Assembly: GCA_018667355.1 (NCBI GenBank)
Contig: JABIVC010000016.1
Span: forward strand, 62,001-126,000
Source of the DNA: Gammaproteobacteria bacterium
GTDB lineage: Bacteria; Pseudomonadota; Gammaproteobacteria; GCA-002705445; GCA-002716945
Direction: 5' to 3'
DNA: 64,000 nucleotides
Within the stretch, counting starts at the first letter, position 1; each line of letters begins with the position of its first letter. The position numbers and the translations under genes are program-made. Shown piece after piece: positions 1 to 64,000 of the stretch. The notes under the pieces were generated by a model. The model searched no databases. It worked only from the letters and a program-made list of their open reading frames with translations, and was not told where the DNA came from.

Positions 1-1
1 C

Positions 2-139
2 ATTTTTCATTTATGCCGTGCTATAAAAAATTTACGATTAATGCTAGGCACCTGGGATACACCAGTGACGCTTTCATGGATTGTTGGGCTATTAACAGGA
101 ATTATGAGCATTTATGCCTTTAGCTTTCTTCTTAACTGA
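2..139 (+). CDS. C-terminal fragment of an unidentified membrane protein
   Basis: An open frame enters from the left edge and stops at a TGA at 137-139, giving the last 45 residues of a protein. It has a basic stretch (RAIKNLRL) followed by a hydrophobic segment (LSWIVGLLTGIMSIYAFSF) that looks like a final transmembrane helix ending two or three residues before the C-terminus. The rest of the gene lies outside the window, so I cannot assign a family. It runs in the same direction as the nor genes, but 237 gene-free bases separate them. It may not be co-transcribed with them. Confidence 0.45.
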   Translation: MFHLCRAIKNLRLMLGTWDTPVTLSWIVGLLTGIMSIYAFSFLLN

Positions 140-229
140 ATCTACATAGTCTTTTAAACTTTTATCTTTTTCATCTATTCTTTTTTCTTCTCTTTTTTTT
201 CATCTTTATTCTTATTCATAGTATTAATC

Positions 230-253
230 ATAACAATATCCATGGCTATTTTG
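230..253 (+). repeat. Imperfect 24-bp direct repeat, left copy
   Basis: The 24 bases at 230-253 match those at 6329-6352 in the same orientation except for CC versus TT in the middle. The right copy is coding sequence within the truncated TonB receptor and reads NNIYGYF; the left copy reads NNIHGYF and then meets a stop. The two copies bracket the nor, aldehyde dehydrogenase and ThDP-enzyme genes. Chance similarity in AT-rich DNA cannot be excluded. Confidence 0.4.
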
Positions 254-366
254 ATAATATTTGGGATTAGAAGACTACTCTAGCCACACACTTTTCTTTT
301 CAGATATATCATGAGCCGAGCTTTGCGAGGATCACATAATAAGGTTATCATTTTATAATAACATTT

Positions 367-372
367 AGGAGG
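367..372 (+). promoter_or_regulatory. Strong Shine-Dalgarno for the first nor-module gene
   Basis: A perfect AGGAGG lies four bases before the ATG at 377. Most genes in this window have weak or unclear ribosome binding sites. This site therefore fixes the start of the small membrane protein and suggests efficient translation. Confidence 0.75.
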
Positions 373-376
373 ATAT

Positions 377-631
377 ATGATAAATGTACGAGCATTGGCT
401 TTAACTACTGGAATTTTTGGGGCTTTAACCATGTTTTTTCTTGCATGGTGGTTAATATTAATTGGAGATACACAAGGGCCACAAATTATATTTGAAAGAA
501 TCTATCCAGGTTTTACTATTACTCCAATGGGTAGCCTCATAGGTGCGTTTTGGGGATTTATAGACTGGGGAATTGCTGGTGCTATTTTTGCCTGGATATA
601 TAATTGGCTTAACTGCTATTTTAAAAAATAA
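377..631 (+). CDS. Small two-helix membrane protein of the nor module
   Basis: This 84-residue protein has two hydrophobic segments, at about residues 7-29 and 50-76, around a short polar loop containing YPGF. The second segment carries the spaced-glycine pattern GSLIGAFWGFIDWGIAGAIFAW and ends with YNWL. From memory this resembles a family of roughly 80-residue inner-membrane proteins that pipelines often label 'bacteriophage holin', although nothing phage-like is nearby. Its position 110 bases before the next gene of a norCB cluster suggests a role beside the NO reductase or simply a shared transcript. The start is supported by the AGGAGG at 367. No enzymatic residues are visible, and its function is unknown. 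Confidence 0.75.
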   Translation: MINVRALALTTGIFGALTMFFLAWWLILIGDTQGPQIIFERIYPGFTITPMGSLIGAFWGFIDWGIAGAIFAWIYNWLNCYFKK

Positions 632-741
632 TTCTGTTTTATGGGGAATAATTGGCTTTATTGACACAAATCAATGCTTTGGAAAAAAATGATGCGCATA
701 TTATATTTAATAGGAAATTATCATTGAACGGAGTACATCTG

Positions 742-1056
742 ATGTCTTTAAATGAGATGATATTATCTAGTATATCAGCTGGATTTATTGTGATTTTTGC
801 CGCAGGCTATGCTGTCTTTTATGCATTAAGTAAAATAAAAGAAAATCAAGGATTTTTGTATCTTGGCCATATGTGTTTTGGTTGTTTGATAATTTCCACA
901 ATATTTTTAATCAATTTATTAAATCTCTCAGGAAGGTGGGAGGTCATTATGCTAGTAATGCTTCTCGGCTATTGGGCTATACCTAAAATGATTTGGTATC
1001 TGAGTGTTGAAGTTAACAATAAAATAATTGGTAAAGAGGAAAATAAAAATAAGTGA
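742..1056 (+). CDS. Three-helix membrane protein upstream of norC
   Basis: The frame is open from 652, but I place the start at the ATG at 742 (MSLNEMILSS) because GGAG at 730-733 precedes it at good spacing and the upstream residues look non-coding. The resulting 104-residue protein has three predicted membrane helices, at about residues 10-30, 42-63 and 67-85, and a basic, lysine-rich tail. Its stop codon overlaps the norC GTG start, so the two are translationally coupled. I do not recognise the family. By position it may be an assembly or accessory factor for the cytochrome c NO reductase, since norD and norQ are not seen here. Confidence 0.7.
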   Translation: MSLNEMILSSISAGFIVIFAAGYAVFYALSKIKENQGFLYLGHMCFGCLIISTIFLINLLNLSGRWEVIMLVMLLGYWAIPKMIWYLSVEVNNKIIGKEENKNK

Positions 1057-1652
1057 TAAAAAAAGACAAAATTGTTTGGTGGGCCTCAGAAAATTTTTGG
1101 AAAAAATCAGCTATATTTGTAACTGGGTCGATGATTTTAGTTCTAGTACTTCTAACTTTTGATACGATCAATAAAATAACAGCTGGTTCCAAAAGAGTTC
1201 CTGCATACACAGTCATCAATAATCAGATTGACTATAAATACAATAAAACAAGAAATATGTTTGAACCGGTAATTGGCTCTGAGTCTCCTCTATTTGGAAA
1301 TATGCTAACTGCAGAGGAAGCAGAAAATCTCATAAATCTTGGTAAGTTAACGATTCAGGCTAAAAACTGTATGAATTGTCATACGTTGCTAGGCAACGGT
1401 GCTTACTACGCTCCAGATTTAACTAAAGCTTGGTTAGATCCAGGTTGGGGTGCGAAATCTGTCAGAGAGACATTGATGCTAAATTTCCTAATGGACCCTG
1501 AAAACAATGCAAGGACGTTTGGAACGAATAGAAAAATGCCAAATCTAGGACTCACAGAAGCTGAAGCCAAATCAATCATTGCATATTTGAAATGGATGTC
1601 ATCAATTGACACCAATGGCTTTCCTACTAATTTCCAGACAATAAAACAATGA
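1053..1652 (+). CDS. norC: Nitric oxide reductase subunit C (membrane-anchored cytochrome c)
   Basis: NorC receives electrons from periplasmic cytochromes or quinol-linked donors and passes them to NorB for reduction of NO to N2O. The 199-residue protein has one N-terminal membrane anchor (about residues 19-39) and a periplasmic domain with a single c-type heme motif, CMNCH, at 106-110. The probable axial ligand is Met162 in the NRKMPNLG motif typical of NorC. The start is a GTG overlapping the upstream stop codon. The gene overlaps norB by 4 bases (ATGA). Heme attachment would need the Ccm system, parts of which are encoded at 39.5-41.5 kb. Confidence 0.95.
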   Translation: MIKKDKIVWWASENFWKKSAIFVTGSMILVLVLLTFDTINKITAGSKRVPAYTVINNQIDYKYNKTRNMFEPVIGSESPLFGNMLTAEEAENLINLGKLTIQAKNCMNCHTLLGNGAYYAPDLTKAWLDPGWGAKSVRETLMLNFLMDPENNARTFGTNRKMPNLGLTEAEAKSIIAYLKWMSSIDTNGFPTNFQTIKQ

Positions 1653-3088
1653 TTAACCTGCACGCTCTTAATACGATACATTTGAATTCGGGTCAAAAAA
1701 TCGCAATAAAATATTTTTCTATGGCTGTTGTAATATTTGTGGTTCAGATTGTTTTTGGTATATTAGCAGGCATACAATTTAACAATCCTGAATTTCTCTA
1801 CCAAATCATAGATTTTAATGTGAATCGTATGGTGCACATAAATGCCATGATTATTTGGTTATTATATGGTTTTATTGGGTCAGTTTATTGGTTGGTTGAA
1901 GACGAGGCTAAAACAGAATTGGTCGGTAAAAAACTAGCAAATTTTGGTTTTTGGGTCTTAACTATTGCTGTATTGATTGTAGTTCTTGTGTTCTTATTTA
2001 TTCAAAGCGGGGAAGGTAGTCAGGCTTCAATTTGGCTAATTAATGAAGGAAGAGAATACATTGAGGCTCCTAGATGGGCCGATATTGGAATTGTTTTTGT
2101 AATGTTGATTTTTTTCTATAACATATACGCTACTTTTATTAAAGGTAAATGGAGTGGGATATCTGGCGTCCTTGTTTTGGATTTAGCTGCACTTGCAGGT
2201 ATCTATACTGCTGGAATGTTTTATAGCAATAATATTTCAATGGATCAGTTCTGGTGGTGGTGGGTCATACATCTTTGGGTTGAGGCAACTTGGGAAGTCC
2301 TTGTTGGTTGTATTATGGCTTGGATGTTAATAAAGACAATTAATGCCGATCGGCGTATTGTAACTACTTGGTTATATATTGAGGTAACCCTAATGTTTGG
2401 ATCAGGGATTTTAGGTTTAGGACATCACTATTTTTGGATTGGAACACCAGAATATTGGTTGACCATTGGCGGTTTTTTTTCTGCTCTTGAACCAATTCCT
2501 TTAGTGGCTATGTTGGTTCATGCTATTTACGATTCAGGTGTTAAAAATTTTAAATCAAGCAATAATCCCGCGCTTGCATGGTTAATTGCGCATGCCTTTG
2601 GTAATTTTTTTGGTGCTGGAGTATGGGGGTTTTTTCAAACCTTACCTCAAATTAATCTCTACACACATGGAACACAGTGGACAGCATCTCATGGACATTT
2701 AGCTTTTTTTGGTGCTTATGCAACAATCAATATTGCAATGTTTTATATGGCAATCCAAGCCTGGAGAGGAAATATTCGCATGGATTCTAGCTTGATTGAT
2801 AATGGTTGGAAATGGAAAACATCATTAGCTCTACTAAATATTGGTGTTGTCGGAATGACTATTGCGATGTTAATCGCCGGCTATACACAAGCATTTATTG
2901 AACGGGCGGTTGAAGGCTCTACATGGAGTGGTTATTTTAAAGCACAATCTGACCCTAGCTTTCTGTCAGCAATGGATTGGAGAATGACTTTTGGTTGGAT
3001 AATGGCGCTTGGATTAATTATTCTTATTTGGGATTTGATCACCATTGGCTCTCACTCTGAGATGAAAAATAATAAGTCTAAACTATAG
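1649..3088 (+). CDS. norB: Nitric oxide reductase subunit B (cNOR catalytic subunit)
   Basis: NorB is the heme-copper-oxidase-superfamily subunit that reduces 2 NO to N2O at a heme b3/non-heme iron centre in the cytoplasmic membrane. The 479-residue length is normal and about 12 helices are visible. Metal ligands are intact: His63 and His350 for heme b, His348 for heme b3, and His208, His259, His260 with Glu212 for FeB (HLWVEATWE and GHHYFWIG). Glu281 in ALEPIP and Glu216 are also present. It therefore looks catalytically complete and of the cytochrome c-dependent type, consistent with the adjacent norC. The norD and norQ activation genes usually found in denitrifiers are not next to it. A role in NO detoxification is as plausible as respiration. 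Confidence 0.96.
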   Translation: MINLHALNTIHLNSGQKIAIKYFSMAVVIFVVQIVFGILAGIQFNNPEFLYQIIDFNVNRMVHINAMIIWLLYGFIGSVYWLVEDEAKTELVGKKLANFGFWVLTIAVLIVVLVFLFIQSGEGSQASIWLINEGREYIEAPRWADIGIVFVMLIFFYNIYATFIKGKWSGISGVLVLDLAALAGIYTAGMFYSNNISMDQFWWWWVIHLWVEATWEVLVGCIMAWMLIKTINADRRIVTTWLYIEVTLMFGSGILGLGHHYFWIGTPEYWLTIGGFFSALEPIPLVAMLVHAIYDSGVKNFKSSNNPALAWLIAHAFGNFFGAGVWGFFQTLPQINLYTHGTQWTASHGHLAFFGAYATINIAMFYMAIQAWRGNIRMDSSLIDNGWKWKTSLALLNIGVVGMTIAMLIAGYTQAFIERAVEGSTWSGYFKAQSDPSFLSAMDWRMTFGWIMALGLIILIWDLITIGSHSEMKNNKSKL

Positions 3089-3204
3089 AGAAATTTAATT
3101 AATCCTATAAATAATGATTCTTGTTTAAATTCAACAGTTTCAGCTAATCTTCATTTGATTAAAAGACCTACCTACACACACTCACTTCTATTATGGGAAG
3201 TATT
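3089..3204. other. Convergent intergenic gap between norB and the aldehyde dehydrogenase gene
   Basis: These 116 bases separate two convergent genes. I saw no clear intrinsic terminator hairpin or other structure here. Confidence 0.4.
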
Positions 3205-4647
3205 TTATTCATTAGTAGAAGTATCAATAATCAAGGTTTTTTTATAGACCATATCTGAGTAAGTATAGGGTATTCCTCCTATACCTTCTCCAGAATGTTT
3301 GATGCCTCCAAAGGGCATCCAATCGACTCTAAAAGCGGTCTGCTCATTTATTAAAACTGTTTTAGCTATTAATTTTTCATAACAATACATTGCTTTATTC
3401 AGATTATTGGTAAAAACAGAGGATTGAAAAGCAAACTTATTATGATTTGCCATCGAAATTGCTTCATCAATATCGTTGAAGCCAAAGATATTAATTACTG
3501 GACCAAAAATCTCTTTCTGTGATACTTCAGATTCTAAAGAAGGGTTCTTGAGAATCGTGCATTCATAGGTTGTGTTTGAAAGTTTATTTCCTCCGCAAAC
3601 TAAAACAGCTCCATCTTTAACTGCCATTTTAACCATTGCATGAACTCTATCAACTTCTGATGACCGTATAAGTGGACCTACATCAGTTTTTATATTAATT
3701 GGATCACCAATTCGTAGTTTAAGCACTTCTTTTTTAATTAAATCAGTGAATTCATCAATAATATTATTATGCACAATAACATTTTGAATTGATACGCAGA
3801 CCTGTCCTGCATGATAAAAGCCTCCCTTGACGACTGAGGAGATAATTTTTCTTAAATTAACATCTTCATCAATAATTACAGGAGCAACCCCTCCATGTTC
3901 GAGTGCACATTTTGCCCCTGGAGGTAGTTGTGATTTTAATTTCCACCCAACATCTGCACTTCCAATAAATGAAAAAAAGGATATGTTTTTATTTTTTACA
4001 AACATGCTATTAACTTCATGATTAGCAGTATTTATCATTTGGCAAAATTCAATTGGCAAATTAACTTCATATAAAAGTTTTATAAATTCATAGCAAGAAT
4101 AAGGAGTATCTATGGAAGGTTTAATAATTATTGGGCAACCAGATGCGATGGCAGGGCCAACTTGATGTACAATTAAATTGAGGGGGTGATTAAAAGCACA
4201 CAGTGCTAGAACTACTCCAGCGGGGAATTCTCTCTCTACAGCTATTTTATTCATCGAGGCAGCATTTAAATTCATTGGTATTTCAGAACCACGCCTAGAT
4301 TTAATTTCATCTCTGCATAATTCCAGGCCATTTATAGCTCTATTTACTTCAACCTTTGCATCTTTTAGAGGCTTTCCTCCTTCTTGGGCAATTAATAAAG
4401 CAAAAAAATCAGCTTTCTTTTTCAGTTTTTTTCTGGCGTCATCAAGAATCTTAATTCTAATATTTTTATTAAAATTATTACTTAAGTTTTCAAATGCATT
4501 TAGTGAAACCTTAACAACATCATCTACATTATTTTTTCTAATACATTCTACAGACCCTATTTGAGACCCATCCCATGGTGAAAACACTTTCTTGATTATA
4601 GGATTACTTATTTTCACAGGAGTAAGATTATTTATTTTAGGATACAT
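3205..4647 (-). CDS. NAD(P)-dependent aldehyde dehydrogenase family protein
   Basis: This 480-residue protein of the ALDH superfamily oxidises an aldehyde to the acid. Visible active-site residues are Asn153 (AFNHPLN), Lys176 of the cofactor site (IIKPS), the general base Glu250 (ALEHGG) and the nucleophile Cys284 (GQVCVS). The substrate cannot be read from the sequence. The gene starts one base after the stop of a ThDP-dependent acetolactate synthase-like gene, so the two form an operon. The ThDP enzyme may make or use a short hydroxy- or oxo-aldehyde or acyloin that this enzyme then handles. Glyceraldehyde, lactaldehyde or a succinic semialdehyde-like substrate are all possible. Confidence 0.92.
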   Translation of the reverse strand: MYPKINNLTPVKISNPIIKKVFSPWDGSQIGSVECIRKNNVDDVVKVSLNAFENLSNNFNKNIRIKILDDARKKLKKKADFFALLIAQEGGKPLKDAKVEVNRAINGLELCRDEIKSRRGSEIPMNLNAASMNKIAVEREFPAGVVLALCAFNHPLNLIVHQVGPAIASGCPIIIKPSIDTPYSCYEFIKLLYEVNLPIEFCQMINTANHEVNSMFVKNKNISFFSFIGSADVGWKLKSQLPPGAKCALEHGGVAPVIIDEDVNLRKIISSVVKGGFYHAGQVCVSIQNVIVHNNIIDEFTDLIKKEVLKLRIGDPINIKTDVGPLIRSSEVDRVHAMVKMAVKDGAVLVCGGNKLSNTTYECTILKNPSLESEVSQKEIFGPVINIFGFNDIDEAISMANHNKFAFQSSVFTNNLNKAMYCYEKLIAKTVLINEQTAFRVDWMPFGGIKHSGEGIGGIPYTYSDMVYKKTLIIDTSTNE

Positions 4648-4648
4648 A

Positions 4649-6298
4649 TTATTCTACTTCCAAATCATTTAGTTTTTGAGTAAGTTTTAAGTTTTCACTG
4701 TAATCAATTGGAATGATGAGCAAAGTTGGCCCTTTTAATTTTTTTATTTTTTTTAGTGTTAAAATTAGTTGAGAGCTTTCATCTTCAAATATATAATTCC
4801 AGCCAAAAGATTTAGCTAATAATTCCCAATCAGGATTAGTGAAATCTAAATCAGTATTCTCGCCAAATTGAATCTGCTGCTTCCATTTTATCAGACCATA
4901 AGACTTATCTTCCCATATGATTACAACAATATTTGTTTCAAGACGTTTCGCTGTTTCCATTTCTTGGAGGTTCATTAAAAATCCTGCATCACCAGCAATA
5001 GCATAAATTTTATTTCCAGTGTCTAATAAATCAGCAGCAATTGATGCTGGAAGAGCAAAACCCATTGAACAAAATCCATTTGGAATTATGCATGTATTTG
5101 GTTCATAACAATTAAAATTTCTAGCTACCCACATCTTGTGCGCACCTACATCTGAAATTAATATGTCATTTTTTTCTAAAGATTCCCTTAGGTCATATAA
5201 GAATTTTTGTGGTTTTATCAAACCGCTGCTTTTATCGGCACCATACTCGTTAATATCAGACATATTGTTCTTACGGATTTTTTCATAATACTTGTCATCA
5301 AATTTTTCTATACCATGATAATTTATATAACTATTTAGTCGCCACAAAGCATGTGCAATATCACCAACTATTTCAACTTCGGGCATATAGTACTCATCAA
5401 TCTCTGCAGGTTCAAAATCAATATGAATAATTTTTGCAGTGTTATCTTGATTCCATAGTTTAGGATGGTATTCGACCATATCAAAACCTAAGGTAATAAC
5501 TAAATCTGAGTGCATTACAGCATAATCACCATAGTCAGTTGCCCCAAGACCAATGGTTCCAATAAAGAACTCGGATTTATAGTCAACTGCCCCCTTACCC
5601 ATGAAAGTTGAAACAACAGGAATATTTGTTCTTTTACATAGTTTTCTCAATTGTTTAGAAGATCTTAGTCTAATTGCCCCGTTACCAGCGATTATAATTG
5701 GAGAACTTGATTTCTTAATAAGGTCAAATGCCTGTTTTACTATTTTATCACCAGGTACTGGCCGTCTAATTTTTTTTGGATTTAAAGATATCTGGTTAAC
5801 CTCCATTTTCGCAATATCTTCTGGAAGTTCTATATGAGCTGCGCCAGGCTTTTCATATGTAGCAAGCCTAACTGCTTTCCTAATAATTTCAGGTATTGTA
5901 TAAGGATTTTTTATTGAAGTTGTCCATTTTGTCACTGGTTTAAACATTTCACAAACATTCATAATTTGGTGTGATTCCTTATGAAGTCTGTGTGTTGAAC
6001 CTTGCCCTGTAATAACAAGAATGGGTGCATGGTCCATATTAGCATCAGCTACACCCGTGAGTAGATTACTTGCACCTGGACCAAGTGTACCTAAACAACA
6101 AGCCGGCTTACCTGATAATTTTCCATGAGCCTCAGCCATAAAAGCGGCGCTTTGTTCATGACGAGTTAAGATAAATTTAATTTTTTTTGAACGTTTTAAA
6201 GACAATAAAAAATCAGCATTCTCTTCACCTGGAACTCCAAAAATATATTCTATTCCTTCATGCTCTAAACACTTAATAAATAAATCAGATGCTTTCAT
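4649..6298 (-). CDS. ThDP-dependent enzyme, acetolactate synthase large-subunit-like
   Basis: The 549-residue protein has the three-domain layout of the acetohydroxyacid synthase/pyruvate oxidase family. It has an N-terminal Pyr domain with the catalytic glutamate Glu48 (TRHEQSAAF) and the GVPGEEN start, a central domain, and a C-terminal PP domain whose metal-binding motif begins AGDAGFLMN, with GDA in place of the usual GDG. No regulatory small subunit gene (ilvN/ilvH) is adjacent, which argues against the biosynthetic ilvBI enzyme. Catabolic acetolactate synthase or another pyruvate- or glyoxylate-ligating carboligase is more likely. It is the first gene of an operon with the aldehyde dehydrogenase (1-base gap). 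It abuts the truncated TonB receptor head to head. Confidence 0.88.
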   Translation of the reverse strand: MKASDLFIKCLEHEGIEYIFGVPGEENADFLLSLKRSKKIKFILTRHEQSAAFMAEAHGKLSGKPACCLGTLGPGASNLLTGVADANMDHAPILVITGQGSTHRLHKESHQIMNVCEMFKPVTKWTTSIKNPYTIPEIIRKAVRLATYEKPGAAHIELPEDIAKMEVNQISLNPKKIRRPVPGDKIVKQAFDLIKKSSSPIIIAGNGAIRLRSSKQLRKLCKRTNIPVVSTFMGKGAVDYKSEFFIGTIGLGATDYGDYAVMHSDLVITLGFDMVEYHPKLWNQDNTAKIIHIDFEPAEIDEYYMPEVEIVGDIAHALWRLNSYINYHGIEKFDDKYYEKIRKNNMSDINEYGADKSSGLIKPQKFLYDLRESLEKNDILISDVGAHKMWVARNFNCYEPNTCIIPNGFCSMGFALPASIAADLLDTGNKIYAIAGDAGFLMNLQEMETAKRLETNIVVIIWEDKSYGLIKWKQQIQFGENTDLDFTNPDWELLAKSFGWNYIFEDESSQLILTLKKIKKLKGPTLLIIPIDYSENLKLTQKLNDLEVE

Positions 6299-6300
6299 GA

Positions 6301-7590
6301 TATTGTTTCAAACCTCACTATTACAATTATAACAATATTTATGGCTATTTTGGACTATCTTTTGAAAATACTGATGGTATATATGGAATTCCATATCATG
6401 CTGAAGAAGAGGACGCCCATGAAGAGGAAGAGCATAGGTTGTTTACAAGGACTGAAACAGAAACCTATACTTTTAAGGGAAGTTTCAAATCAGTTCCATT
6501 TTTTAATTCTATTAATTATTCATATAGAAATTCAAACTCTTTTTTGAAAGAGCATGAAGAAGATGGGACGGCATCTTTGGATAGCAATAGCAATACATTT
6601 GTATTTAAATTTAATTTAGATGATGACTCATATGAGAAAAGATTACTCCTTCAGTATAATCATACTAAATCACCAATGACTGGAGCTTATCTTCCAACTT
6701 CTGAGGCATATGAAAGGTCTATTGCCTATTTCCTGAGAACAAAAAATAAACCTTATGAAATAGATTTTTCTACGAGGTATGATTCTAATTCTAGAGATAA
6801 CAATAATCAAAGATATGGAGATACATCTTTAAGTTTTGGTACAAGTTTTGCTAGCAAACTAGGAGAATCTTTCTATTATACTCTTAATTATACGCATGTA
6901 TCCAGAAGTCCGACCATAGCAGAATTATTTGCAAATGGTGTGCATGGTGCAACGTCAAGATTTGAGCGTGGAAATAATAAATTGAATAGAGAAGTTTCAA
7001 GAAATATCGAATTGAACATGCAATACAGTCTAAATGATATTGATATGAGTCTAAACTTATATAGAAATAGCATTAATGATTATATTTTTTTACAAGATGA
7101 AACAACGACTACAAGTGGTAAAACTGATGCATCTTGGAACCAGAATAATGCAGTAATGCAAGGATATGAAATATCATTGTCTAGCACATATTCGATAGGC
7201 GATGGCAATCTCTTGGTAACATTAAGTAGAGATGATATCTCAGGTATATTTGATGATAATACATATATACCCAGAATATCTCCTGCTAAAAATATATTAT
7301 CTTTAAAGTATGAAAATACTACAAATGATACATTTTATGCAGATATTGTCTATGCAGAATCTCAGGGTGATATGTCATCAATTGAGACAAAGACAAATTC
7401 GTATGTTGATCTTGATTTAGGTTACTCTAAGAAATTTATTTATAATTCAAATCAGGACGTAATTATAAATATTTATGGGAATAATCTATTAAATCAAGCA
7501 ATTAGAAACCATACATCACTGGTGAAAGATCATGTTCCAATGCCAAGTGCTAATTATGGAATTGATTTATCAATGATATATAAATTCTAA
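6301..7590 (+). pseudogene. TonB-dependent outer-membrane receptor, truncated at the 5' end
   Basis: The frame is open from the stop at 6298-6300 to 7590. It begins inside the beta-barrel: YGYFGLSFENTDGIYGIPYH followed by an acidic, histidine-containing loop (EEEDAHEEEEH). This pattern is typical of the first barrel strands of metal- or siderophore-type receptors. The rest is barrel, with alternating aromatic strands, a VSRSPTIAELFANG motif near 6900, and the terminal aromatic residue needed for BAM insertion (IYKF). The signal peptide, TonB box and plug domain (roughly 200-250 residues) are missing. They are replaced by the divergent ThDP-enzyme gene, whose start lies 2 bases upstream. The first ATG in frame is at 6439. 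The product cannot be exported or gated normally, so this is probably a pseudogene. Confidence 0.85.
6329..6352 (+). repeat. Imperfect 24-bp direct repeat, right copy
   Basis: This is the partner of the sequence at 230-253 (22 of 24 identical). It lies exactly where recognisable receptor coding sequence begins, so it may mark a recombination junction. Confidence 0.4.
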
Positions 7591-7648
7591 TAAAAATAAT
7601 ATTTAACTGAGTAATGTGATATTAATATCGTATACCAAAATAAGAATG

Positions 7649-7679
7649 AGCCATGAGTTTATCGACTCATGGCTTTATT
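7649..7679 (+). terminator. Intrinsic terminator after the receptor remnant
   Basis: A perfect 10-bp stem (AGCCATGAGT paired with ACTCATGGCT) encloses a six-base loop and is followed by a short T-rich tail (TTATT). It lies 58 bases after the receptor stop codon and would end rightward transcription before the next gene. The T-run is weak. Confidence 0.6.
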
Positions 7680-7739
7680 GCCAATATATGCTTATATATT
7701 AATAATAATATCTATAAAGAAAATTGATATAATATAATT

Positions 7740-8966
7740 ATGACTTTATCAAAAACATTAAAAGTAATTATAAAGATTTTTTTTACTAGCATTCTATTCC
7801 CGATAAAATATTTAGTGAAGAAGGGAAATATAATAGTTCTTAGCGGGCCAGATTCTTATTCATATTGTGATAATTGCAGACACTTATATGAACATCTATC
7901 GACCGATAAATCTATAAGAGTCTATTGGTATACAGATAGTACTGCTGTAAAGAAACATCTCAAATCAATTAATCATTTATATATTAGCAAAACTAATATA
8001 TTAAGACTGATAATTATTCTATTACGAACGAAGATTATGATTAATTCAGGAACTTCTTATATAAATTTATTCGGTATTATAGATAATCCATTTACATACA
8101 AGATATGTACTAATCATGGTTCTGGTCCAAAATTAGAAGCAGAAATCATGACCTCAAAACTTTTAAAAGCGCTTAAAAAATTTGATTATCTTAATTATCC
8201 ATCAATATATACTGTAAATAAGCTTGGCAAAGAGCTCTATAAGCTGCCTAAAAACAAAATTATATCTCTTGGTTATCCAAGATGTGATGGATATTTCGAT
8301 TCCAATCTTATTTCGAATAGTTCTAAGGATAAATATATTTTAAAATCTATTTTAAAAGATGACTTTGATATAAAATCAAAATATATATTTTACACTCCAA
8401 CATGGAGAAAAAATAATAACACTTTTCCGCTTTTAGGGATGCAAGGCTTTAATTATGAAAAATTTAATAAATGGTTAGATGATAGAAATATTTATTTTTT
8501 GTTTACATCGCATTTAAATATAACTATGAAAGGAGTCAATAACAGCTACAAAAGGATTAAAATGATCGATAGAGGTCATCATCATTTGTTAGACACAAAT
8601 AGCTTAATGATGGAGATTGATATTCTTCTTAATGATTACTCAACAACCTCTGTTGATATCTCTATCTTAAATAAACCACAAATATTTTTTTTCCCAAATG
8701 GAAATATATACTCTGAGCCTGATAACCCTGATAAAATCAAATCAGGAATTCTATTTTTAGATTATTATAGGAATCTAATTCCTGGCGATGAAGTTTTTAA
8801 TTATACTGATTTTGTTGAAAAGCTCGGTAATATTATTGCTAATACAAATGAGTATTTATCTAAGCATAAAGATAGTTCAGATAAATTACTTGAAAGATAT
8901 TTATATAAAAAACCAACATATGCAGGGGAAAATTTTAAAAGATTTATTCATGGCCTTATGAGATAA
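7740..8966 (+). CDS. CDP-glycerol glycerophosphotransferase family protein (TagB/TagF-like)
   Basis: The 408-residue protein matches the glycerophosphotransferase family that transfers polyol phosphate from a CDP-activated donor to a cell-surface polymer. Characteristic motifs are TNHGSGPK near residue 128, the FYTPTWRKN donor-binding motif near 220, and LLNDYSTTSVD near 298, followed by a proline-containing KPQIFF strand. The N-terminus carries a hydrophobic/basic segment suited to membrane association. In Gram-negative bacteria such proteins modify capsule or LPS with glycerol- or ribitol-phosphate. Here no other glycan genes are adjacent. The region is especially AT-rich even for this genome. 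With its position in the accessory end of the window, this suggests horizontal acquisition. Confidence 0.85.
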   Translation: MTLSKTLKVIIKIFFTSILFPIKYLVKKGNIIVLSGPDSYSYCDNCRHLYEHLSTDKSIRVYWYTDSTAVKKHLKSINHLYISKTNILRLIIILLRTKIMINSGTSYINLFGIIDNPFTYKICTNHGSGPKLEAEIMTSKLLKALKKFDYLNYPSIYTVNKLGKELYKLPKNKIISLGYPRCDGYFDSNLISNSSKDKYILKSILKDDFDIKSKYIFYTPTWRKNNNTFPLLGMQGFNYEKFNKWLDDRNIYFLFTSHLNITMKGVNNSYKRIKMIDRGHHHLLDTNSLMMEIDILLNDYSTTSVDISILNKPQIFFFPNGNIYSEPDNPDKIKSGILFLDYYRNLIPGDEVFNYTDFVEKLGNIIANTNEYLSKHKDSSDKLLERYLYKKPTYAGENFKRFIHGLMR

Positions 8967-9027
8967 TTGTCTGGACTATTATATAACTATATATTAATAT
9001 ACTTATTATACTCCTCCGTATGATAAG

Positions 9028-9050
9028 AGCTAGCAGAAATCCTAGCTTTT
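9028..9050 (+). terminator. Possible weak terminator between convergent genes
   Basis: A 6-bp stem (AGCTAG/CTAGCT, loop of 8) followed by TTT overlaps the stop codon of gpmA and would act on rightward transcription from the glycerophosphotransferase gene. It is short and marginal. Confidence 0.3.
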
Positions 9051-9584
9051 TACTTTAAAAACAGTCCCAACCTTAATCTCAAATGCATTGACATTGCTTT
9101 CTGTGTTTACACCAAATAACACAGAAATAGCACGTATGGTGTTGCCATGAGATACGACAAGGATATTACCGGATTTAGGCAGATCATCGATAAATGGCTT
9201 AACTCTAATGCTTACATCTTTAAGGCTTTCACCATTAGGAGGACTTGTCTCCCAACCTCTTCGAGCCGCATAATAATTATCTACACCTTCTGACAATTTT
9301 ACTTCTTCTTTATTCAAGGCTGACCAGTCACCATAGCTTCTTTCTTTAAGCCTATCATCTATTATGATTTCGTTATTATCAGCAAGTATTTGTGCGGTTG
9401 ACAAAGCTCTTTTTAATGGTGAAGAATAAATATTATCGAATATAATCCCATATAGTTCTTCTTTTAAATCATGCGCTTTATGTATTCCATGTTGAGTTAA
9501 TTCAGGATCATGCCAACCTGTAAAAAGTTTCTTTTTGTTATATTCTGATTGAGCATGTCTTGCAAACCATATAGTTCTTGCCAT
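9042..9584 (-). CDS. gpmA: 2,3-bisphosphoglycerate-dependent phosphoglycerate mutase, short form
   Basis: This cytoplasmic enzyme interconverts 3- and 2-phosphoglycerate in glycolysis/gluconeogenesis. The catalytic residues of the histidine phosphatase superfamily are present: Arg9-His10, Glu81 in the ERSYGDWSALNKEE region that is typical of dPGM rather than of generic phosphatases, and His146 (VSHGNT). Two features are unusual: the RHG triad is RHA, and the protein has only 180 residues against about 230-250 for most dPGMs. The lost part corresponds to the C-terminal and insert regions. The gene follows tatC by 2 bases, at the end of the his-tat run. A different phosphatase activity cannot be excluded. 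Confidence 0.82.
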   Translation of the reverse strand: MARTIWFARHAQSEYNKKKLFTGWHDPELTQHGIHKAHDLKEELYGIIFDNIYSSPLKRALSTAQILADNNEIIIDDRLKERSYGDWSALNKEEVKLSEGVDNYYAARRGWETSPPNGESLKDVSIRVKPFIDDLPKSGNILVVSHGNTIRAISVLFGVNTESNVNAFEIKVGTVFKVKS

Positions 9585-9586
9585 AG

Positions 9587-10384
9587 TTAATTATCATCCT
9601 TTTTTTCATTACCATTATCTATGTCATCATATAAAATGACATCACTGCTGCGATTTTTTATTAGAATTTTCGCAAAGATAATTCCAACTTCAAATAACAA
9701 CCAAATTGGGATTGCCAATAATGTTTGTGAAATAACATCCGGCGGCGTTAATAACATCCCTATTATGAATGCACCCACAATAACATAAGGTCTCTTTTTA
9801 GACAAACTCATGGGAGTACTAACATTAGTTAAAACTAGTAATACAGTAATAACTGGTACTTCAAATGCAAAACCAAATGCAAAAAAAAGAGTGATGACAA
9901 AATCTAAATATCTGCTTATATCTGTCATAACAGCAATTCCATCAGGAGCTATGCTTATAAAAAAAGCAAATATTAATGGAAATACAACAAAATATGCAAA
10001 TGCTGCTCCTAAATAAAATAATATGCTACTAGATATAAGAATAGGTAATACAAGTTTTCTTTCTTTCTCATATAGCCCTGGAGCTGTAAACATCCATAGA
10101 TGATAAAGTAAAAATGGAATAGATATAAATATAGATAGAATCATTACCAATTTGAATGGAATAAAAAAAGGTGATGCAACATCAATTGCTATCATGTTAC
10201 TACCTTCTGGTAATCTTGATATCAAAGGTTCTGCTAGTTGCGTATATATTACATCTGAGAATGGGAAAAGTATTATAAAAAATATGAGTACAAAAAGTAA
10301 ACATTTTGAGATTCTAGTTTTTAATTCTTGAAAATGAGGGACCAAAGATTTAAAAGAATTATTTATCTCATCTCTTGAACCCAT
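9587..10384 (-). CDS. tatC: Sec-independent protein translocase TatC
   Basis: TatC is the six-helix core of the twin-arginine translocase and binds signal peptides of folded exported proteins. The 265-residue protein contains the family hallmarks LKTRISKC at the N-terminus, FTAPGLYEKERK in the first cytoplasmic loop, and the helices through residue 235, followed by a charged tail. The stop codon of tatB and the start of tatC overlap by 1 base. The complete set tatA-tatB-tatC is encoded in order. Position after hisE is the classical Pseudomonas-type arrangement. Confidence 0.97.
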   Translation of the reverse strand: MGSRDEINNSFKSLVPHFQELKTRISKCLLFVLIFFIILFPFSDVIYTQLAEPLISRLPEGSNMIAIDVASPFFIPFKLVMILSIFISIPFLLYHLWMFTAPGLYEKERKLVLPILISSSILFYLGAAFAYFVVFPLIFAFFISIAPDGIAVMTDISRYLDFVITLFFAFGFAFEVPVITVLLVLTNVSTPMSLSKKRPYVIVGAFIIGMLLTPPDVISQTLLAIPIWLLFEVGIIFAKILIKNRSSDVILYDDIDNGNEKKDDN

Positions 10385-10650
10385 TATTTATTTTTATCCT
10401 CTTTCTTGTCATCGATTTCCTTTTTTAACCTATCCATAGAAGATTGCTGGTCATCTAATAGCTTATTAATCTCATTAGTTGGCTCCTCAGTCTCACGCTG
10501 TATAGAATCTTTTAGTTCAAAGAAATACCTTTGGAACTTTCCAAACCATTTTCCAAAATAACCTGCTATTGCTGGGAGTCTTTCTGGTCCAACAACAAAC
10601 AAGAGTAGTAAAAAAATTAAAAATAATTCCCAGAATCCTATATCAAACAT
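10384..10650 (-). CDS. tatB: Sec-independent protein translocase TatB
   Basis: The 88-residue protein has an N-terminal membrane helix beginning FDIGFWELFLIF, the GPERLPAI hinge diagnostic of TatB (Glu near residue 8 and the GPERLP motif), and an amphipathic, highly charged helix. TatB pairs with TatC in the receptor complex for twin-arginine signal peptides. The gene lies 5 bases after tatA and overlaps tatC by 1 base. Confidence 0.95.
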   Translation of the reverse strand: MFDIGFWELFLIFLLLLFVVGPERLPAIAGYFGKWFGKFQRYFFELKDSIQRETEEPTNEINKLLDDQQSSMDRLKKEIDDKKEDKNK

Positions 10651-10655
10651 AGGGC

Positions 10656-10853
10656 TTACTTGCTATCTTCTTTTGCAGATGATTTTGTTGAGACAGTTTT
10701 GTTTTTAGAATCATCTTCTCTTGAAGACTTTTTAAAACTTTTAATTGCTGAGCCTAAATCTGCCCCAACATTTCTTAGTTTTTTAGTTCCAAATAAAACA
10801 ACAACTATAATTAATATTAATAATATTGACCATGGTGATATACCGCTTAACAT
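10656..10853 (-). CDS. tatA: Sec-independent protein translocase TatA
   Basis: This 65-residue TatA has a single N-terminal helix ([17 protein letters not shown]), then the [21 protein letters not shown] hinge and amphipathic helix typical of TatA, and a lysine/serine-rich tail. TatA oligomers form the conduit for folded substrates. It is the first of three tat genes and starts 10 bases after hisE. Confidence 0.95.
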
Positions 10854-10863
10854 TTTTTATACC

Positions 10864-11193
10864 TCATTTATTTCTTAACCTTTTTTCTTCTAATCCTGAC
10901 AGACCAAATCTACTTTCAAGCTCCTTTAGGATATCATCTGATGATATTTCATTCAAAGTTAATGATACTAATATATGAAACCACAAATCTGCTGCTTCAT
11001 GTATAATATGTTCGCGACCAGAATTTTTAACAGCATCAATATATTCATTCGCTTCTTCTATTATCTTTGCATCTATTGCCTCATTACCCTTATTATATAG
11101 CTGTGAGACATAAGATGCGTCAGACATATTAACTTTTCTATCGTTTAATACATCTTCTAGCTTCTTAAGTATATTTGCTTTAGTATCAACCAT
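10864..11193 (-). CDS. hisE: Phosphoribosyl-ATP pyrophosphatase
   Basis: HisE hydrolyses phosphoribosyl-ATP to phosphoribosyl-AMP, the second step of histidine synthesis. The 109-residue all-alpha MazG-like protein shows the acidic metal-binding motif EEANEYIDA near residues 44-52 and a second motif HEAADLWFH near 64-72. The hisI function, usually just before hisE, is not in this cluster, so it must be encoded elsewhere. The gene sits 22 bases after hisF and 10 before tatA. Confidence 0.95.
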   Translation of the reverse strand: MVDTKANILKKLEDVLNDRKVNMSDASYVSQLYNKGNEAIDAKIIEEANEYIDAVKNSGREHIIHEAADLWFHILVSLTLNEISSDDILKELESRFGLSGLEEKRLRNK

Positions 11194-11215
11194 ATTACTA
11201 GGTTAGCATGAATTA

Positions 11216-11977
11216 TTAATTTCTTACTAAAACTCCATGTTTTTTCATATATTCTTTCGCCTCTTGAATAGAATGTATAGAATAATGAAATATGCTTGCA
11301 GCTAGTACAGCATCAGCTTTACCTATTAAAACTGCATCTTTGAGATGTTCCAAGGTACCTGCTCCTCCTGATGCTATAACTGGGATAGTCACTTCTTTTG
11401 CAATAAGATTCAAAAGCTCAAGATCAAAGCCATTTTTAGTACCATCTCTATCCATGCTTGTTAATAAAATCTCACCTGCTCCTCTGTCAGATAATTCTTT
11501 TGCCCACTTGAAAGCATCTATCCCTGTTGGATTTCTACCTCCATGCGTATAAACAGACCAAGAACCTTTGTTCTCTGTTTTGACATCTATAGCTGCAACT
11601 ATACATTGTCTTCCAATTTTATCTGTGACTTGATTAATTAAGGTTGGATTTTTTACAGCAGCACTATTAATTGCAACTTTATCTGCACCTGCACTTAATA
11701 GGTTTAGCACATCATTATAGTTTGAAACACCACCCCCAACAGTCAGAGGTATAAAAACTTCAGAGGCTACTTTTTCGACTGTTTCAATTATAGTCGTTCT
11801 GCCTTCATGAGTAGCTGTAATATCCAAGAAAGCAATTTCATCAGCTCCCTCTGCATCATATCGCTTAGCGACTTCAACTGGATCTCCGGCGTCAACAATA
11901 TTTATGAAATTAGTCCCCTTGACAACACGTCCATTATCAACATCTAGACATGGTATTATTCGCTTATATAAAGACAT
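11216..11977 (-). CDS. hisF: Imidazole glycerol phosphate synthase, cyclase subunit
   Basis: HisF is the TIM-barrel subunit that joins ammonia from HisH to PRFAR to give imidazole glycerol phosphate and AICAR. The 253-residue protein starts [16 protein letters not shown] with catalytic Asp12. The second catalytic Asp is in AAIDVK near residue 131. The phosphate-binding loops TVGGGV and ASGGAG are clear. It overlaps hisA by 1 base and lies in hisB-H-A-F-E order. Confidence 0.98.
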
Positions 11978-12708
11978 TATTGTTTGCCTGATATTTCAAT
12001 TGCTTCTTTAAGACTAATCTTATTTTCATATAAGGCTTTACCTATAATTACGCCTGATATTTTATTCTCATTCATGTCTGAGAGTTGTTTTATATCATCT
12101 ATCGAGGTTACCCCTCCAGATGCAATTAAAGGAATGTTTGAAAATCTCAATAGATTGGATATTTCTGGAAAATTCATTCCATTAAGCATTCCATCCTTGT
12201 TTATATCTGTAAAAACTATTTCTCTAATGTTATGACTTTCCAAGACTTTGATAAAACTTTGTAGAGTGAAATTAGATTTATTATTCCAACCATGAACTGC
12301 TAGATTGCCATCTTTAATTGCTAGGTCTACTATCAGCCTTGATTTAATAGTTGTTGGTATTTTATCTAGAAAATCTGGGTCCGATACAATACGTGTCCCA
12401 ATAATAATTTTGTTAATTCCGATATTGAGATACTTTTCCATAGTCTCAATATCTCTAATGCCTCCGCCAATCTGAATATAGGTTTTAGGGTAAGTCTCTC
12501 TAATTTCGGCAATAGCATCATAATTAATAGTTTTGCCTGATTTAGCCCCATCTAGATCTACTATATGCAGGTTATCAGAACCTTCATCAATCCATTTTTT
12601 TGCTACCTCTAAAGGGTTATCATAATAATGCGTTACTTTTGCATAATCACCTTTAGCGAGTCTCACGCATTTCCCATCCTTAATATCAATGGCAGGCAAT
12701 ATTTTCAT
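11977..12708 (-). CDS. hisA: ProFAR isomerase
   Basis: HisA performs the Amadori rearrangement of ProFAR to PRFAR. The frame is open to 12726, but the start is best placed at the ATG at 12708 (MKILPAIDI). There it makes an ATGA overlap with the hisH stop, and the six upstream residues are not part of the family. The protein then has 243 residues, a normal length. The barrel carries Asp8 (AIDIKDG), IGGGIR and ASGGV phosphate loops, and the second catalytic Asp in [17 protein letters not shown]. Confidence 0.97.
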
Positions 12709-13343
12709 TGGACCTCTCCATCCCATAGAATAAAGTTCTCCAACATCTTGAGTCCTATTTTAGAACTTTTTTCAGGATGAAATTGAACGGCAACGATATT
12801 ATCCCTAAAAAGTCCTGATGCAAATGTAGTCCCGTAAGTAGTGGTTGATAGTATATTTTCATTATTAATAGGTTGTACATAATAACTATGTACAAAATAA
12901 AAAAATGAATTATTAGGAATATTAGCCCAAAGAGGGTGTCTATATTTTTGGTCTATCTTATTCCATCCCATATGCGGAACTTTAATACTTGATTTAACCT
13001 TATTTTTTAAACTTAAAACATCACCGCCCAAGATATTTAAACATTCAGCACCATCATTTTCATCACTATGTGTCATTAATACTTGTAAACCCATACATAT
13101 TCCAAGAAAAGGTTTTTGTACAATTATTTTTTTAAATTCTACAATGTCTAGATTATTTTTTATATTGCTCATACATTCTGCTGCTGCTCCTTGCCCAGGG
13201 AAAACTATATGAGTACAATTCAATATATCTTTGATAGAGTTTGTAACCTTAACTTTTGAATTTTTATCTATGACTTTCTTTAGTGCTTTAAATACACTAT
13301 GTACATTGCCCATGCCATAATCAATGATTGCAATATCTGCCAT
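12705..13343 (-). CDS. hisH: Imidazole glycerol phosphate synthase, glutamine amidotransferase subunit
   Basis: HisH hydrolyses glutamine and channels ammonia to HisF. The 212-residue class-I amidotransferase has the nucleophile Cys in FLGICMGLQ (about residue 83), the oxyanion region PGQGAA, and the His-Glu pair in VQFHPEKSS (about residues 193-196). It overlaps hisB by 1 base and hisA by 4, so the operon is tightly coupled. Confidence 0.97.
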   Translation of the reverse strand: MADIAIIDYGMGNVHSVFKALKKVIDKNSKVKVTNSIKDILNCTHIVFPGQGAAAECMSNIKNNLDIVEFKKIIVQKPFLGICMGLQVLMTHSDENDGAECLNILGGDVLSLKNKVKSSIKVPHMGWNKIDQKYRHPLWANIPNNSFFYFVHSYYVQPINNENILSTTTYGTTFASGLFRDNIVAVQFHPEKSSKIGLKMLENFILWDGEVQ

Positions 13344-13936
13344 TAGATTAATTCTTTTGTAGACGGAATTTTGTCTGATTGCCTAGGGTCTATTGTAACA
13401 GCCATTTTTAAAGCTTTCCCAAATGCTTTAAAAATTGTTTCTGCTATGTGATGTGAATTACCACCTCTCAAATTATCTATATGGATAGTTGCTTTTGCAT
13501 GATTTACAAAACCATGAAAAAATTCTTGCAACAGATCTATATCAAATTCTCCAACACGTGACCTTGGAAATGTTGCATTGAATTCTAAACCGGGTCTGCC
13601 TGAAAAATCTAATACAACTCTTGATAAGGATTCGTCTAATGGTACATATGCTGAACCAAATCTAGTTATACCTATTTTATTTCCAAGAGCTTTGTCTAGA
13701 GCTTGACCAAGTACTATACCTATGTCTTCAACTGTATGATGAGCATCTATTTCTAAGTCACCTTTAGCTGCAATTGTTAAGTCAAACATGCCATGTCGCG
13801 CAACTTGCTCCAACATGTGTTCTAAGAAAGGCAAATCAGCTTTAATCGATGAAACTCCCTGGCCATCTAGATTTATCTCAGCATTTATTTTTGTTTCCTT
13901 AGTTATTCTTTCTATTTTTGCAATACGATTTTTCAT
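13343..13936 (-). CDS. hisB: Imidazoleglycerol-phosphate dehydratase (monofunctional)
   Basis: HisB dehydrates imidazole glycerol phosphate. At 197 residues it lacks the N-terminal histidinol-phosphatase domain of the enterobacterial fusion, as in Pseudomonas. Manganese-binding histidines appear in [10 protein letters not shown] (near 71-73), [12 protein letters not shown] and NSHHIAE. It is the first gene of hisB-hisH-hisA-hisF-hisE-tatABC. hisD, hisG and hisC are not in the window. Confidence 0.97.
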
Positions 13937-13953
13937 ATGATATCTATAACATA

Positions 13954-14733
13954 TTATAAAGATTTAAGCCATGAATTTACTATATTGACTAAAGAATTAC
14001 TATGATCTAAATAATTATGGTCAGAATTATCAATTTGAATATTTTGAGATTTTGTTTCAAGATTTTTTTTTATTTTCTTATTAAAAACTAAAGAATGATC
14101 CTTCACAGAGTCATGGTCATTTTCACCATAAATATTGAGAATTGGCATGTTAATTATCTCATAGTCAATTATATCATCTAAAAACTGATTTTTATCTATT
14201 GCTCCAGCACCTATTAATACTAACCCTGATATATTTGAGAAATCTTTCGTATTGTTTATCCAAGAGGTTAACATGTGAGTTCCACAACTATGCGCAATTA
14301 TAATAAGTTTATCTGATGCTATAAATTCTACTGCCGAAGATATTCTTGAGTTCGAATAGTTAAATATTTTTTTATAGTCATAATAAGTCTTGCCTTTGTC
14401 TAAGACAGGAAGCTGTAGAGAATAAGTATTAATTTTCTGATTGGAAAATCTTGTTCTAAGTGGTTCAATAACATTTGGCTCAGTGGGATATAGTCCTCTC
14501 CCATGTAATAATAAAATTGAATATTTTGACTCATCATATTCATTAACAACTATATTAAACTCCTTCTCTAAATTAGATGAAAGATTTATTACATCTCCAT
14601 CAATAATATACTCTATAATTTGTTCATTTATATTTGTTTCACGTTCTTTACTTGGGATAATATCCGCATATAAATCTAATGCAATAAAGATTATTAAGAA
14701 GGGAATAAAAATAATTTTAAGATATGAGCGCAT
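13954..14733 (-). CDS. Periplasmic or membrane-anchored alpha/beta hydrolase (DUF3530-like)
   Basis: The frame begins with a TTG at 14754, but I prefer the ATG at 14733, giving 259 residues. The N-terminus is a signal peptide or anchor ([21 protein letters not shown]). The fold is alpha/beta hydrolase: [13 protein letters not shown] oxyanion region, nucleophile Ser in AHSCGTH, an Asp in YGENDHD, and a final His in NSDHNYLDH. The HGRG and AHSCG features resemble the DUF3530 group of exported hydrolases of unknown substrate. It overlaps the upstream aminopeptidase gene by 17 bases and precedes hisB by 17. Confidence 0.75.
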
Positions 14734-15658
14734 CAGGGTCAGAAAATATTTCAATAACTTTATTTGTAATACCAGTCTCTAATAAAGAATGGCCAGCATC
14801 ATTAATAATATTAAGTGTGGAACCAATGTAAACTTCATGAAGGTCATATGCTTGATTCAGAGGACAAACAATATCATATCTTCCATGTATAATATGACAT
14901 TTTATATCTAAAATATTATTAATATTCTTTAAGATTTGATTTTCTTCTATAAAACAATGGTTAAAAAAATAATGAGTCTCAATTTTAGAAAGTGATTCAG
15001 AGCAGTCAGAAAAGTTATTTATAACATTTTTAGATGGTAGCAAGGTTGAGCACATTCCTTCCCACTCTGCCCACTTTTTACAAAAGAAAAGGCTCTCTTT
15101 TTGATTTGAGCCATGAATTCTATTATAAAATGCTTTTAAAATATTGTCTCTTTCAGAATGAGGAATATTTGAGATAAAGTTATCCCAATAATCTGGATAG
15201 ATTTCATCTGCACCCTTTTGATAAAACCAGTTTATATCTAACTCTCTGCATAAGAAAATACCACGCAGAACTAGAGAGAAAACTAAATCAGGATATTTTT
15301 GAGCAAATAATAACCCTAGAGTTGACCCCCAAGAACCACCATATACTATAGTCTTTTTAATCTTGAGATGATTCAGTATTTTCTTGATATCCTCAATTAA
15401 GTCTTGAGATGTGTTATTAATAATAGAAGCAAAGGGTATGGATTTTCCTGACCCACGCTGATCAAATAGGATTATTCTATAAACTTCTGGATTAAAAAAT
15501 CGTCTATATATTTCACCAGTTCCAGCTCCTGGTCCTCCATGTAAAAAAATCACAGGTATCCCTTTAGGATTTCCGGACTGCTCAATATATAACTGATGGG
15601 TTTCATCAACAGATAAATATTCAGTTTTGAATTCTTTTATTTTAGGAAATAAACTCAT
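14717..15658 (-). CDS. pip: Proline iminopeptidase
   Basis: This cytoplasmic S33 peptidase releases N-terminal proline from peptides. The 313-residue protein has the expected HGGPGAG oxyanion motif (near residue 40), DQRGSGKS, the nucleophile elbow GGSWGSTLGL (Ser near 109), the Asp of HGRYDIVCP and the His of DAGHSLLE. Length and motifs match the family throughout. It lies in the same leftward run as the his genes. Confidence 0.94.
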   Translation of the reverse strand: MSLFPKIKEFKTEYLSVDETHQLYIEQSGNPKGIPVIFLHGGPGAGTGEIYRRFFNPEVYRIILFDQRGSGKSIPFASIINNTSQDLIEDIKKILNHLKIKKTIVYGGSWGSTLGLLFAQKYPDLVFSLVLRGIFLCRELDINWFYQKGADEIYPDYWDNFISNIPHSERDNILKAFYNRIHGSNQKESLFFCKKWAEWEGMCSTLLPSKNVINNFSDCSESLSKIETHYFFNHCFIEENQILKNINNILDIKCHIIHGRYDIVCPLNQAYDLHEVYIGSTLNIINDAGHSLLETGITNKVIEIFSDPDALIS

Positions 15659-15721
15659 TCTACTAATTATAGAGAATATTAAATAAAGTTAATAGTGCAT
15701 CATTGATAATTATAATAATTA

Positions 15722-16702
15722 CTAATATGGATATTTCTTTTCACTAGGTCTAGTTTGAAATAACCTAAGACTCCACATATATTGTTCAAGATCACGAGAA
15801 ATTATTTCTTCCAAAGCACTATTAATTATCTTAGCATCTTCAAGCGGGTTATTTGACGGTAAGTTATGTAATGGTTTCCCAATATATGTTATATATTTTT
15901 TTGATACTGGACAATAATGATTAATGCATGGGAAAACTTTTGCGTTAGATAGTGATGATATTTTACTTATAGAGATTAATGTTGATTTTTTTTCATCAAA
16001 GAAGTTTTGAAAAACAGAGTTTTCTCTGCCAAGATCTTCATCAGCCAGATAATAGAAAACAGTTCCACTTTTTAACGCCTTAATAACTTTTCTGAAAGGG
16101 AAATTATCTCTAGGATATACAACAACATTATCTGATATTTTACTTCTTGAACTCCCAACAAACCAATTTAACAGTTTATTTCTAAATGGCTTATACATGC
16201 TTATAATCGGGTACTTTGATAATGATCGCCCTCCAAAGTCTAGGGATACTGAATGTGCCGCCAATAATATTACGCCTTTATTTTTAGATAGCTCATCTTC
16301 AATATAATCCTTATTAATAACTTCACAGCTTTTTTGTAAAGATTGATTACTTCTCCACCATAGTAATGGTAAATCTATAAATGCTTGACCTAAATATCTG
16401 AAATAAGATTTACAAATATTATTGATATATTTTTTTGATTTATTCTTGAAGCATAGGGTTAAGTTAGTAATCACTATATTTTTTCTTTTATTATTACTAT
16501 GCATTATGAGTATTCCAGTAATACTGCCTAATATTTTTCTAAATTTATGTGGCATAAAGGTCAAGAAAAAAGAAAGGAGTATGAGTAACCATGTAAACCA
16601 ATAATTAGGAAGTAAATATAACAGCGTAAAAGACTCAGCATTATTCTGACTTAAACCCAAAGGATTATTCTTAGAAAGAAATGGTTTAGAGCGGTGTTCC
16701 AT
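15722..16702 (-). CDS. Lipid A biosynthesis lauroyl/myristoyl acyltransferase family protein
   Basis: The 326-residue protein belongs to the LpxL/LpxM (HtrB) acyltransferases, which add secondary acyl chains to Kdo2-lipid IVA at the inner membrane. The catalytic HX4D-like motif is AHSVSLDFGG (near residues 149-157), and the second conserved block is LADEDLGREN. An N-terminal membrane helix (YWFTWLLILLSFFLTF) is present. The HX4E/D variant and the short C-terminus do not allow a choice between LpxL and LpxM. It lies 7 bases after trkH in a leftward run. Confidence 0.88.
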   Translation of the reverse strand: MEHRSKPFLSKNNPLGLSQNNAESFTLLYLLPNYWFTWLLILLSFFLTFMPHKFRKILGSITGILIMHSNNKRKNIVITNLTLCFKNKSKKYINNICKSYFRYLGQAFIDLPLLWWRSNQSLQKSCEVINKDYIEDELSKNKGVILLAAHSVSLDFGGRSLSKYPIISMYKPFRNKLLNWFVGSSRSKISDNVVVYPRDNFPFRKVIKALKSGTVFYYLADEDLGRENSVFQNFFDEKKSTLISISKISSLSNAKVFPCINHYCPVSKKYITYIGKPLHNLPSNNPLEDAKIINSALEEIISRDLEQYMWSLRLFQTRPSEKKYPY

Positions 16703-16709
16703 AATAATA

Positions 16710-18152
16710 CTAATACTTCCAGAAATAAGGTGTTAATACAATTAGAAGCGTAAAGATTTCCAGCCTACCTAATATCATTGCGAAAGATAATACATACTTA
16801 GAAAATATGTTTATAGTTCCATAATTTAGAACAGCATCGCCGAGAGCTGGTCCAAGATTATTTATACAAGATGCTACAGCAGAAAATGATGTAATCATAT
16901 CTAGGCCAGATAAAAGGAGCAAGAAGGATAATGCCAAATAAGACAAAATATAAAAGATAAAGAAATTATATAATGTTGAAGATATTTTATCATTCACCGG
17001 AGAGTGATTTATTCGTATTGGAATTTCAGCTGTTGGATGTAAAATCTTAAGTAATTCTCTTTTTAGTAACTTAAAAAGTAATACCACTCTGAGAACTTTT
17101 AACCCACCACCAGTTGATCCAGCGCAGGCACCAATAAAACTTATTGCAATAAGCATTGATACTACGAATGATGGCCAAGTGTAATATGTAGCACTTGTAA
17201 ATCCTGATGTCGTAATAAATGAAACAGATTGAAATAGAACTTGCCTTATAGTTAACTCCTTATAATCTGTTAAAACTCCATAAAAAAATAATGTTGTTAA
17301 TACAAATAAAATAATAAACATATAAGAGTTAAACTCGGTATCCTTTAAATAAGTCTTTATGTCTTTTGTTTTAATCGCCATAAAATGCAAAATAAAATTT
17401 AGAGCAGAAATAAGCATAAAAAATATACATATCAACTCTATAAGACTACTATTAAAATATCCAATACTTAGGTTATGTGTTGAGAACCCACCAATAGCAA
17501 TTGTCGAAAAACTATGCGCAATAGCATCGAATAAAGTCATTCCTGCCAAATAGTATGCAAATGCACATATTACTGTTAAACCAAGATAAATTGCCCATAA
17601 ACTTTTTGCTGTCACTGCAATTCTAGGTGTGATTTTATTATCTTTAATGGGTCCAGTAGACTCTGCTTTATATAAATGCATTCCACCAACGCCAAGCATG
17701 GGTAAAATTGCTAGAGCCAATATAACGATTCCCATTCCGCCTAACCACTGTAACTCTTGCCTATAAATTAAAAGTGATGGTGACAAAATATCAATATTCT
17801 CAATAACTGTTGCTCCGGTGGTTGTCCAGCCAGATATTGACTCAAAAAAAGCATCTGCAAAACCAAAGGATAGTTGTTTATCAAACATGAAGGGTATAGA
17901 ACCAAAGAGGCTTAGTACTAGCCAGAATGCTACAACTATAAGAAACCCCTCTTTAGTTTTAATATCACTTCTAGAACGATTGTTAGGGAAATACAAAATT
18001 ATTCCAAATAATAAAATTATAATAAATGAATATATAAAAGTTATAACATTTCCATCATCATATAATAGTGAGACAGTAATTGGTATTACAAGCATTAAAC
18101 TAAAAAGAATAAGCATTATCCCTATAATTTTTGAAATTAGAGAATAATTCAT
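16710..18152 (-). CDS. trkH: Potassium uptake channel subunit TrkH
   Basis: TrkH is the K+-translocating membrane subunit of the Trk system. The 480-residue protein has the four repeated membrane-pore-membrane units. Selectivity-filter glycines are visible in SGWTTTGATV, IAIGGFSTH, SFITTSGFTS and SCINNLGPALG. It sits 3 bases after trkA, the NAD-binding gating subunit, so both subunits are co-transcribed. Confidence 0.96.
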   Translation of the reverse strand: MNYSLISKIIGIMLILFSLMLVIPITVSLLYDDGNVITFIYSFIIILLFGIILYFPNNRSRSDIKTKEGFLIVVAFWLVLSLFGSIPFMFDKQLSFGFADAFFESISGWTTTGATVIENIDILSPSLLIYRQELQWLGGMGIVILALAILPMLGVGGMHLYKAESTGPIKDNKITPRIAVTAKSLWAIYLGLTVICAFAYYLAGMTLFDAIAHSFSTIAIGGFSTHNLSIGYFNSSLIELICIFFMLISALNFILHFMAIKTKDIKTYLKDTEFNSYMFIILFVLTTLFFYGVLTDYKELTIRQVLFQSVSFITTSGFTSATYYTWPSFVVSMLIAISFIGACAGSTGGGLKVLRVVLLFKLLKRELLKILHPTAEIPIRINHSPVNDKISSTLYNFFIFYILSYLALSFLLLLSGLDMITSFSAVASCINNLGPALGDAVLNYGTINIFSKYVLSFAMILGRLEIFTLLIVLTPYFWKY

Positions 18153-18155
18153 TTT

Positions 18156-19526
18156 CTAGAAAAAACCCACGCTAACTTGAAACATTTTTTCAATTTTAGA
18201 TATATCTTTTTTATCTAAAACAAATATTATCACATGATCATCTGTCTCTATAACCAAATCATCATTGGCCAGCATGACAACATCTTTTCTAACAATAGCC
18301 CCAATCACAACATCAGCAGGTAATTTCAATTGTGATATCTTTTTACCAACTAACTTGGATGTATTTTCATCACCATGAACTATAATTTCCATTGCCTCAG
18401 CATCACCTGCAGCAAGTTGATGAACGTTTAAAATGTCACTTGTTCTGACAGATGCTAATAACGAACCAATAGTTACATCTTCTGGAGAAACAACAATGTC
18501 TATTTCTTTAGACACAAGGTTTCTATATGAAGATTTATTTACAATAGCTATTGTTCTTTTAGCGCCCATATCCTTTGCAAGCTTTGCTGATAATATATTC
18601 ATTTGATCATTATTTGTAACAGCACAAAAATAATCGACATCATCAATATTTTCATTGGTGAGTAATGTTTCATCAGCTATATCATTATTTAATACTACTG
18701 CAGATGTTAATGCTTGTGCAGCTTGTTTAGCAGTATGCTTATCTTTTTCAATTAATTTTAAATTATAAATAGTTTCTAATTTTTTAGCTAACGAGAGCCC
18801 AACTCTCCCTGCGCCCGCAATCATAACATTATGAGGTTTTTCTGCTGTTTTCCTTAATTCACTCATGAATCGCATATTTTTTTCTGTAGCAAGAAAGTAT
18901 ACATCATCGCCCGGCAGAATTACTGTGTCACCAGTAGGAATCATGTGTTTTTTATTCCTATAAATAGTAACTACCTTAACATCAACATTAGGCATATGTT
19001 TTCTAAACTCTGATAACTTCTTACCAGATAATGGTCCTTCTGTTAAAACTGTTACAGCTACAACTTGTACTAAACCAGAAGAGAATTGAAAAACTTGAAA
19101 AGCACCAGGGTGGTCTAATATATTTTTTACATATTCTGTTATTAATATGTTTGGGCTTATTACTTCATTAATTGAAAAATGTGTTTTATCAAAACCTTCT
19201 TCGACTCTTAGGTATTCATTTGCTCTTAATCTAGAAATTCTTTTTGGTACATTGTAAAGTGATTTAGCAATATGACATGCTGCCATATTAACTTCATCAC
19301 TACCAGTCACTGCAATAACCATGTCACAGTTTTCGACATCTGCTAGTTTTTGAACCGAAGGATAAGATGCAAGACCATGAATTGTCTTGATATCCATTTT
19401 TTCTTGGAGACCAGATAAGACATCCTTATCATAATCAACAAGCGTAATGTCATTACCGTCATCTGAAAGTATTTTGGCTACTGATGAACCAACCTGACCA
19501 CCACCAAAGACTATGATTTTTTTCAT
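18156..19526 (-). CDS. trkA: Trk system potassium uptake protein TrkA
   Basis: TrkA gates TrkH and binds NAD(H)/ATP. The 456-residue protein has two RCK halves, each a Rossmann RCK_N plus RCK_C domain: the first starts KKIIVFGGGQVGSSVAK, and the second starts VMIAGAGRVGLSLAKK near residue 233. The acidic ends of the second strands (LVDYDKD, LIEKDKH) are present. In many relatives rsmB lies between fmt and trkA. Here it is missing. Confidence 0.96.
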   Translation of the reverse strand: MKKIIVFGGGQVGSSVAKILSDDGNDITLVDYDKDVLSGLQEKMDIKTIHGLASYPSVQKLADVENCDMVIAVTGSDEVNMAACHIAKSLYNVPKRISRLRANEYLRVEEGFDKTHFSINEVISPNILITEYVKNILDHPGAFQVFQFSSGLVQVVAVTVLTEGPLSGKKLSEFRKHMPNVDVKVVTIYRNKKHMIPTGDTVILPGDDVYFLATEKNMRFMSELRKTAEKPHNVMIAGAGRVGLSLAKKLETIYNLKLIEKDKHTAKQAAQALTSAVVLNNDIADETLLTNENIDDVDYFCAVTNNDQMNILSAKLAKDMGAKRTIAIVNKSSYRNLVSKEIDIVVSPEDVTIGSLLASVRTSDILNVHQLAAGDAEAMEIIVHGDENTSKLVGKKISQLKLPADVVIGAIVRKDVVMLANDDLVIETDDHVIIFVLDKKDISKIEKMFQVSVGFF

Positions 19527-19597
19527 TTCTTTTACTAGGTTATTTTTACGAGTTTATTCTACACCATCTTAGGCTAATTATAATAGATATATACACA

Positions 19598-20524
19598 TTA
19601 TTTACCTAAATACTGCTTGATTTTATGGACAAAAGAGCTATTAGAGTTAAATAGATCTCTTGCTGTGATTACTTTTTTACCTGGTAGTTGTAATTTCTCA
19701 ATACTTACGGCACCATCACCTGCAACAATACATAACTCATCTCGATTAAATTTAATTATTGACCCTGGAGAATCACTTCCATTATATTCTACAGCAGTTC
19801 CTTTCCATATTTTTAATCTAACTTCAAATAATTCAGTTTCTGCAACAGGCCATCCAGTTAGAGCCTTAATATTACGTATGATTTGTTCTGCAGAATCATG
19901 CCAATTGATTATTGCTTCACTTTTCTGTATTTTTTTTGCATAGCTTGCATTTAAATTTTTTTGATCAATAAAGTTTGATGCTTTCAAATTCAATTCAATA
20001 GCGTCTTCAAGCTTATTTATTGCAATCTGAGTAAGTTTATCCTGCAATGCTAACGAATCATCTGTATCCTTAATTTGATACTCGTGTGAAGATATAATTG
20101 CGCCTGTATCTAGTGACTCATCTACTTTGAAAAATGTAACCCCTGTCTTTGAATCACCATTTTGTAAAGCTCTTTGTATAGGAGCTGCGCCTCTCCATTT
20201 TGGTAATATAGAACAATGGATATTTATAACTCCATACTTTGGTAATGCTATTATTTCACTTGGCAGTATTTTCCCATAAGCATATATGATATATAAGTCA
20301 GCGTTATATGATTGTAGTATGTCAAACAATTTTATGTCAGAAAGATCTTCCGGATACAAAGTATTTATATTTTTACTTTCACCAAACAATCCCACGGGGG
20401 TTTTTGCTACTCTATTATTCTTAAAATTTTGAGTAATTACCGCTTGAACAATATTTGTACTAGATAATAGTGATTCTAAAACTCTACATGAATATGAGGG
20501 GCTACCAAAAAATATAATCTTCAA
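19598..20524 (-). CDS. fmt: Methionyl-tRNA formyltransferase
   Basis: Fmt formylates the initiator Met-tRNA. The 308-residue protein has the N-terminal formyl-transferase domain (FFGSPSYSCRVLESLL) and the catalytic region NIHCSILPKWRGAAPIQRAL with the essential Asn-His, plus SLDTGAII. The C-terminal tRNA-binding OB-like domain contains NIKALTGWP. It follows def by 18 bases. The def-fmt pair is the normal organisation. Confidence 0.97.
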   Translation of the reverse strand: MKIIFFGSPSYSCRVLESLLSSTNIVQAVITQNFKNNRVAKTPVGLFGESKNINTLYPEDLSDIKLFDILQSYNADLYIIYAYGKILPSEIIALPKYGVINIHCSILPKWRGAAPIQRALQNGDSKTGVTFFKVDESLDTGAIISSHEYQIKDTDDSLALQDKLTQIAINKLEDAIELNLKASNFIDQKNLNASYAKKIQKSEAIINWHDSAEQIIRNIKALTGWPVAETELFEVRLKIWKGTAVEYNGSDSPGSIIKFNRDELCIVAGDGAVSIEKLQLPGKKVITARDLFNSNSSFVHKIKQYLGK

Positions 20525-20542
20525 TTTATTGTACCCAGGCCA

Positions 20543-21079
20543 TCATATTGAGTAAGGAACTTTTTTCCTAACAGATGCCACTCCTTGAGATTCTTGTTTC
20601 TTGAGTTTTTTGGCTATTCTGTCTCTCTTGATATCAGATATATAATCAACAAATAATTTTCCATCAAGATGGTCAATCTCATGTTGAATGCAAACTGCAA
20701 GAAGTCCTTCTGCGCTATCCTCATGCTTCAAACCATTTATGTCAAAAAAACTATATTTTATTTGATTAAATCTATCTACTGGCTCATAAAATCCCGGTAC
20801 TGACAAGCAGCCTTCATCAAACTTAATTTCTTCTTCTTTTGATATAATTACGGGATTAACAAGAATTAAAGGCTGATTTCTATCTTCGCTTATATCTATA
20901 ACAATCAATCTTATTTGAATATCAACTTGAACTGCAGCCAATCCTATACCTTTAGATTCATACATTGTATGAAGCATGTTCATTGCAATTATATTAAGAT
21001 TATCGTCATATATAGCAACGTTTTGGCCTTTTTTTCTTAATCTATTATCTGGGTAATGTAATATGTTTAGTAACTTCAT
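20543..21079 (-). CDS. def: Peptide deformylase
   Basis: This Fe2+ metalloenzyme removes the N-formyl group from nascent proteins. The 178-residue protein shows the three canonical motifs: GIGLAAVQV (motif 1), EGCLSVPG with the metal-ligand Cys (motif 2), and QHEIDHLDG with two His ligands and the catalytic Glu (motif 3). It is divergent from topA, with 88 bases between the two. Confidence 0.97.
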   Translation of the reverse strand: MKLLNILHYPDNRLRKKGQNVAIYDDNLNIIAMNMLHTMYESKGIGLAAVQVDIQIRLIVIDISEDRNQPLILVNPVIISKEEEIKFDEGCLSVPGFYEPVDRFNQIKYSFFDINGLKHEDSAEGLLAVCIQHEIDHLDGKLFVDYISDIKRDRIAKKLKKQESQGVASVRKKVPYSI

Positions 21080-21167
21080 AACTAAAGATTCTCGAAAATA
21101 GTTGTAAATGTAATCATTTTAATAGTATAAAGTAAAAAATATATATTAATAAGAGTTAGAGTTAAAA

Positions 21168-23489
21168 ATGAAAAATTTGTTAATAGTAGAATCACCCACA
21201 AAAGTGAAATCAATACAAAAGTTTCTTGGCAATGACTATAAAGTTGTAGCATCTGTCGGCCATGTGAGGGACTTAATGTCTAGCTCAAGAAAAGGCATCG
21301 ACGTAGAAAACAATTATTCACCTAAATGGAGTATATCGAAAGATAAGAAAGATATAATAAATGATATCAAAAAATACTCTAAAGATGCAGATACAGTATA
21401 CTTTGCAACTGACCCTGACAGGGAAGGAGAAGCAATTTCAAAACATATATATGATATTTTAGATAAAGCAAAACTTTTAAAAGGGAAGAAGGCTTACAGG
21501 GTTGCATTTAATGAGATTACGGAAAACGCAGTAACAACAGCTCTAGAAAATCCAAGACAAATATCTGACAACCTCTGGAACGCCTATTTAGCAAGAAGGA
21601 CATTAGACTACCTTATGGGCTATGATATAACAGAGTTTTTATGGAAAAAAGTCAGTAGACTAGCAAGGGGGGGAAGAGTACAGAGTCCTGCTTTAAGACT
21701 CATAGTTGAAAAAGAAAATGAAATAAGTGCATTTGACCCAGTCGAGTATTGGGTCAGCTCATTAGTTGCCTGCAGTAAAGATGATTGTATTGATTTAGAT
21801 CTAGTATCAATTGATGGAGAGAAAATAAAGAAAGGAAACATTACCAGTATTGTGAATGAGAACGATGCGAATAAAATAAAAAAAGAATTAAATAAATTTA
21901 AGACTATTAAGATAGATAATATTAAAACTTCTGAAAGAAAATTGAAACCTCGGGCACCATTTACAACTGCTTCTCTCCAACAAGCAGCATATTCAACATT
22001 GAGTTTTTCTGTTAAGCAGACATCGGCAATTGCTCAAAGATTATACCAGGGAATGCCATTAGGTGATAAAGAGACGGTCGGTTTAATATCGTATATGAGA
22101 ACAGATTCTACTAATTTATCTGATGAATGCCTTAAAGATATATCTAGTTATCTAAGCAAGAATCATAAAGAGTTTGAGTCAAAAGAGACAAGAAAATATT
22201 CAAAAAAAGTAAAAAATGCTCAAGAAGCACATGAAGCAATAAGGCCGACATCAATATTTAACACCCCTATGAAGGTTAAGAAATACCTTGATGATGCAGA
22301 TTTTAAATTGTATGAGTTAATCTGGAAACGAACAGTTGCATCCCAAATGATAGATGCCACCTATAAGCAAGTTGGAATAGAGTTTATTTTAGGAGAAAAA
22401 TTTTTATATAAATATAGTGGTTCTTTCTTAAAAGATAATGGGTTTAAAGAAATATATGACTTATCTGAAAATGATGAGAAAGAAAAAATAAATAAAAGGA
22501 TACTAGATGATTTAAAAAAAGGTGATGAACTTTCAATTAAAGAGATTAATGTTGACCAAAAATTTACTCAACCGCCGGCTAGATATAACCAGGCCAGCTT
22601 AATTCAAGCTCTCGAAGAACTTGGTATAGGACGCCCATCGACTTATGTTACGATAATATCAAAAATACTTGAGAGTAACTATGTAGATCCTGAAGCAAGT
22701 AATTTCCAACCTACTGCATTAGCTAAAGTTGTATGTGACACGCTTACCAAGCACTTCAGTAATGATTTAGTAGATTTTGACTTCACAGCAAAGCTAGAAG
22801 ATAACCTAGATAAAATTGCAAATGGTGACCAAGACCCTATGACATGTATCAAATCTACTTATGAACCTTTTAGGGTTAATCTCGAAGATAAATTAGTCAC
22901 TGTAGATATATCAGAAACAAGGGAATTAAAAAATTTAGGTATTCATCCTGAAACAGGAAGACCTGTGACAGTTAGGCTAACAAAATATGGTCCAACTATT
23001 CAGATGGGAACCAAAGAAGATGAAGAAAAACCTAAATGGGCTGCACTTACCTATGAACAGAAAAAAAACATTGACTCTATTACTATGGATGATGCGATTA
23101 GAATGTTTGGATTGCCCGAAAAAATTGGGATATTTAAAGAAGAAGATATTTTAATAAACATAGGTCCGTTTGGACCATATCTAAAATGTGGTAAAACCAA
23201 TGTATCTGTTAGAGGAAGGGATATATTCAGTATTGAAGAAAAAGAAGCTATTGAATTAATCGAAGAAAAAATAGAGGCTGATGCAAATGCAAATATAAAT
23301 TTCTTCGAAGACTCGGGAATAAAAGTATTGAATGGTCGCTTTGGACCCTACATAACTAATGGGAAAGTAAATGCTAAAATACCAAAAGATATTGAGCCTA
23401 AAGATCTGGATGAGGAAACATGTATTGAAATGATAAAAAATGCTCCAAAAAAGAAATTTAGAAGGAAATTTAGAGCTAGAAAAAAATGA
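21168..23489 (+). CDS. topA: DNA topoisomerase I
   Basis: TopA relaxes negative supercoils. The 773-residue protein begins with a TOPRIM domain (LLIVESPTKVKSIQKFLG, DPDREGE), continues with the topo IA core and the active-site tyrosine in GLISYMRTDST (about residue 305). It ends with topoisomerase C-terminal repeat modules (GPFGPYLKCGK, GRFGPYITNGK) and a lysine/arginine-rich tail. The C4 zinc-ribbon domains of E. coli TopA (865 residues) are absent. The C-terminal architecture is the repeat type seen in many other bacteria. It overlaps tsaC by 4 bases. Confidence 0.97.
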   Translation: MKNLLIVESPTKVKSIQKFLGNDYKVVASVGHVRDLMSSSRKGIDVENNYSPKWSISKDKKDIINDIKKYSKDADTVYFATDPDREGEAISKHIYDILDKAKLLKGKKAYRVAFNEITENAVTTALENPRQISDNLWNAYLARRTLDYLMGYDITEFLWKKVSRLARGGRVQSPALRLIVEKENEISAFDPVEYWVSSLVACSKDDCIDLDLVSIDGEKIKKGNITSIVNENDANKIKKELNKFKTIKIDNIKTSERKLKPRAPFTTASLQQAAYSTLSFSVKQTSAIAQRLYQGMPLGDKETVGLISYMRTDSTNLSDECLKDISSYLSKNHKEFESKETRKYSKKVKNAQEAHEAIRPTSIFNTPMKVKKYLDDADFKLYELIWKRTVASQMIDATYKQVGIEFILGEKFLYKYSGSFLKDNGFKEIYDLSENDEKEKINKRILDDLKKGDELSIKEINVDQKFTQPPARYNQASLIQALEELGIGRPSTYVTIISKILESNYVDPEASNFQPTALAKVVCDTLTKHFSNDLVDFDFTAKLEDNLDKIANGDQDPMTCIKSTYEPFRVNLEDKLVTVDISETRELKNLGIHPETGRPVTVRLTKYGPTIQMGTKEDEEKPKWAALTYEQKKNIDSITMDDAIRMFGLPEKIGIFKEEDILINIGPFGPYLKCGKTNVSVRGRDIFSIEEKEAIELIEEKIEADANANINFFEDSGIKVLNGRFGPYITNGKVNAKIPKDIEPKDLDEETCIEMIKNAPKKKFRRKFRARKK

Positions 23490-24034
23490 TAGTTGGTTCT
23501 CCAGAGAATGCTGTTGAGTTACTTAGTGCTGGACATGTTATAGGCTATCCAACAGAAGCAGTGTTCGGGTTAGGTTGTGACCCATGGAACAAAAAAGCTG
23601 TAACGAAAATAGCTAATATTAAAAAAAGACATATAGGAAAACCTTTTCTTTTAGTGGCATCTAATATAAATCAGTTAACAAATCTTATAGACACAGATAT
23701 TGTCACCGAAAAAGCAAAATTAAGTTGGCCTGGGCATACTACTTGGTTGATTCCATCAAAAAAAAATGTGCCTGTTTGGTTGCTAGATGAAGAAACAAAA
23801 CTAATAGGCATAAGAGTTTCAGATCATCCTGTGATTAAAAGAATATGTAATGGCTTTAATGGTCCTATAATATCAACTAGTGCTAATCTCAGTGGAGAAG
23901 TAAATATTAAGGACCAACACATTTTTATATCTAAATTTGAGAATAAAGTGGATTATCTAGTAGAAGGAAATATAGGTAATCATGACAATCCAAGTGTAAT
24001 AATTAATATGGAAACTAATGAGAATATAAGATAA
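23486..24034 (+). CDS. tsaC: L-threonylcarbamoyladenylate synthase (TsaC/YrdC)
   Basis: TsaC makes threonylcarbamoyl-AMP, the donor for t6A37 of tRNAs decoding ANN codons. The 182-residue protein is a single YrdC domain: IGYPTEAVFGLGCDP, the KKRHIGKPFLLVAS motif, and STSANLSGE near residue 130. It lacks the Sua5 extension and so is the short TsaC type. It overlaps topA by 4 bases and hemF by 1 base. tsaC-hemF adjacency is typical of gammaproteobacteria. Confidence 0.95.
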   Translation: MIVGSPENAVELLSAGHVIGYPTEAVFGLGCDPWNKKAVTKIANIKKRHIGKPFLLVASNINQLTNLIDTDIVTEKAKLSWPGHTTWLIPSKKNVPVWLLDEETKLIGIRVSDHPVIKRICNGFNGPIISTSANLSGEVNIKDQHIFISKFENKVDYLVEGNIGNHDNPSVIINMETNENIR

Positions 24035-24921
24035 TGAAAAAATCTAATGACTTTGTAGAGATAGAATCACTCTTCAAGAAATTACAAAAAACTATTATTA
24101 ATGGCTTTATGTCATTAGATACAAAAGTAGATATTAAAAAAACAAACTGGAAATATAAGTCTGGTGGAGGTGGTCTAAGTTGTGAATTTATAGATGGTAA
24201 AGTAATCGAAAAAGGAATGATTAACTTTTCATCAATTGAAGGACTTGTTTTGCCAAATAGTGCATTAGCAAAAAAAATAAAAGGTAATGTAAAAAAATTT
24301 CATGCCACAGGTGTCTCTATTGTAATTCATCCTGAAAATCCATTTGTGCCATGCTCACATTTTAATATAAGATATTTTGAAACTGATAGTAAATCAAAAA
24401 AAAATTGGTGGTTCGGTGGCGGTTTTGACCTGACTCCATATTTTGTATATCCAAAAGACGTATCATTATGGCATGATTCGGCCAGACAAATTTGTGATAA
24501 TTATAGCGCTTCTTATTATAAAGATTTTAGCAAACAGTGTGATGAATATTTTTTTAATAAACATAGAAATGAAAAAAGGGGTGTCGGTGGTCTCTTTTTT
24601 GATAACCTAAATAATCGGGAAAAAGATTTTCATAAGAACTTTGTTCTAGATACAGGAAAAACATACTTACAAACTTATTCGCAAATAATTAAAAAACGCA
24701 AAAATAAAAAATATAATAAAATACATAAGACTTTTCAACAAATAAGACGTGGCCGTTACGTGGAATTCAATTTAGTTTATGACAGAGGTACTTTATTTGG
24801 ATTACAATCTGGTGGGAGAGCAGAGTCTATACTGATGTCAATGCCTCCTAGTGTAATATGGACTGGCAAAAAAAATATTGAATTAGCTAAGTTTGAAAAA
24901 AACTTAAAAAAATATTTGTGA
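24034..24921 (+). CDS. hemF: Oxygen-dependent coproporphyrinogen III oxidase
   Basis: HemF uses O2 to decarboxylate two propionates of coproporphyrinogen III. The 295-residue protein matches the family in length and in motifs HFNIRYFE, WWFGGGFDLTPYF, KRGVGGLFFDNL and the signature RRGRYVEFNLVYDRGT. Its presence implies aerobic heme synthesis, which is relevant for the norCB module in the same window. It overlaps tsaC by 1 base and converges on the thioesterase gene. Confidence 0.97.
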   Translation: MKKSNDFVEIESLFKKLQKTIINGFMSLDTKVDIKKTNWKYKSGGGGLSCEFIDGKVIEKGMINFSSIEGLVLPNSALAKKIKGNVKKFHATGVSIVIHPENPFVPCSHFNIRYFETDSKSKKNWWFGGGFDLTPYFVYPKDVSLWHDSARQICDNYSASYYKDFSKQCDEYFFNKHRNEKRGVGGLFFDNLNNREKDFHKNFVLDTGKTYLQTYSQIIKKRKNKKYNKIHKTFQQIRRGRYVEFNLVYDRGTLFGLQSGGRAESILMSMPPSVIWTGKKNIELAKFEKNLKKYL

Positions 24922-24929
24922 AGGCTATT

Positions 24930-25400
24930 TTATAACAAACTATCCAAGAGCTCACAGTTTTTTATAATTTCATCCTCTTTAAGGTTAACTATTGCTGTAG
25001 TTAGACGAGAAACACAGTTCATCTTGCCCGCATCATTTCTAATATCTATATTCCATACATGAACAGATCTACCTAAGCTTGCAACAGTAGTCTTACCTGT
25101 AACGTAGCCGCTCGATACAGGTCTAACATGATTTGCGTTTATTTCTAGGCCTACAGCTTTCTGCTTTCTCATGTCTATGCACATATTTGACGCGATACTG
25201 CCAAGAGCTTCTGCAAGTACACAGGATGCTCCGCCATGCAAAATACCCCTGGATTGTCTTGTATGATCTTCAACTGGCATTTTAGCAACTATATAATCCT
25301 CGCCTAACTCAGTGAATTCAATGCCTAAATGTTTATTTAAGTTATTATTTCTTAGAGAAATTACATGCTCTAAAGTAAATTTTTCATGCCAAATAGCCAT
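24930..25400 (-). CDS. Hot-dog acyl-CoA thioesterase (YdiI/PaaI-like)
   Basis: The 156-residue single hot-dog domain protein has the active-site helix GILHGGASCVLAEALGSIAS with the HGG and catalytic Glu typical of the EntH/YdiI (MenI) branch, and an EINANHVRPV strand. Such enzymes hydrolyse aromatic or acyl-CoA thioesters, as in menaquinone synthesis, siderophore proofreading or phenylacetate breakdown. None of those pathways is visible here, so the substrate is open. It is divergent from hemB and convergent with hemF (8-base gap). Confidence 0.9.
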   Translation of the reverse strand: MAIWHEKFTLEHVISLRNNNLNKHLGIEFTELGEDYIVAKMPVEDHTRQSRGILHGGASCVLAEALGSIASNMCIDMRKQKAVGLEINANHVRPVSSGYVTGKTTVASLGRSVHVWNIDIRNDAGKMNCVSRLTTAIVNLKEDEIIKNCELLDSLL

Positions 25401-25476
25401 ATAACCTCCATTGTTATAATTGTAGATAGATTAATATAGCATCTTCTCTTAAAATAAAAAGTGTTAGACTAGTAAA

Positions 25477-26469
25477 ATGAAAAAAAATTTTCCAAATATA
25501 AGATTAAGAAGGCTACGTAACAATAGTCCGATCAGAAACCTAATTAGGGAGAATATATTGTCCCCGCATGATTTAATACAACCAATTTTTATAATAGAAG
25601 GAAAAAATAAAACTGAAAAAATTAAATCAATGCCTGGGATACTGAGAATGAGCATAGATGTTGCAATAAAAGAGATAAAACTTTTGAAAAAACTTGGTAT
25701 TCAGGGAGTAGCTTTATTCCCATCAATTGAAAAGAAATATAAAAATAATGCAGGTACTGAATCATTTAATGAAGATGGGTTAATGCAAAGGGCAATTAGG
25801 AGTATTAAAAAAACAATTAGCAATGTGGCAATTATAAGCGATATTGCTTTAGACCCCTATACTGATCATGGTCAAGATGGAATTCTTGGTAATAACAAAC
25901 AAATCTTAAATGACGAAACCATAGAAGTGTTAGTTAAGCAATCACTTAGTCATGCTGAATGTGGTGTAGATATTATTGCTCCATCAGATATGATGGATGG
26001 TAGGATAAGAGCCATTAGAAAATCACTAGAAAAAAATAAATTCTTTGATACAAAGATTTTATCTTACTCAGCAAAATATTCATCAAACTTTTATGGTCCT
26101 TTCAGAGATGCTGTAGGCTCGGTTAAAAATTTAGGAGAATCCAATAAAGATACATATCAAATGGATTTTTCAAATAAAAAAGATGCCGTCCGAGAAGTAG
26201 AAATGGATATTTCTGAAGGCGCGGATATCATAATGGTAAAGCCAGGTCTTCCTTACCTAGATATCGTCTCTAAAATAAATGATAAGTTTAATATTCCCAT
26301 CTTTATTTATCAGGTTAGTGGAGAGTATGCAATGATCAAAGCAGCTGCAAAGAATAAATGCTTAGATGAAAAGAAAGCTGTCTTAGAAACTCTTATTTGC
26401 ATGAAAAGGTCTGGTGCGAATGCTATTATTACTTACTATGCAAAGGATGTTCTGCAATGGATGAAGTAA
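25477..26469 (+). CDS. hemB: Delta-aminolevulinic acid dehydratase (porphobilinogen synthase)
   Basis: HemB condenses two 5-aminolevulinates to porphobilinogen. The 330-residue protein carries the two Schiff-base lysines in SYSAKYSSNFYGPFRD and MVKPGLPYLD. The metal site reads SDIALDPYTDHGQDG, where aspartates replace the zinc-binding cysteines. This marks the Mg2+-dependent, Pseudomonas-like subclass rather than the zinc enzyme. It overlaps aroE by 13 bases. Confidence 0.97.
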   Translation: MKKNFPNIRLRRLRNNSPIRNLIRENILSPHDLIQPIFIIEGKNKTEKIKSMPGILRMSIDVAIKEIKLLKKLGIQGVALFPSIEKKYKNNAGTESFNEDGLMQRAIRSIKKTISNVAIISDIALDPYTDHGQDGILGNNKQILNDETIEVLVKQSLSHAECGVDIIAPSDMMDGRIRAIRKSLEKNKFFDTKILSYSAKYSSNFYGPFRDAVGSVKNLGESNKDTYQMDFSNKKDAVREVEMDISEGADIIMVKPGLPYLDIVSKINDKFNIPIFIYQVSGEYAMIKAAAKNKCLDEKKAVLETLICMKRSGANAIITYYAKDVLQWMK

Positions 26470-27263
26470 AAAAATTTACTGTTATAGGGAACCCAGTTGG
26501 ACATAGTCTTTCTCCAATAATACATAAAGAATTTGCTAAACAGCAAGGAATCAGCATTCAGTACAAAATGATTGAACCAGAGTCAGAAGGTCATTTTGAA
26601 ACACATACGCAAAGTTTTTTTTCTAAAAAAGGTTATGGTGCTAATATTACTATACCATTCAAAGAATTAGCGTTTGATTTTGCAAATGATCATGATTTAT
26701 CTGCTATTGAGTGCCAATGTGCAAATACTTTGATATCTAAAGATGGAAAAATTAAGGCTTATAATACAGATGGGGAAGGATTTATAAAGGACCTCCAAAA
26801 TAAAAATATATCTATTATAGACAGAGAAATATTAGTCTTAGGAGCGGGAGGTTCTGCAAGTAGTATTATTAATTCTCTCAGCAAAGTCAGCATAAAAAAA
26901 ATTGATATCCTAAGTAGAACTCAACAAAAAGTAGATAAATTGATAGACAAATATAAAACTTATTCAAATATCGATAGTTATGAAAAAAATAAACAATATG
27001 ATTTGATCATTAATACTACGCCTGTTAGTTTAATGAATGATGAGATAAAATTTCCTGAAGATATCTTTAAGTCTTCTAGTATTGCTTATGATTTATTTTA
27101 TTCTAAGTCCACAACGCATTTTCAAACCTGGTCTAAAAATAACAATGCTTTGGAGGCATATAATGGCCTAGGGATGCTTATAGAGCAAGCAGCATTATCT
27201 TATAAGATATGGAATGACTTTGAACCCAATACTAAAGGAGTCGAAAAAATATTAGGTTTTTGA
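26457..27263 (+). CDS. aroE: Shikimate dehydrogenase
   Basis: AroE reduces 3-dehydroshikimate with NADPH. The frame is open further upstream, but the start is the ATG at 26457 (MDEVKKFTVIGNPVGHSLSP), giving 268 residues, the family length. The substrate site is seen in NPVGHSLSP, the catalytic Lys in NITIPFKE, and YNTDGEGF. The nucleotide-binding loop is LGAGGSASS. It overlaps hemB by 13 bases and abuts the carbonic-anhydrase-like gene tail to tail. Confidence 0.96.
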   Translation: MDEVKKFTVIGNPVGHSLSPIIHKEFAKQQGISIQYKMIEPESEGHFETHTQSFFSKKGYGANITIPFKELAFDFANDHDLSAIECQCANTLISKDGKIKAYNTDGEGFIKDLQNKNISIIDREILVLGAGGSASSIINSLSKVSIKKIDILSRTQQKVDKLIDKYKTYSNIDSYEKNKQYDLIINTTPVSLMNDEIKFPEDIFKSSSIAYDLFYSKSTTHFQTWSKNNNALEAYNGLGMLIEQAALSYKIWNDFEPNTKGVEKILGF

Positions 27264-27785
27264 TTATAAATAACTATTCTTTAAATCAACATATCCTGCT
27301 GCTGAATATTTTAAAAATTCCAACTCTTTGTCTGATAGTTTTCTTAACTTTTTTGCGGGACTGCCTACATAAAGGTATCCGCTCTCCATAATCTTCCCAG
27401 GTCCTACTAAAGCTCCAGCAGCAATCATACATTCAGATTTTATAATCGCTCCGTCTAGAATAATACTTCCCATGCCAACGAGTACAGTATTTTCTATTGT
27501 ACATGCATGAATAATTGCTGAATGTCCTATCGTCACATCATTACCAATAGCTAATGGATATCCATCTTTACAGAATTTTCCAGCATGTGTGACATGTAAA
27601 ATAGAACCATCTTGCACATTAGTTCTTTCACCAATAGTAATACTATTAATGTCTCCTCTTGCTACAGCCTGTGGCCATAATGCGCTATCTTTACCTATTT
27701 TTACATTTCCTATTACTGTTGCTTGCTCATCAATATAAGCGCTGGAATGAATATTGGGTTTTTTGTTATTGAAGCTTCTAATCAT
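27264..27785 (-). CDS. Gamma-carbonic anhydrase family protein (YrdA-like)
   Basis: The 173-residue protein is a left-handed beta-helix of hexapeptide repeats (IGNVKIGKDSALW, VARGDINSITIGERTNVQDGSILH). Probable zinc histidines lie in LHVTHAG and GHSAIIHAC. YrdA-like members often lack measurable carbonic anhydrase activity, so the function is uncertain. In many gammaproteobacteria it sits beside aroE, as here. It is divergent from the Fae homologue. Confidence 0.92.
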   Translation of the reverse strand: MIRSFNNKKPNIHSSAYIDEQATVIGNVKIGKDSALWPQAVARGDINSITIGERTNVQDGSILHVTHAGKFCKDGYPLAIGNDVTIGHSAIIHACTIENTVLVGMGSIILDGAIIKSECMIAAGALVGPGKIMESGYLYVGSPAKKLRKLSDKELEFLKYSAAGYVDLKNSYL

Positions 27786-27851
27786 TGTCTATTCCTTTTC
27801 ATAAACTTAACATATATTATAGTCATAAAATTACAAAGGTAGGATAAATAT

Positions 27852-28400
27852 ATGAATGAAAAATTTGGAATGAAAATCGGTGAGTCTTTAGTTGCGGGTG
27901 GTCCTGCTGGAACTGCGGCAGAGCCAGAGGTCGTAATTGGTGAACTTGACGGACCATTTGGTACTGCTTTTGCTAATTTAATGGGAAATCAATCAAAAGG
28001 GCACTCCAAGGTGCTAGCAATAATGAATACAGATATAATGGTTAAGCCTGCAACACTTATGGTCAGCAAGGTAACTGTTAAGGAAAATAGGTATACAAAT
28101 ATTTTAATGGGCACTGTCCAGGCTGCTATTGCAAATGGCGTGCTAGATTCTGTAAGGAATGGAGATATACCTAAGGAAAAAGCCAATGAACTTGGAGTAA
28201 TTGTGTCAGTTTGGCTAAACCCATCTGTTGCTACTGATGACAAACTTGATCATAAAATTCTTTTTGATATTCATAGGAAGGCAACTAGCCAGGCAATCAA
28301 TAAGGCAATGAACAATAAGCCTGACATAGACTGGTTGCTTGACAATCAAGAGTCTATAATTCATAAATATTTTCAAATGGGATTAGATGGAAAGATTTAG
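27852..28400 (+). CDS. Formaldehyde-activating enzyme (Fae) homologue lacking the catalytic histidine
   Basis: The 182-residue protein aligns along its length with Fae, the enzyme that condenses formaldehyde with tetrahydromethanopterin. Shared features are GESLVAGG near the N-terminus, FGTAFANLM, KPATLMVSKVT and the VQAAIANGVLDSV helix. In Fae the N-terminal motif is AHIDLIIG with the catalytic His; here the equivalent segment is AEPEVVIG and position 24 is Glu. The WEAADD segment of Fae is reduced to NPSVATDD. It is thus a divergent paralogue-type protein. No tetrahydromethanopterin genes are in the window. The stop overlaps the ubiA start by 14 bases, so it is coupled to quinone synthesis genes. 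Confidence 0.85.
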   Translation: MNEKFGMKIGESLVAGGPAGTAAEPEVVIGELDGPFGTAFANLMGNQSKGHSKVLAIMNTDIMVKPATLMVSKVTVKENRYTNILMGTVQAAIANGVLDSVRNGDIPKEKANELGVIVSVWLNPSVATDDKLDHKILFDIHRKATSQAINKAMNNKPDIDWLLDNQESIIHKYFQMGLDGKI

Positions 28401-29235
28401 ATTATATCTTCAATTAATGAGGGTAGATAAACCAATTGGTTTTTTCTTGTTGATGTGGCCAGTAATATGGGCGTTTATCGTGTCCACGCAAGGCAACCCT
28501 AATATTATATATTTAATAATATTTGCTGTTGGCATTGTCGCAACAAGATCAGCTGGGTGTATTATCAATGACTATTTTGATCAAGACTTTGATATTAAAG
28601 TAGAAAGGACAAAAAATAGAGTTCTTGCCTCTAAAAAAGTCTCTAATCAAGAAGCACTAATTTTATTTGGATTTCTCATTAGCATATGCTTTATATTATT
28701 ACTAATGTTGGGTTTTAAAATTATACTGCTAACAGTTTTTTCACTTGCGTTATTAATATTATATCCTCTAACCAAACGCTATTTTAAGGTACCGCAACTA
28801 ATTCTAGGGATGGCTTTTGGCTCGAGCATACCAATGGTTTTTGTACTAGAGAAAGGTTTCATAGACTCTAATTGCATACTTTTATATATTTTGACGATAA
28901 TTTGGGCCATTGTTTATGACACTTATTATGCAATGGCAGATAAAGATGATGATAAAAAGATTGGGATAAAATCATCTGCTATATTTTTTGGTAAGAATGA
29001 CATAGCTTATTCACTAAATTTACATTTTGTTGTTATAATCGGATTCATACTCCTAGGACTGATGAATTCATATACTTTTATATACTACTTATTTGTGGGA
29101 ATATCTGTTTTATGCATAATCTACCAAAATATTTTAGTTAGATCCAGGAAACCTTATCAGTGCATATCAGCTTTCGAAAATAATAATATCTTTGGATTAA
29201 TAATAACTTTTGGTCTAATATTTAACTATATTTAA
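28387..29235 (+). CDS. ubiA: 4-hydroxybenzoate polyprenyltransferase
   Basis: UbiA prenylates 4-hydroxybenzoate at the inner membrane in ubiquinone synthesis. The 282-residue, about nine-helix protein has the first Asp-rich Mg/diphosphate motif in NDYFDQDFD (near residues 60-68) and the second in [13 protein letters not shown] (near 178-190). The substrate-making enzyme UbiC is encoded separately at 43661-44191. The gene overlaps the Fae homologue by 14 bases and is 5 bases before bioB. Confidence 0.95.
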
Positions 29236-29240
29236 ATAAT

Positions 29241-30281
29241 ATGAAAGATCTTAATATTAAAAATGACTGGACAGTTCTTGAGTTGCAGAACCTGTATGAT
29301 TTGCCTTTCAATGATTTGTTATGGAAATCTCATGAACTACACAGAAAATATCATAATCCTAATGAAATCCAAATATCGACACTAATGTCTATAAAAACAG
29401 GTGGTTGCCCAGAAGACTGCAAATATTGTTCTCAAAGCATACGTTATGATACTGATATAAATCTAGAAAAGACATTACCATTGATAGATATTATCAAGCA
29501 AGCCAAGGATGCAAAAGAAAGTGGTGCAACAAGATTCTGCATGGGTGCTGCTTGGAGAAATCTAACTCAGAGCAATTTGAAAAAAGTCAAAGAAATGGTT
29601 AAAGAAGTGAAAAGCTTAGGGCTAGAAACATGCGTCACACTAGGAATGCTATCGGATACCCAAGCACAAGAACTCAAAGAGGTTGGTCTAGATTATTATA
29701 ATCACAACCTAGATACATCAGAAGAGTATTATAAAAAAGTTGTTACAACACGAACGTATCAAGATAGGCTTGACACACTTCAACATGTTAGGGATGCTGG
29801 CGTAAAGGTTTGTAGCGGAGGAATTTTAGGGTTAGGTGAAGGAAATATAGACAGGATAAAGCTTATACAAGTTTTAGCAAATCTAAACGATCACCCTGAA
29901 TCTGTCCCAATAAATAGGTTAGTAAAAGTTGAGGGGACTCCATATTTTGATAACTTTGAGGTAGATGAATTTGATTTCATAAGGGTTATAGCTCTAGCTA
30001 GAATAGCTATGCCGAAATCATATGTAAGACTATCAGCAGGTCGCGATACAATGAATGAGCAAATGCAAGCATTATGTTTTTTTGCAGGTGCCAATTCAAT
30101 TTTTTATGGTGAAGAATTACTGACAACAAAAAACTCAACGATAGCCCATGATAGAGAACTGCTCAAAAAACTAAAAATTAATACAATGAGAGATTCTACT
30201 GATGTAGATGTCGATAAGAAAACAAAGAAATTAAAAGATATACCAGTCAGTATTAATAACACCCAAAAACCATATGCATAA
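29241..30281 (+). CDS. bioB: Biotin synthase
   Basis: BioB is a radical-SAM enzyme that inserts sulfur into dethiobiotin. The 346-residue protein has the SAM cluster motif CPEDCKYC (CX3CX2C, near residues 54-61) and the second-cluster cysteines and Arg in [27 protein letters not shown] and YVRLSAGRD. It is followed after 3 bases by bioF. bioA, bioC, bioD and bioH are not in the window. Confidence 0.97.
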
Positions 30282-30284
30282 TAA

Positions 30285-31439
30285 GTGTCAGATTTCAAAA
30301 AAATAATATCAAATTTAAAAAAATCAAAAAACTATAGGCGCAGGATACCTGTAGAATCGCCACAAGATACAGTCATACAGGTTTCGGGAAAAGTATTCAA
30401 TAATTTCTCTAGTAATAATTATTTAAATCTTTCGAATAATAGAAAATTAAAAGCAAAATTAAAAAATAATATAAATAATTATGGCATTGGTTCAGGCGCT
30501 TCTCCGCTAATCAGTGGCTATAGTAAAGCCCATGAAAATCTTGAAAAACGAATAACCGAGTTACTAGGTTTTGAGTCTACGCTAGTTACAAATTCTGGAT
30601 ACTTAACAAATGTTGGTCTTGTCAATGCAATATCAGAAAACGGAGTAAGTGTTTTTCAAGACAAAGGTAATCATAACTCTATTATTGAAAGCTCTAGGCT
30701 ATCTAACACTAAGCTCATAAGATATAAACATTTAGACTATAATGACCTTGAGCTAAAGATTAAAAAAGATAAATCAATAGTAAAGATTATTTTTACAGAT
30801 ACTATATTTAGTATGACTGGAGAAAAAGCAGACTTATCAAAAATATCAGCAATTGCAAAAAAAAATAAATCTTTATTATTTGTAGATGATGCACATGGTT
30901 TTGGAGTTATCAGAGGTAATGATAAAAAATTTCCTAGCTCTATAAATGACCTAAATTTAAACAAAATAAAAATAGATGCATATGTTGGAACTTTTGGTAA
31001 AGCAGTAGGTACGTTTGGTGCATTTGTAAGTAGCTCTAGAGAATTAGTTGATATACTTGTACAACGATCCAAACCATATATTTATTCTACAGCAGTACCC
31101 CCTGCAATAGTTCAAACAACACTGGATAGTATTAATATGATAATGGATGATAAAAAAATAATAGAGAATCTATATCATAATATTACATATTTTAAAAAGC
31201 TTGTACGTGAGTTTAAGATTAATATAAATTATTCTGATACACCAATTCAAACTATAACCATTGGAAACCCAAAAGATGTAATGAAGATTTATAAAAAAGC
31301 AAAAGAGTCAAATATCCTCATACAAGGCATAAGATATCCAACTGTTCCAAAAAATCATGACCTTATTAGAATTAATTTAACTAGCGGTCACACCAAAAAA
31401 CAAATACAATCATTAGTAGAATTTTTACATAAAATCTAA
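30285..31439 (+). CDS. bioF: 8-amino-7-oxononanoate synthase
   Basis: BioF condenses pimeloyl thioester with L-alanine, using PLP. The 384-residue protein starts with GTG. It shows the alpha-oxoamine synthase pattern: YGIGSGASPLISGYSKAHE, the DDAHGFGV aspartate motif, and the PLP lysine in VGTFGKAVGTFGAF. A glycine C-acetyltransferase would look similar, but bioB adjacency settles the assignment. Confidence 0.93.
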   Translation: MSDFKKIISNLKKSKNYRRRIPVESPQDTVIQVSGKVFNNFSSNNYLNLSNNRKLKAKLKNNINNYGIGSGASPLISGYSKAHENLEKRITELLGFESTLVTNSGYLTNVGLVNAISENGVSVFQDKGNHNSIIESSRLSNTKLIRYKHLDYNDLELKIKKDKSIVKIIFTDTIFSMTGEKADLSKISAIAKKNKSLLFVDDAHGFGVIRGNDKKFPSSINDLNLNKIKIDAYVGTFGKAVGTFGAFVSSSRELVDILVQRSKPYIYSTAVPPAIVQTTLDSINMIMDDKKIIENLYHNITYFKKLVREFKININYSDTPIQTITIGNPKDVMKIYKKAKESNILIQGIRYPTVPKNHDLIRINLTSGHTKKQIQSLVEFLHKI

Positions 31440-31464
31440 TAAATGATTTTTAAGATTGATTAAG

Positions 31465-32694
31465 ATGAATATATTATCTAACAAAAATGTTTTACTGGGT
31501 ATCACGGGAAGTATTGCTGCATATAAAGCAGCTGATATTGCTAGTCGATTAAAAAAAGAAGGCTGTAATGTTAAAGTTGTTATGACAAAAAGTTCTGAGC
31601 TATTCATAACTGAGACTACATTAGAGTCTCTCTCTGGCAATAAAGTAATTTTAGAGGATGAAGAATCAAATGCCCTATCAAACTTTGCACATCTAGATCT
31701 TGCTAAATGGGCTGATATTATATTGATAGCGCCATGCACTGCAAATTTTATGAACAAGCTTGCAAATGGGCATGGTGACGGTTTATTGTCTACAATATGT
31801 CTAGCATTTACTAAATCCTTATTTATTGCACCTGCAATGAATCCTGATATGTGGAATAACAAAATTACACAAGCCAGTATTGAAAAACTTGATGCTGCAG
31901 AAATAAAAATGATAGGCCCAAATTATGGGAGCCATGCATGTGGCGACATTGGCTATGGCAGAATGACTCATCCTGAAGAAATAATAGAAAAAATCAAAGA
32001 TAATAGCAAAACATCCCAGCTATCTGGATGCAAAATTCTTATAACTGCAGGTCCCACTAGAGAGCCTATAGACCCAGTAAGATTTATGAGTAACTATAGT
32101 TCTGGAAAAATGGGATATGAAATGGCTATCGCAGCTAAATCAAAAGGTGCTAGTGTTGAATTAATATCTGGGCCAGTAACCTTAAAACCAATTCCTGACA
32201 TAAAAACTACTTATGTAGAAACATCATCAGAAATGTATGATGTTGTAAAAAGTAAAGTAGATCATTATGATATTTTTATTTCTACAGCCGCTATTGCTGA
32301 TTATAAACCTGCAAATTATTCTGATATAAAGTATAAAAAAGATGAAAATAATATATTTATAGAGTTCACAAGAGGGATTGATATATTGCAAACAATATCT
32401 AAAAAGTATGAAAATCTATTCACTGTAGGTTTTGCTGCTGAAACTAATAGTTTAAGTGAAAATACAAAAGATAAATTGCAGAAAAAAAATCTTGATGTAA
32501 TAGTAGGTAATATTGCAAATCATGAATTAAAGTTAGGTTTTGAGTCTGACTATAATGAAGTAATAATATTATCAAATACAGGTTCAGAAAATATTAGTCT
32601 TGATAAAAAATCAAATATAGCTGCTAGGATTTTAGATTTTATTGCCAAGGAATATTCAAGTAAATTAGAGTTGATTAAAAAAGATGTTAAATAA
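31465..32694 (+). CDS. coaBC: Bifunctional phosphopantothenoylcysteine decarboxylase/synthetase
   Basis: CoaBC makes 4'-phosphopantetheine from 4'-phosphopantothenate and cysteine. The frame is open from a TTG at 31456, but the ATG at 31465 (MNILSNKN) is the better start. The N-terminal flavodoxin-like CoaC half has [33 protein letters not shown] and the Cys in [12 protein letters not shown]. The C-terminal CoaB half starts near residue 190 with [16 protein letters not shown] and SNYSSGKMG. It overlaps dut by 11 bases. Confidence 0.96.
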
Positions 32695-33133
32695 AGTTCA
32701 AATTAAAATCTTAGATGAAAAACTTAGAGACCTACCATCTTTTTCTACTGGAGGTTCTGCTGGTCTTGACCTAAGAGCATCAATTACAAGTGATCTGATT
32801 TTGAAGTCTAATAAGACAGAACTTATTGCTACTGGTGTTGCTATATTTATAGATGATAATTCTCATGCAGCTTTGATATTACCCAGATCAGGTCTAGGAC
32901 ATAAACATGGGATAGTCTTGGGAAATCTAGTAGGGTTGATTGACTCGGATTATCAAGGACAGCTATATGTCTCCTGCTGGAATCGAAGTGACGCAGAATT
33001 TATAATAAAACCTTATGATAGAATCGCACAATTATTATTTATATCAGTCGATAGGCCACAGTTTGAAATAGTACAAGGTTTTAATGAGTCAGAAAGAGGC
33101 GAAGATGGCTTTGGATCCTCCGGTAAGCAATAA
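32684..33133 (+). CDS. dut: dUTP diphosphatase
   Basis: Dut hydrolyses dUTP to dUMP, keeping uracil out of DNA and feeding thymidylate synthesis. The 149-residue trimeric-type dUTPase shows the conserved motifs: [30 protein letters not shown] with the catalytic Asp, RIAQLLF, and the C-terminal P-loop-like [10 protein letters not shown]. It lies between coaBC and the phosphohexomutase gene, as in Pseudomonas. Confidence 0.97.
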
Positions 33134-33135
33134 AA

Positions 33136-34518
33136 TTGGATATTTCAAAAGATATATTTAGAGCTTATGATATTCGTGGCCGATATCCAGAAGAAATTAA
33201 TGAAGAACTATATGTCCTTCTAGGTAAAGCATTAGGTACAAAGATATTACTAAACTCAAAAGATAAAAAAGTTAGTGTGTGTATGGATGGGAGAACGTCC
33301 GGACAATCTTTAAAGACTAGTTTAATAGAGGGAATCCTTGCTACTGGCGTAGATGTAATAGATATTGGAATGCTGCCTACTCCTATTTTAAATTTTTCAT
33401 TATATAGTCTTGGTATTAATAATGGTTTAATGATCACTGGAAGTCATAATCCAAAAGATTATAACGGTATAAAAATGATTATTAATGGAGTAACACTTTT
33501 TGATGAATATATTTTAGAACTTTATGAATTGATAATTTCAAAAGATTTCAAGTATGCCGGTAAACATGGAAATATTATAATTAATGATAATATCCTTGAT
33601 TCATATATTGATAAAATTACAAGAAGCGTTAATGTGAATTTTAAAGATGTTGTTTCAATTGATTGCGGAAATGGTGTTACGGGTGCTGTTGTTAAAAAGA
33701 TTTTCTCTACACTAAAAGTTAATACACGAATTATAAATGAGGATGTTGATGGAAATTTCCCAAACCATCCTCCAGATACTTCAAATGAGGAAAACCTGCT
33801 CCAATTAAAAAACGAAATTAAGAAAAATCGATCCCGCATTGGCTTTGCATATGATGGTGACGGAGATAGAATCGTTGTACTGAAGAACAATGGAGATGTA
33901 ATTTGGCCAGACCAACTAATGATACTATTTAGTAGAAATATCCTCAGAGACAATAAAAATGCAAAAATTGTTTACGACATCAAATGCACCAAATATCTTG
34001 AGGAAGAGATTCTTAAAAATGATGGAATTCCCGTCCTTTCTAGAACGGGTCATTCATTTATAAAAAAAGCGATGATTAATCAAAAAGCACTATTAGGCGG
34101 TGAGATGAGTGGTCATATATTTTTTGCTGATAAATGGGATGGCTTCGATGATGGTATATATGCTTCAATAAGATTATTAGAAATGCTATCTGACCATGAA
34201 ACCTATGAAGAAATACTTAACGATCTACCAATATCTGTAACTACGCCAGAAATCAATATACCATTTTCTGGAAATAATCATTTTACTTTCATGAAATTAT
34301 TTGCAAAACTAACCAAATTCGATAATGCTAGTATTATTGATATTGATGGCTTAAAGATAATATATCCTGATGGCTGGGCTCTAATAAGGTGCTCGAATAC
34401 TTCATCTAACTTAGTATTAAGATTTGAAGCAGATAATAAGAATGTTTTGAGCAGAATTCAAAGCGTAGTGAAAAAAAATATACTGATGGTTGATAAAAAC
34501 ATAAAGATACCTTTCTGA
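33136..34518 (+). CDS. algC: Phosphomannomutase/phosphoglucomutase (AlgC-like)
   Basis: This alpha-D-phosphohexomutase isomerises hexose 6- and 1-phosphates for surface polysaccharide precursors. The 460-residue protein begins with a TTG start right after dut. It has the AYDIRGRYP start, the phosphoserine loop TGSHNPKDYNG (Ser near 102), the metal loop DGDGDRI and the sugar-binding GEMSGHIFF. The dut-algC-argB order matches the Pseudomonas locus. The large N-terminal membrane domain of some AlgC proteins is absent. Confidence 0.94.
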   Translation: MDISKDIFRAYDIRGRYPEEINEELYVLLGKALGTKILLNSKDKKVSVCMDGRTSGQSLKTSLIEGILATGVDVIDIGMLPTPILNFSLYSLGINNGLMITGSHNPKDYNGIKMIINGVTLFDEYILELYELIISKDFKYAGKHGNIIINDNILDSYIDKITRSVNVNFKDVVSIDCGNGVTGAVVKKIFSTLKVNTRIINEDVDGNFPNHPPDTSNEENLLQLKNEIKKNRSRIGFAYDGDGDRIVVLKNNGDVIWPDQLMILFSRNILRDNKNAKIVYDIKCTKYLEEEILKNDGIPVLSRTGHSFIKKAMINQKALLGGEMSGHIFFADKWDGFDDGIYASIRLLEMLSDHETYEEILNDLPISVTTPEINIPFSGNNHFTFMKLFAKLTKFDNASIIDIDGLKIIYPDGWALIRCSNTSSNLVLRFEADNKNVLSRIQSVVKKNILMVDKNIKIPF

Positions 34519-34524
34519 GGGAAT

Positions 34525-35424
34525 ATGAAAAAAGAAGAAGTAATATATAGAAGTGATAAGAAAAATTCGCCTACTATAGCTAAAATATTAATTGAAGCTC
34601 TGCCATATATTCAGCAATTATCAGGCAAAGTGATTGTTATAAAGTTTGGCGGACATGCAATGACTGATGAAACTCTTAAAAATAACTTTGCAAGGGATGT
34701 CGTTTTGTTAAAACAAGTAGGCCTTCATCCTGTGATAATACATGGTGGCGGGCCACAAATAACATCATATCTAAAAAAACTTGGTATTGAGTCAGACTTT
34801 GCTGATGGAATGAGAATTACTGACCCTGAGTCTATACATATAATAGAAATGGTCTTAGGCGGTCTCATAAATAAAGAAATAGTTAGTTGCATTTCCTCGC
34901 ATGGAGGTAAAGCTGTTGGTTTGTCTGGTAAAGATGGCGGTTTGATTAGAGCTAAAAAAGTGATTGGACAAGGTAAGTTTAAAAATATTGACTTTAAAAA
35001 TACTGGGACTGTACAAAGTATTGATCCCGAAGTAGTTAGTCTACTAGATGGATCCCCTTTTATACCGGTTATTGCCCCCATTGGAATAGGTGATGATGGT
35101 ACAACATATAATATTAATGCTGATATAGTTGCAGGCAAGATAGCTTATATACTTCAAGCGCGTAAATATTTAATGCTTACGAATACAACTGGAATTCTTG
35201 ATGGTGATGATAATTTAATTAAATCTATAAATGCAGTGAAAGTTAAAGAATTAATTAAAGACAACATAATATCTGATGGAATGTTACCTAAAGTGGAGTC
35301 GGCGTTAGAAGCTGTTTCATCTGGAGTTGAACATGTTCAGATAATTGATGGAACGGTTGATCATGCTGTTTTGTTAGAACTATTCACAGATGCTGGTATA
35401 GGAACAATGATTAGAAGGCTATAA
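34525..35424 (+). CDS. argB: Acetylglutamate kinase
   Basis: ArgB phosphorylates N-acetylglutamate, the second step of arginine synthesis. The 299-residue amino-acid-kinase fold shows IKFGGHAM, IHGGGPQI, GLSGKDGGLIRA, NINADIVAGKIA and DGMLPKVESAL. The N-terminal helix before the core (about 25 residues) resembles that of arginine-inhibitable hexameric enzymes. argH lies far away at 51.8-53.2 kb. Confidence 0.97.
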   Translation: MKKEEVIYRSDKKNSPTIAKILIEALPYIQQLSGKVIVIKFGGHAMTDETLKNNFARDVVLLKQVGLHPVIIHGGGPQITSYLKKLGIESDFADGMRITDPESIHIIEMVLGGLINKEIVSCISSHGGKAVGLSGKDGGLIRAKKVIGQGKFKNIDFKNTGTVQSIDPEVVSLLDGSPFIPVIAPIGIGDDGTTYNINADIVAGKIAYILQARKYLMLTNTTGILDGDDNLIKSINAVKVKELIKDNIISDGMLPKVESALEAVSSGVEHVQIIDGTVDHAVLLELFTDAGIGTMIRRL

Positions 35425-35425
35425 T

Positions 35426-36175
35426 TTGTTAGAGCAAATTAGCTTACTATTGATATCGCTTATTTCAAATATATTTTCAGCATTTTCTGGCGGGGGTGCT
35501 GGAGTAATTCAGTTACCTGCAATACTATTATTATTTAATATTCCTTTTATAGATGCGCTAGCTATACATAAAATAGCAACTGTTGCATTGGGAATTGGGG
35601 CAACAAGTAAATTCTCAAAAATAATTAATTTTGAAAAAGAATTAGTTAGTAAATTATTATTAATAGGCCTCCCTGGTGTTTACATTGGGGCTCAAATGAT
35701 ATCAATCATAGATGACAAAATAGCTAGATTGCTCTTAGGCGGACTAATAATTACTATTAGTTTATATTCTTATAAGAAAAAGAACTATGGGGAAAATGAA
35801 TATAAATATCCTAATACTATTATTAATAATCTAATAGGGTATACATTAGTATTTTTTACAGGTTTCTTGAATGGTTCTCTATCAGCAGGAACAGGTTTAG
35901 TCTTTACTATAATATTAATATCCTGTTATGGCATGAACTATAGAAAAGCTATTGCATATACATTGATAATTGTTGGAATCTTTTATAATGCTATGGGTGC
36001 CATTACTTTAGGATTATTAGCTCAAATACAATGGCTGCTTTTACCGGCTCTTATTATTGGCTCATTAATGGGTGGGTATTTGGGAGCAAAAATTTCACTA
36101 TCAAAGAGTAATAGAACAATTAAAAATTTCTATCAGATTATAACTATAATAGTAGGTATAAGCTTGATTTTGTAA
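35426..36175 (+). CDS. TauE/SafE-family permease
   Basis: The 249-residue protein has about eight membrane helices and the two family repeats (FSGGGAGVIQLPAILL; FLNGSLSAGTGLVFTI). Members transport sulfite, sulfoacetate or other organosulfonates, or export unknown anions. No sulfur genes adjoin it. The start is a TTG, one base after argB, so it is probably co-expressed with argB. It converges on pyrE. Confidence 0.9.
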   Translation: MLEQISLLLISLISNIFSAFSGGGAGVIQLPAILLLFNIPFIDALAIHKIATVALGIGATSKFSKIINFEKELVSKLLLIGLPGVYIGAQMISIIDDKIARLLLGGLIITISLYSYKKKNYGENEYKYPNTIINNLIGYTLVFFTGFLNGSLSAGTGLVFTIILISCYGMNYRKAIAYTLIIVGIFYNAMGAITLGLLAQIQWLLLPALIIGSLMGGYLGAKISLSKSNRTIKNFYQIITIIVGISLIL

Positions 36176-36178
36176 TAA

Positions 36179-36817
36179 CTAACCTTTATATATTTTCATA
36201 TATTTAATCATTGAATTCAGTTCAACAGCCATCATCTTTTCACTTGTAAGGAACTCAATGATGTCATCAAGCGTTATTATTGAAAATACAGGAATGCTGT
36301 ATTTGGATGAAATTTCAAGAGATGCTTTCTCATTTGCGCCACGCTCCATTCTATCAAAAGCTACCAGGACTGTTGAGGGTGTAGCATTATTATTTGATAA
36401 GAGATCTATTGACTCAATTATAGATTTACCTGATGAAATAACATCATCAACAATGAGTGCTCTGCCTTTTGGTTGAGAACCAACAAATATACCGGACTCT
36501 CCATGTTTTTTGATTTCTTTTCTATTAAAACAGAATGGTTTAATAATATTATGAGCATTATATAAACTGTTACTAATAGATGTCGCTAAAGTTATACCTT
36601 TGTAGGCTGGCCCAAATATAAAATCATATTCAATATTATTATTAATTATAGACTCTGAATAAAAATTAGCTAACTTTGCAAGCAATTCGCCTGTATTACA
36701 TAAACCAGTATTGAAGAAATAAGGGCTTTCTCTACCAGAATTAAGAGAAAAATTACCAAAACGAAGTATTTGATGCTCTAATGTAAACTCTATAAATTGT
36801 TTTTTAAGTTTGTTCAT
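36179..36817 (-). CDS. pyrE: Orotate phosphoribosyltransferase
   Basis: PyrE transfers ribose-5-phosphate from PRPP to orotate to form OMP. The 212-residue protein has SGRESPYFFNTG, FGPAYKGITLA and the PRPP-binding motif ALIVDDVISSGKS. It is divergent from the Crc/ExoA-like nuclease with 50 bases between them. This pyrE-crc arrangement is characteristic of Pseudomonas-related bacteria. Confidence 0.97.
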   Translation of the reverse strand: MNKLKKQFIEFTLEHQILRFGNFSLNSGRESPYFFNTGLCNTGELLAKLANFYSESIINNNIEYDFIFGPAYKGITLATSISNSLYNAHNIIKPFCFNRKEIKKHGESGIFVGSQPKGRALIVDDVISSGKSIIESIDLLSNNNATPSTVLVAFDRMERGANEKASLEISSKYSIPVFSIITLDDIIEFLTSEKMMAVELNSMIKYMKIYKG

Positions 36818-36867
36818 TAATATTGTGAGTAGTTATCATATATTTTAACATAGTGTAAATAAAGAGT

Positions 36868-37635
36868 ATGAAAGTTTTAACATTAAATGTATGCGGCATT
36901 AGGGCTAGCCAGAAAAAAGGATTGTTCCGTTGGCTGAAGAAAATAAAGCCTGATTTAATATGCTTACAAGAAGTCAGGGCCTTAAAAGAACAAATTAGCA
37001 CTGATGATTTTGAAATAGATGGGTATATGAGGCATATGGCAGTTGCTGATAAAAAAGGGTACAGCGGCGTCTGTATATATTGTAAAGAATCGCCAAAATC
37101 TGTAAATATTAACTTTGGATCTAAACTATTTACAAGTGAAGGTAGATTCATAGAATTAGAGCTAGAAAAACTAGATATTATTTCTATATATTTCCCATCA
37201 GGGTCATCTGGGGAAACAAGGCAAAAGCTAAAATATCAATTTATGTCAAAATTTGAATCATATTTAAAAAAAATACAAAAAAAAGTCAAGCCAATATTAA
37301 TTTGTGGTGACTGGAACATAGCACATAAGGAAATTGATATTAAAAACTGGAAGGCTAATCAAAAAAATTCTGGTTTCCTACCTGATGAGAGAAAATGGAT
37401 TGACAAAATACTAAATCATTATGGATGCATTGATACGTTTAGGTCTATAAATAAAGATCCGCACCACTATACATGGTGGTCTAATAGGGGTAGAGCATGG
37501 GATAATAATGTAGGATGGAGGATAGATTATCAAATGCTGTCATCACCAAAGAAAATTAAAATATTATCAGCTGACATTTATAAAAAAGAAAGATTTTCAG
37601 ACCATAGCCCTCTAATAATAGATTATGATATGTAA
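36868..37635 (+). CDS. Crc/ExoA-like exonuclease III family protein with intact catalytic residues
   Basis: The 255-residue protein of the endonuclease/exonuclease/phosphatase fold is next to pyrE exactly where Pseudomonas carries crc, and it shares Crc-type segments: GFLPDERKW, NVGWRIDYQ and the FSDHSPLIIDYD ending. Unlike Pseudomonas Crc, which has lost catalytic residues, this protein keeps Glu in LQEVRA, GDWNIAH with catalytic Asp and Asn, and Asp-His in SDH. It should therefore be an active AP endonuclease/3'-exonuclease. A second exonuclease III gene lies at 56455-57237. Its stop overlaps the next gene by 11 bases. Whether it also has a regulatory role cannot be read from the sequence. 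Confidence 0.9.
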   Translation: MKVLTLNVCGIRASQKKGLFRWLKKIKPDLICLQEVRALKEQISTDDFEIDGYMRHMAVADKKGYSGVCIYCKESPKSVNINFGSKLFTSEGRFIELELEKLDIISIYFPSGSSGETRQKLKYQFMSKFESYLKKIQKKVKPILICGDWNIAHKEIDIKNWKANQKNSGFLPDERKWIDKILNHYGCIDTFRSINKDPHHYTWWSNRGRAWDNNVGWRIDYQMLSSPKKIKILSADIYKKERFSDHSPLIIDYDM

Positions 37636-38941
37636 TATGTTAAAAAATATTTCACCATATTTAGAAAAAAAAATATTGATAACATTGTCAATGGGCTTTG
37701 TATCTGGTGTTCCGTTGCTATTAACAATTACATTATTACAAGCATGGCTCACAGATGAAGGGGTTACAAAATCTACCATAGGTTTATTTGCACTAGTTGG
37801 TCTCCCATATTCTTTGAAATTTCTATGGGCTCCATTATTTGATTACTTTACTATTTCTAGATTAGGCCGAAGGCGTGGTTGGTTATTATTGACCCAAGTA
37901 TTATTAATAATATCGATTATTGCCCTTGGAATGGGCAACCCTAGTATGAATGCGTGGAATGTAGCGCTATTAGCTACACTTGTAGCAATATCATCAGCAT
38001 CCCAAGATATCGTAATAGATGCATATAGGCGAGAATCACTGACAGATGAAGAGCAGACAATTGGTGCATCTGCATATGTTTTGGGTTACAGAATTGGTGC
38101 TTTAGCTGCAGGTGCAGGTGGTTTAATTTTAGCTGATCATATGTCTTATCAAATGGTATATGCACTAATGTCAATAGTGATGTTATATGGTATATTTATT
38201 ACACTAATTGCGGATGAGCCAAAACGTTATTATCAACCATCTGGATTTATTTCAGCTGTTTATAATCCATTCGTAGAATTTTTCAATAGATATGTTTCTA
38301 TAAATATAGCTTCTGATAGATTAATAAATTTAAAGACCAGAACTAAAATTGCAAGGCGTCAGATTTTAGGAAATGTATTGCTTGTACCAGTCCTAATTTT
38401 AGTATTTATTCTCTTATATAAAATTGGTGACACAATGGCGCACTCTTTAAGCACTAATTTTTATCTAGATATTGGTTTTACAAAAACAGAGATTGGGGCT
38501 GTAGTTAAATTTTTTGGATTAATTGCCACATTAATAGGTGCTTTCTTAGGCGGCTTAATATCTTTAAGGATAGGACTATATAAATCATTGATAATATTTG
38601 GAGTTTTTCAAGCTTTAGCTACTCTTGGTTTCTCCGTGCTAGCATTTGTTGGCAATAATATTTATTTACTTATGACTATTGTCTCATTAGAAAATTTAGC
38701 TGCAGGAATGGGTTATACAGCATATTTGGCTTTTATAGCTAACATGACAAGTAAAAAATTTACTGCCACACAATTTGCTCTAATGACAGCATTGATGTCT
38801 TTACCTAGAACTCTTTTCTCATCATACTCAGGTTTTCTTGTTGAAATGTTAGACTGGGAATTATATTTTATTTTCTGTTCACTAATTGCTTTTCCTGCTT
38901 TAATAATACTTGTAAAATTAAGAAGGAGAATAAATATATGA
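37625..38941 (+). CDS. ampG: AmpG-like MFS permease (muropeptide transporter family)
   Basis: The 438-residue protein has about twelve membrane helices and AmpG signatures: SGVPLLLTITLLQAWLTDEG near the N-terminus, GLPYSLKFLWAPLFD, GRRRGWL, SASQDIVIDAYRRE and the LENLAAGMGYTAYLAF motif. AmpG imports GlcNAc-anhydroMurNAc peptides for peptidoglycan recycling. The start could be the ATG at 37625 or the one at 37637, just after the nuclease stop. It overlaps rraA by 4 bases. Confidence 0.9.
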   Translation: MICNMLKNISPYLEKKILITLSMGFVSGVPLLLTITLLQAWLTDEGVTKSTIGLFALVGLPYSLKFLWAPLFDYFTISRLGRRRGWLLLTQVLLIISIIALGMGNPSMNAWNVALLATLVAISSASQDIVIDAYRRESLTDEEQTIGASAYVLGYRIGALAAGAGGLILADHMSYQMVYALMSIVMLYGIFITLIADEPKRYYQPSGFISAVYNPFVEFFNRYVSINIASDRLINLKTRTKIARRQILGNVLLVPVLILVFILLYKIGDTMAHSLSTNFYLDIGFTKTEIGAVVKFFGLIATLIGAFLGGLISLRIGLYKSLIIFGVFQALATLGFSVLAFVGNNIYLLMTIVSLENLAAGMGYTAYLAFIANMTSKKFTATQFALMTALMSLPRTLFSSYSGFLVEMLDWELYFIFCSLIAFPALIILVKLRRRINI

Positions 38942-39483
38942 ATTTGTTTAATACTGCAGATATCTGTGATGAAACTGATGATATGCAGATTGTAGATCCA
39001 ATTTTTAAAGCATATGGTAATAATAAAAAGTTTAGCGGGAAGATAAGAACAGTAATAGCCATTGAAGACAATTCATATGTCAAAAAATTAGTAGATGAAA
39101 AGGTAAGCGGAGATGTAATGGTTATTGATGGCGGAGGGTCGTTAAAATGTGCTCTTTTGGGAGACAATTTAGCAATGAAAGCATTTGAAAATGGATGGTC
39201 AGGTTTTGTGATAAATGGCTGCATAAGGGATGCTGAAATTATTAATGAAATACCAATAGGCATTAAAGCTATTAATACAATGCCAATAAAAAGTAATAAA
39301 AACAATATTGGTGAGTACAAAAAAACTATAAGCTTTGCCAATACTGATTTCAGAGAAGGAGAGTATTTATACTCTGATCTTGATGGAATCATCATATTAA
39401 AAGATTTGTTGCAGAAAAATGATGATGCATCTAGTAATGATTTAGTACCATATAAAACAATAACTTTTACTAAGATTTACTAA
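38938..39483 (+). CDS. rraA: RraA family protein
   Basis: The 181-residue protein matches RraA, which inhibits RNase E in enterics and in other bacteria acts as a 4-hydroxy-4-methyl-2-oxoglutarate/oxaloacetate lyase-like protein. Visible signatures are ADICDETDDMQIVDP at the N-terminus, VIDGGGSLKCALLGDNLA and GFVINGCIRDAE, whose Arg and Asp are metal/substrate residues in the lyases. It is coupled to ampG by ATGA and lies 1 base before ccmA. Confidence 0.9.
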   Translation: MNLFNTADICDETDDMQIVDPIFKAYGNNKKFSGKIRTVIAIEDNSYVKKLVDEKVSGDVMVIDGGGSLKCALLGDNLAMKAFENGWSGFVINGCIRDAEIINEIPIGIKAINTMPIKSNKNNIGEYKKTISFANTDFREGEYLYSDLDGIIILKDLLQKNDDASSNDLVPYKTITFTKIY

Positions 39484-39484
39484 T

Positions 39485-40093
39485 ATGATCAATTCTCTAA
39501 TTGAATTAGAAAATATCTCCTTATCAAGAAATGATAATAATATCTTAAAAGATATATCATTTAATATAGAGACATCAAAAGCATTAAACTTATATGGCAC
39601 GAATGGTTCAGGTAAAACATCGCTTCTAGGAATAATCACTGGAATGACTGAGCCCACCGCCGGTAATATACATAACTTTAGTGGAGACGATAGACTATTT
39701 GAAAAAATAATTTATGTTGGACATAAATATGGAATTAAAGCTAATTTAACAGTGCTAGAAAACTTATTATACTCAGCTGATGATTCTAAAGATAAAATAT
39801 CTCGAATTGATAAAGCACTAAAAGTATATAATATGAATAACCTTAGAGAAGTATTAACAAAAAATCTTTCGCATGGCCAGCAGAAAAAAGTCTCATTGAT
39901 GAAGACTCTGGTGTCTGATTCCTTATTATGGATAATAGATGAGCCCTATAGTGCGCTGGATAATGATTCAATAACAATCTTTAACAATACTGTAAATAGT
40001 TTTTTAAATCATGGGGGATCTTTAGTAATGACTAGTCATGCTGAAATAAAAAAGTCGTTGTTTTCTATTGCTAACTATGAAATTAATAAATAA
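39485..40093 (+). CDS. ccmA: Heme exporter ATPase CcmA
   Basis: CcmA is the ABC ATPase that releases holo-CcmE in cytochrome c maturation system I. The 202-residue protein has Walker A YGTNGSGKTSLL, the signature LSHGQQKKVSL and Walker B LLWIIDEPYSALD, in the short form typical of CcmA. It overlaps ccmB by 1 base. The other Ccm genes (ccmD-H) are not in this window. Confidence 0.95.
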   Translation: MINSLIELENISLSRNDNNILKDISFNIETSKALNLYGTNGSGKTSLLGIITGMTEPTAGNIHNFSGDDRLFEKIIYVGHKYGIKANLTVLENLLYSADDSKDKISRIDKALKVYNMNNLREVLTKNLSHGQQKKVSLMKTLVSDSLLWIIDEPYSALDNDSITIFNNTVNSFLNHGGSLVMTSHAEIKKSLFSIANYEINK

Positions 40094-40758
40094 TGAAGAT
40101 ATTTAATATTATTAATAAAGAGTTTTTACTAGCATCTAGATCTGGTTATGAGATTTTCATGCCAGTAGTTTATTTAGTAATAATTATGATATTTTTTAAT
40201 ATTTCAATTAGCTATGTTTCAAATGATATAATCTTAGAATTACTACCTTTGATGATTTGGATATCATGTCTATTAATATGCATATTGAATATAGAAACTA
40301 TATTCAAGGAAGACTATGATGATGGTACATTAGAAATGTTTTTAATTAAGAAAGAAGGTATAGAGATTGAGATATTGGCTAAAATCTTATCTCATTGGAT
40401 ATTATCGAATTTACCAATAGTATTTGTTGCTCCATTAGTTGCAATGATTCTAGGACTAGATCTAACTACAACATTAACTTTATTTGTTACTTTGCTTATA
40501 GGTACTCCAACCATGAGTTTGATTGGTTCAATTGCTGCTGCATTGACGATTAGTCTTAAGAAAAATAAAATATTAGTATCCATAATAGTCCTACCATTAT
40601 ATGTGCCAATATTGATATTTGGTACTAGTGCGGTTAATAATTCATTTTTTAATATGAACTATGATACAGAACTGTTGCTAATGACCTTTTTATTTTTTAT
40701 TTTTTTAATTATCACGCCGTTAGCATGCAGTAAAGCATTGAAAATCAGTTTAGATTAA
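40093..40758 (+). CDS. ccmB: Heme exporter membrane protein CcmB
   Basis: The 221-residue protein has about six membrane helices and CcmB features: the polar EDYDDGTLEMF segment after helix 2, SLIGSIAAALTISL, and VLPLYVPILIFGTSAV near helix 5. CcmB is the permease part of the CcmAB complex. Its 3' end overlaps the 3' end of ccmC by 9 bases, because ccmC is encoded on the other strand. Confidence 0.95.
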   Translation: MKIFNIINKEFLLASRSGYEIFMPVVYLVIIMIFFNISISYVSNDIILELLPLMIWISCLLICILNIETIFKEDYDDGTLEMFLIKKEGIEIEILAKILSHWILSNLPIVFVAPLVAMILGLDLTTTLTLFVTLLIGTPTMSLIGSIAAALTISLKKNKILVSIIVLPLYVPILIFGTSAVNNSFFNMNYDTELLLMTFLFFIFLIITPLACSKALKISLD

Positions 40759-41496
40759 CTTAGCCCAGCTAGAATTCTTTTCACGCATGAGTAGTGTATT
40801 TCTTGATGAGAGAAGTACAGCCAAAATAAAATAAGATGTAAAGCCTATGGTTGTATATATTAATGGATATAACATTTCTGATGATATTGAAGGTGAGCTA
40901 AATTTCATCACAGATGGCCCTTGATGTAGTGTGTTCCACCACTCAACAGAGAAGTGTATTATTGGGATATTAATAAAACCAACTATAGCAAGTATATTCG
41001 ATGCCCTGGCTCCTTTTCTGTAATCATCATAAGAATAATATAGAAATATAATTGATAGATATATAAAAAATAGAATTAATTCAGATGTAAGTCTAGCATC
41101 CCACACCCACCATGTTCCCCACATTGGCTTCCCCCAAATAGCACCAGTAACAAGTGTAAGAAAAGTAAACATAGCGCCAACCTTTGCAGAGGAAATAGAT
41201 AATATCTCAAAAACTTTTATTTTCCAGATTATAGATATCAGTGAACATACAAAAACAGAAGTGTAAGCAAATAGTGATAACCACGCACTAGGCACATGGA
41301 CATACATAATTCTAAATGCATCACCTTGTTGATAATCAGATGGAGCCCTAAATAGACCTAAATATAAGCCATATATAATAAAAAATAACGCAAATATAAA
41401 TGCCCATGGGATTAAAGAAGTTGCAAAATAGTAAAACTTCTTAGGTGATATCTTTTCGAATAATAATTTAAACATAGTTAATAATTTGTATTTCAT
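40750..41496 (-). CDS. ccmC: Heme exporter protein CcmC
   Basis: CcmC is a six-helix protein that presents heme to CcmE. The tryptophan-rich heme-handling motif WGTWWVWDARLTSELI is clear, as are the periplasmic histidines in YVHVPSAW and HFSVEWWNTLHQ. The frame is open to 41538, but I place the start at the ATG at 41496, giving 248 residues as in E. coli. It is transcribed against ccmAB and overlaps ccmB tail to tail, an unusual arrangement for the Ccm cluster. Confidence 0.93.
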   Translation of the reverse strand: MKYKLLTMFKLLFEKISPKKFYYFATSLIPWAFIFALFFIIYGLYLGLFRAPSDYQQGDAFRIMYVHVPSAWLSLFAYTSVFVCSLISIIWKIKVFEILSISSAKVGAMFTFLTLVTGAIWGKPMWGTWWVWDARLTSELILFFIYLSIIFLYYSYDDYRKGARASNILAIVGFINIPIIHFSVEWWNTLHQGPSVMKFSSPSISSEMLYPLIYTTIGFTSYFILAVLLSSRNTLLMREKNSSWAKLI

Positions 41497-41522
41497 GATA
41501 TCATAATTATTATTTAAAACTA

Positions 41523-41669
41523 ATGAAAGACACACCAAATAAAAAACCGCTGAAAAACTATGAGTTATCTTTGACTACATGGAATAAAGGGAGACTCGGC
41601 AAGTATCAGCTTTTGAGAAAAATTAATAAAAAAGCGTTTAAGCGTTCATTAAACGCTACTCAAAAATAG
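41523..41669 (+). CDS. Putative small basic protein (48 residues)
   Basis: An ATG-TAG frame encodes 48 residues rich in Lys and Arg, with a recognisably protein-like core (LSLTTWNKGRLGKYQLLRKIN). It lies between the divergent ccmC start and the 3' end of cysQ, which it overlaps by 14 bases on the opposite strand. It has no membrane segment, so it is not CcmD. I do not recognise a family. Against it, no clear ribosome binding site precedes the ATG and its last codons overlap the cysQ terminator hairpin. Confidence 0.45.
   Translation: MKDTPNKKPLKNYELSLTTWNKGRLGKYQLLRKINKKAFKRSLNATQK
41621..41657 (-). terminator. Intrinsic terminator of cysQ
   Basis: On the minus strand an 8-bp stem (AGCGTTTA/TAAACGCT, loop of 9) starts inside the cysQ stop codon and is followed by TTTTTTATTAATTTTT. 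This is a good rho-independent terminator for leftward transcription of nudE-cysQ. Confidence 0.78.
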
Positions 41670-42462
41670 TGTTTATTATGGATTTCCAGTCATAATCTTG
41701 GTCAGCTATCACGAAAAACTCCTCATTAATAAATGTTCTATTTTTATTGTATCGTAAAGGCTTCATAAATTTGTCTACCACAATGCCGCCAGCCTCCTCG
41801 ACAAGAATCTGGCCAGCTGCGGTGTCCCACTCATGAGTAGGCCCTAATCTTGGATAAAAACATCCGTCTCCAGACGCAATATTACCAAATTTCAAAGCAC
41901 TAGATTTCTTAATAAATTCATAATTCTCAATACTATCTGATAATGTATTTAGCACGCTTTCCCTTATAGAAGTACTAGTAAACACCTTGTTGGGCTCTGT
42001 AATAGACATTTTTTTTGTAAAAATCTTTAGGGGTTCTGTATCTTTTTTTAAAAGATAAGAGCCATGATCTTTGAAAGAATAATAAAAATCTCCAGATATT
42101 GGAGAATATATGATACCTAAAACAGGTTTTTCATCAGCTATAAGTGATATACATATACAAAAGTTATCGCCTTTATTGATATAATTCCTGGTACCATCTA
42201 AAGGGTCAATTAGCCAAAAGTAATCATAAGAAAGAGAGTCATCATAGTCCTCTTCAGATACAATTGCTATTCCAGGAGTAATCTTTTTTAGGCCATTAAT
42301 AATAATTAAACTAGACTGTATATCTACTTCTGTAACCGGTGTTTGATTAGATTTATTTTTAAAAAGAATATCAGTTTTATGATGTTTGACCTGTAAAGTT
42401 CCTGTAATCTTGCATATGTCATATAATTCAGGTAGTAATTCCAGAAATTTCTTATGCTTCAT
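41656..42462 (-). CDS. cysQ: 3'(2'),5'-bisphosphate nucleotidase CysQ
   Basis: CysQ dephosphorylates PAP (from PAPS metabolism) to AMP. The 268-residue protein of the inositol monophosphatase superfamily has the metal motifs SEED, WLIDPLDGTRN and HEWDTAAGQILVEEAGG, with the Asp-Pro-Leu-Asp-Gly-Thr pattern and the CysQ-type GDGCFYPRLGP segment. It overlaps nudE by 11 bases. nudE, cysQ and yrfG clustering is found in Pseudomonas as well. Confidence 0.94.
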   Translation of the reverse strand: MKHKKFLELLPELYDICKITGTLQVKHHKTDILFKNKSNQTPVTEVDIQSSLIIINGLKKITPGIAIVSEEDYDDSLSYDYFWLIDPLDGTRNYINKGDNFCICISLIADEKPVLGIIYSPISGDFYYSFKDHGSYLLKKDTEPLKIFTKKMSITEPNKVFTSTSIRESVLNTLSDSIENYEFIKKSSALKFGNIASGDGCFYPRLGPTHEWDTAAGQILVEEAGGIVVDKFMKPLRYNKNRTFINEEFFVIADQDYDWKSIINTIFE

Positions 42463-42991
42463 GCTTATTTCTCATTTGTCCATAAATAAAAAGTGATGCA
42501 AGTGCACGTGAATCAATATTATTTGACTCTAGTAAAACCCTATCCATATCATTCTTACTATACTTTACAATTTCAAGGTCTTCAGGTTCATCGCCATCCA
42601 GCTTAGAAGCAACAAGGTTTTGAGCCAGGACAATATGTGTTTTATGATTCATATAACCTGGAGCTAAATCTAATGTGTAAATATGTTTTAATTGTTCTGC
42701 CTTAAACCCTACTTCCTCTTGTAACTCTCGGTTTGCTGCAACGAGAATTGACTCTTTATCATCTATTTTACCTTTAGGAAAAGTAAGGGAATAATCATCA
42801 ATTGCAGCAGCATATTCTCTAATAAATAAGAAATCATCACCCAGGATAGGGATTATCATAACTGCTCCATTACCTGTGCCAGATATGACTTCATATTCTC
42901 TCGAAACTGTATCGCCAAAATCTATAAGCAATTTATCAAGCTTAAAAAGTTTAGTAGTAATTATGGGTGTTTTATTTTTTATGGTAGGCAT
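42452..42991 (-). CDS. nudE: ADP compounds hydrolase NudE
   Basis: NudE hydrolyses ADP-ribose, NADH and related compounds. The 179-residue protein carries a complete Nudix box, GKIDDKES...RELQEEVGF, at about residues 65-87, and the family's AAAIDDYSLTFPKG start of the catalytic helix. It is divergent from yrfG and is the first gene of the nudE-cysQ pair. Confidence 0.93.
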   Translation of the reverse strand: MPTIKNKTPIITTKLFKLDKLLIDFGDTVSREYEVISGTGNGAVMIIPILGDDFLFIREYAAAIDDYSLTFPKGKIDDKESILVAANRELQEEVGFKAEQLKHIYTLDLAPGYMNHKTHIVLAQNLVASKLDGDEPEDLEIVKYSKNDMDRVLLESNNIDSRALASLFIYGQMRNKHEA

Positions 42992-43039
42992 TGTAAAATG
43001 AGTAATAATATTTACTAAAATAATGATACAGTAATTAAT

Positions 43040-43690
43040 ATGGAATTGAAAGACAACAAATTTTTTCTAATAGATCTAGATGGGGTAATTTTAGATACTA
43101 AATATGATAATTACTTCTGGCAGATACATATACCAAATATTTATGCTGAACTAAATAAAATGTCTCTAGAGGATGCAATCAATATAACTCATACACTTTT
43201 CCATTACAAAAAAAAGACACGAGAGTGGTATGACATAATTTACTGGTCTAATATTCTTGGTATAGATATTGCTAAAGAAAAATTAAAAAAAGAAAATATG
43301 GATAGGATAAAACTCATAAAAGGTTCTATTAAAACACTTAATGATATTAAAAAAAGTGGGAGAAAACTTTTCCTGATTACGAATGCGCATCGTACTACAC
43401 TTAATATAAAATTAAAAAAGTTTAATATCTCTAAATACTTTGATGACATAGTTTGTTCCCATGAACTGGGTTATGTTAAAGAAGATATACAATTATGGCA
43501 TATCCTAAGAACAAAGTTACAACTTGATTATAAATATACGGTTCTCATTGAAGATACATTTGATAATATTAATTCGGCCTATCATGCAGGGATTTCAAAT
43601 TTTGTACATATATCAGATAAAAATGTTTCAAATAGTCGAATCTCAGCACTAACTCTAGGATCATTTAGTGAACTTTCCTCTAGCATTTAA
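43040..43690 (+). CDS. yrfG: HAD-family GMP/IMP nucleotidase (YrfG-like)
   Basis: The 216-residue HAD hydrolase has motif I FLIDLDGVILD, a helical cap with WQIHIPNIYAE and an unusual THTLFHYKKKT stretch, motif II LITNAH, motif III Lys and motif IV IEDTFDN. The pattern around the first Asp and the position next to nudE match YrfG (GMP/IMP nucleotidase). The 3' end overlaps ubiC tail to tail by 30 bases. Confidence 0.87.
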   Translation: MELKDNKFFLIDLDGVILDTKYDNYFWQIHIPNIYAELNKMSLEDAINITHTLFHYKKKTREWYDIIYWSNILGIDIAKEKLKKENMDRIKLIKGSIKTLNDIKKSGRKLFLITNAHRTTLNIKLKKFNISKYFDDIVCSHELGYVKEDIQLWHILRTKLQLDYKYTVLIEDTFDNINSAYHAGISNFVHISDKNVSNSRISALTLGSFSELSSSI

Positions 43691-44191
43691 ATAAGATATT
43701 TTCTCTAACTGAATAGTGTCTGGGAATATTTCATTAACATAGATTTTTTTATGCTGATACTTATATATAGATATTCTATGTATCATATTATTAATTTTTC
43801 TATAAATAGTATTTCTTTTTTTAAAGCGATTTGCATTTAATATATATGTACCTAAAGACCTATCTCCTAAAATCTTTATAAATCTTTCCTTTCCTGAAAT
43901 ATGTTTGCTCAACATAAAAGTATATGCTTCAATTTTTGGATAATAGTTTGTTGTTAAAACAACTTTTCTATAGATACCGATGCCTTTAATTTTATATGGT
44001 AGATTGCAATACATTGACTTATTAAATAATTTGGATTCTTGTTTTATTACATTTACATTAAATCCATGATTTCTTTTTGACATAAGCCTGTTAGTTAAAG
44101 AATTTTGGTCTATGACACTAAGTTTTGTTTTTTTACTTATTCCAATAAGTTTTTTTTCATTTTTCCACTTTGATAAATAATTATTTGGCAT
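43661..44191 (-). CDS. ubiC: Chorismate pyruvate-lyase, divergent
   Basis: UbiC converts chorismate to 4-hydroxybenzoate and pyruvate, the entry to ubiquinone. The 176-residue protein is divergent, but SLTNRLMSK, FNVNVIKQ, IYRKVVLT, LGDRSLGTYIL and the VNEIFP C-terminal motif fit the UbiC fold. Product from here would feed UbiA (28387-29235). It lies 4 bases after recG on the same strand. Its stop region overlaps the end of yrfG on the other strand. Confidence 0.8.
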   Translation of the reverse strand: MPNNYLSKWKNEKKLIGISKKTKLSVIDQNSLTNRLMSKRNHGFNVNVIKQESKLFNKSMYCNLPYKIKGIGIYRKVVLTTNYYPKIEAYTFMLSKHISGKERFIKILGDRSLGTYILNANRFKKRNTIYRKINNMIHRISIYKYQHKKIYVNEIFPDTIQLEKISYLNARGKFTK

Positions 44192-44195
44192 ATTT

Positions 44196-46271
44196 TTATA
44201 ACTGTATTATTTCAGATGTGTCTTTGCCCCATCTTTTGATTAGTTTATTTTTATTTTTATCATCTATTTTATCAACATAGCTCATAGATTCTCTAACAAG
44301 ATCATAATTATGAAGTGCATCTTCAGGTGTAGCTAATTTAAAATTATGATTCGCACCAGATTGCTTATGTCCCATATAATCACCAGCGCCTCTTAATTTT
44401 AAATCTTCTTCTGCAATTTTAAAACCACTCGAATATACTTCTAGGGCCTTTAGTCTTTCAAATGCATGGTCACTTATTTTATTCTTACAGACAAGATAGC
44501 ACTGACTTTGCTTATTGCTTCTTCCAACTCTACCTCTGAGCTGATGAAGCTGAGATAACCCAAACCTTTCAGGGTCTTCTATAACAATACAGGTAGCATT
44601 GCCAACATCAACCCCGACCTCAATCATTGTTGTACATACTAAAATTTGAATAGAACCTTCAACGAATTTTTTCATAGTATTACTATTGTCTTTGGAGTTA
44701 GCTCTTCCATGAAGCATGCCAATGGCCTTTGTTGCAAACCTATTAGATAAATCTTCATATATTCCTTGGACATACTCACTTTCTATTGATTCAGTATAAT
44801 CAATACAAGAACATACCCAATAAACTTGTTCATTTTTTTTAAGGACTTTAGATATATCTTTATATAACGATGCTCTATCATCATGGCTAATTATTTTTGT
44901 TTGAATAGCCATTCTATTTTTTGGTGACTCATTAATAACTGTATAATCTAAGCCTTCATATAAAACTAGAGATAGCGATCTTGGTATAGGAGTAGCTGAT
45001 AAATATATCTCATGAGGAGACATAAGATCTTTGCTAATTTTTTTAGTTAAAGACAATCTCTGCTTAATCCCAAACTTATGTTGTTCGTCAACAATAATGA
45101 GGCCAAGTTTATAAAAGTTAACATCATTTTGAATTATAGAGTGTGTCCCAATTAATATATCAGTATCTCCTGAAACAACAGATTCTATGATCCTAGTTTT
45201 CTCTTTAGATGATAGGTTACTTTTAAGGCATTCAATTTTTATAGGCAGATTCAAAAATGTTTTTTTAAAAGTCTTAGTGTGTTGGTCTGCTAATATTTCT
45301 GTTGGGACAAGGATTGCAGTTTGCAGTCTTGATAGCTTAGCAAAATATGCTGCGAGAATAGCAATGATTGTTTTACCAGAACCAACATCACCTTGTATGA
45401 GACGTTTAGTTGGATATGGTTTTAAAAAACTGTTTTTGATTTCAGAAACTGCATTAATTTGAGCTGTAGTTAGAGAAAAAGGAAGTGTTGATATAAAATC
45501 ATCAACAATAGATTCTCTTATCTGGAAAAGATGAGACTTTTTTGATTCATATGCTTTTTTTGCATCAAGTAATAATAGCTTATAGGCTAATAATTCTTCG
45601 ATAACAAATCTTTTTCTACCTAACTCAAAATTTACATTAGATACATCATAATTTTCTGATGATGGGTAATGACAAAATCTCAGTGCATCAATATGATTTG
45701 GTATTCCAAGATTGTCTAATATATTATTTGGGAATATATCAGTGCTATTTTTTTGTGATATATAATTGAATGCATGCCTAATAAAGGATCTTATTTTATT
45801 TTGAGATACAATTTTTTTGGTCTTATAATATGGGACCACATTTTCAATTTTTTTGTCTGGGTCTATGATCTCAACTTCAGGATGTATCATTTCAATAAGC
45901 TTGCCCTTGATCCGCAATATACCTGATATACGTATTTTCATATTGAGCTTGTACTTTGAATAGATGATAATTTTATGCAAAAATCTTATTTGTATTTTTG
46001 CGTCACCAATATCCACAGTTAATATCAGGTTTGGTTTATAGTTTCTTGTCTGAAGTATTTTGATGATTGTGCCTAAGAATAGGCAGCTGTCACCATTAGA
46101 CACTGTGGCTATATCAGTTAACTTAGTTTTATTGATAAGAAAAGTTGGAAGAAATAATATTAAATCACTAATTCTGTTAATACCAATTTTATTAAGCTGT
46201 GTCCTGGTTGCGGGGCCAATGCCGGGCAATCCCTCTAAATCTTTATCATCTAACCTTTTTGTAATAGCCAT
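44196..46271 (-). CDS. recG: ATP-dependent DNA helicase RecG
   Basis: RecG remodels stalled replication forks and branched DNA. The 691-residue protein starts with the wedge domain (LEGLPGIGPATRTQLNKIGI) and has SF2 helicase motifs: Walker A GDVGSGKTIIA, DEQHKFGIKQR (motif II), YLSATPIPRSL (motif III) and RVGRSNKQSQCYL (motif VI), then the TRG-type C-terminal region. It is 5 bases after ridA, and the recG-ridA order is common. Confidence 0.97.
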   Translation of the reverse strand: MAITKRLDDKDLEGLPGIGPATRTQLNKIGINRISDLILFLPTFLINKTKLTDIATVSNGDSCLFLGTIIKILQTRNYKPNLILTVDIGDAKIQIRFLHKIIIYSKYKLNMKIRISGILRIKGKLIEMIHPEVEIIDPDKKIENVVPYYKTKKIVSQNKIRSFIRHAFNYISQKNSTDIFPNNILDNLGIPNHIDALRFCHYPSSENYDVSNVNFELGRKRFVIEELLAYKLLLLDAKKAYESKKSHLFQIRESIVDDFISTLPFSLTTAQINAVSEIKNSFLKPYPTKRLIQGDVGSGKTIIAILAAYFAKLSRLQTAILVPTEILADQHTKTFKKTFLNLPIKIECLKSNLSSKEKTRIIESVVSGDTDILIGTHSIIQNDVNFYKLGLIIVDEQHKFGIKQRLSLTKKISKDLMSPHEIYLSATPIPRSLSLVLYEGLDYTVINESPKNRMAIQTKIISHDDRASLYKDISKVLKKNEQVYWVCSCIDYTESIESEYVQGIYEDLSNRFATKAIGMLHGRANSKDNSNTMKKFVEGSIQILVCTTMIEVGVDVGNATCIVIEDPERFGLSQLHQLRGRVGRSNKQSQCYLVCKNKISDHAFERLKALEVYSSGFKIAEEDLKLRGAGDYMGHKQSGANHNFKLATPEDALHNYDLVRESMSYVDKIDDKNKNKLIKRWGKDTSEIIQL

Positions 46272-46276
46272 TTAAA

Positions 46277-46669
46277 CTAATCATCAGAAAATAATACTGC
46301 GTCTAATTCAATTTCAACATCTTTAGGCAACCTACTTACTTCAACAGCAGCTCTGGCAGGAAATGGTTTTTCTATAAAAAAGTTTTCCATTATGCTATTA
46401 ACTTTTTGGAAATTTGATAAGTCTTTAAGATATATATTAACCTTTACAGTATCTGATAAGCTACATCCTGCTTCTTCAACAATTGCTGATAAGTTTTTAA
46501 ACACCTGAGTTGCTTGTTTATCAAAATCACCGGAGATGAGTTCCATGGTCTCTGGTACAAGAGGTATTTGACCAGAAATATAAACAAACCCGCCCGCCTT
46601 CATGGCTTGACTATACGGGCCTATTGCTGCTGGTGCATTTTTTGTTTTAATAGGTTTGATTCTAGTCAT
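46277..46669 (-). CDS. ridA: RidA family reactive intermediate deaminase
   Basis: RidA hydrolyses 2-aminoacrylate and related imines formed by PLP enzymes. The 130-residue protein has the YjgF signatures GPYSQAMKAGGFVYISGQIP, the catalytic Arg in FPARAAVEVSRLP, and the terminal VEIELDAV. It overlaps the DUF971 gene by 4 bases and precedes recG. The spoT gene that is often between ridA and its neighbours is absent. Confidence 0.96.
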   Translation of the reverse strand: MTRIKPIKTKNAPAAIGPYSQAMKAGGFVYISGQIPLVPETMELISGDFDKQATQVFKNLSAIVEEAGCSLSDTVKVNIYLKDLSNFQKVNSIMENFFIEKPFPARAAVEVSRLPKDVEIELDAVLFSDD

Positions 46670-47022
46670 GGCTTTTTCCTAACATATCCTGCCTCTACTA
46701 ATTTTTCTAAATAATCATGCCAATATGGTTTATAGTTTATCGATAGATCATAAAGATACTCCCATGAAAAAAGTCCTGTATTATGACCATCATCAAATAT
46801 AATCTTAATTGCATAATTCCCAACTGGCTCAATTGCATCGATACTGACGTTTTCTTTTCCTTTTTGAAGAACCTCTTGTCCTGGCCCATGTCCCTTGACT
46901 TCAGCTGATGGAGAAAAACACCTAAGATATTCGGTAGTTAAATTTGCACTAATACCATCCTCAAAACTTAATAAAAGAGTATTAGTTTTTTTAATATATC
47001 TGATTTCTGTGGGCTTAATCAT
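46666..47022 (-). CDS. DUF971 (GBBH-like N-terminal domain) protein
   Basis: The 118-residue protein is a single DUF971-type domain: PTEIRYIKKTNTLLLSFEDG, the central LTTEYLRCFSPSAEVKGHG and the terminal ILFDDGHNTGLFSWEYLYDL. This domain occurs with gamma-butyrobetaine hydroxylase and iron-sulfur proteins, but its own role is unsettled. The context here is xerC-DUF971-ridA, all leftward. Confidence 0.9.
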   Translation of the reverse strand: MIKPTEIRYIKKTNTLLLSFEDGISANLTTEYLRCFSPSAEVKGHGPGQEVLQKGKENVSIDAIEPVGNYAIKIIFDDGHNTGLFSWEYLYDLSINYKPYWHDYLEKLVEAGYVRKKP

Positions 47023-47075
47023 TAAGTAAGTATATATTTTTATTGTAATTATTTCACTGACTATTATATCTGGGT

Positions 47076-47978
47076 TTAACCTTTGGTTTCTTTGGCTCTT
47101 GGATGTGATTTGCTATATATATTTTTCAAGTGTTCAAAATCAACATTAGTGTAAATCTGGGTCGTAGTAATATCTTCATGCCCTAGAAATTCCTGAACAG
47201 CACGTAAATCTCCCGAGGACTCTAACAAATGCGTTGCACAAGAGTGTCGCAATGTATGAGGGCTAATCTTACACTGTAAACCTACGTATTTACACCAGTA
47301 ATTAAGTCTAATTTGTACGGATCTGTTTGATAACCTATTACCGAACTTATTGAGAAATAGTGCTTGTTCGTTATTTTTTATATGATTTGAACGTATATTA
47401 GTCCATGCATTTAACGCAGTAAGAGCTTTTGAGCCTACTGGCAAATATCTTTGCTTGTTACCTTTACCGATTACAGAAAGCATTTTATTTTCAGTGCTAA
47501 CTGACTCAGTATTTAAAGAAGTAATTTCGCTGAGCCTAAGTCCAGAACTATACATTAATTCTATCATTGCTTTATCTCTTACAGATGCAAATGATGTTTC
47601 AGGAATATTACACAATAAATCTATCTGTTCTATAGATAATATATATGGTAATTTTTGTAATTTTTTTGGCACAATTATCTTTTTTGAAGGGTTTGATTTG
47701 ATAATTTTTTTTCTAATCAGAAAATTAAAAAATGACCTGATTGTCGAAGTTTTCCGTGCAACTGATGTAGCTAAATGACCTGACCTATTTAAATAATTAA
47801 CATGGCTTTGAATATGACTGCTGGTGACATTTGATATTAATTGGACATCATTGTCTTGTAGATAGTCGGTAAATTTAATCAAGTCTATCTTATAATTTTT
47901 TATTGTATCGTCACTATACTGTTTTTCATACTTAAGATAACTTAGAAAAGACTCAATTTTTTCGATGAACTCAGTCAT
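47076..47978 (-). CDS. xerC: Tyrosine recombinase XerC
   Basis: XerC with XerD resolves chromosome dimers at dif. I place the start at the ATG at 47978 (MTEFIEKIESFL), giving 300 residues. The core-binding SAM-like domain is N-terminal. Catalytic residues are Arg in SSGLRLSEI, Lys in SVIGKGNKQR, His-x-x-Arg in HTLRHSCATHLL, His in FLGHEDITTTQIYTNVD, and the final Tyr in the same motif. It overlaps dapF by 8 bases. The DUF484 gene that usually separates them is missing. The dapF-xerC adjacency favours XerC over XerD. Confidence 0.93.
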   Translation of the reverse strand: MTEFIEKIESFLSYLKYEKQYSDDTIKNYKIDLIKFTDYLQDNDVQLISNVTSSHIQSHVNYLNRSGHLATSVARKTSTIRSFFNFLIRKKIIKSNPSKKIIVPKKLQKLPYILSIEQIDLLCNIPETSFASVRDKAMIELMYSSGLRLSEITSLNTESVSTENKMLSVIGKGNKQRYLPVGSKALTALNAWTNIRSNHIKNNEQALFLNKFGNRLSNRSVQIRLNYWCKYVGLQCKISPHTLRHSCATHLLESSGDLRAVQEFLGHEDITTTQIYTNVDFEHLKNIYSKSHPRAKETKG

Positions 47979-48864
47979 GCCAAACGCCATCATATTCTAA
48001 AGTAGTTGGGCCAGAAAGAAAAAGTTGCGGTGAATTATTTAAAACAGAATTTTGTACAACTGTCATACTGACCTCAAGAATCCCACCCTCTTGTTCAATA
48101 AATATTTGATTAATATTTCTGCCACCATATTCTGGCATAGAAATTAATTTTAAGATAAATGCTCCTGTTGCAGTTGCACCACTCCCACAGGATTTAGTCC
48201 ATCCTGAACCACGTTCATTTACGCGTAGTAAAAGATTTTTTTCACTTCCATTTATAAAATTATCTAAATTTAAAACAAAAGATATATTAACGCCATTCTC
48301 ATAAATTGAATTAATAATTGACGATATCTCCTTTTTATGAATAAAAGAATTATTAGAGAAAACTATACAGTGTGGGTTGCCTATAGTTATGTATGCATAT
48401 GAAAAAGACAGTGAGCTTCCTTCATTAGTAACTTTAACATCAAAAAAAATGTTTTTGATACTGATTGAAGTTCCTTTCGGCAAAAGAGCGGGTATCTTCT
48501 CATCAAAAGATGCAATGCCCATGTCAACCTTTATGACCTCGCTGTTAACATACTGTATAGAATACTGTTTATCGTTTACAAAAACTTTGCAGGCGGCGTA
48601 ATCATATGTTTTATACAAAAACAACATAATTGCTCTCATACCATTACCGCATTGTTCTGCTGAAGAACCATCCTGATTAAATATCATACAGTTAATATGA
48701 TTAGAGTCGATAATAGTCAGTAGCAAGAGCTGATCACAACCAATTACTGTACGCGAACAAATTGATTTAATTTGATCGTTAGTAAATTTGTAGAGTAGTT
48801 TTGTATTATCTATGACAATAAAATCATTTCCCTGGCTATTCATTTTTGTAAAAGGGATTTGCAT
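47971..48864 (-). CDS. dapF: Diaminopimelate epimerase
   Basis: DapF epimerises LL- to meso-diaminopimelate for peptidoglycan and lysine. The 297-residue protein starts MQIPFTKMNSQGNDFI and has both catalytic cysteines, in AEQCGNGMRA and TKSCGSGATATG, plus GNPHCIVF. It lies 24 bases after lysA on the minus strand, so the two belong to one operon, lptM-lysA-dapF-xerC. Confidence 0.96.
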   Translation of the reverse strand: MQIPFTKMNSQGNDFIVIDNTKLLYKFTNDQIKSICSRTVIGCDQLLLLTIIDSNHINCMIFNQDGSSAEQCGNGMRAIMLFLYKTYDYAACKVFVNDKQYSIQYVNSEVIKVDMGIASFDEKIPALLPKGTSISIKNIFFDVKVTNEGSSLSFSYAYITIGNPHCIVFSNNSFIHKKEISSIINSIYENGVNISFVLNLDNFINGSEKNLLLRVNERGSGWTKSCGSGATATGAFILKLISMPEYGGRNINQIFIEQEGGILEVSMTVVQNSVLNNSPQLFLSGPTTLEYDGVWHD

Positions 48865-48888
48865 AATACTATTCTCAATTAATATTTA

Positions 48889-50136
48889 TTATAAATATTC
48901 TATTTCATTATCAAGTATCTGGTCAATCGTGTCTCTTTTTCTAATTTCTCTGATACTCTTTGTATCTTTATTGATTATATACTCTGCTGGTTTTAATCTA
49001 GTATTATAATTAGAGGACAAGGTAAAACCATAAGCGCCTACACACTCAATCGCAATATAATCACCTTTTGATAAAGAAAGAGTTCTGTCTTTGCCTAAAA
49101 AATCAGCTGTCTCACATATAGGTCCAACTACATCACATAAGAATTTACTCTCATTATTATGAAAGACTTCCTTTATAGCATGAAAAGCATTGTAGAGCGG
49201 CGGTCTCAATAAGTCACTCATGCCAGCATCTACTATTATAAATTTTTTTGAGGGCGTACTTTTTGTATTGACTACTTTTGATACTAAAATACCTGCTTCA
49301 CCAACAATTGATCTGCCAGGTTCTATTAAGATAGTAGTTGCCAGAGGTTTTAATAAATCTATAATTCTAGAAATAAATTCGCTTTTATTGGGGCTCTCTT
49401 CATTATTATATGATATTCCTAGTCCTCCACCAATATCAATATGATTCAACTGTATATTATTATTTTTTAGAAGATTAATTATAGATATAATTTTTGACAC
49501 AGATTCCTCAAATGGTTTTAGGTCTGTAATTTGTGATCCGATATGGCAATCAATACCGGTGATTTTAATTCCATTTAATTTCGATGCCATGGTGTAAATT
49601 TCTAAAATATCAGATTGCTCGATTCCAAATTTATTATCTTTCATGCCGGTAGTGATGTAAGGGTGAGTATTCACATCTATCTCAGGATTAATACGTATTG
49701 AAATACTAGCTATCACTTTCTCTTCTAAAGCAATTGCGTTTATAGTCATAAGTTCATCATATGATTCAACATTAAAACACATAATATTACTGGCTAAGGC
49801 AAACCGTATCTCTTCCTCTGTTTTACCAACACCAGAAAATACAGTTTTTTTAGGATCTCCTCCAGCCATAATAACTCTAGATAATTCTCCACCAGATACG
49901 ATATCAAAACCTGAGCCTAGTTTGGCTAGCAAAGATAACACGGAAAGATTAGAATTAGCCTTAACTGAATAACAAATTAAATGCGCATTATCGCCAAAAC
50001 TATTTTGATAATCTAAAAAATTATCAGTGATAATTTTCTCAGAATATAAATAGAAAGGTGTTTGATTTATTAAGGCAAAATCTAGAACATTTATACCATC
50101 AAAAAATAATATGTCATCATTATAAATTGTGCTCAT
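48889..50136 (-). CDS. lysA: Diaminopimelate decarboxylase
   Basis: LysA makes L-lysine from meso-diaminopimelate. The 415-residue protein has the PLP lysine in YSVKANSNLSV, GSGFDIVSGGELSRV, HIGSQITD, the EPGRSIVG diphosphate motif, and the catalytic Cys in DVVGPICETADFLGKD. It sits between lptM and dapF. Confidence 0.97.
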   Translation of the reverse strand: MSTIYNDDILFFDGINVLDFALINQTPFYLYSEKIITDNFLDYQNSFGDNAHLICYSVKANSNLSVLSLLAKLGSGFDIVSGGELSRVIMAGGDPKKTVFSGVGKTEEEIRFALASNIMCFNVESYDELMTINAIALEEKVIASISIRINPEIDVNTHPYITTGMKDNKFGIEQSDILEIYTMASKLNGIKITGIDCHIGSQITDLKPFEESVSKIISIINLLKNNNIQLNHIDIGGGLGISYNNEESPNKSEFISRIIDLLKPLATTILIEPGRSIVGEAGILVSKVVNTKSTPSKKFIIVDAGMSDLLRPPLYNAFHAIKEVFHNNESKFLCDVVGPICETADFLGKDRTLSLSKGDYIAIECVGAYGFTLSSNYNTRLKPAEYIINKDTKSIREIRKRDTIDQILDNEIEYL

Positions 50137-50145
50137 TAATTAGTC

Positions 50146-50313
50146 TCAATAACTATTACTTGTCGTCTCTTGCTGTTCTGCCGGAGCTTCCATTCTGTCT
50201 TCTGGCACGGTTAAAGGGCCTTTATTGCCGCAGGATGATACCAATATCATCAACGGAATAGCAAAGATGAACAAAAGTTTCTTGCTATGAGCATGGTTAA
50301 TTTTATCTGACAT
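50146..50313 (-). CDS. lptM: LPS-assembly lipoprotein LptM (YifL-like)
   Basis: The short lipoprotein has a signal peptide, lipobox LVSSC with Cys28, and the CGNKGPLTVPED motif of LptM, which stabilises LptDE at the outer membrane. I place the start at the ATG at 50313 (MSDKIN), giving 55 residues; an in-frame ATG at 50331 is an alternative. It precedes lysA by 9 bases, the standard gammaproteobacterial arrangement. Confidence 0.88.
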   Translation of the reverse strand: MSDKINHAHSKKLLFIFAIPLMILVSSCGNKGPLTVPEDRMEAPAEQQETTSNSY

Positions 50314-50357
50314 ATGATACATTATAGTCATAATATTAGATTGCTACTAGGCCGATA

Positions 50358-50993
50358 ATGGATTTAAATAATAACGATTATATTACTATTGGGGACAAAA
50401 AGGACTCTAATGTCAATATTATATGGTTTCATGGTTATGGGTCTAATAACTGGTCTTTTGAACCAACTATGAAACTAGTAAATATGCGATTAAATGAAGA
50501 GATGCATATTATTATCCCTAATGCACCATCAGTAGATAATAAAAGATCATGGTATCCACTTCCAACAACGAATAATAAAGGCAAGCTTAAAGAAGACTAT
50601 AATGGTCTAACCAATTCTATAAATGCTATTGATAATTTTATAGAATTGCTAAACTTAGAAAAAAATAAGAAACTTATAGTCGGGGGCTTTTCCCAAGGAG
50701 CGGCCTTATCGTTGAGTTTGTTGTTTAAGTCTAAGCATAAAATCGATGGATGTATTGCACTATCAGGGTATATGCCGTCTGCAAATGACTTTGAATCGCA
50801 ACAACTAAAAAGCCATGAGATATTTATTGCTCATGGTTATGAAGATAAAGCTATTAGTTATCAGGATTTTCAAAAAACACTAGAGTTTTTAGAAAAAAAG
50901 TCAAAAAGAATTGTAAAGAATGTAGGTAGCTTTGGGCATACTATCACTCACGAGGTGACAGATGATTTTATTGAGTGGTTAAGGAAAATATAA
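50358..50993 (+). CDS. Phospholipase/carboxylesterase-family alpha/beta hydrolase
   Basis: The 211-residue protein matches the acyl-protein thioesterase/carboxylesterase family (bacterial YpfH/EstB-like): WFHGYGSNNW, the nucleophile Ser in GGFSQGAALS (near 115), an Asp in GYEDKAISY, and His in FGHTITHE. It is cytoplasmic and short-chain-ester-active in characterised relatives. It is divergent from lptM and lies alone on the plus strand between leftward genes. Confidence 0.92.
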   Translation: MDLNNNDYITIGDKKDSNVNIIWFHGYGSNNWSFEPTMKLVNMRLNEEMHIIIPNAPSVDNKRSWYPLPTTNNKGKLKEDYNGLTNSINAIDNFIELLNLEKNKKLIVGGFSQGAALSLSLLFKSKHKIDGCIALSGYMPSANDFESQQLKSHEIFIAHGYEDKAISYQDFQKTLEFLEKKSKRIVKNVGSFGHTITHEVTDDFIEWLRKI

Positions 50994-51018
50994 TGAGCCC
51001 TCAGATGAGAGCTCATTA
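50991..51018. terminator. Bidirectional terminator hairpin
   Basis: An 8-bp inverted repeat (TAATGAGC/GCTCATTA, 12-base loop) begins at the stop codon of the rightward esterase gene and ends 8 bases before the stop of the leftward gene at 51026. T-rich sequence follows on each strand. It fits a shared terminator for convergent transcripts. Confidence 0.6.
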
Positions 51019-51025
51019 ATGTTAT

Positions 51026-51382
51026 TTACTCTCTATGCCTTTGTGCAGCTGCCATTGCAGTTTCACTACCATACTTCTCATTGATTTTTTCAACCGTTTC
51101 AAAGTGGTCTGCTCTTCTATGAGTTAAGCAATTACCTTTTTTATCTACGCCCCAGAGTGCATAGGCTATAAAAGGCTTTAAATGATCAGGCGTTTGGTCA
51201 AAATGTGGGATACCGAATCTTATTAATAGATTATTACGATCTGCTCCACTTGCTTTTTGTTCAGCTATTATTCGTTGAACTTCAACTTGAAGATCTTTAA
51301 CGTCTTCACCGTTCCATGAACCAACCACTGATCCATCGGGCAATATAATATCGTCGCCATTTGGCACTGGATGTTCTGCCAT
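51026..51382 (-). CDS. Hypothetical protein with strong expression signals
   Basis: The 118-residue protein is hydrophilic, with no signal peptide or membrane segment. It has a short beta-like start (DDIILPDGSVVGSW), a long helix (VKDLQVEVQRIIAEQK), then LLIRFGIPHFDQTP and a C-terminal basic/acidic helical part. I do not recognise a family. It has the best ribosome binding site seen in the accessory genes (AAGGAGGAG at 51388-51396) and a plausible promoter 30-60 bases upstream, which suggests an abundant product. Convergent with the esterase gene. Confidence 0.75.
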   Translation of the reverse strand: MAEHPVPNGDDIILPDGSVVGSWNGEDVKDLQVEVQRIIAEQKASGADRNNLLIRFGIPHFDQTPDHLKPFIAYALWGVDKKGNCLTHRRADHFETVEKINEKYGSETAMAAAQRHRE

Positions 51383-51387
51383 GATTA

Positions 51388-51396
51388 CTCCTCCTT
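51388..51396 (-). promoter_or_regulatory. Strong Shine-Dalgarno of the 51026-51382 gene
   Basis: On the minus strand the sequence AAGGAGGAG lies five bases before the ATG, a near-perfect complement of the 16S rRNA 3' end. It confirms the start and contrasts with the weak sites of neighbouring genes. Confidence 0.75.
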
Positions 51397-51413
51397 ATTT
51401 ATCGTTAACTTTT

Positions 51414-51443
51414 ATTATATGGGGAAAAGGTTTAATCTGCCAG
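51414..51443 (-). promoter_or_regulatory. Putative sigma-70 promoter for the 51026-51382 gene
   Basis: On the minus strand CTGGCA (51438-51443; four matches to TTGACA) is followed after 18 bases by a perfect TATAAT (51414-51419), 31 bases before the ATG. This layout is suitable for a monocistronic mRNA with a short leader. Confidence 0.45.
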
Positions 51444-51471
51444 GCTCTAGAGAAAAATAATTAAATTGACC

Positions 51472-51834
51472 TTACTTATTGCAGGGATAATTTGTTATAT
51501 AGCCATTTCTCAATGCTAGTCCAAGCAATGGGGCATCCTTATACTTTGTATAAAAACGAATATTATTCTTAATTTCTTGGTCTATAATTTTCCGAAGCTG
51601 TTTGGAAGATAGTGAGAGGTCCCTGGGTTTACAGTAAATTTCAAAAGAATGTTTTTGAAAAGTATACTCATTTGCCCACTCAAGACCGCGCTCTAATCCA
51701 TAAATATATGCCTCATGAGCTATTGGGTCATCAGCACTTTGATAATCTTCTATGGTCGGAACAGCAGAATGAGCAAAATTAGTAAATAATAAAAAAATAA
51801 ATACTAATTTTTTATAATCATTTTGTAAAGCCAT
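51472..51834 (-). CDS. Exported protein, possibly Rap1a/Tai-like
   Basis: The 120-residue protein has a signal peptide (KLVFIFLLFTNFAHSA, cleavage near residue 24). The mature part contains YIYGLERGLEWANEY, a cysteine (IYCKP), a helical QLRKIIDQEI stretch, and a final cysteine (TNYPCNK). The pattern of two cysteines and the terminal '(Y/F)PC' resembles the Rap1a/Tai immunity-protein domain of small periplasmic proteins, but I hold this lightly. No T6SS or effector gene is nearby. It overlaps the 3' end of argH by 17 bases, so it is probably co-transcribed with argH. Confidence 0.65.
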   Translation of the reverse strand: MALQNDYKKLVFIFLLFTNFAHSAVPTIEDYQSADDPIAHEAYIYGLERGLEWANEYTFQKHSFEIYCKPRDLSLSSKQLRKIIDQEIKNNIRFYTKYKDAPLLGLALRNGYITNYPCNK

Positions 51835-53212
51835 GTTTTTTAAGCCTCATAATTACAATTTTAGCTTGCTTAACCACAGATGCTGGCGATGTTTCACCTA
51901 TTCCTTTTCTCGTCTTAACTGATATAGCAGGGTCTAACACCTTATATATATCTTCAGATATCAAAGGAGAGAATTTTTTTAGTTCTAATATTGATAAATC
52001 AGTTAACTGTAAAGACTTCTTTTCACAAAATTTGACAATATCTCCAACAACATGATGAGATGTTCTAAATGGCATACCTTTTTTTGATAAGTATTCGGCT
52101 AGGTCAGTTGCTGTTGAATAGAAACTAGATGCAACATCCTTCGCTCTTTGCCTCTTAAGCTGCATTGTTGAAATTAATCTTGGCAATAAACTCAGGCAGC
52201 TCAGTGTAGTGTCAACAGATTCTAATATTAGAGTCTTATCTTCTTGCATGTCTCTATTATAAGTCAGGGGCAGTCCTTTCATTAAAGTAAGAAGCCCAAT
52301 TAGAGAACCATAAACTGATCCTGTTTTGCCTCTGATAAGTTCTGGCACATCTGGGTTTTTCTTTTGTGGCATAATTGATGAGCCAGTGCAAAAACTCTCA
52401 TCTAAATCGACAAGCCCAAATTGAGGATTCATCCATAACACAAGTTCTTCGGAAATCCTTGATAGGTGCATCATAATCATACTGTTTGCATAAGCAAAGT
52501 CACATACATAGTCTCTGTCGCTTACTGCATCCATAGAGTTTGCTGTTACACTGTCAAACCCAAGTTCTTTCGCCACCATTTTTCTATCAATTTTTAAAGA
52601 AGTCCCAGACAATGCTGCTGACCCCAAAGGCATATGGTTGATGTTATTTCTAGCATCTAATAACCTTTTTTCATCTCTTACTAACATCTCATTCCAAGCT
52701 AACAAGTGATGCCCAAAGGTAACAGGCTGAGCAACCTGCATATGTGTAAAGCCAGGAAATAGTGCATCTGAATATTTGATTGCCATATTAGCTAAAACAA
52801 GGCTAGTTTCTCTTATTTTAAAAAGATAGATATCAATAAAGTCTCTAAGATATAATCTCAAATCTGTTGTAACAAGGTCATTTCTAGACCTGCCCAAATG
52901 TATTTTTTTCCCGAGATCACCTATAAGGCCAACCAGGGCATTCTCAATATTCATATGGACATCTTCATATTCTATTGACCATGGTAATTTATCTGTTTCT
53001 ACTAGTTTTCTGACAGACTTTAGACCTTTGATAATTTTTTTTGATTCAGAAGATTTAATATGCCCACAACTAGACAACATTTGTACATGAGCAATAGTCA
53101 CTCTGATGTCAGCCTCGTATAATACAATATCAACACTGAGGCTTTGACTAAAGTCTAGAACCTCTGAATCAATTTGTTTCGTAAACCTACTGGACCATGT
53201 CACATTTTTCAT
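51818..53212 (-). CDS. argH: Argininosuccinate lyase
   Basis: ArgH cleaves argininosuccinate to arginine and fumarate. The 464-residue protein shows IHLGRSRNDLVTTDLRL, PGFTHMQVAQPVTFGHHLLAW, and the catalytic loop TGSSIMPQKKNPD of the fumarase/aspartase superfamily. It is divergent from hemC. In Pseudomonas algR/algZ lie between argH and hemC; here only 71 bases do. Confidence 0.97.
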   Translation of the reverse strand: MKNVTWSSRFTKQIDSEVLDFSQSLSVDIVLYEADIRVTIAHVQMLSSCGHIKSSESKKIIKGLKSVRKLVETDKLPWSIEYEDVHMNIENALVGLIGDLGKKIHLGRSRNDLVTTDLRLYLRDFIDIYLFKIRETSLVLANMAIKYSDALFPGFTHMQVAQPVTFGHHLLAWNEMLVRDEKRLLDARNNINHMPLGSAALSGTSLKIDRKMVAKELGFDSVTANSMDAVSDRDYVCDFAYANSMIMMHLSRISEELVLWMNPQFGLVDLDESFCTGSSIMPQKKNPDVPELIRGKTGSVYGSLIGLLTLMKGLPLTYNRDMQEDKTLILESVDTTLSCLSLLPRLISTMQLKRQRAKDVASSFYSTATDLAEYLSKKGMPFRTSHHVVGDIVKFCEKKSLQLTDLSILELKKFSPLISEDIYKVLDPAISVKTRKGIGETSPASVVKQAKIVIMRLKKHGFTK

Positions 53213-53283
53213 TATATTTACTAATTTTTAATTACATTATTTATCAGTAAGTATAGTATAAATAAAAACAAAAAATTATAAAT

Positions 53284-54201
53284 ATGAATAATATAATTAG
53301 AATTGCAACAAGAAACAGTCCTTTAGCGTTAGAACAGGCCAAGATGGTTACAAAAGTACTTTCAAAGCATAATAAAGTAGAAATAATATCTATGTCATCT
53401 AGTGGTGACAAAGTCTCACCTAAAAAATTTAAAGCTCATGGAGGGAAAGGGCTTTTTTTGAAAGAGTTAGAAGAGTCATTGTTATCAAAGAAAACAGATA
53501 TTGCCGTACATTCATTGAAAGATGTACCAGCAGATTTGGATAAAAAATTCTCTATAATTACAATATCAAATAGAGAAAACCCTTGTGATGCATTAGTGTC
53601 AAAAAAATATAAGACATTAGAGAGTATGCCAAAAAATGCAACTATTGGTACTTCGAGCCCTAGAAGAATCGCAATGTTAAAAAATATTTCAAAAGATTTT
53701 AAAATAGTTGAAATCAGGGGGAATATTCAAACAAGACTAAAAAAAATGAATGAAGAAAAAATAGATGGGATTATTTTAGCTGCTGCTGGTTTACACAGAA
53801 TGTCACTAAAAGAACATATTGCAGAATATATTTCTACAGATAACTTTACTCCGTCTGCAGGACAGGGGGTATTATGCATTGAATATCTAAAAGGAAACAG
53901 GAGGATGGAGGAAATACTAAATAAATTTAAAATTGAAAGCGTAGAAGACTGTGCTAGAGAAGAAAGGAGCTTTGTTAAAAAAATAGGAGGGGATTGTATG
54001 TCCCCAATAGGTGTTCATGCTGTTATTAAGAGACAAACAATGAAGATAGAAGCATATGTTTCAAATATTGCTGGCGATCAACATATTAAGAGCTCATATA
54101 TCGTAGATAGTAAAAAAAGCATTGGTCATGCAGGTACATATATGGCTAACTTATTTATCAAACAAGGTGCAAAAAAACTGTTAGGTAGCAATAAAAAATG
54201 A
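53284..54201 (+). CDS. hemC: Hydroxymethylbilane synthase
   Basis: HemC polymerises four porphobilinogens to hydroxymethylbilane. The 305-residue protein has IATRNSPLALEQAKMV, GGKGLFLKELEE, DIAVHSLKDVP with the catalytic Asp, GTSSPRR, IRGNIQTRL and the dipyrromethane-cofactor Cys in GGDCMSPIGVH. It overlaps hemD by 4 bases. HemD then closes the ring. Confidence 0.97.
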   Translation: MNNIIRIATRNSPLALEQAKMVTKVLSKHNKVEIISMSSSGDKVSPKKFKAHGGKGLFLKELEESLLSKKTDIAVHSLKDVPADLDKKFSIITISNRENPCDALVSKKYKTLESMPKNATIGTSSPRRIAMLKNISKDFKIVEIRGNIQTRLKKMNEEKIDGIILAAAGLHRMSLKEHIAEYISTDNFTPSAGQGVLCIEYLKGNRRMEEILNKFKIESVEDCAREERSFVKKIGGDCMSPIGVHAVIKRQTMKIEAYVSNIAGDQHIKSSYIVDSKKSIGHAGTYMANLFIKQGAKKLLGSNKK

Positions 54202-54929
54202 ATCTCATAATATTGTCTGAAATGTCTGTATACGAGAACCTAGAAAGTATTTGTGACAAACATGGCATAAAAATAAAACAAGTTATTGCGGTTGATATTG
54301 TGCCAATAAAATATGATGTTAAGAAAATTAAAAACTTCATAAGCAAAGGTGTAAGTATAATTTTTCAAAGTAAAAATGCTATTGCACATTCAATTGATAT
54401 TCATGAGGACATCAATAAATATCCTGACAAGGAGATTTATTGTATTGGCAAGTATAGTGCAAAAAAAATTAATACAATGTTAGGGCGAGAAGCAGTATTC
54501 CCATTGGAAGATTATTCAAGCGAGAGTCTTTTTAAACTAGCATCAGATAGTTTGGATAAGAACGACTATGTCATAATCATTAAAGGCGAGGATGGAAGAA
54601 AGTATTTAGAAAAAAAGTTAAGAGAAATGAATTGTATTGTAGAAGTTATAAGTGTTTATGAAAGGATTCCCAAGAATCTAGGAACACTAAAAGACAGTAT
54701 AAGGGATGATATGAATAACTACTTTATTGTATCGAGCAAAACGGCATTAAATAATATGCTCACTCATATACAATTAATCGAAGGTAGCGCTAAAAATATT
54801 ATTATAGTGCCAAATATTAGGATAGTAGATGGTCTGAATACTAAGAAAATAAGCCAAGTATTGGTGGTAAAAAATGACGCTAGTGCCGAAGAGTACATGA
54901 GGGTGATAAAAAAGCATAATGATGAATAA
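54198..54929 (+). CDS. hemD: Uroporphyrinogen-III synthase
   Basis: HemD cyclises hydroxymethylbilane with inversion of ring D. This family is poorly conserved; the 243-residue protein shows the two-domain pattern with VSIIFQSKNAIAHSI, IYCIGKYSAKKI, DYVIIIKGEDGRKYLEKKL and YFIVSSKTALNNM. Its place directly after hemC (4-base overlap) supports the call. It overlaps the next gene by 11 bases. Confidence 0.9.
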   Translation: MNLIILSEMSVYENLESICDKHGIKIKQVIAVDIVPIKYDVKKIKNFISKGVSIIFQSKNAIAHSIDIHEDINKYPDKEIYCIGKYSAKKINTMLGREAVFPLEDYSSESLFKLASDSLDKNDYVIIIKGEDGRKYLEKKLREMNCIVEVISVYERIPKNLGTLKDSIRDDMNNYFIVSSKTALNNMLTHIQLIEGSAKNIIIVPNIRIVDGLNTKKISQVLVVKNDASAEEYMRVIKKHNDE

Positions 54930-55779
54930 GGTTATTTTAGCAGGTAGCGGATATTTGGGAGAATATATTCTTGAGCAGATATGTGACGTTACAGATTTAT
55001 CAGTGATTGATGTTTGTAGAACAAACAAAACAACAAAGGGCGGGGTAATAAACATTATCAGAGATTTTGATAATAAAAACAATGATTTAGAGTTTATGAA
55101 CAATGGAACCGTTATATACATGGCGCCGCCGAGCACAAATAGTTTATCAGATGATAGAATAAATAATTTTCTTAAAGATATATCCTCTTTGATCATAAAA
55201 AAAATAATATACATAAGCACTAGCGGAGTATATGGTAACTGTGATGGGAAATTAGTTGATGAAAGTACGCCAGTTGCTCCCATAACAGAAAGAGCAATAC
55301 GAAGAGTTAGTGCAGAAAAACAGCTAATAGCATTTGCAAAAAAGAATAAAATTAAACTAATCATTCTAAGAGTTCCTGGTATTTATGGTCCTGGTAGACT
55401 GCCCTTAGAAAGAGTCCGGTTGAGAGAGCCATTGATAAAGACAGGTGAAAGCAGAATAACGAACATAATACATGTTATGGATCTTGCAAGAATATGTATC
55501 TCTTCAGTCTATCTAGAGACAAGCATGGAGATTATAAATGTTAGTGACGGTAGTCCTTTAAAAACTACAGCTTATTATGAATATATTTATCAAGCTACCA
55601 ATCAAAAACTGCCAGAATATATAACATTCAGCCAGGCATTAAAAGATTATTCAAAAAAAAGGATTAGCTTCTTGAAGGAGTCGAGAATATTGAATGTTGA
55701 AAAGATGAATATGCTATTTCCTAAGTGCATAAAATATAGTGACGCCAAGGATGGTATAAGGGAGTCTCTACTTGTTTAG
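54919..55779 (+). CDS. Atypical SDR, NAD-dependent epimerase-like (YeeZ-type)
   Basis: The 286-residue protein has a Rossmann start (VILAGSGYLGEYILEQ), a YISTSGVYGNCDG strand after which typical epimerases have the catalytic Ser/Thr, and GIYGPGR. The YxxxK pair of classical SDRs is not clear; the segment after the strand reads RAIRRVSAEKQL, which is typical of the atypical YeeZ-like branch. The substrate is unknown. It is coupled to hemD by overlap and converges on parA (12-base overlap). Confidence 0.85.
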   Translation: MMNKVILAGSGYLGEYILEQICDVTDLSVIDVCRTNKTTKGGVINIIRDFDNKNNDLEFMNNGTVIYMAPPSTNSLSDDRINNFLKDISSLIIKKIIYISTSGVYGNCDGKLVDESTPVAPITERAIRRVSAEKQLIAFAKKNKIKLIILRVPGIYGPGRLPLERVRLREPLIKTGESRITNIIHVMDLARICISSVYLETSMEIINVSDGSPLKTTAYYEYIYQATNQKLPEYITFSQALKDYSKKRISFLKESRILNVEKMNMLFPKCIKYSDAKDGIRESLLV

Positions 55780-56394
55780 TTCAAGCCATTTTACAAGTGG
55801 CTTCCACTCTTCTCTGTCTTGAGCTGTCGCACTTTCACCCATTTCAAATATACCCAAACCAGTTCTTGCAGATTTAATATAGTTTGTATTGTCCCTGAAA
55901 GCAGTTATATACTTCATCCCCTTTTCACGAAGCAAGTATGTGTCTAGTTCTAAAAAGATATTAGTATTAGCTCTACAGCGATTTGCCACAAGACCTACTT
56001 TAATTTTATTTCTAATTACGGGCCCCATTGATCTTAATTGTTGAATGAACGCTTTTGCCGCTTTCATATCTATAGGCGAGGGTAAAACCGGAACAATTAT
56101 CATATTAGCTTTTTTAATATAAGTGACGAGCTTTGCGCCATAAATTGCTGCTGGGACATCATAAATTACAATAGAATTCTTGTCTTGCTTTAAAGGTTTA
56201 TTAAAGTTTTTTGTGCCTCTAATTTTTGATTTAGATGCTGGTCGTACTTCTAACCACTGCGAACTTGATTGCTGAGGGTCTAGGTCAACTAAAGTAGTTT
56301 GAAAGCCTTTTTGAGCACAATAAGCAGCTAGATTGACAGATACTGTGGTCTTACCGGACCCTCCTTTTGAATTGATGACCATAATCGATTTCAT
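55768..56394 (-). CDS. ParA-family ATPase, stand-alone
   Basis: The 208-residue MinD/ParA ATPase has a deviant Walker A KGGSGKTTVSVN, Walker A' region LVDLDPQQSSS, and switch motif IVIYDVPAA. A good ribosome binding site (AGGAGA) lies upstream at 56401-56406. No parB partner or parS-like site is adjacent, so it is not evidently the chromosomal ParAB system. Stand-alone ParA proteins often position large protein complexes such as carboxysomes, chemosensory arrays or flagella. Confidence 0.85.
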   Translation of the reverse strand: MKSIMVINSKGGSGKTTVSVNLAAYCAQKGFQTTLVDLDPQQSSSQWLEVRPASKSKIRGTKNFNKPLKQDKNSIVIYDVPAAIYGAKLVTYIKKANMIIVPVLPSPIDMKAAKAFIQQLRSMGPVIRNKIKVGLVANRCRANTNIFLELDTYLLREKGMKYITAFRDNTNYIKSARTGLGIFEMGESATAQDREEWKPLVKWLELNK

Positions 56395-56454
56395 GGTATA
56401 TCTCCTAGTGTTTTCTAATCATAACAAAGACAATTTGAAACTGCCATAATAAAA

Positions 56455-60744
<4,290 letters not shown>

Positions 60745-60745
60745 A

Positions 60746-61858
60746 CTAAACCCGCATTGGCATTATTATATATTTGTTAGATAGTGTTTTATCGTCAGAA
60801 GATATAAGGCAGCCTGAGTCTGCGTTGTTAAGTTGTATTTCTATGTTGTCGGATGAGATCACATCAATAACTTCTAACAGGTAACTAAGATTGAAGCCAA
60901 TGTCAAAACTGTCGCCAGTATAAGTGCAAGGAATACTATCTTCTCCTTCCTCTTGTGACGGGTTGTTTGTGGACAGCATCATTTCTGAGTTGTTGAGGGA
61001 GAGTTTAACACCTTTAAATTGTTCGTTAGATAATATAGACATGCGTTGCAAGGCTGACCTTAGGTCATCTTTATCAACGTTGAGTTTATGCGGTAGCGAT
61101 TCTGGAAAAACTTTATTGTAATCTGGATAATTTCCTTCTATTAATTTACTTTTTATTAAAAATTTATCAATTTTTAACAGTATCTCCTTATTACTGACAC
61201 TAAATTCTATTATATTCTCCTTATTGTCTTTAAAAGAAGCTAAAATCCGCTTTACTTCAATAATACACTTCCTTGGTATGATGCATGTTACGGGTTCTGG
61301 CGTATTGTTTTTTGCGGGGCAGGATGACATCGAGAGCCTGTGTCCGTCTGTTGCTACAACAGTTAGATTTGTGCTCGATGTTTCCAAAAACATCCCATTC
61401 AAAAAATGCCTTGCGTCCTGCGTTGCCATCGAGAAACCCGTCTGCCCGATTAACTTATCAAATTCTTCGGCAGTCGAAGAAAAATTAAAACTTACAGGTT
61501 CATCTTTGTATGGAAAATCTGCTCCGGGCAATGTAGCTAGAGTAAAACGACTCTTTCCTGATTTAATAGTCGCTTTGTTCTCTCCTACGTCTATTTCAAT
61601 TGGTTTTGTACCTGGTAGAGATTTCAGAATGTCTAACAATTTGCGGGCAGGCATAGTTGTGTTTATTTCACCCTCAACAGAGTAGTCAATTTTTGTTGAT
61701 ACTTCCACCTCAAGGTCACTAGAAACGAGCAAAAGTGAATCTCCGCAGCCCCTAAAAAGCACATTACCAAGAATAGGCATTGTCTGTTTCTTTTCAGAAA
61801 CCCCTACCATTTGTTTAAGAGGCGTGATTAGTTTTTCACGATCTATATTTATAATCAT
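60746..61858 (-). CDS. dnaN: DNA polymerase III beta subunit (sliding clamp)
   Basis: DnaN is the processivity clamp. The 370-residue protein begins MIINIDREKLITPLKQMVGV and shows three repeated clamp domains; TDGHRLSMS and the C-terminal IIMPMRV hydrophobic-pocket end are present. It lies downstream of dnaA by 175 bases, where DnaA-box-like sequences occur. Confidence 0.97.
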   Translation of the reverse strand: MIINIDREKLITPLKQMVGVSEKKQTMPILGNVLFRGCGDSLLLVSSDLEVEVSTKIDYSVEGEINTTMPARKLLDILKSLPGTKPIEIDVGENKATIKSGKSRFTLATLPGADFPYKDEPVSFNFSSTAEEFDKLIGQTGFSMATQDARHFLNGMFLETSSTNLTVVATDGHRLSMSSCPAKNNTPEPVTCIIPRKCIIEVKRILASFKDNKENIIEFSVSNKEILLKIDKFLIKSKLIEGNYPDYNKVFPESLPHKLNVDKDDLRSALQRMSILSNEQFKGVKLSLNNSEMMLSTNNPSQEEGEDSIPCTYTGDSFDIGFNLSYLLEVIDVISSDNIEIQLNNADSGCLISSDDKTLSNKYIIMPMRV

Positions 61859-61989
61859 ATTTAAAATTATATATTATTTTTATTATTATGTTTTACTATT
61901 TTTGTCTGCGGTCTATATGTCGCTTTATCGCAGGGTGAGCCACTACTGAATTTAAGTTTCGGCTGTAGTTGGTTTAGTGTTAATTAAGT

Positions 61990-61998
61990 GTGGATAAT
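61990..61998 (-). promoter_or_regulatory. DnaA box (perfect)
   Basis: The minus strand reads TTATCCACA, the consensus DnaA box, in the dnaA-dnaN intergenic region. Confidence 0.8.
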
Positions 61999-62024
61999 AT
62001 GAAACTTGTTTTTTATTAACTTGT

Positions 62025-62033
62025 TGTCCACAT
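62025..62033 (+). promoter_or_regulatory. DnaA box (one mismatch)
   Basis: TTGTCCACA differs from the consensus TTATCCACA by one base. It directly abuts the dnaA stop codon and opposes the perfect box 27 bases away. Confidence 0.5.
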
Positions 62034-63341
62034 CTAGTTGTTCAATGTGTGTAGGATGTTTTGGTAGTCTTGATTCAGCACGGCAGATGAGGATTTGAGG
62101 TTTTTGATTTTCTTGCAGGCGTGGAGGACAGTTGTGTGATCTCTGCCACCAAATGCATCCCCTATTGTTGGAAGACTATGACTGGTCAATTCCTTTGCCA
62201 TCGCCATTGCAACATGTCTCGGAGTGGTTATCTTTCTGTCTCTCTTAGCTGACAACATATCAGCCACTCTAACATTATAATATGCGGCAACTGTTTTTTG
62301 TATTTGTTCTATTGTCATTAGTCTCTCTTGCAATGAAACAAGGTCTTTAAGCGTTTCTTTAGTGAACGGCAATGTTACAGCTGTTCTTTTGAAATGTGCG
62401 GTAGCTAGAACTCGCCGCAAACTTCCTTCTAGTTCTCTTACGTTAGAGTAAACATTTTTTGCTAGGTAATAAGCCACATCATCAGGAATCTCCTGGTTCA
62501 CTAATTCTGCTTTCCTATGCAGTATTGCCATCCTTGTTTCTAGGTCTGGAGGATCAATTGTTACGTTCATCCCCCAAACTAACCTTGATTTAATGCGTTC
62601 TTCCAAACCTGTGATTTCTTTCGGGTATCTATCTGATGTTAGTACAACTTGTTTTTTATACTCAAACAATGTGTTGAATGTATGAAAGAATTCTTCTTGT
62701 GATCTTTCTTTGTTGGCAAAAAACTGTATATCGTCTAACAGAAGAGCGTCAACCGACCTATAAAACTCTTTAAACTCTTCTATTTTGTTAGTTCTTAATG
62801 CAGTTACCATGTTCTGAACAAATTTCTCGGAATGCAGATACACAACTCTTTTAGAACTATCGTGTTTTAATATTTCGTTTCCTATTGAATGTAAAAGGTG
62901 TGTTTTGCCCAGACCAACACCACCATATATGTATAGTGGATTGTATTGACCAAGCTCTGTAACAACTGAAGTACATGCTGCTTTGGCCAATTGATTTGAT
63001 TTTCCTTCTACAAAATTGTCAAAGCTCAGGTCCTTGTTAAGCGACGATTTTATGGGAGCTGTGTTCGGCAGCGGTTTAACTGCTTGCTCTTCCTTAATTT
63101 CTGGGAGCGACAGCTTTACCATAGACACGGTTCTATCGCTTTTATCTGCAGCTATTTCTTCAATAATTTTTATAAAATCATTTTCAACCGCATCTTTAAT
63201 GAATTTATTTGGAGCAATAATACTAAGAGTATCGTTATCTATACTCACCTCTAATGGGTGAATCCATGTTTTCATCTGTTTTTCTGAGAGACTGTCACAC
63301 AGGCCTTTTAGGCACTTATCCCATAAAATTGTTGCGTTCAT
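62034..63341 (-). CDS. dnaA: Chromosomal replication initiator protein DnaA
   Basis: DnaA opens the origin. The 435-residue protein has domain I (LWDKCLKGLCDSL), a short linker, AAA+ domain III with Walker A GGVGLGKTHLL and Walker B LLLDDIQFF, and the domain IV helix-turn-helix with the signature RDRKITTPRHVAMAMAKELT and GDAFGGRDHTTVLHA. Linker domain II is short, as in streamlined genomes. It is divergent from rpmH. Confidence 0.98.
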   Translation of the reverse strand: MNATILWDKCLKGLCDSLSEKQMKTWIHPLEVSIDNDTLSIIAPNKFIKDAVENDFIKIIEEIAADKSDRTVSMVKLSLPEIKEEQAVKPLPNTAPIKSSLNKDLSFDNFVEGKSNQLAKAACTSVVTELGQYNPLYIYGGVGLGKTHLLHSIGNEILKHDSSKRVVYLHSEKFVQNMVTALRTNKIEEFKEFYRSVDALLLDDIQFFANKERSQEEFFHTFNTLFEYKKQVVLTSDRYPKEITGLEERIKSRLVWGMNVTIDPPDLETRMAILHRKAELVNQEIPDDVAYYLAKNVYSNVRELEGSLRRVLATAHFKRTAVTLPFTKETLKDLVSLQERLMTIEQIQKTVAAYYNVRVADMLSAKRDRKITTPRHVAMAMAKELTSHSLPTIGDAFGGRDHTTVLHACKKIKNLKSSSAVLNQDYQNILHTLNN

Positions 63342-63445
63342 ATTTTTTTCACTGGTTGAAAAACTAATATCTCACAAAAATAATTAAAATTATATATTGA
63401 CAAAGAAATATATAATTTGCAGTATACTAGTCGGACAAGAAAATT
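63342..63445. promoter_or_regulatory. Divergent dnaA/rpmH intergenic region
   Basis: This AT-rich region of 104 bases separates dnaA from rpmH, where Pseudomonas has its origin. I see no good DnaA box. For rpmH a TTGACA (63397-63402) and a TATACT (63423-63428) could be a promoter, but the 20-base spacer is longer than optimal. The dnaA promoter must also lie here. Confidence 0.4.
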
Positions 63446-63580
63446 ATGAAAAGAACATTTCAACCAAGCAATTTAAAGCGCAAGCGCAAGCACGGATTCA
63501 GATCCAGAATGAGTACGGTAGCTGGTCGAGCAGTTTTAAGTGCTAGAAGAGCAAAAGGCAGAGCTGTACTCAGCGCATAG
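63446..63580 (+). CDS. rpmH: 50S ribosomal protein L34
   Basis: The 44-residue protein is a full-length L34: [19 protein letters not shown] followed by [20 protein letters not shown] and ending VLSA. It is a highly basic component of the large subunit. The gene leads the rpmH-rnpA-yidD run, divergent from dnaA as in nearly all gammaproteobacteria. Confidence 0.99.
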
Positions 63581-63588
63581 CCCTTCAC

Positions 63589-63936
63589 GTGTGTAAAGAC
63601 ATACACTTAAAGGTTTCATCTAATACTAAAAAAATTTTTAGGCATGCCCCTAAAATTAATCAAAAACACTTGCGACTACTTTATATTAATAATTCTCTTG
63701 GGTATCCTAGGCTAGCTATCCAAATTACTAAGAAAGCGGTTAAGTTAGCGGTTATACGAAACAGAATAAGAAGAACAATTAGAGAAAGCTTCAGAAAGCA
63801 ATTAACAGAACTTGATTCATACGACATGCTGTTATTAATTACTTCAAATATTTATTCTGATAAACACGAAATAAGTGATATTCTTATGCAAGAATGGAAA
63901 CTATCAATAAAATTATTACAGCAATCCCAATCATAA
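63589..63936 (+). CDS. rnpA: Ribonuclease P protein component
   Basis: RnpA is the protein subunit of RNase P, which matures tRNA 5' ends. The 115-residue basic protein starts with a GTG nine bases after the rpmH stop. It carries the diagnostic motif RNRIRRTIRESFR (near residues 57-69). It overlaps the yidD start by 43 bases. Confidence 0.95.
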   Translation: MCKDIHLKVSSNTKKIFRHAPKINQKHLRLLYINNSLGYPRLAIQITKKAVKLAVIRNRIRRTIRESFRKQLTELDSYDMLLLITSNIYSDKHEISDILMQEWKLSIKLLQQSQS

Positions 63937-64000
63937 TTATTAGGTTTTATCAGCTGTTTATATCACCTATAACACAGTCTAGTTGTAGGCATATTCCTAC
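63894..64000 (+). CDS. yidD: Membrane protein insertion efficiency factor YidD, 5' part
   Basis: An ATG at 63894, inside the 3' end of rnpA in another frame, opens a frame that runs off the window after 35 codons. The residues IIRFYQLFISPI followed by SSCRHIPT are unmistakable YidD signature. YidD is a small membrane-associated protein acting with YidC. This rnpA-yidD overlap is typical of bacteria. Confidence 0.9.
   Translation, partial: METINKIITAIPIIIIRFYQLFISPITQSSCRHIP

Follow-up and report, generated by a model that had tools for sequence, protein, structure and literature searches.

A probable Fae3-type homologue of formaldehyde-activating enzyme with glutamate in place of the catalytic histidine in a streamlined gammaproteobacterium

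Formaldehyde-activating enzyme (Fae) condenses formaldehyde with tetrahydromethanopterin (H4MPT), a reaction that also occurs spontaneously. In the Fae of M. extorquens (PDB 1y5y and 1y60) the histidine of the AHIDLIIG motif is the catalytic residue, and Asp24, Leu53, Lys71, Thr73 and Gln88 are pterin contacts. Divergent homologues accompany the canonical enzyme in H4MPT methylotrophs, among them the Fae3 proteins of M. universalis FAM5, M. alcaliphilum 20ZR and Methylophilaceae (PMC5023235, PMC11748545, PMC4109929). All of the Methylophilaceae studied had fae2 and some had fae3 (PMC4109929). Knock-outs of fae3 showed no growth defect (PMC5023235, PMC11748545), although fae3 of M. universalis was up about ten-fold on methylamine (PMC5023235), and fae3 of M. 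alcaliphilum did not complement an M. extorquens Δfae1 mutant (PMC11748545). Deletion of a plasmid-borne fae2 in M. aquaticum 22A slowed growth on methanol (PMC7356819). Fae-like groups 2-4 have been described as being of unknown function (PMC11748545), and Fae homologues have been put forward as sensors (PMC3728764; PMC6277846). We found no passage on a missing histidine in the two papers characterising fae3, and a literature search returned no paper on it.

The gene described here lies in a window of 64,000 nucleotides within contig C15 of a gammaproteobacterial genome (1.03 Mb, 94% complete). It occupies 27852..28400 on the forward strand and encodes 182 amino acids. Judged by its profile matches, the product is a full-length member of the Fae superfamily, in line with the preliminary description: PF08714 scores 202.6 bits (E 4.7e-60, cut-off 27) over profile positions 1-158 of 159, and TIGR03126 scores 133.6 bits (cut-off 118.05). 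The AlphaFold2 model likewise has the predicted fold of Fae, its top five PDB matches all being Fae structures far ahead of the rest (best 1y5y/1y60, E 7e-14, TM 0.74-0.85). As the model came from a shallow alignment and has a moderate mean pLDDT of 62, the best of the five models standing well clear of the other four, no side-chain geometry was taken from it. The only sequence relatives in the PDB are 1y5y/1y60 and entries named Avd (8ub7 and others), in which a longer chain contains a Fae segment. A comparison with Hps fusions had been suggested; the archaeal Fae-Hps fusion (NF009833) shares the Fae domain, but the window protein scores 109.8 bits where the cut-off is 274, and Pfam and NCBIfam profiles found the Fae domain alone in its 182 residues, with no C-terminal Hps domain. 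A promoter and terminator scan gave nothing beyond chance.

The AEPEVVIG segment of the window protein aligns over AHIDLIIG of M. extorquens Fae without a gap, and Glu24 therefore takes the place of the catalytic histidine, His22, as had been claimed from the sequence alone. Its codon is GAG (27921-27923), within the Ala23-Glu24-Pro25-Glu26 codons at 27918..27929 (forward strand), and no other histidine occupies the position in this alignment. The protein thus has Glu24 where canonical Fae carries the histidine of AH(I/V)DL, proline where it has isoleucine and Glu26 where it has Asp24. It further differs from the M. extorquens enzyme by a five-residue insertion and another C-terminus, at about 30% identity, but shares its fold, a similar length and the equivalents of its pterin contacts Lys71, Thr73 and Gln88.

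Glutamate at the catalytic position defines a subfamily that we call E-type, in distinction from the canonical histidine-bearing H group. E-type members carry the motif AAEPEVVIG and share 78-94% identity across marine Gammaproteobacteria, Methylococcales and Methylophilaceae; identity falls to 71% for some Methylophilaceae copies and to 65% for a copy on a Methylobacterium plasmid. A second group without the histidine, the M-type, has methionine instead (motif DAMPEILIG) and occurs in Azospirillum, Caballeronia, Azoarcus, Phyllobacterium, Methylobacterium and Methylophilaceae. His22 is replaced by glutamate in 16/16 E-type sequences (40/40 in another alignment) and by methionine in 11/11 M-type sequences. 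Both groups have proline and glutamate after this position, and they form sister clades, with 40-45% identity between them. Lys71 and Gln88 are kept across H, E and M groups, as is Thr73 apart from serine in two of the 16 E-type sequences. In the tree, whose bootstrap had not fully converged, H separates from E plus M with support of 100/100, and the E- and M-type clades are supported at 98/95 and 97/69. The window protein falls in the E-type clade, outside histidine-type Fae. The view that it is a conserved paralogue whose function has probably changed is upheld. The E-type gene is under strong purifying selection; dN/dS of the window gene against close relatives is about 0.03, a rough value since dS exceeds 1. 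Besides E- and M-type genes, some Methylophilaceae carry adjacent pairs of Fae genes (G094:C6:179254-180376, G112:C7:841459-842580, G124:C1:1372519-1373641, G095:C2:92076-93185), each product about 30% identical to the window protein and apparently of the histidine type.

We infer that the E-type corresponds to Fae3 and the M-type to Fae2, because their distribution in Methylophilaceae, rather than a sequence match to the named fae3 genes, agrees with the published table (PMC4109929). The E-type is a divergent clade, patchy like Fae3 (28 of 49 genomes with mch), beside a near-universal, Fae2-like M-type (48 of 49). The M. aquaticum plasmid that carries fae2 holds one Fae gene, and it is M-type. 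On the same distribution, the published fae3 phenotypes would apply to E-type genes.

The window gene is not the only fae of its genome. A second, on contig C14, encodes a canonical Fae that bears the histidine (AHIDLIMG) and shares 63.5% identity with M. extorquens Fae and about 31% with the window protein. It is clustered with homologues of fhcC, fhcD, fhcA, fhcB, mptG, mch and mptN, and position and length alone led us to read a further gene of the cluster as mtdB. Matches to FhcB and to the mptG and mptN equivalogs stay under the curated cut-offs, and these three names therefore draw part of their support from the cluster. The preliminary description was right that the window holds no other H4MPT gene, as far as the nine pathway proteins tested go, but the isolated Fae homologue in a pathway-free genome that it pictured gives way to the cluster on C14. 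The genome search that it proposed thus found the complete pathway, though not one with the window gene as sole fae, because the canonical gene is on C14. The window gene is the second, altered fae copy of its genome, in what is probably an already named subfamily, Fae3. Both types occur in 19 of 25 genomes of the wider bacterial family (a count in which loci that were not extracted were typed by match length), the exceptions all being at or below 82% completeness, and the E-type is present in every genome of the host's bacterial family above 82%. In two genomes of the window's genus (L010 in G002, L016 in G004) the canonical Fae groups with other genera in the tree and the E-type with the window's genus; exchange of canonical fae within the bacterial family is possible.

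The neighbours of the gene differ from lineage to lineage. Downstream of the window gene, the ubiA gene for 4-hydroxybenzoate octaprenyltransferase (28387..29235, forward strand; TIGR01474, 300.9 bits) overlaps it by the 14 bases first described (28387..28400), and a gamma-carbonic-anhydrase-like hexapeptide protein (PF00132; NF050158 164.8 bits, under the cut-off of 250) is encoded divergently at 27264..27785 on the reverse strand; neither is counted as part of the function. A coupling to ubiA had been suggested, but adjacency is found in 19 of 80 loci, all with the same synteny and confined to the host's bacterial family, and the spacing in relatives runs from -74 to +7 (-14 in 5 of 19), so we set it aside as a functional clue. 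Elsewhere, E-type genes lie about 0.1-7 kb from fhc genes in seven Methylococcales loci and beside phosphate-transport genes in three loci labelled Alphaproteobacteria or SAR116, and in Azoarcus an M-type gene immediately follows fhcBADC. The Methylobacterium plasmid (CP029174.1) is conjugative, and on it the E-type gene adjoins genes for C1-producing enzymes: at L057:4508-13041 the genes for dimethylamine monooxygenase and N-methylglutamate synthase (mgs), gmaS, the E-type gene and a globin gene stand consecutively. At L121, a glutamate synthase gene considered as a link to mgs is the housekeeping gltB. The neighbourhoods compared revealed no partner gene common to all lineages.

Among 67 genomes with an E-type gene, mch was found in 59, and several of the remaining eight look like partial metagenome-assembled or single-cell genomes. 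Within 60 Methylophilaceae, 28 of the 49 genomes with mch carry the E-type, against one of the 11 without (Fisher p 0.006); for the M-type the figures are 48 of 49 and two of 11 (p 4e-8). All of these co-occurrence counts are uncorrected for phylogeny. E-type and M-type genes are nearly confined to mch-bearing genomes. Both mch and every type of Fae are absent from eight small Methylophilaceae genomes (1.3-1.4 Mb), in agreement with the absence of the H4MPT pathway from OM43 and Methylopumilus (PMC6794327).

Eleven of the 49 mch-bearing Methylophilaceae also have fhcD but no histidine-type Fae, all having been checked at the catalytic position (loci L226-L236, L242 and L245-L248). Six have the M-type only (G099, G097, G135, G083, G126, G134) and five have both E- and M-types (G106, G118, G129, G119, G089). 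Missing sequence is an unlikely cause in G097, G099 and G106, where the contigs bearing the matches measure at least 1.6-1.9 Mb, and one ecotype with the pathway but no true Fae has been named previously (PMC4109929). As no other Fae-family protein is present in the eleven, it is conceivable, if rather doubtful, that histidine-free Fae proteins are functional H4MPT-pathway enzymes and that methionine- or glutamate-type Fae performs its first step, by a different mechanism, in at least 11 Methylophilaceae genomes.

Unlike the described Fae3 hosts, the window's host shows neither gmaS nor a PQQ methanol dehydrogenase over cut-off in its genome, and gmaS is likewise not found over cut-off in its bacterial family, so that neither the N-methylglutamate pathway nor methanol oxidation of this kind was retained as an explanation. 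A search for a folate-dependent demethylase of the GcvT family gave one weak match of about 307 amino acids, which looks like YgfZ. The fhc/H4MPT cluster on C14 directly adjoins a C-terminal fragment of SBP56 (methanethiol oxidase), left incomplete near the contig end and followed by a SCO1-MauG fusion and by a thioredoxin-like gene (L003:161-3166). Published mtoX operons have a similar arrangement (PMC5739008), and from these neighbours methanethiol oxidase is a likely formaldehyde source, so that methanethiol may feed the H4MPT pathway of this streamlined gammaproteobacterium. Apparent sox genes lie further along C14.

How might the two proteins divide the work? Most of the formaldehyde is presumably condensed with H4MPT by the canonical Fae on C14. 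The Fae3 protein, in which Glu-Pro-Glu replaces His-Ile-Asp, retains the fold and most pterin-binding residues. Its ligand is most likely that same C1-H4MPT adduct, for which the kept residues and the association with mch both argue; the lost histidine and the failure to complement speak against a part in bulk condensation. It could act by slow or reverse exchange between formaldehyde and methylene-H4MPT, or by exchanging C1 units between H4F and H4MPT. What fits best is an auxiliary role on this adduct, whether in transfer, release or sensing, and we give about an even chance to the Fae3 paralogue being an auxiliary C1-handling protein of this kind. The fold, the purifying selection, the fhc genes near seven Methylococcales loci, the C1-producing enzymes encoded beside the plasmid copy and the eleven genomes with histidine-free Fae only also count in its favour; the fae3 knock-outs that grow normally, the failed complementation, the lack of a partner gene shared between lineages and the eight E-type genomes in which mch was not found count against it. 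The same ligand evidence, with the lost histidine and failed complementation, leads us to favour this reading and leaves a non-catalytic sensor or regulator as its main rival. Here the Fae fold would bind the methylene-H4MPT adduct or formaldehyde and signal C1 load without turnover. Loss of the histidine in both E and M subfamilies would suit such a protein, as would a fae3 that gives no growth phenotype and does not replace fae1 (PMC11748545) and the sensing already proposed for homologues (PMC3728764; PMC6277846). We nevertheless consider it somewhat unlikely, as no conserved regulator or partner adjoins the gene and the invariance of Glu24 suggests a chemical, more than a purely structural, role.

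The Methylophilaceae without histidine-type Fae raise the converse possibility, that M-type and perhaps E-type proteins condense formaldehyde, with Glu24 or Glu26 as acid, and can substitute for canonical Fae. The eleven genomes that keep mch, fhcD and an M-type gene, five with an E-type as well, and the ecotype without true Fae (PMC4109929) speak for such an enzyme. The failure of M. alcaliphilum fae3 in complementation (PMC11748545) speaks against it, the M-type has methionine and no acid at the catalytic position, and since condensation is also spontaneous, the pathway may run enzyme-free; we regard this substitution as unlikely. Recruitment of the fold to another aldehyde or carrier unrelated to H4MPT, which the preliminary description had raised, could account for the changed active site and for the low identity, about 31%, between the window protein and its canonical counterpart on C14. 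We hold it improbable, the sequence speaking more against another carrier than against another aldehyde: the pterin-contact residues are kept, E- and M-types track mch, and genomes with mch and fhcD but no histidine-type Fae retain them; the small Methylophilaceae genomes that lack mch have also lost every Fae type. A degenerate pseudo-enzyme on its way to loss would explain the missing catalytic residue, but a dN/dS near 0.03, presence in all the more complete genomes of the family and about 80% identity across lineages make it highly improbable.

Fae2 and Fae3 have carried names for years without a function, and a single motif now separates the H, E and M subfamilies. Automatic annotation labels the E-type as formaldehyde-activating enzyme despite the absent catalytic residue. 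Both types that lack the histidine track the H4MPT pathway, and the methylotrophs that bear the pathway without a histidine-type Fae provide a natural test case, which is the part of these findings most worth following.
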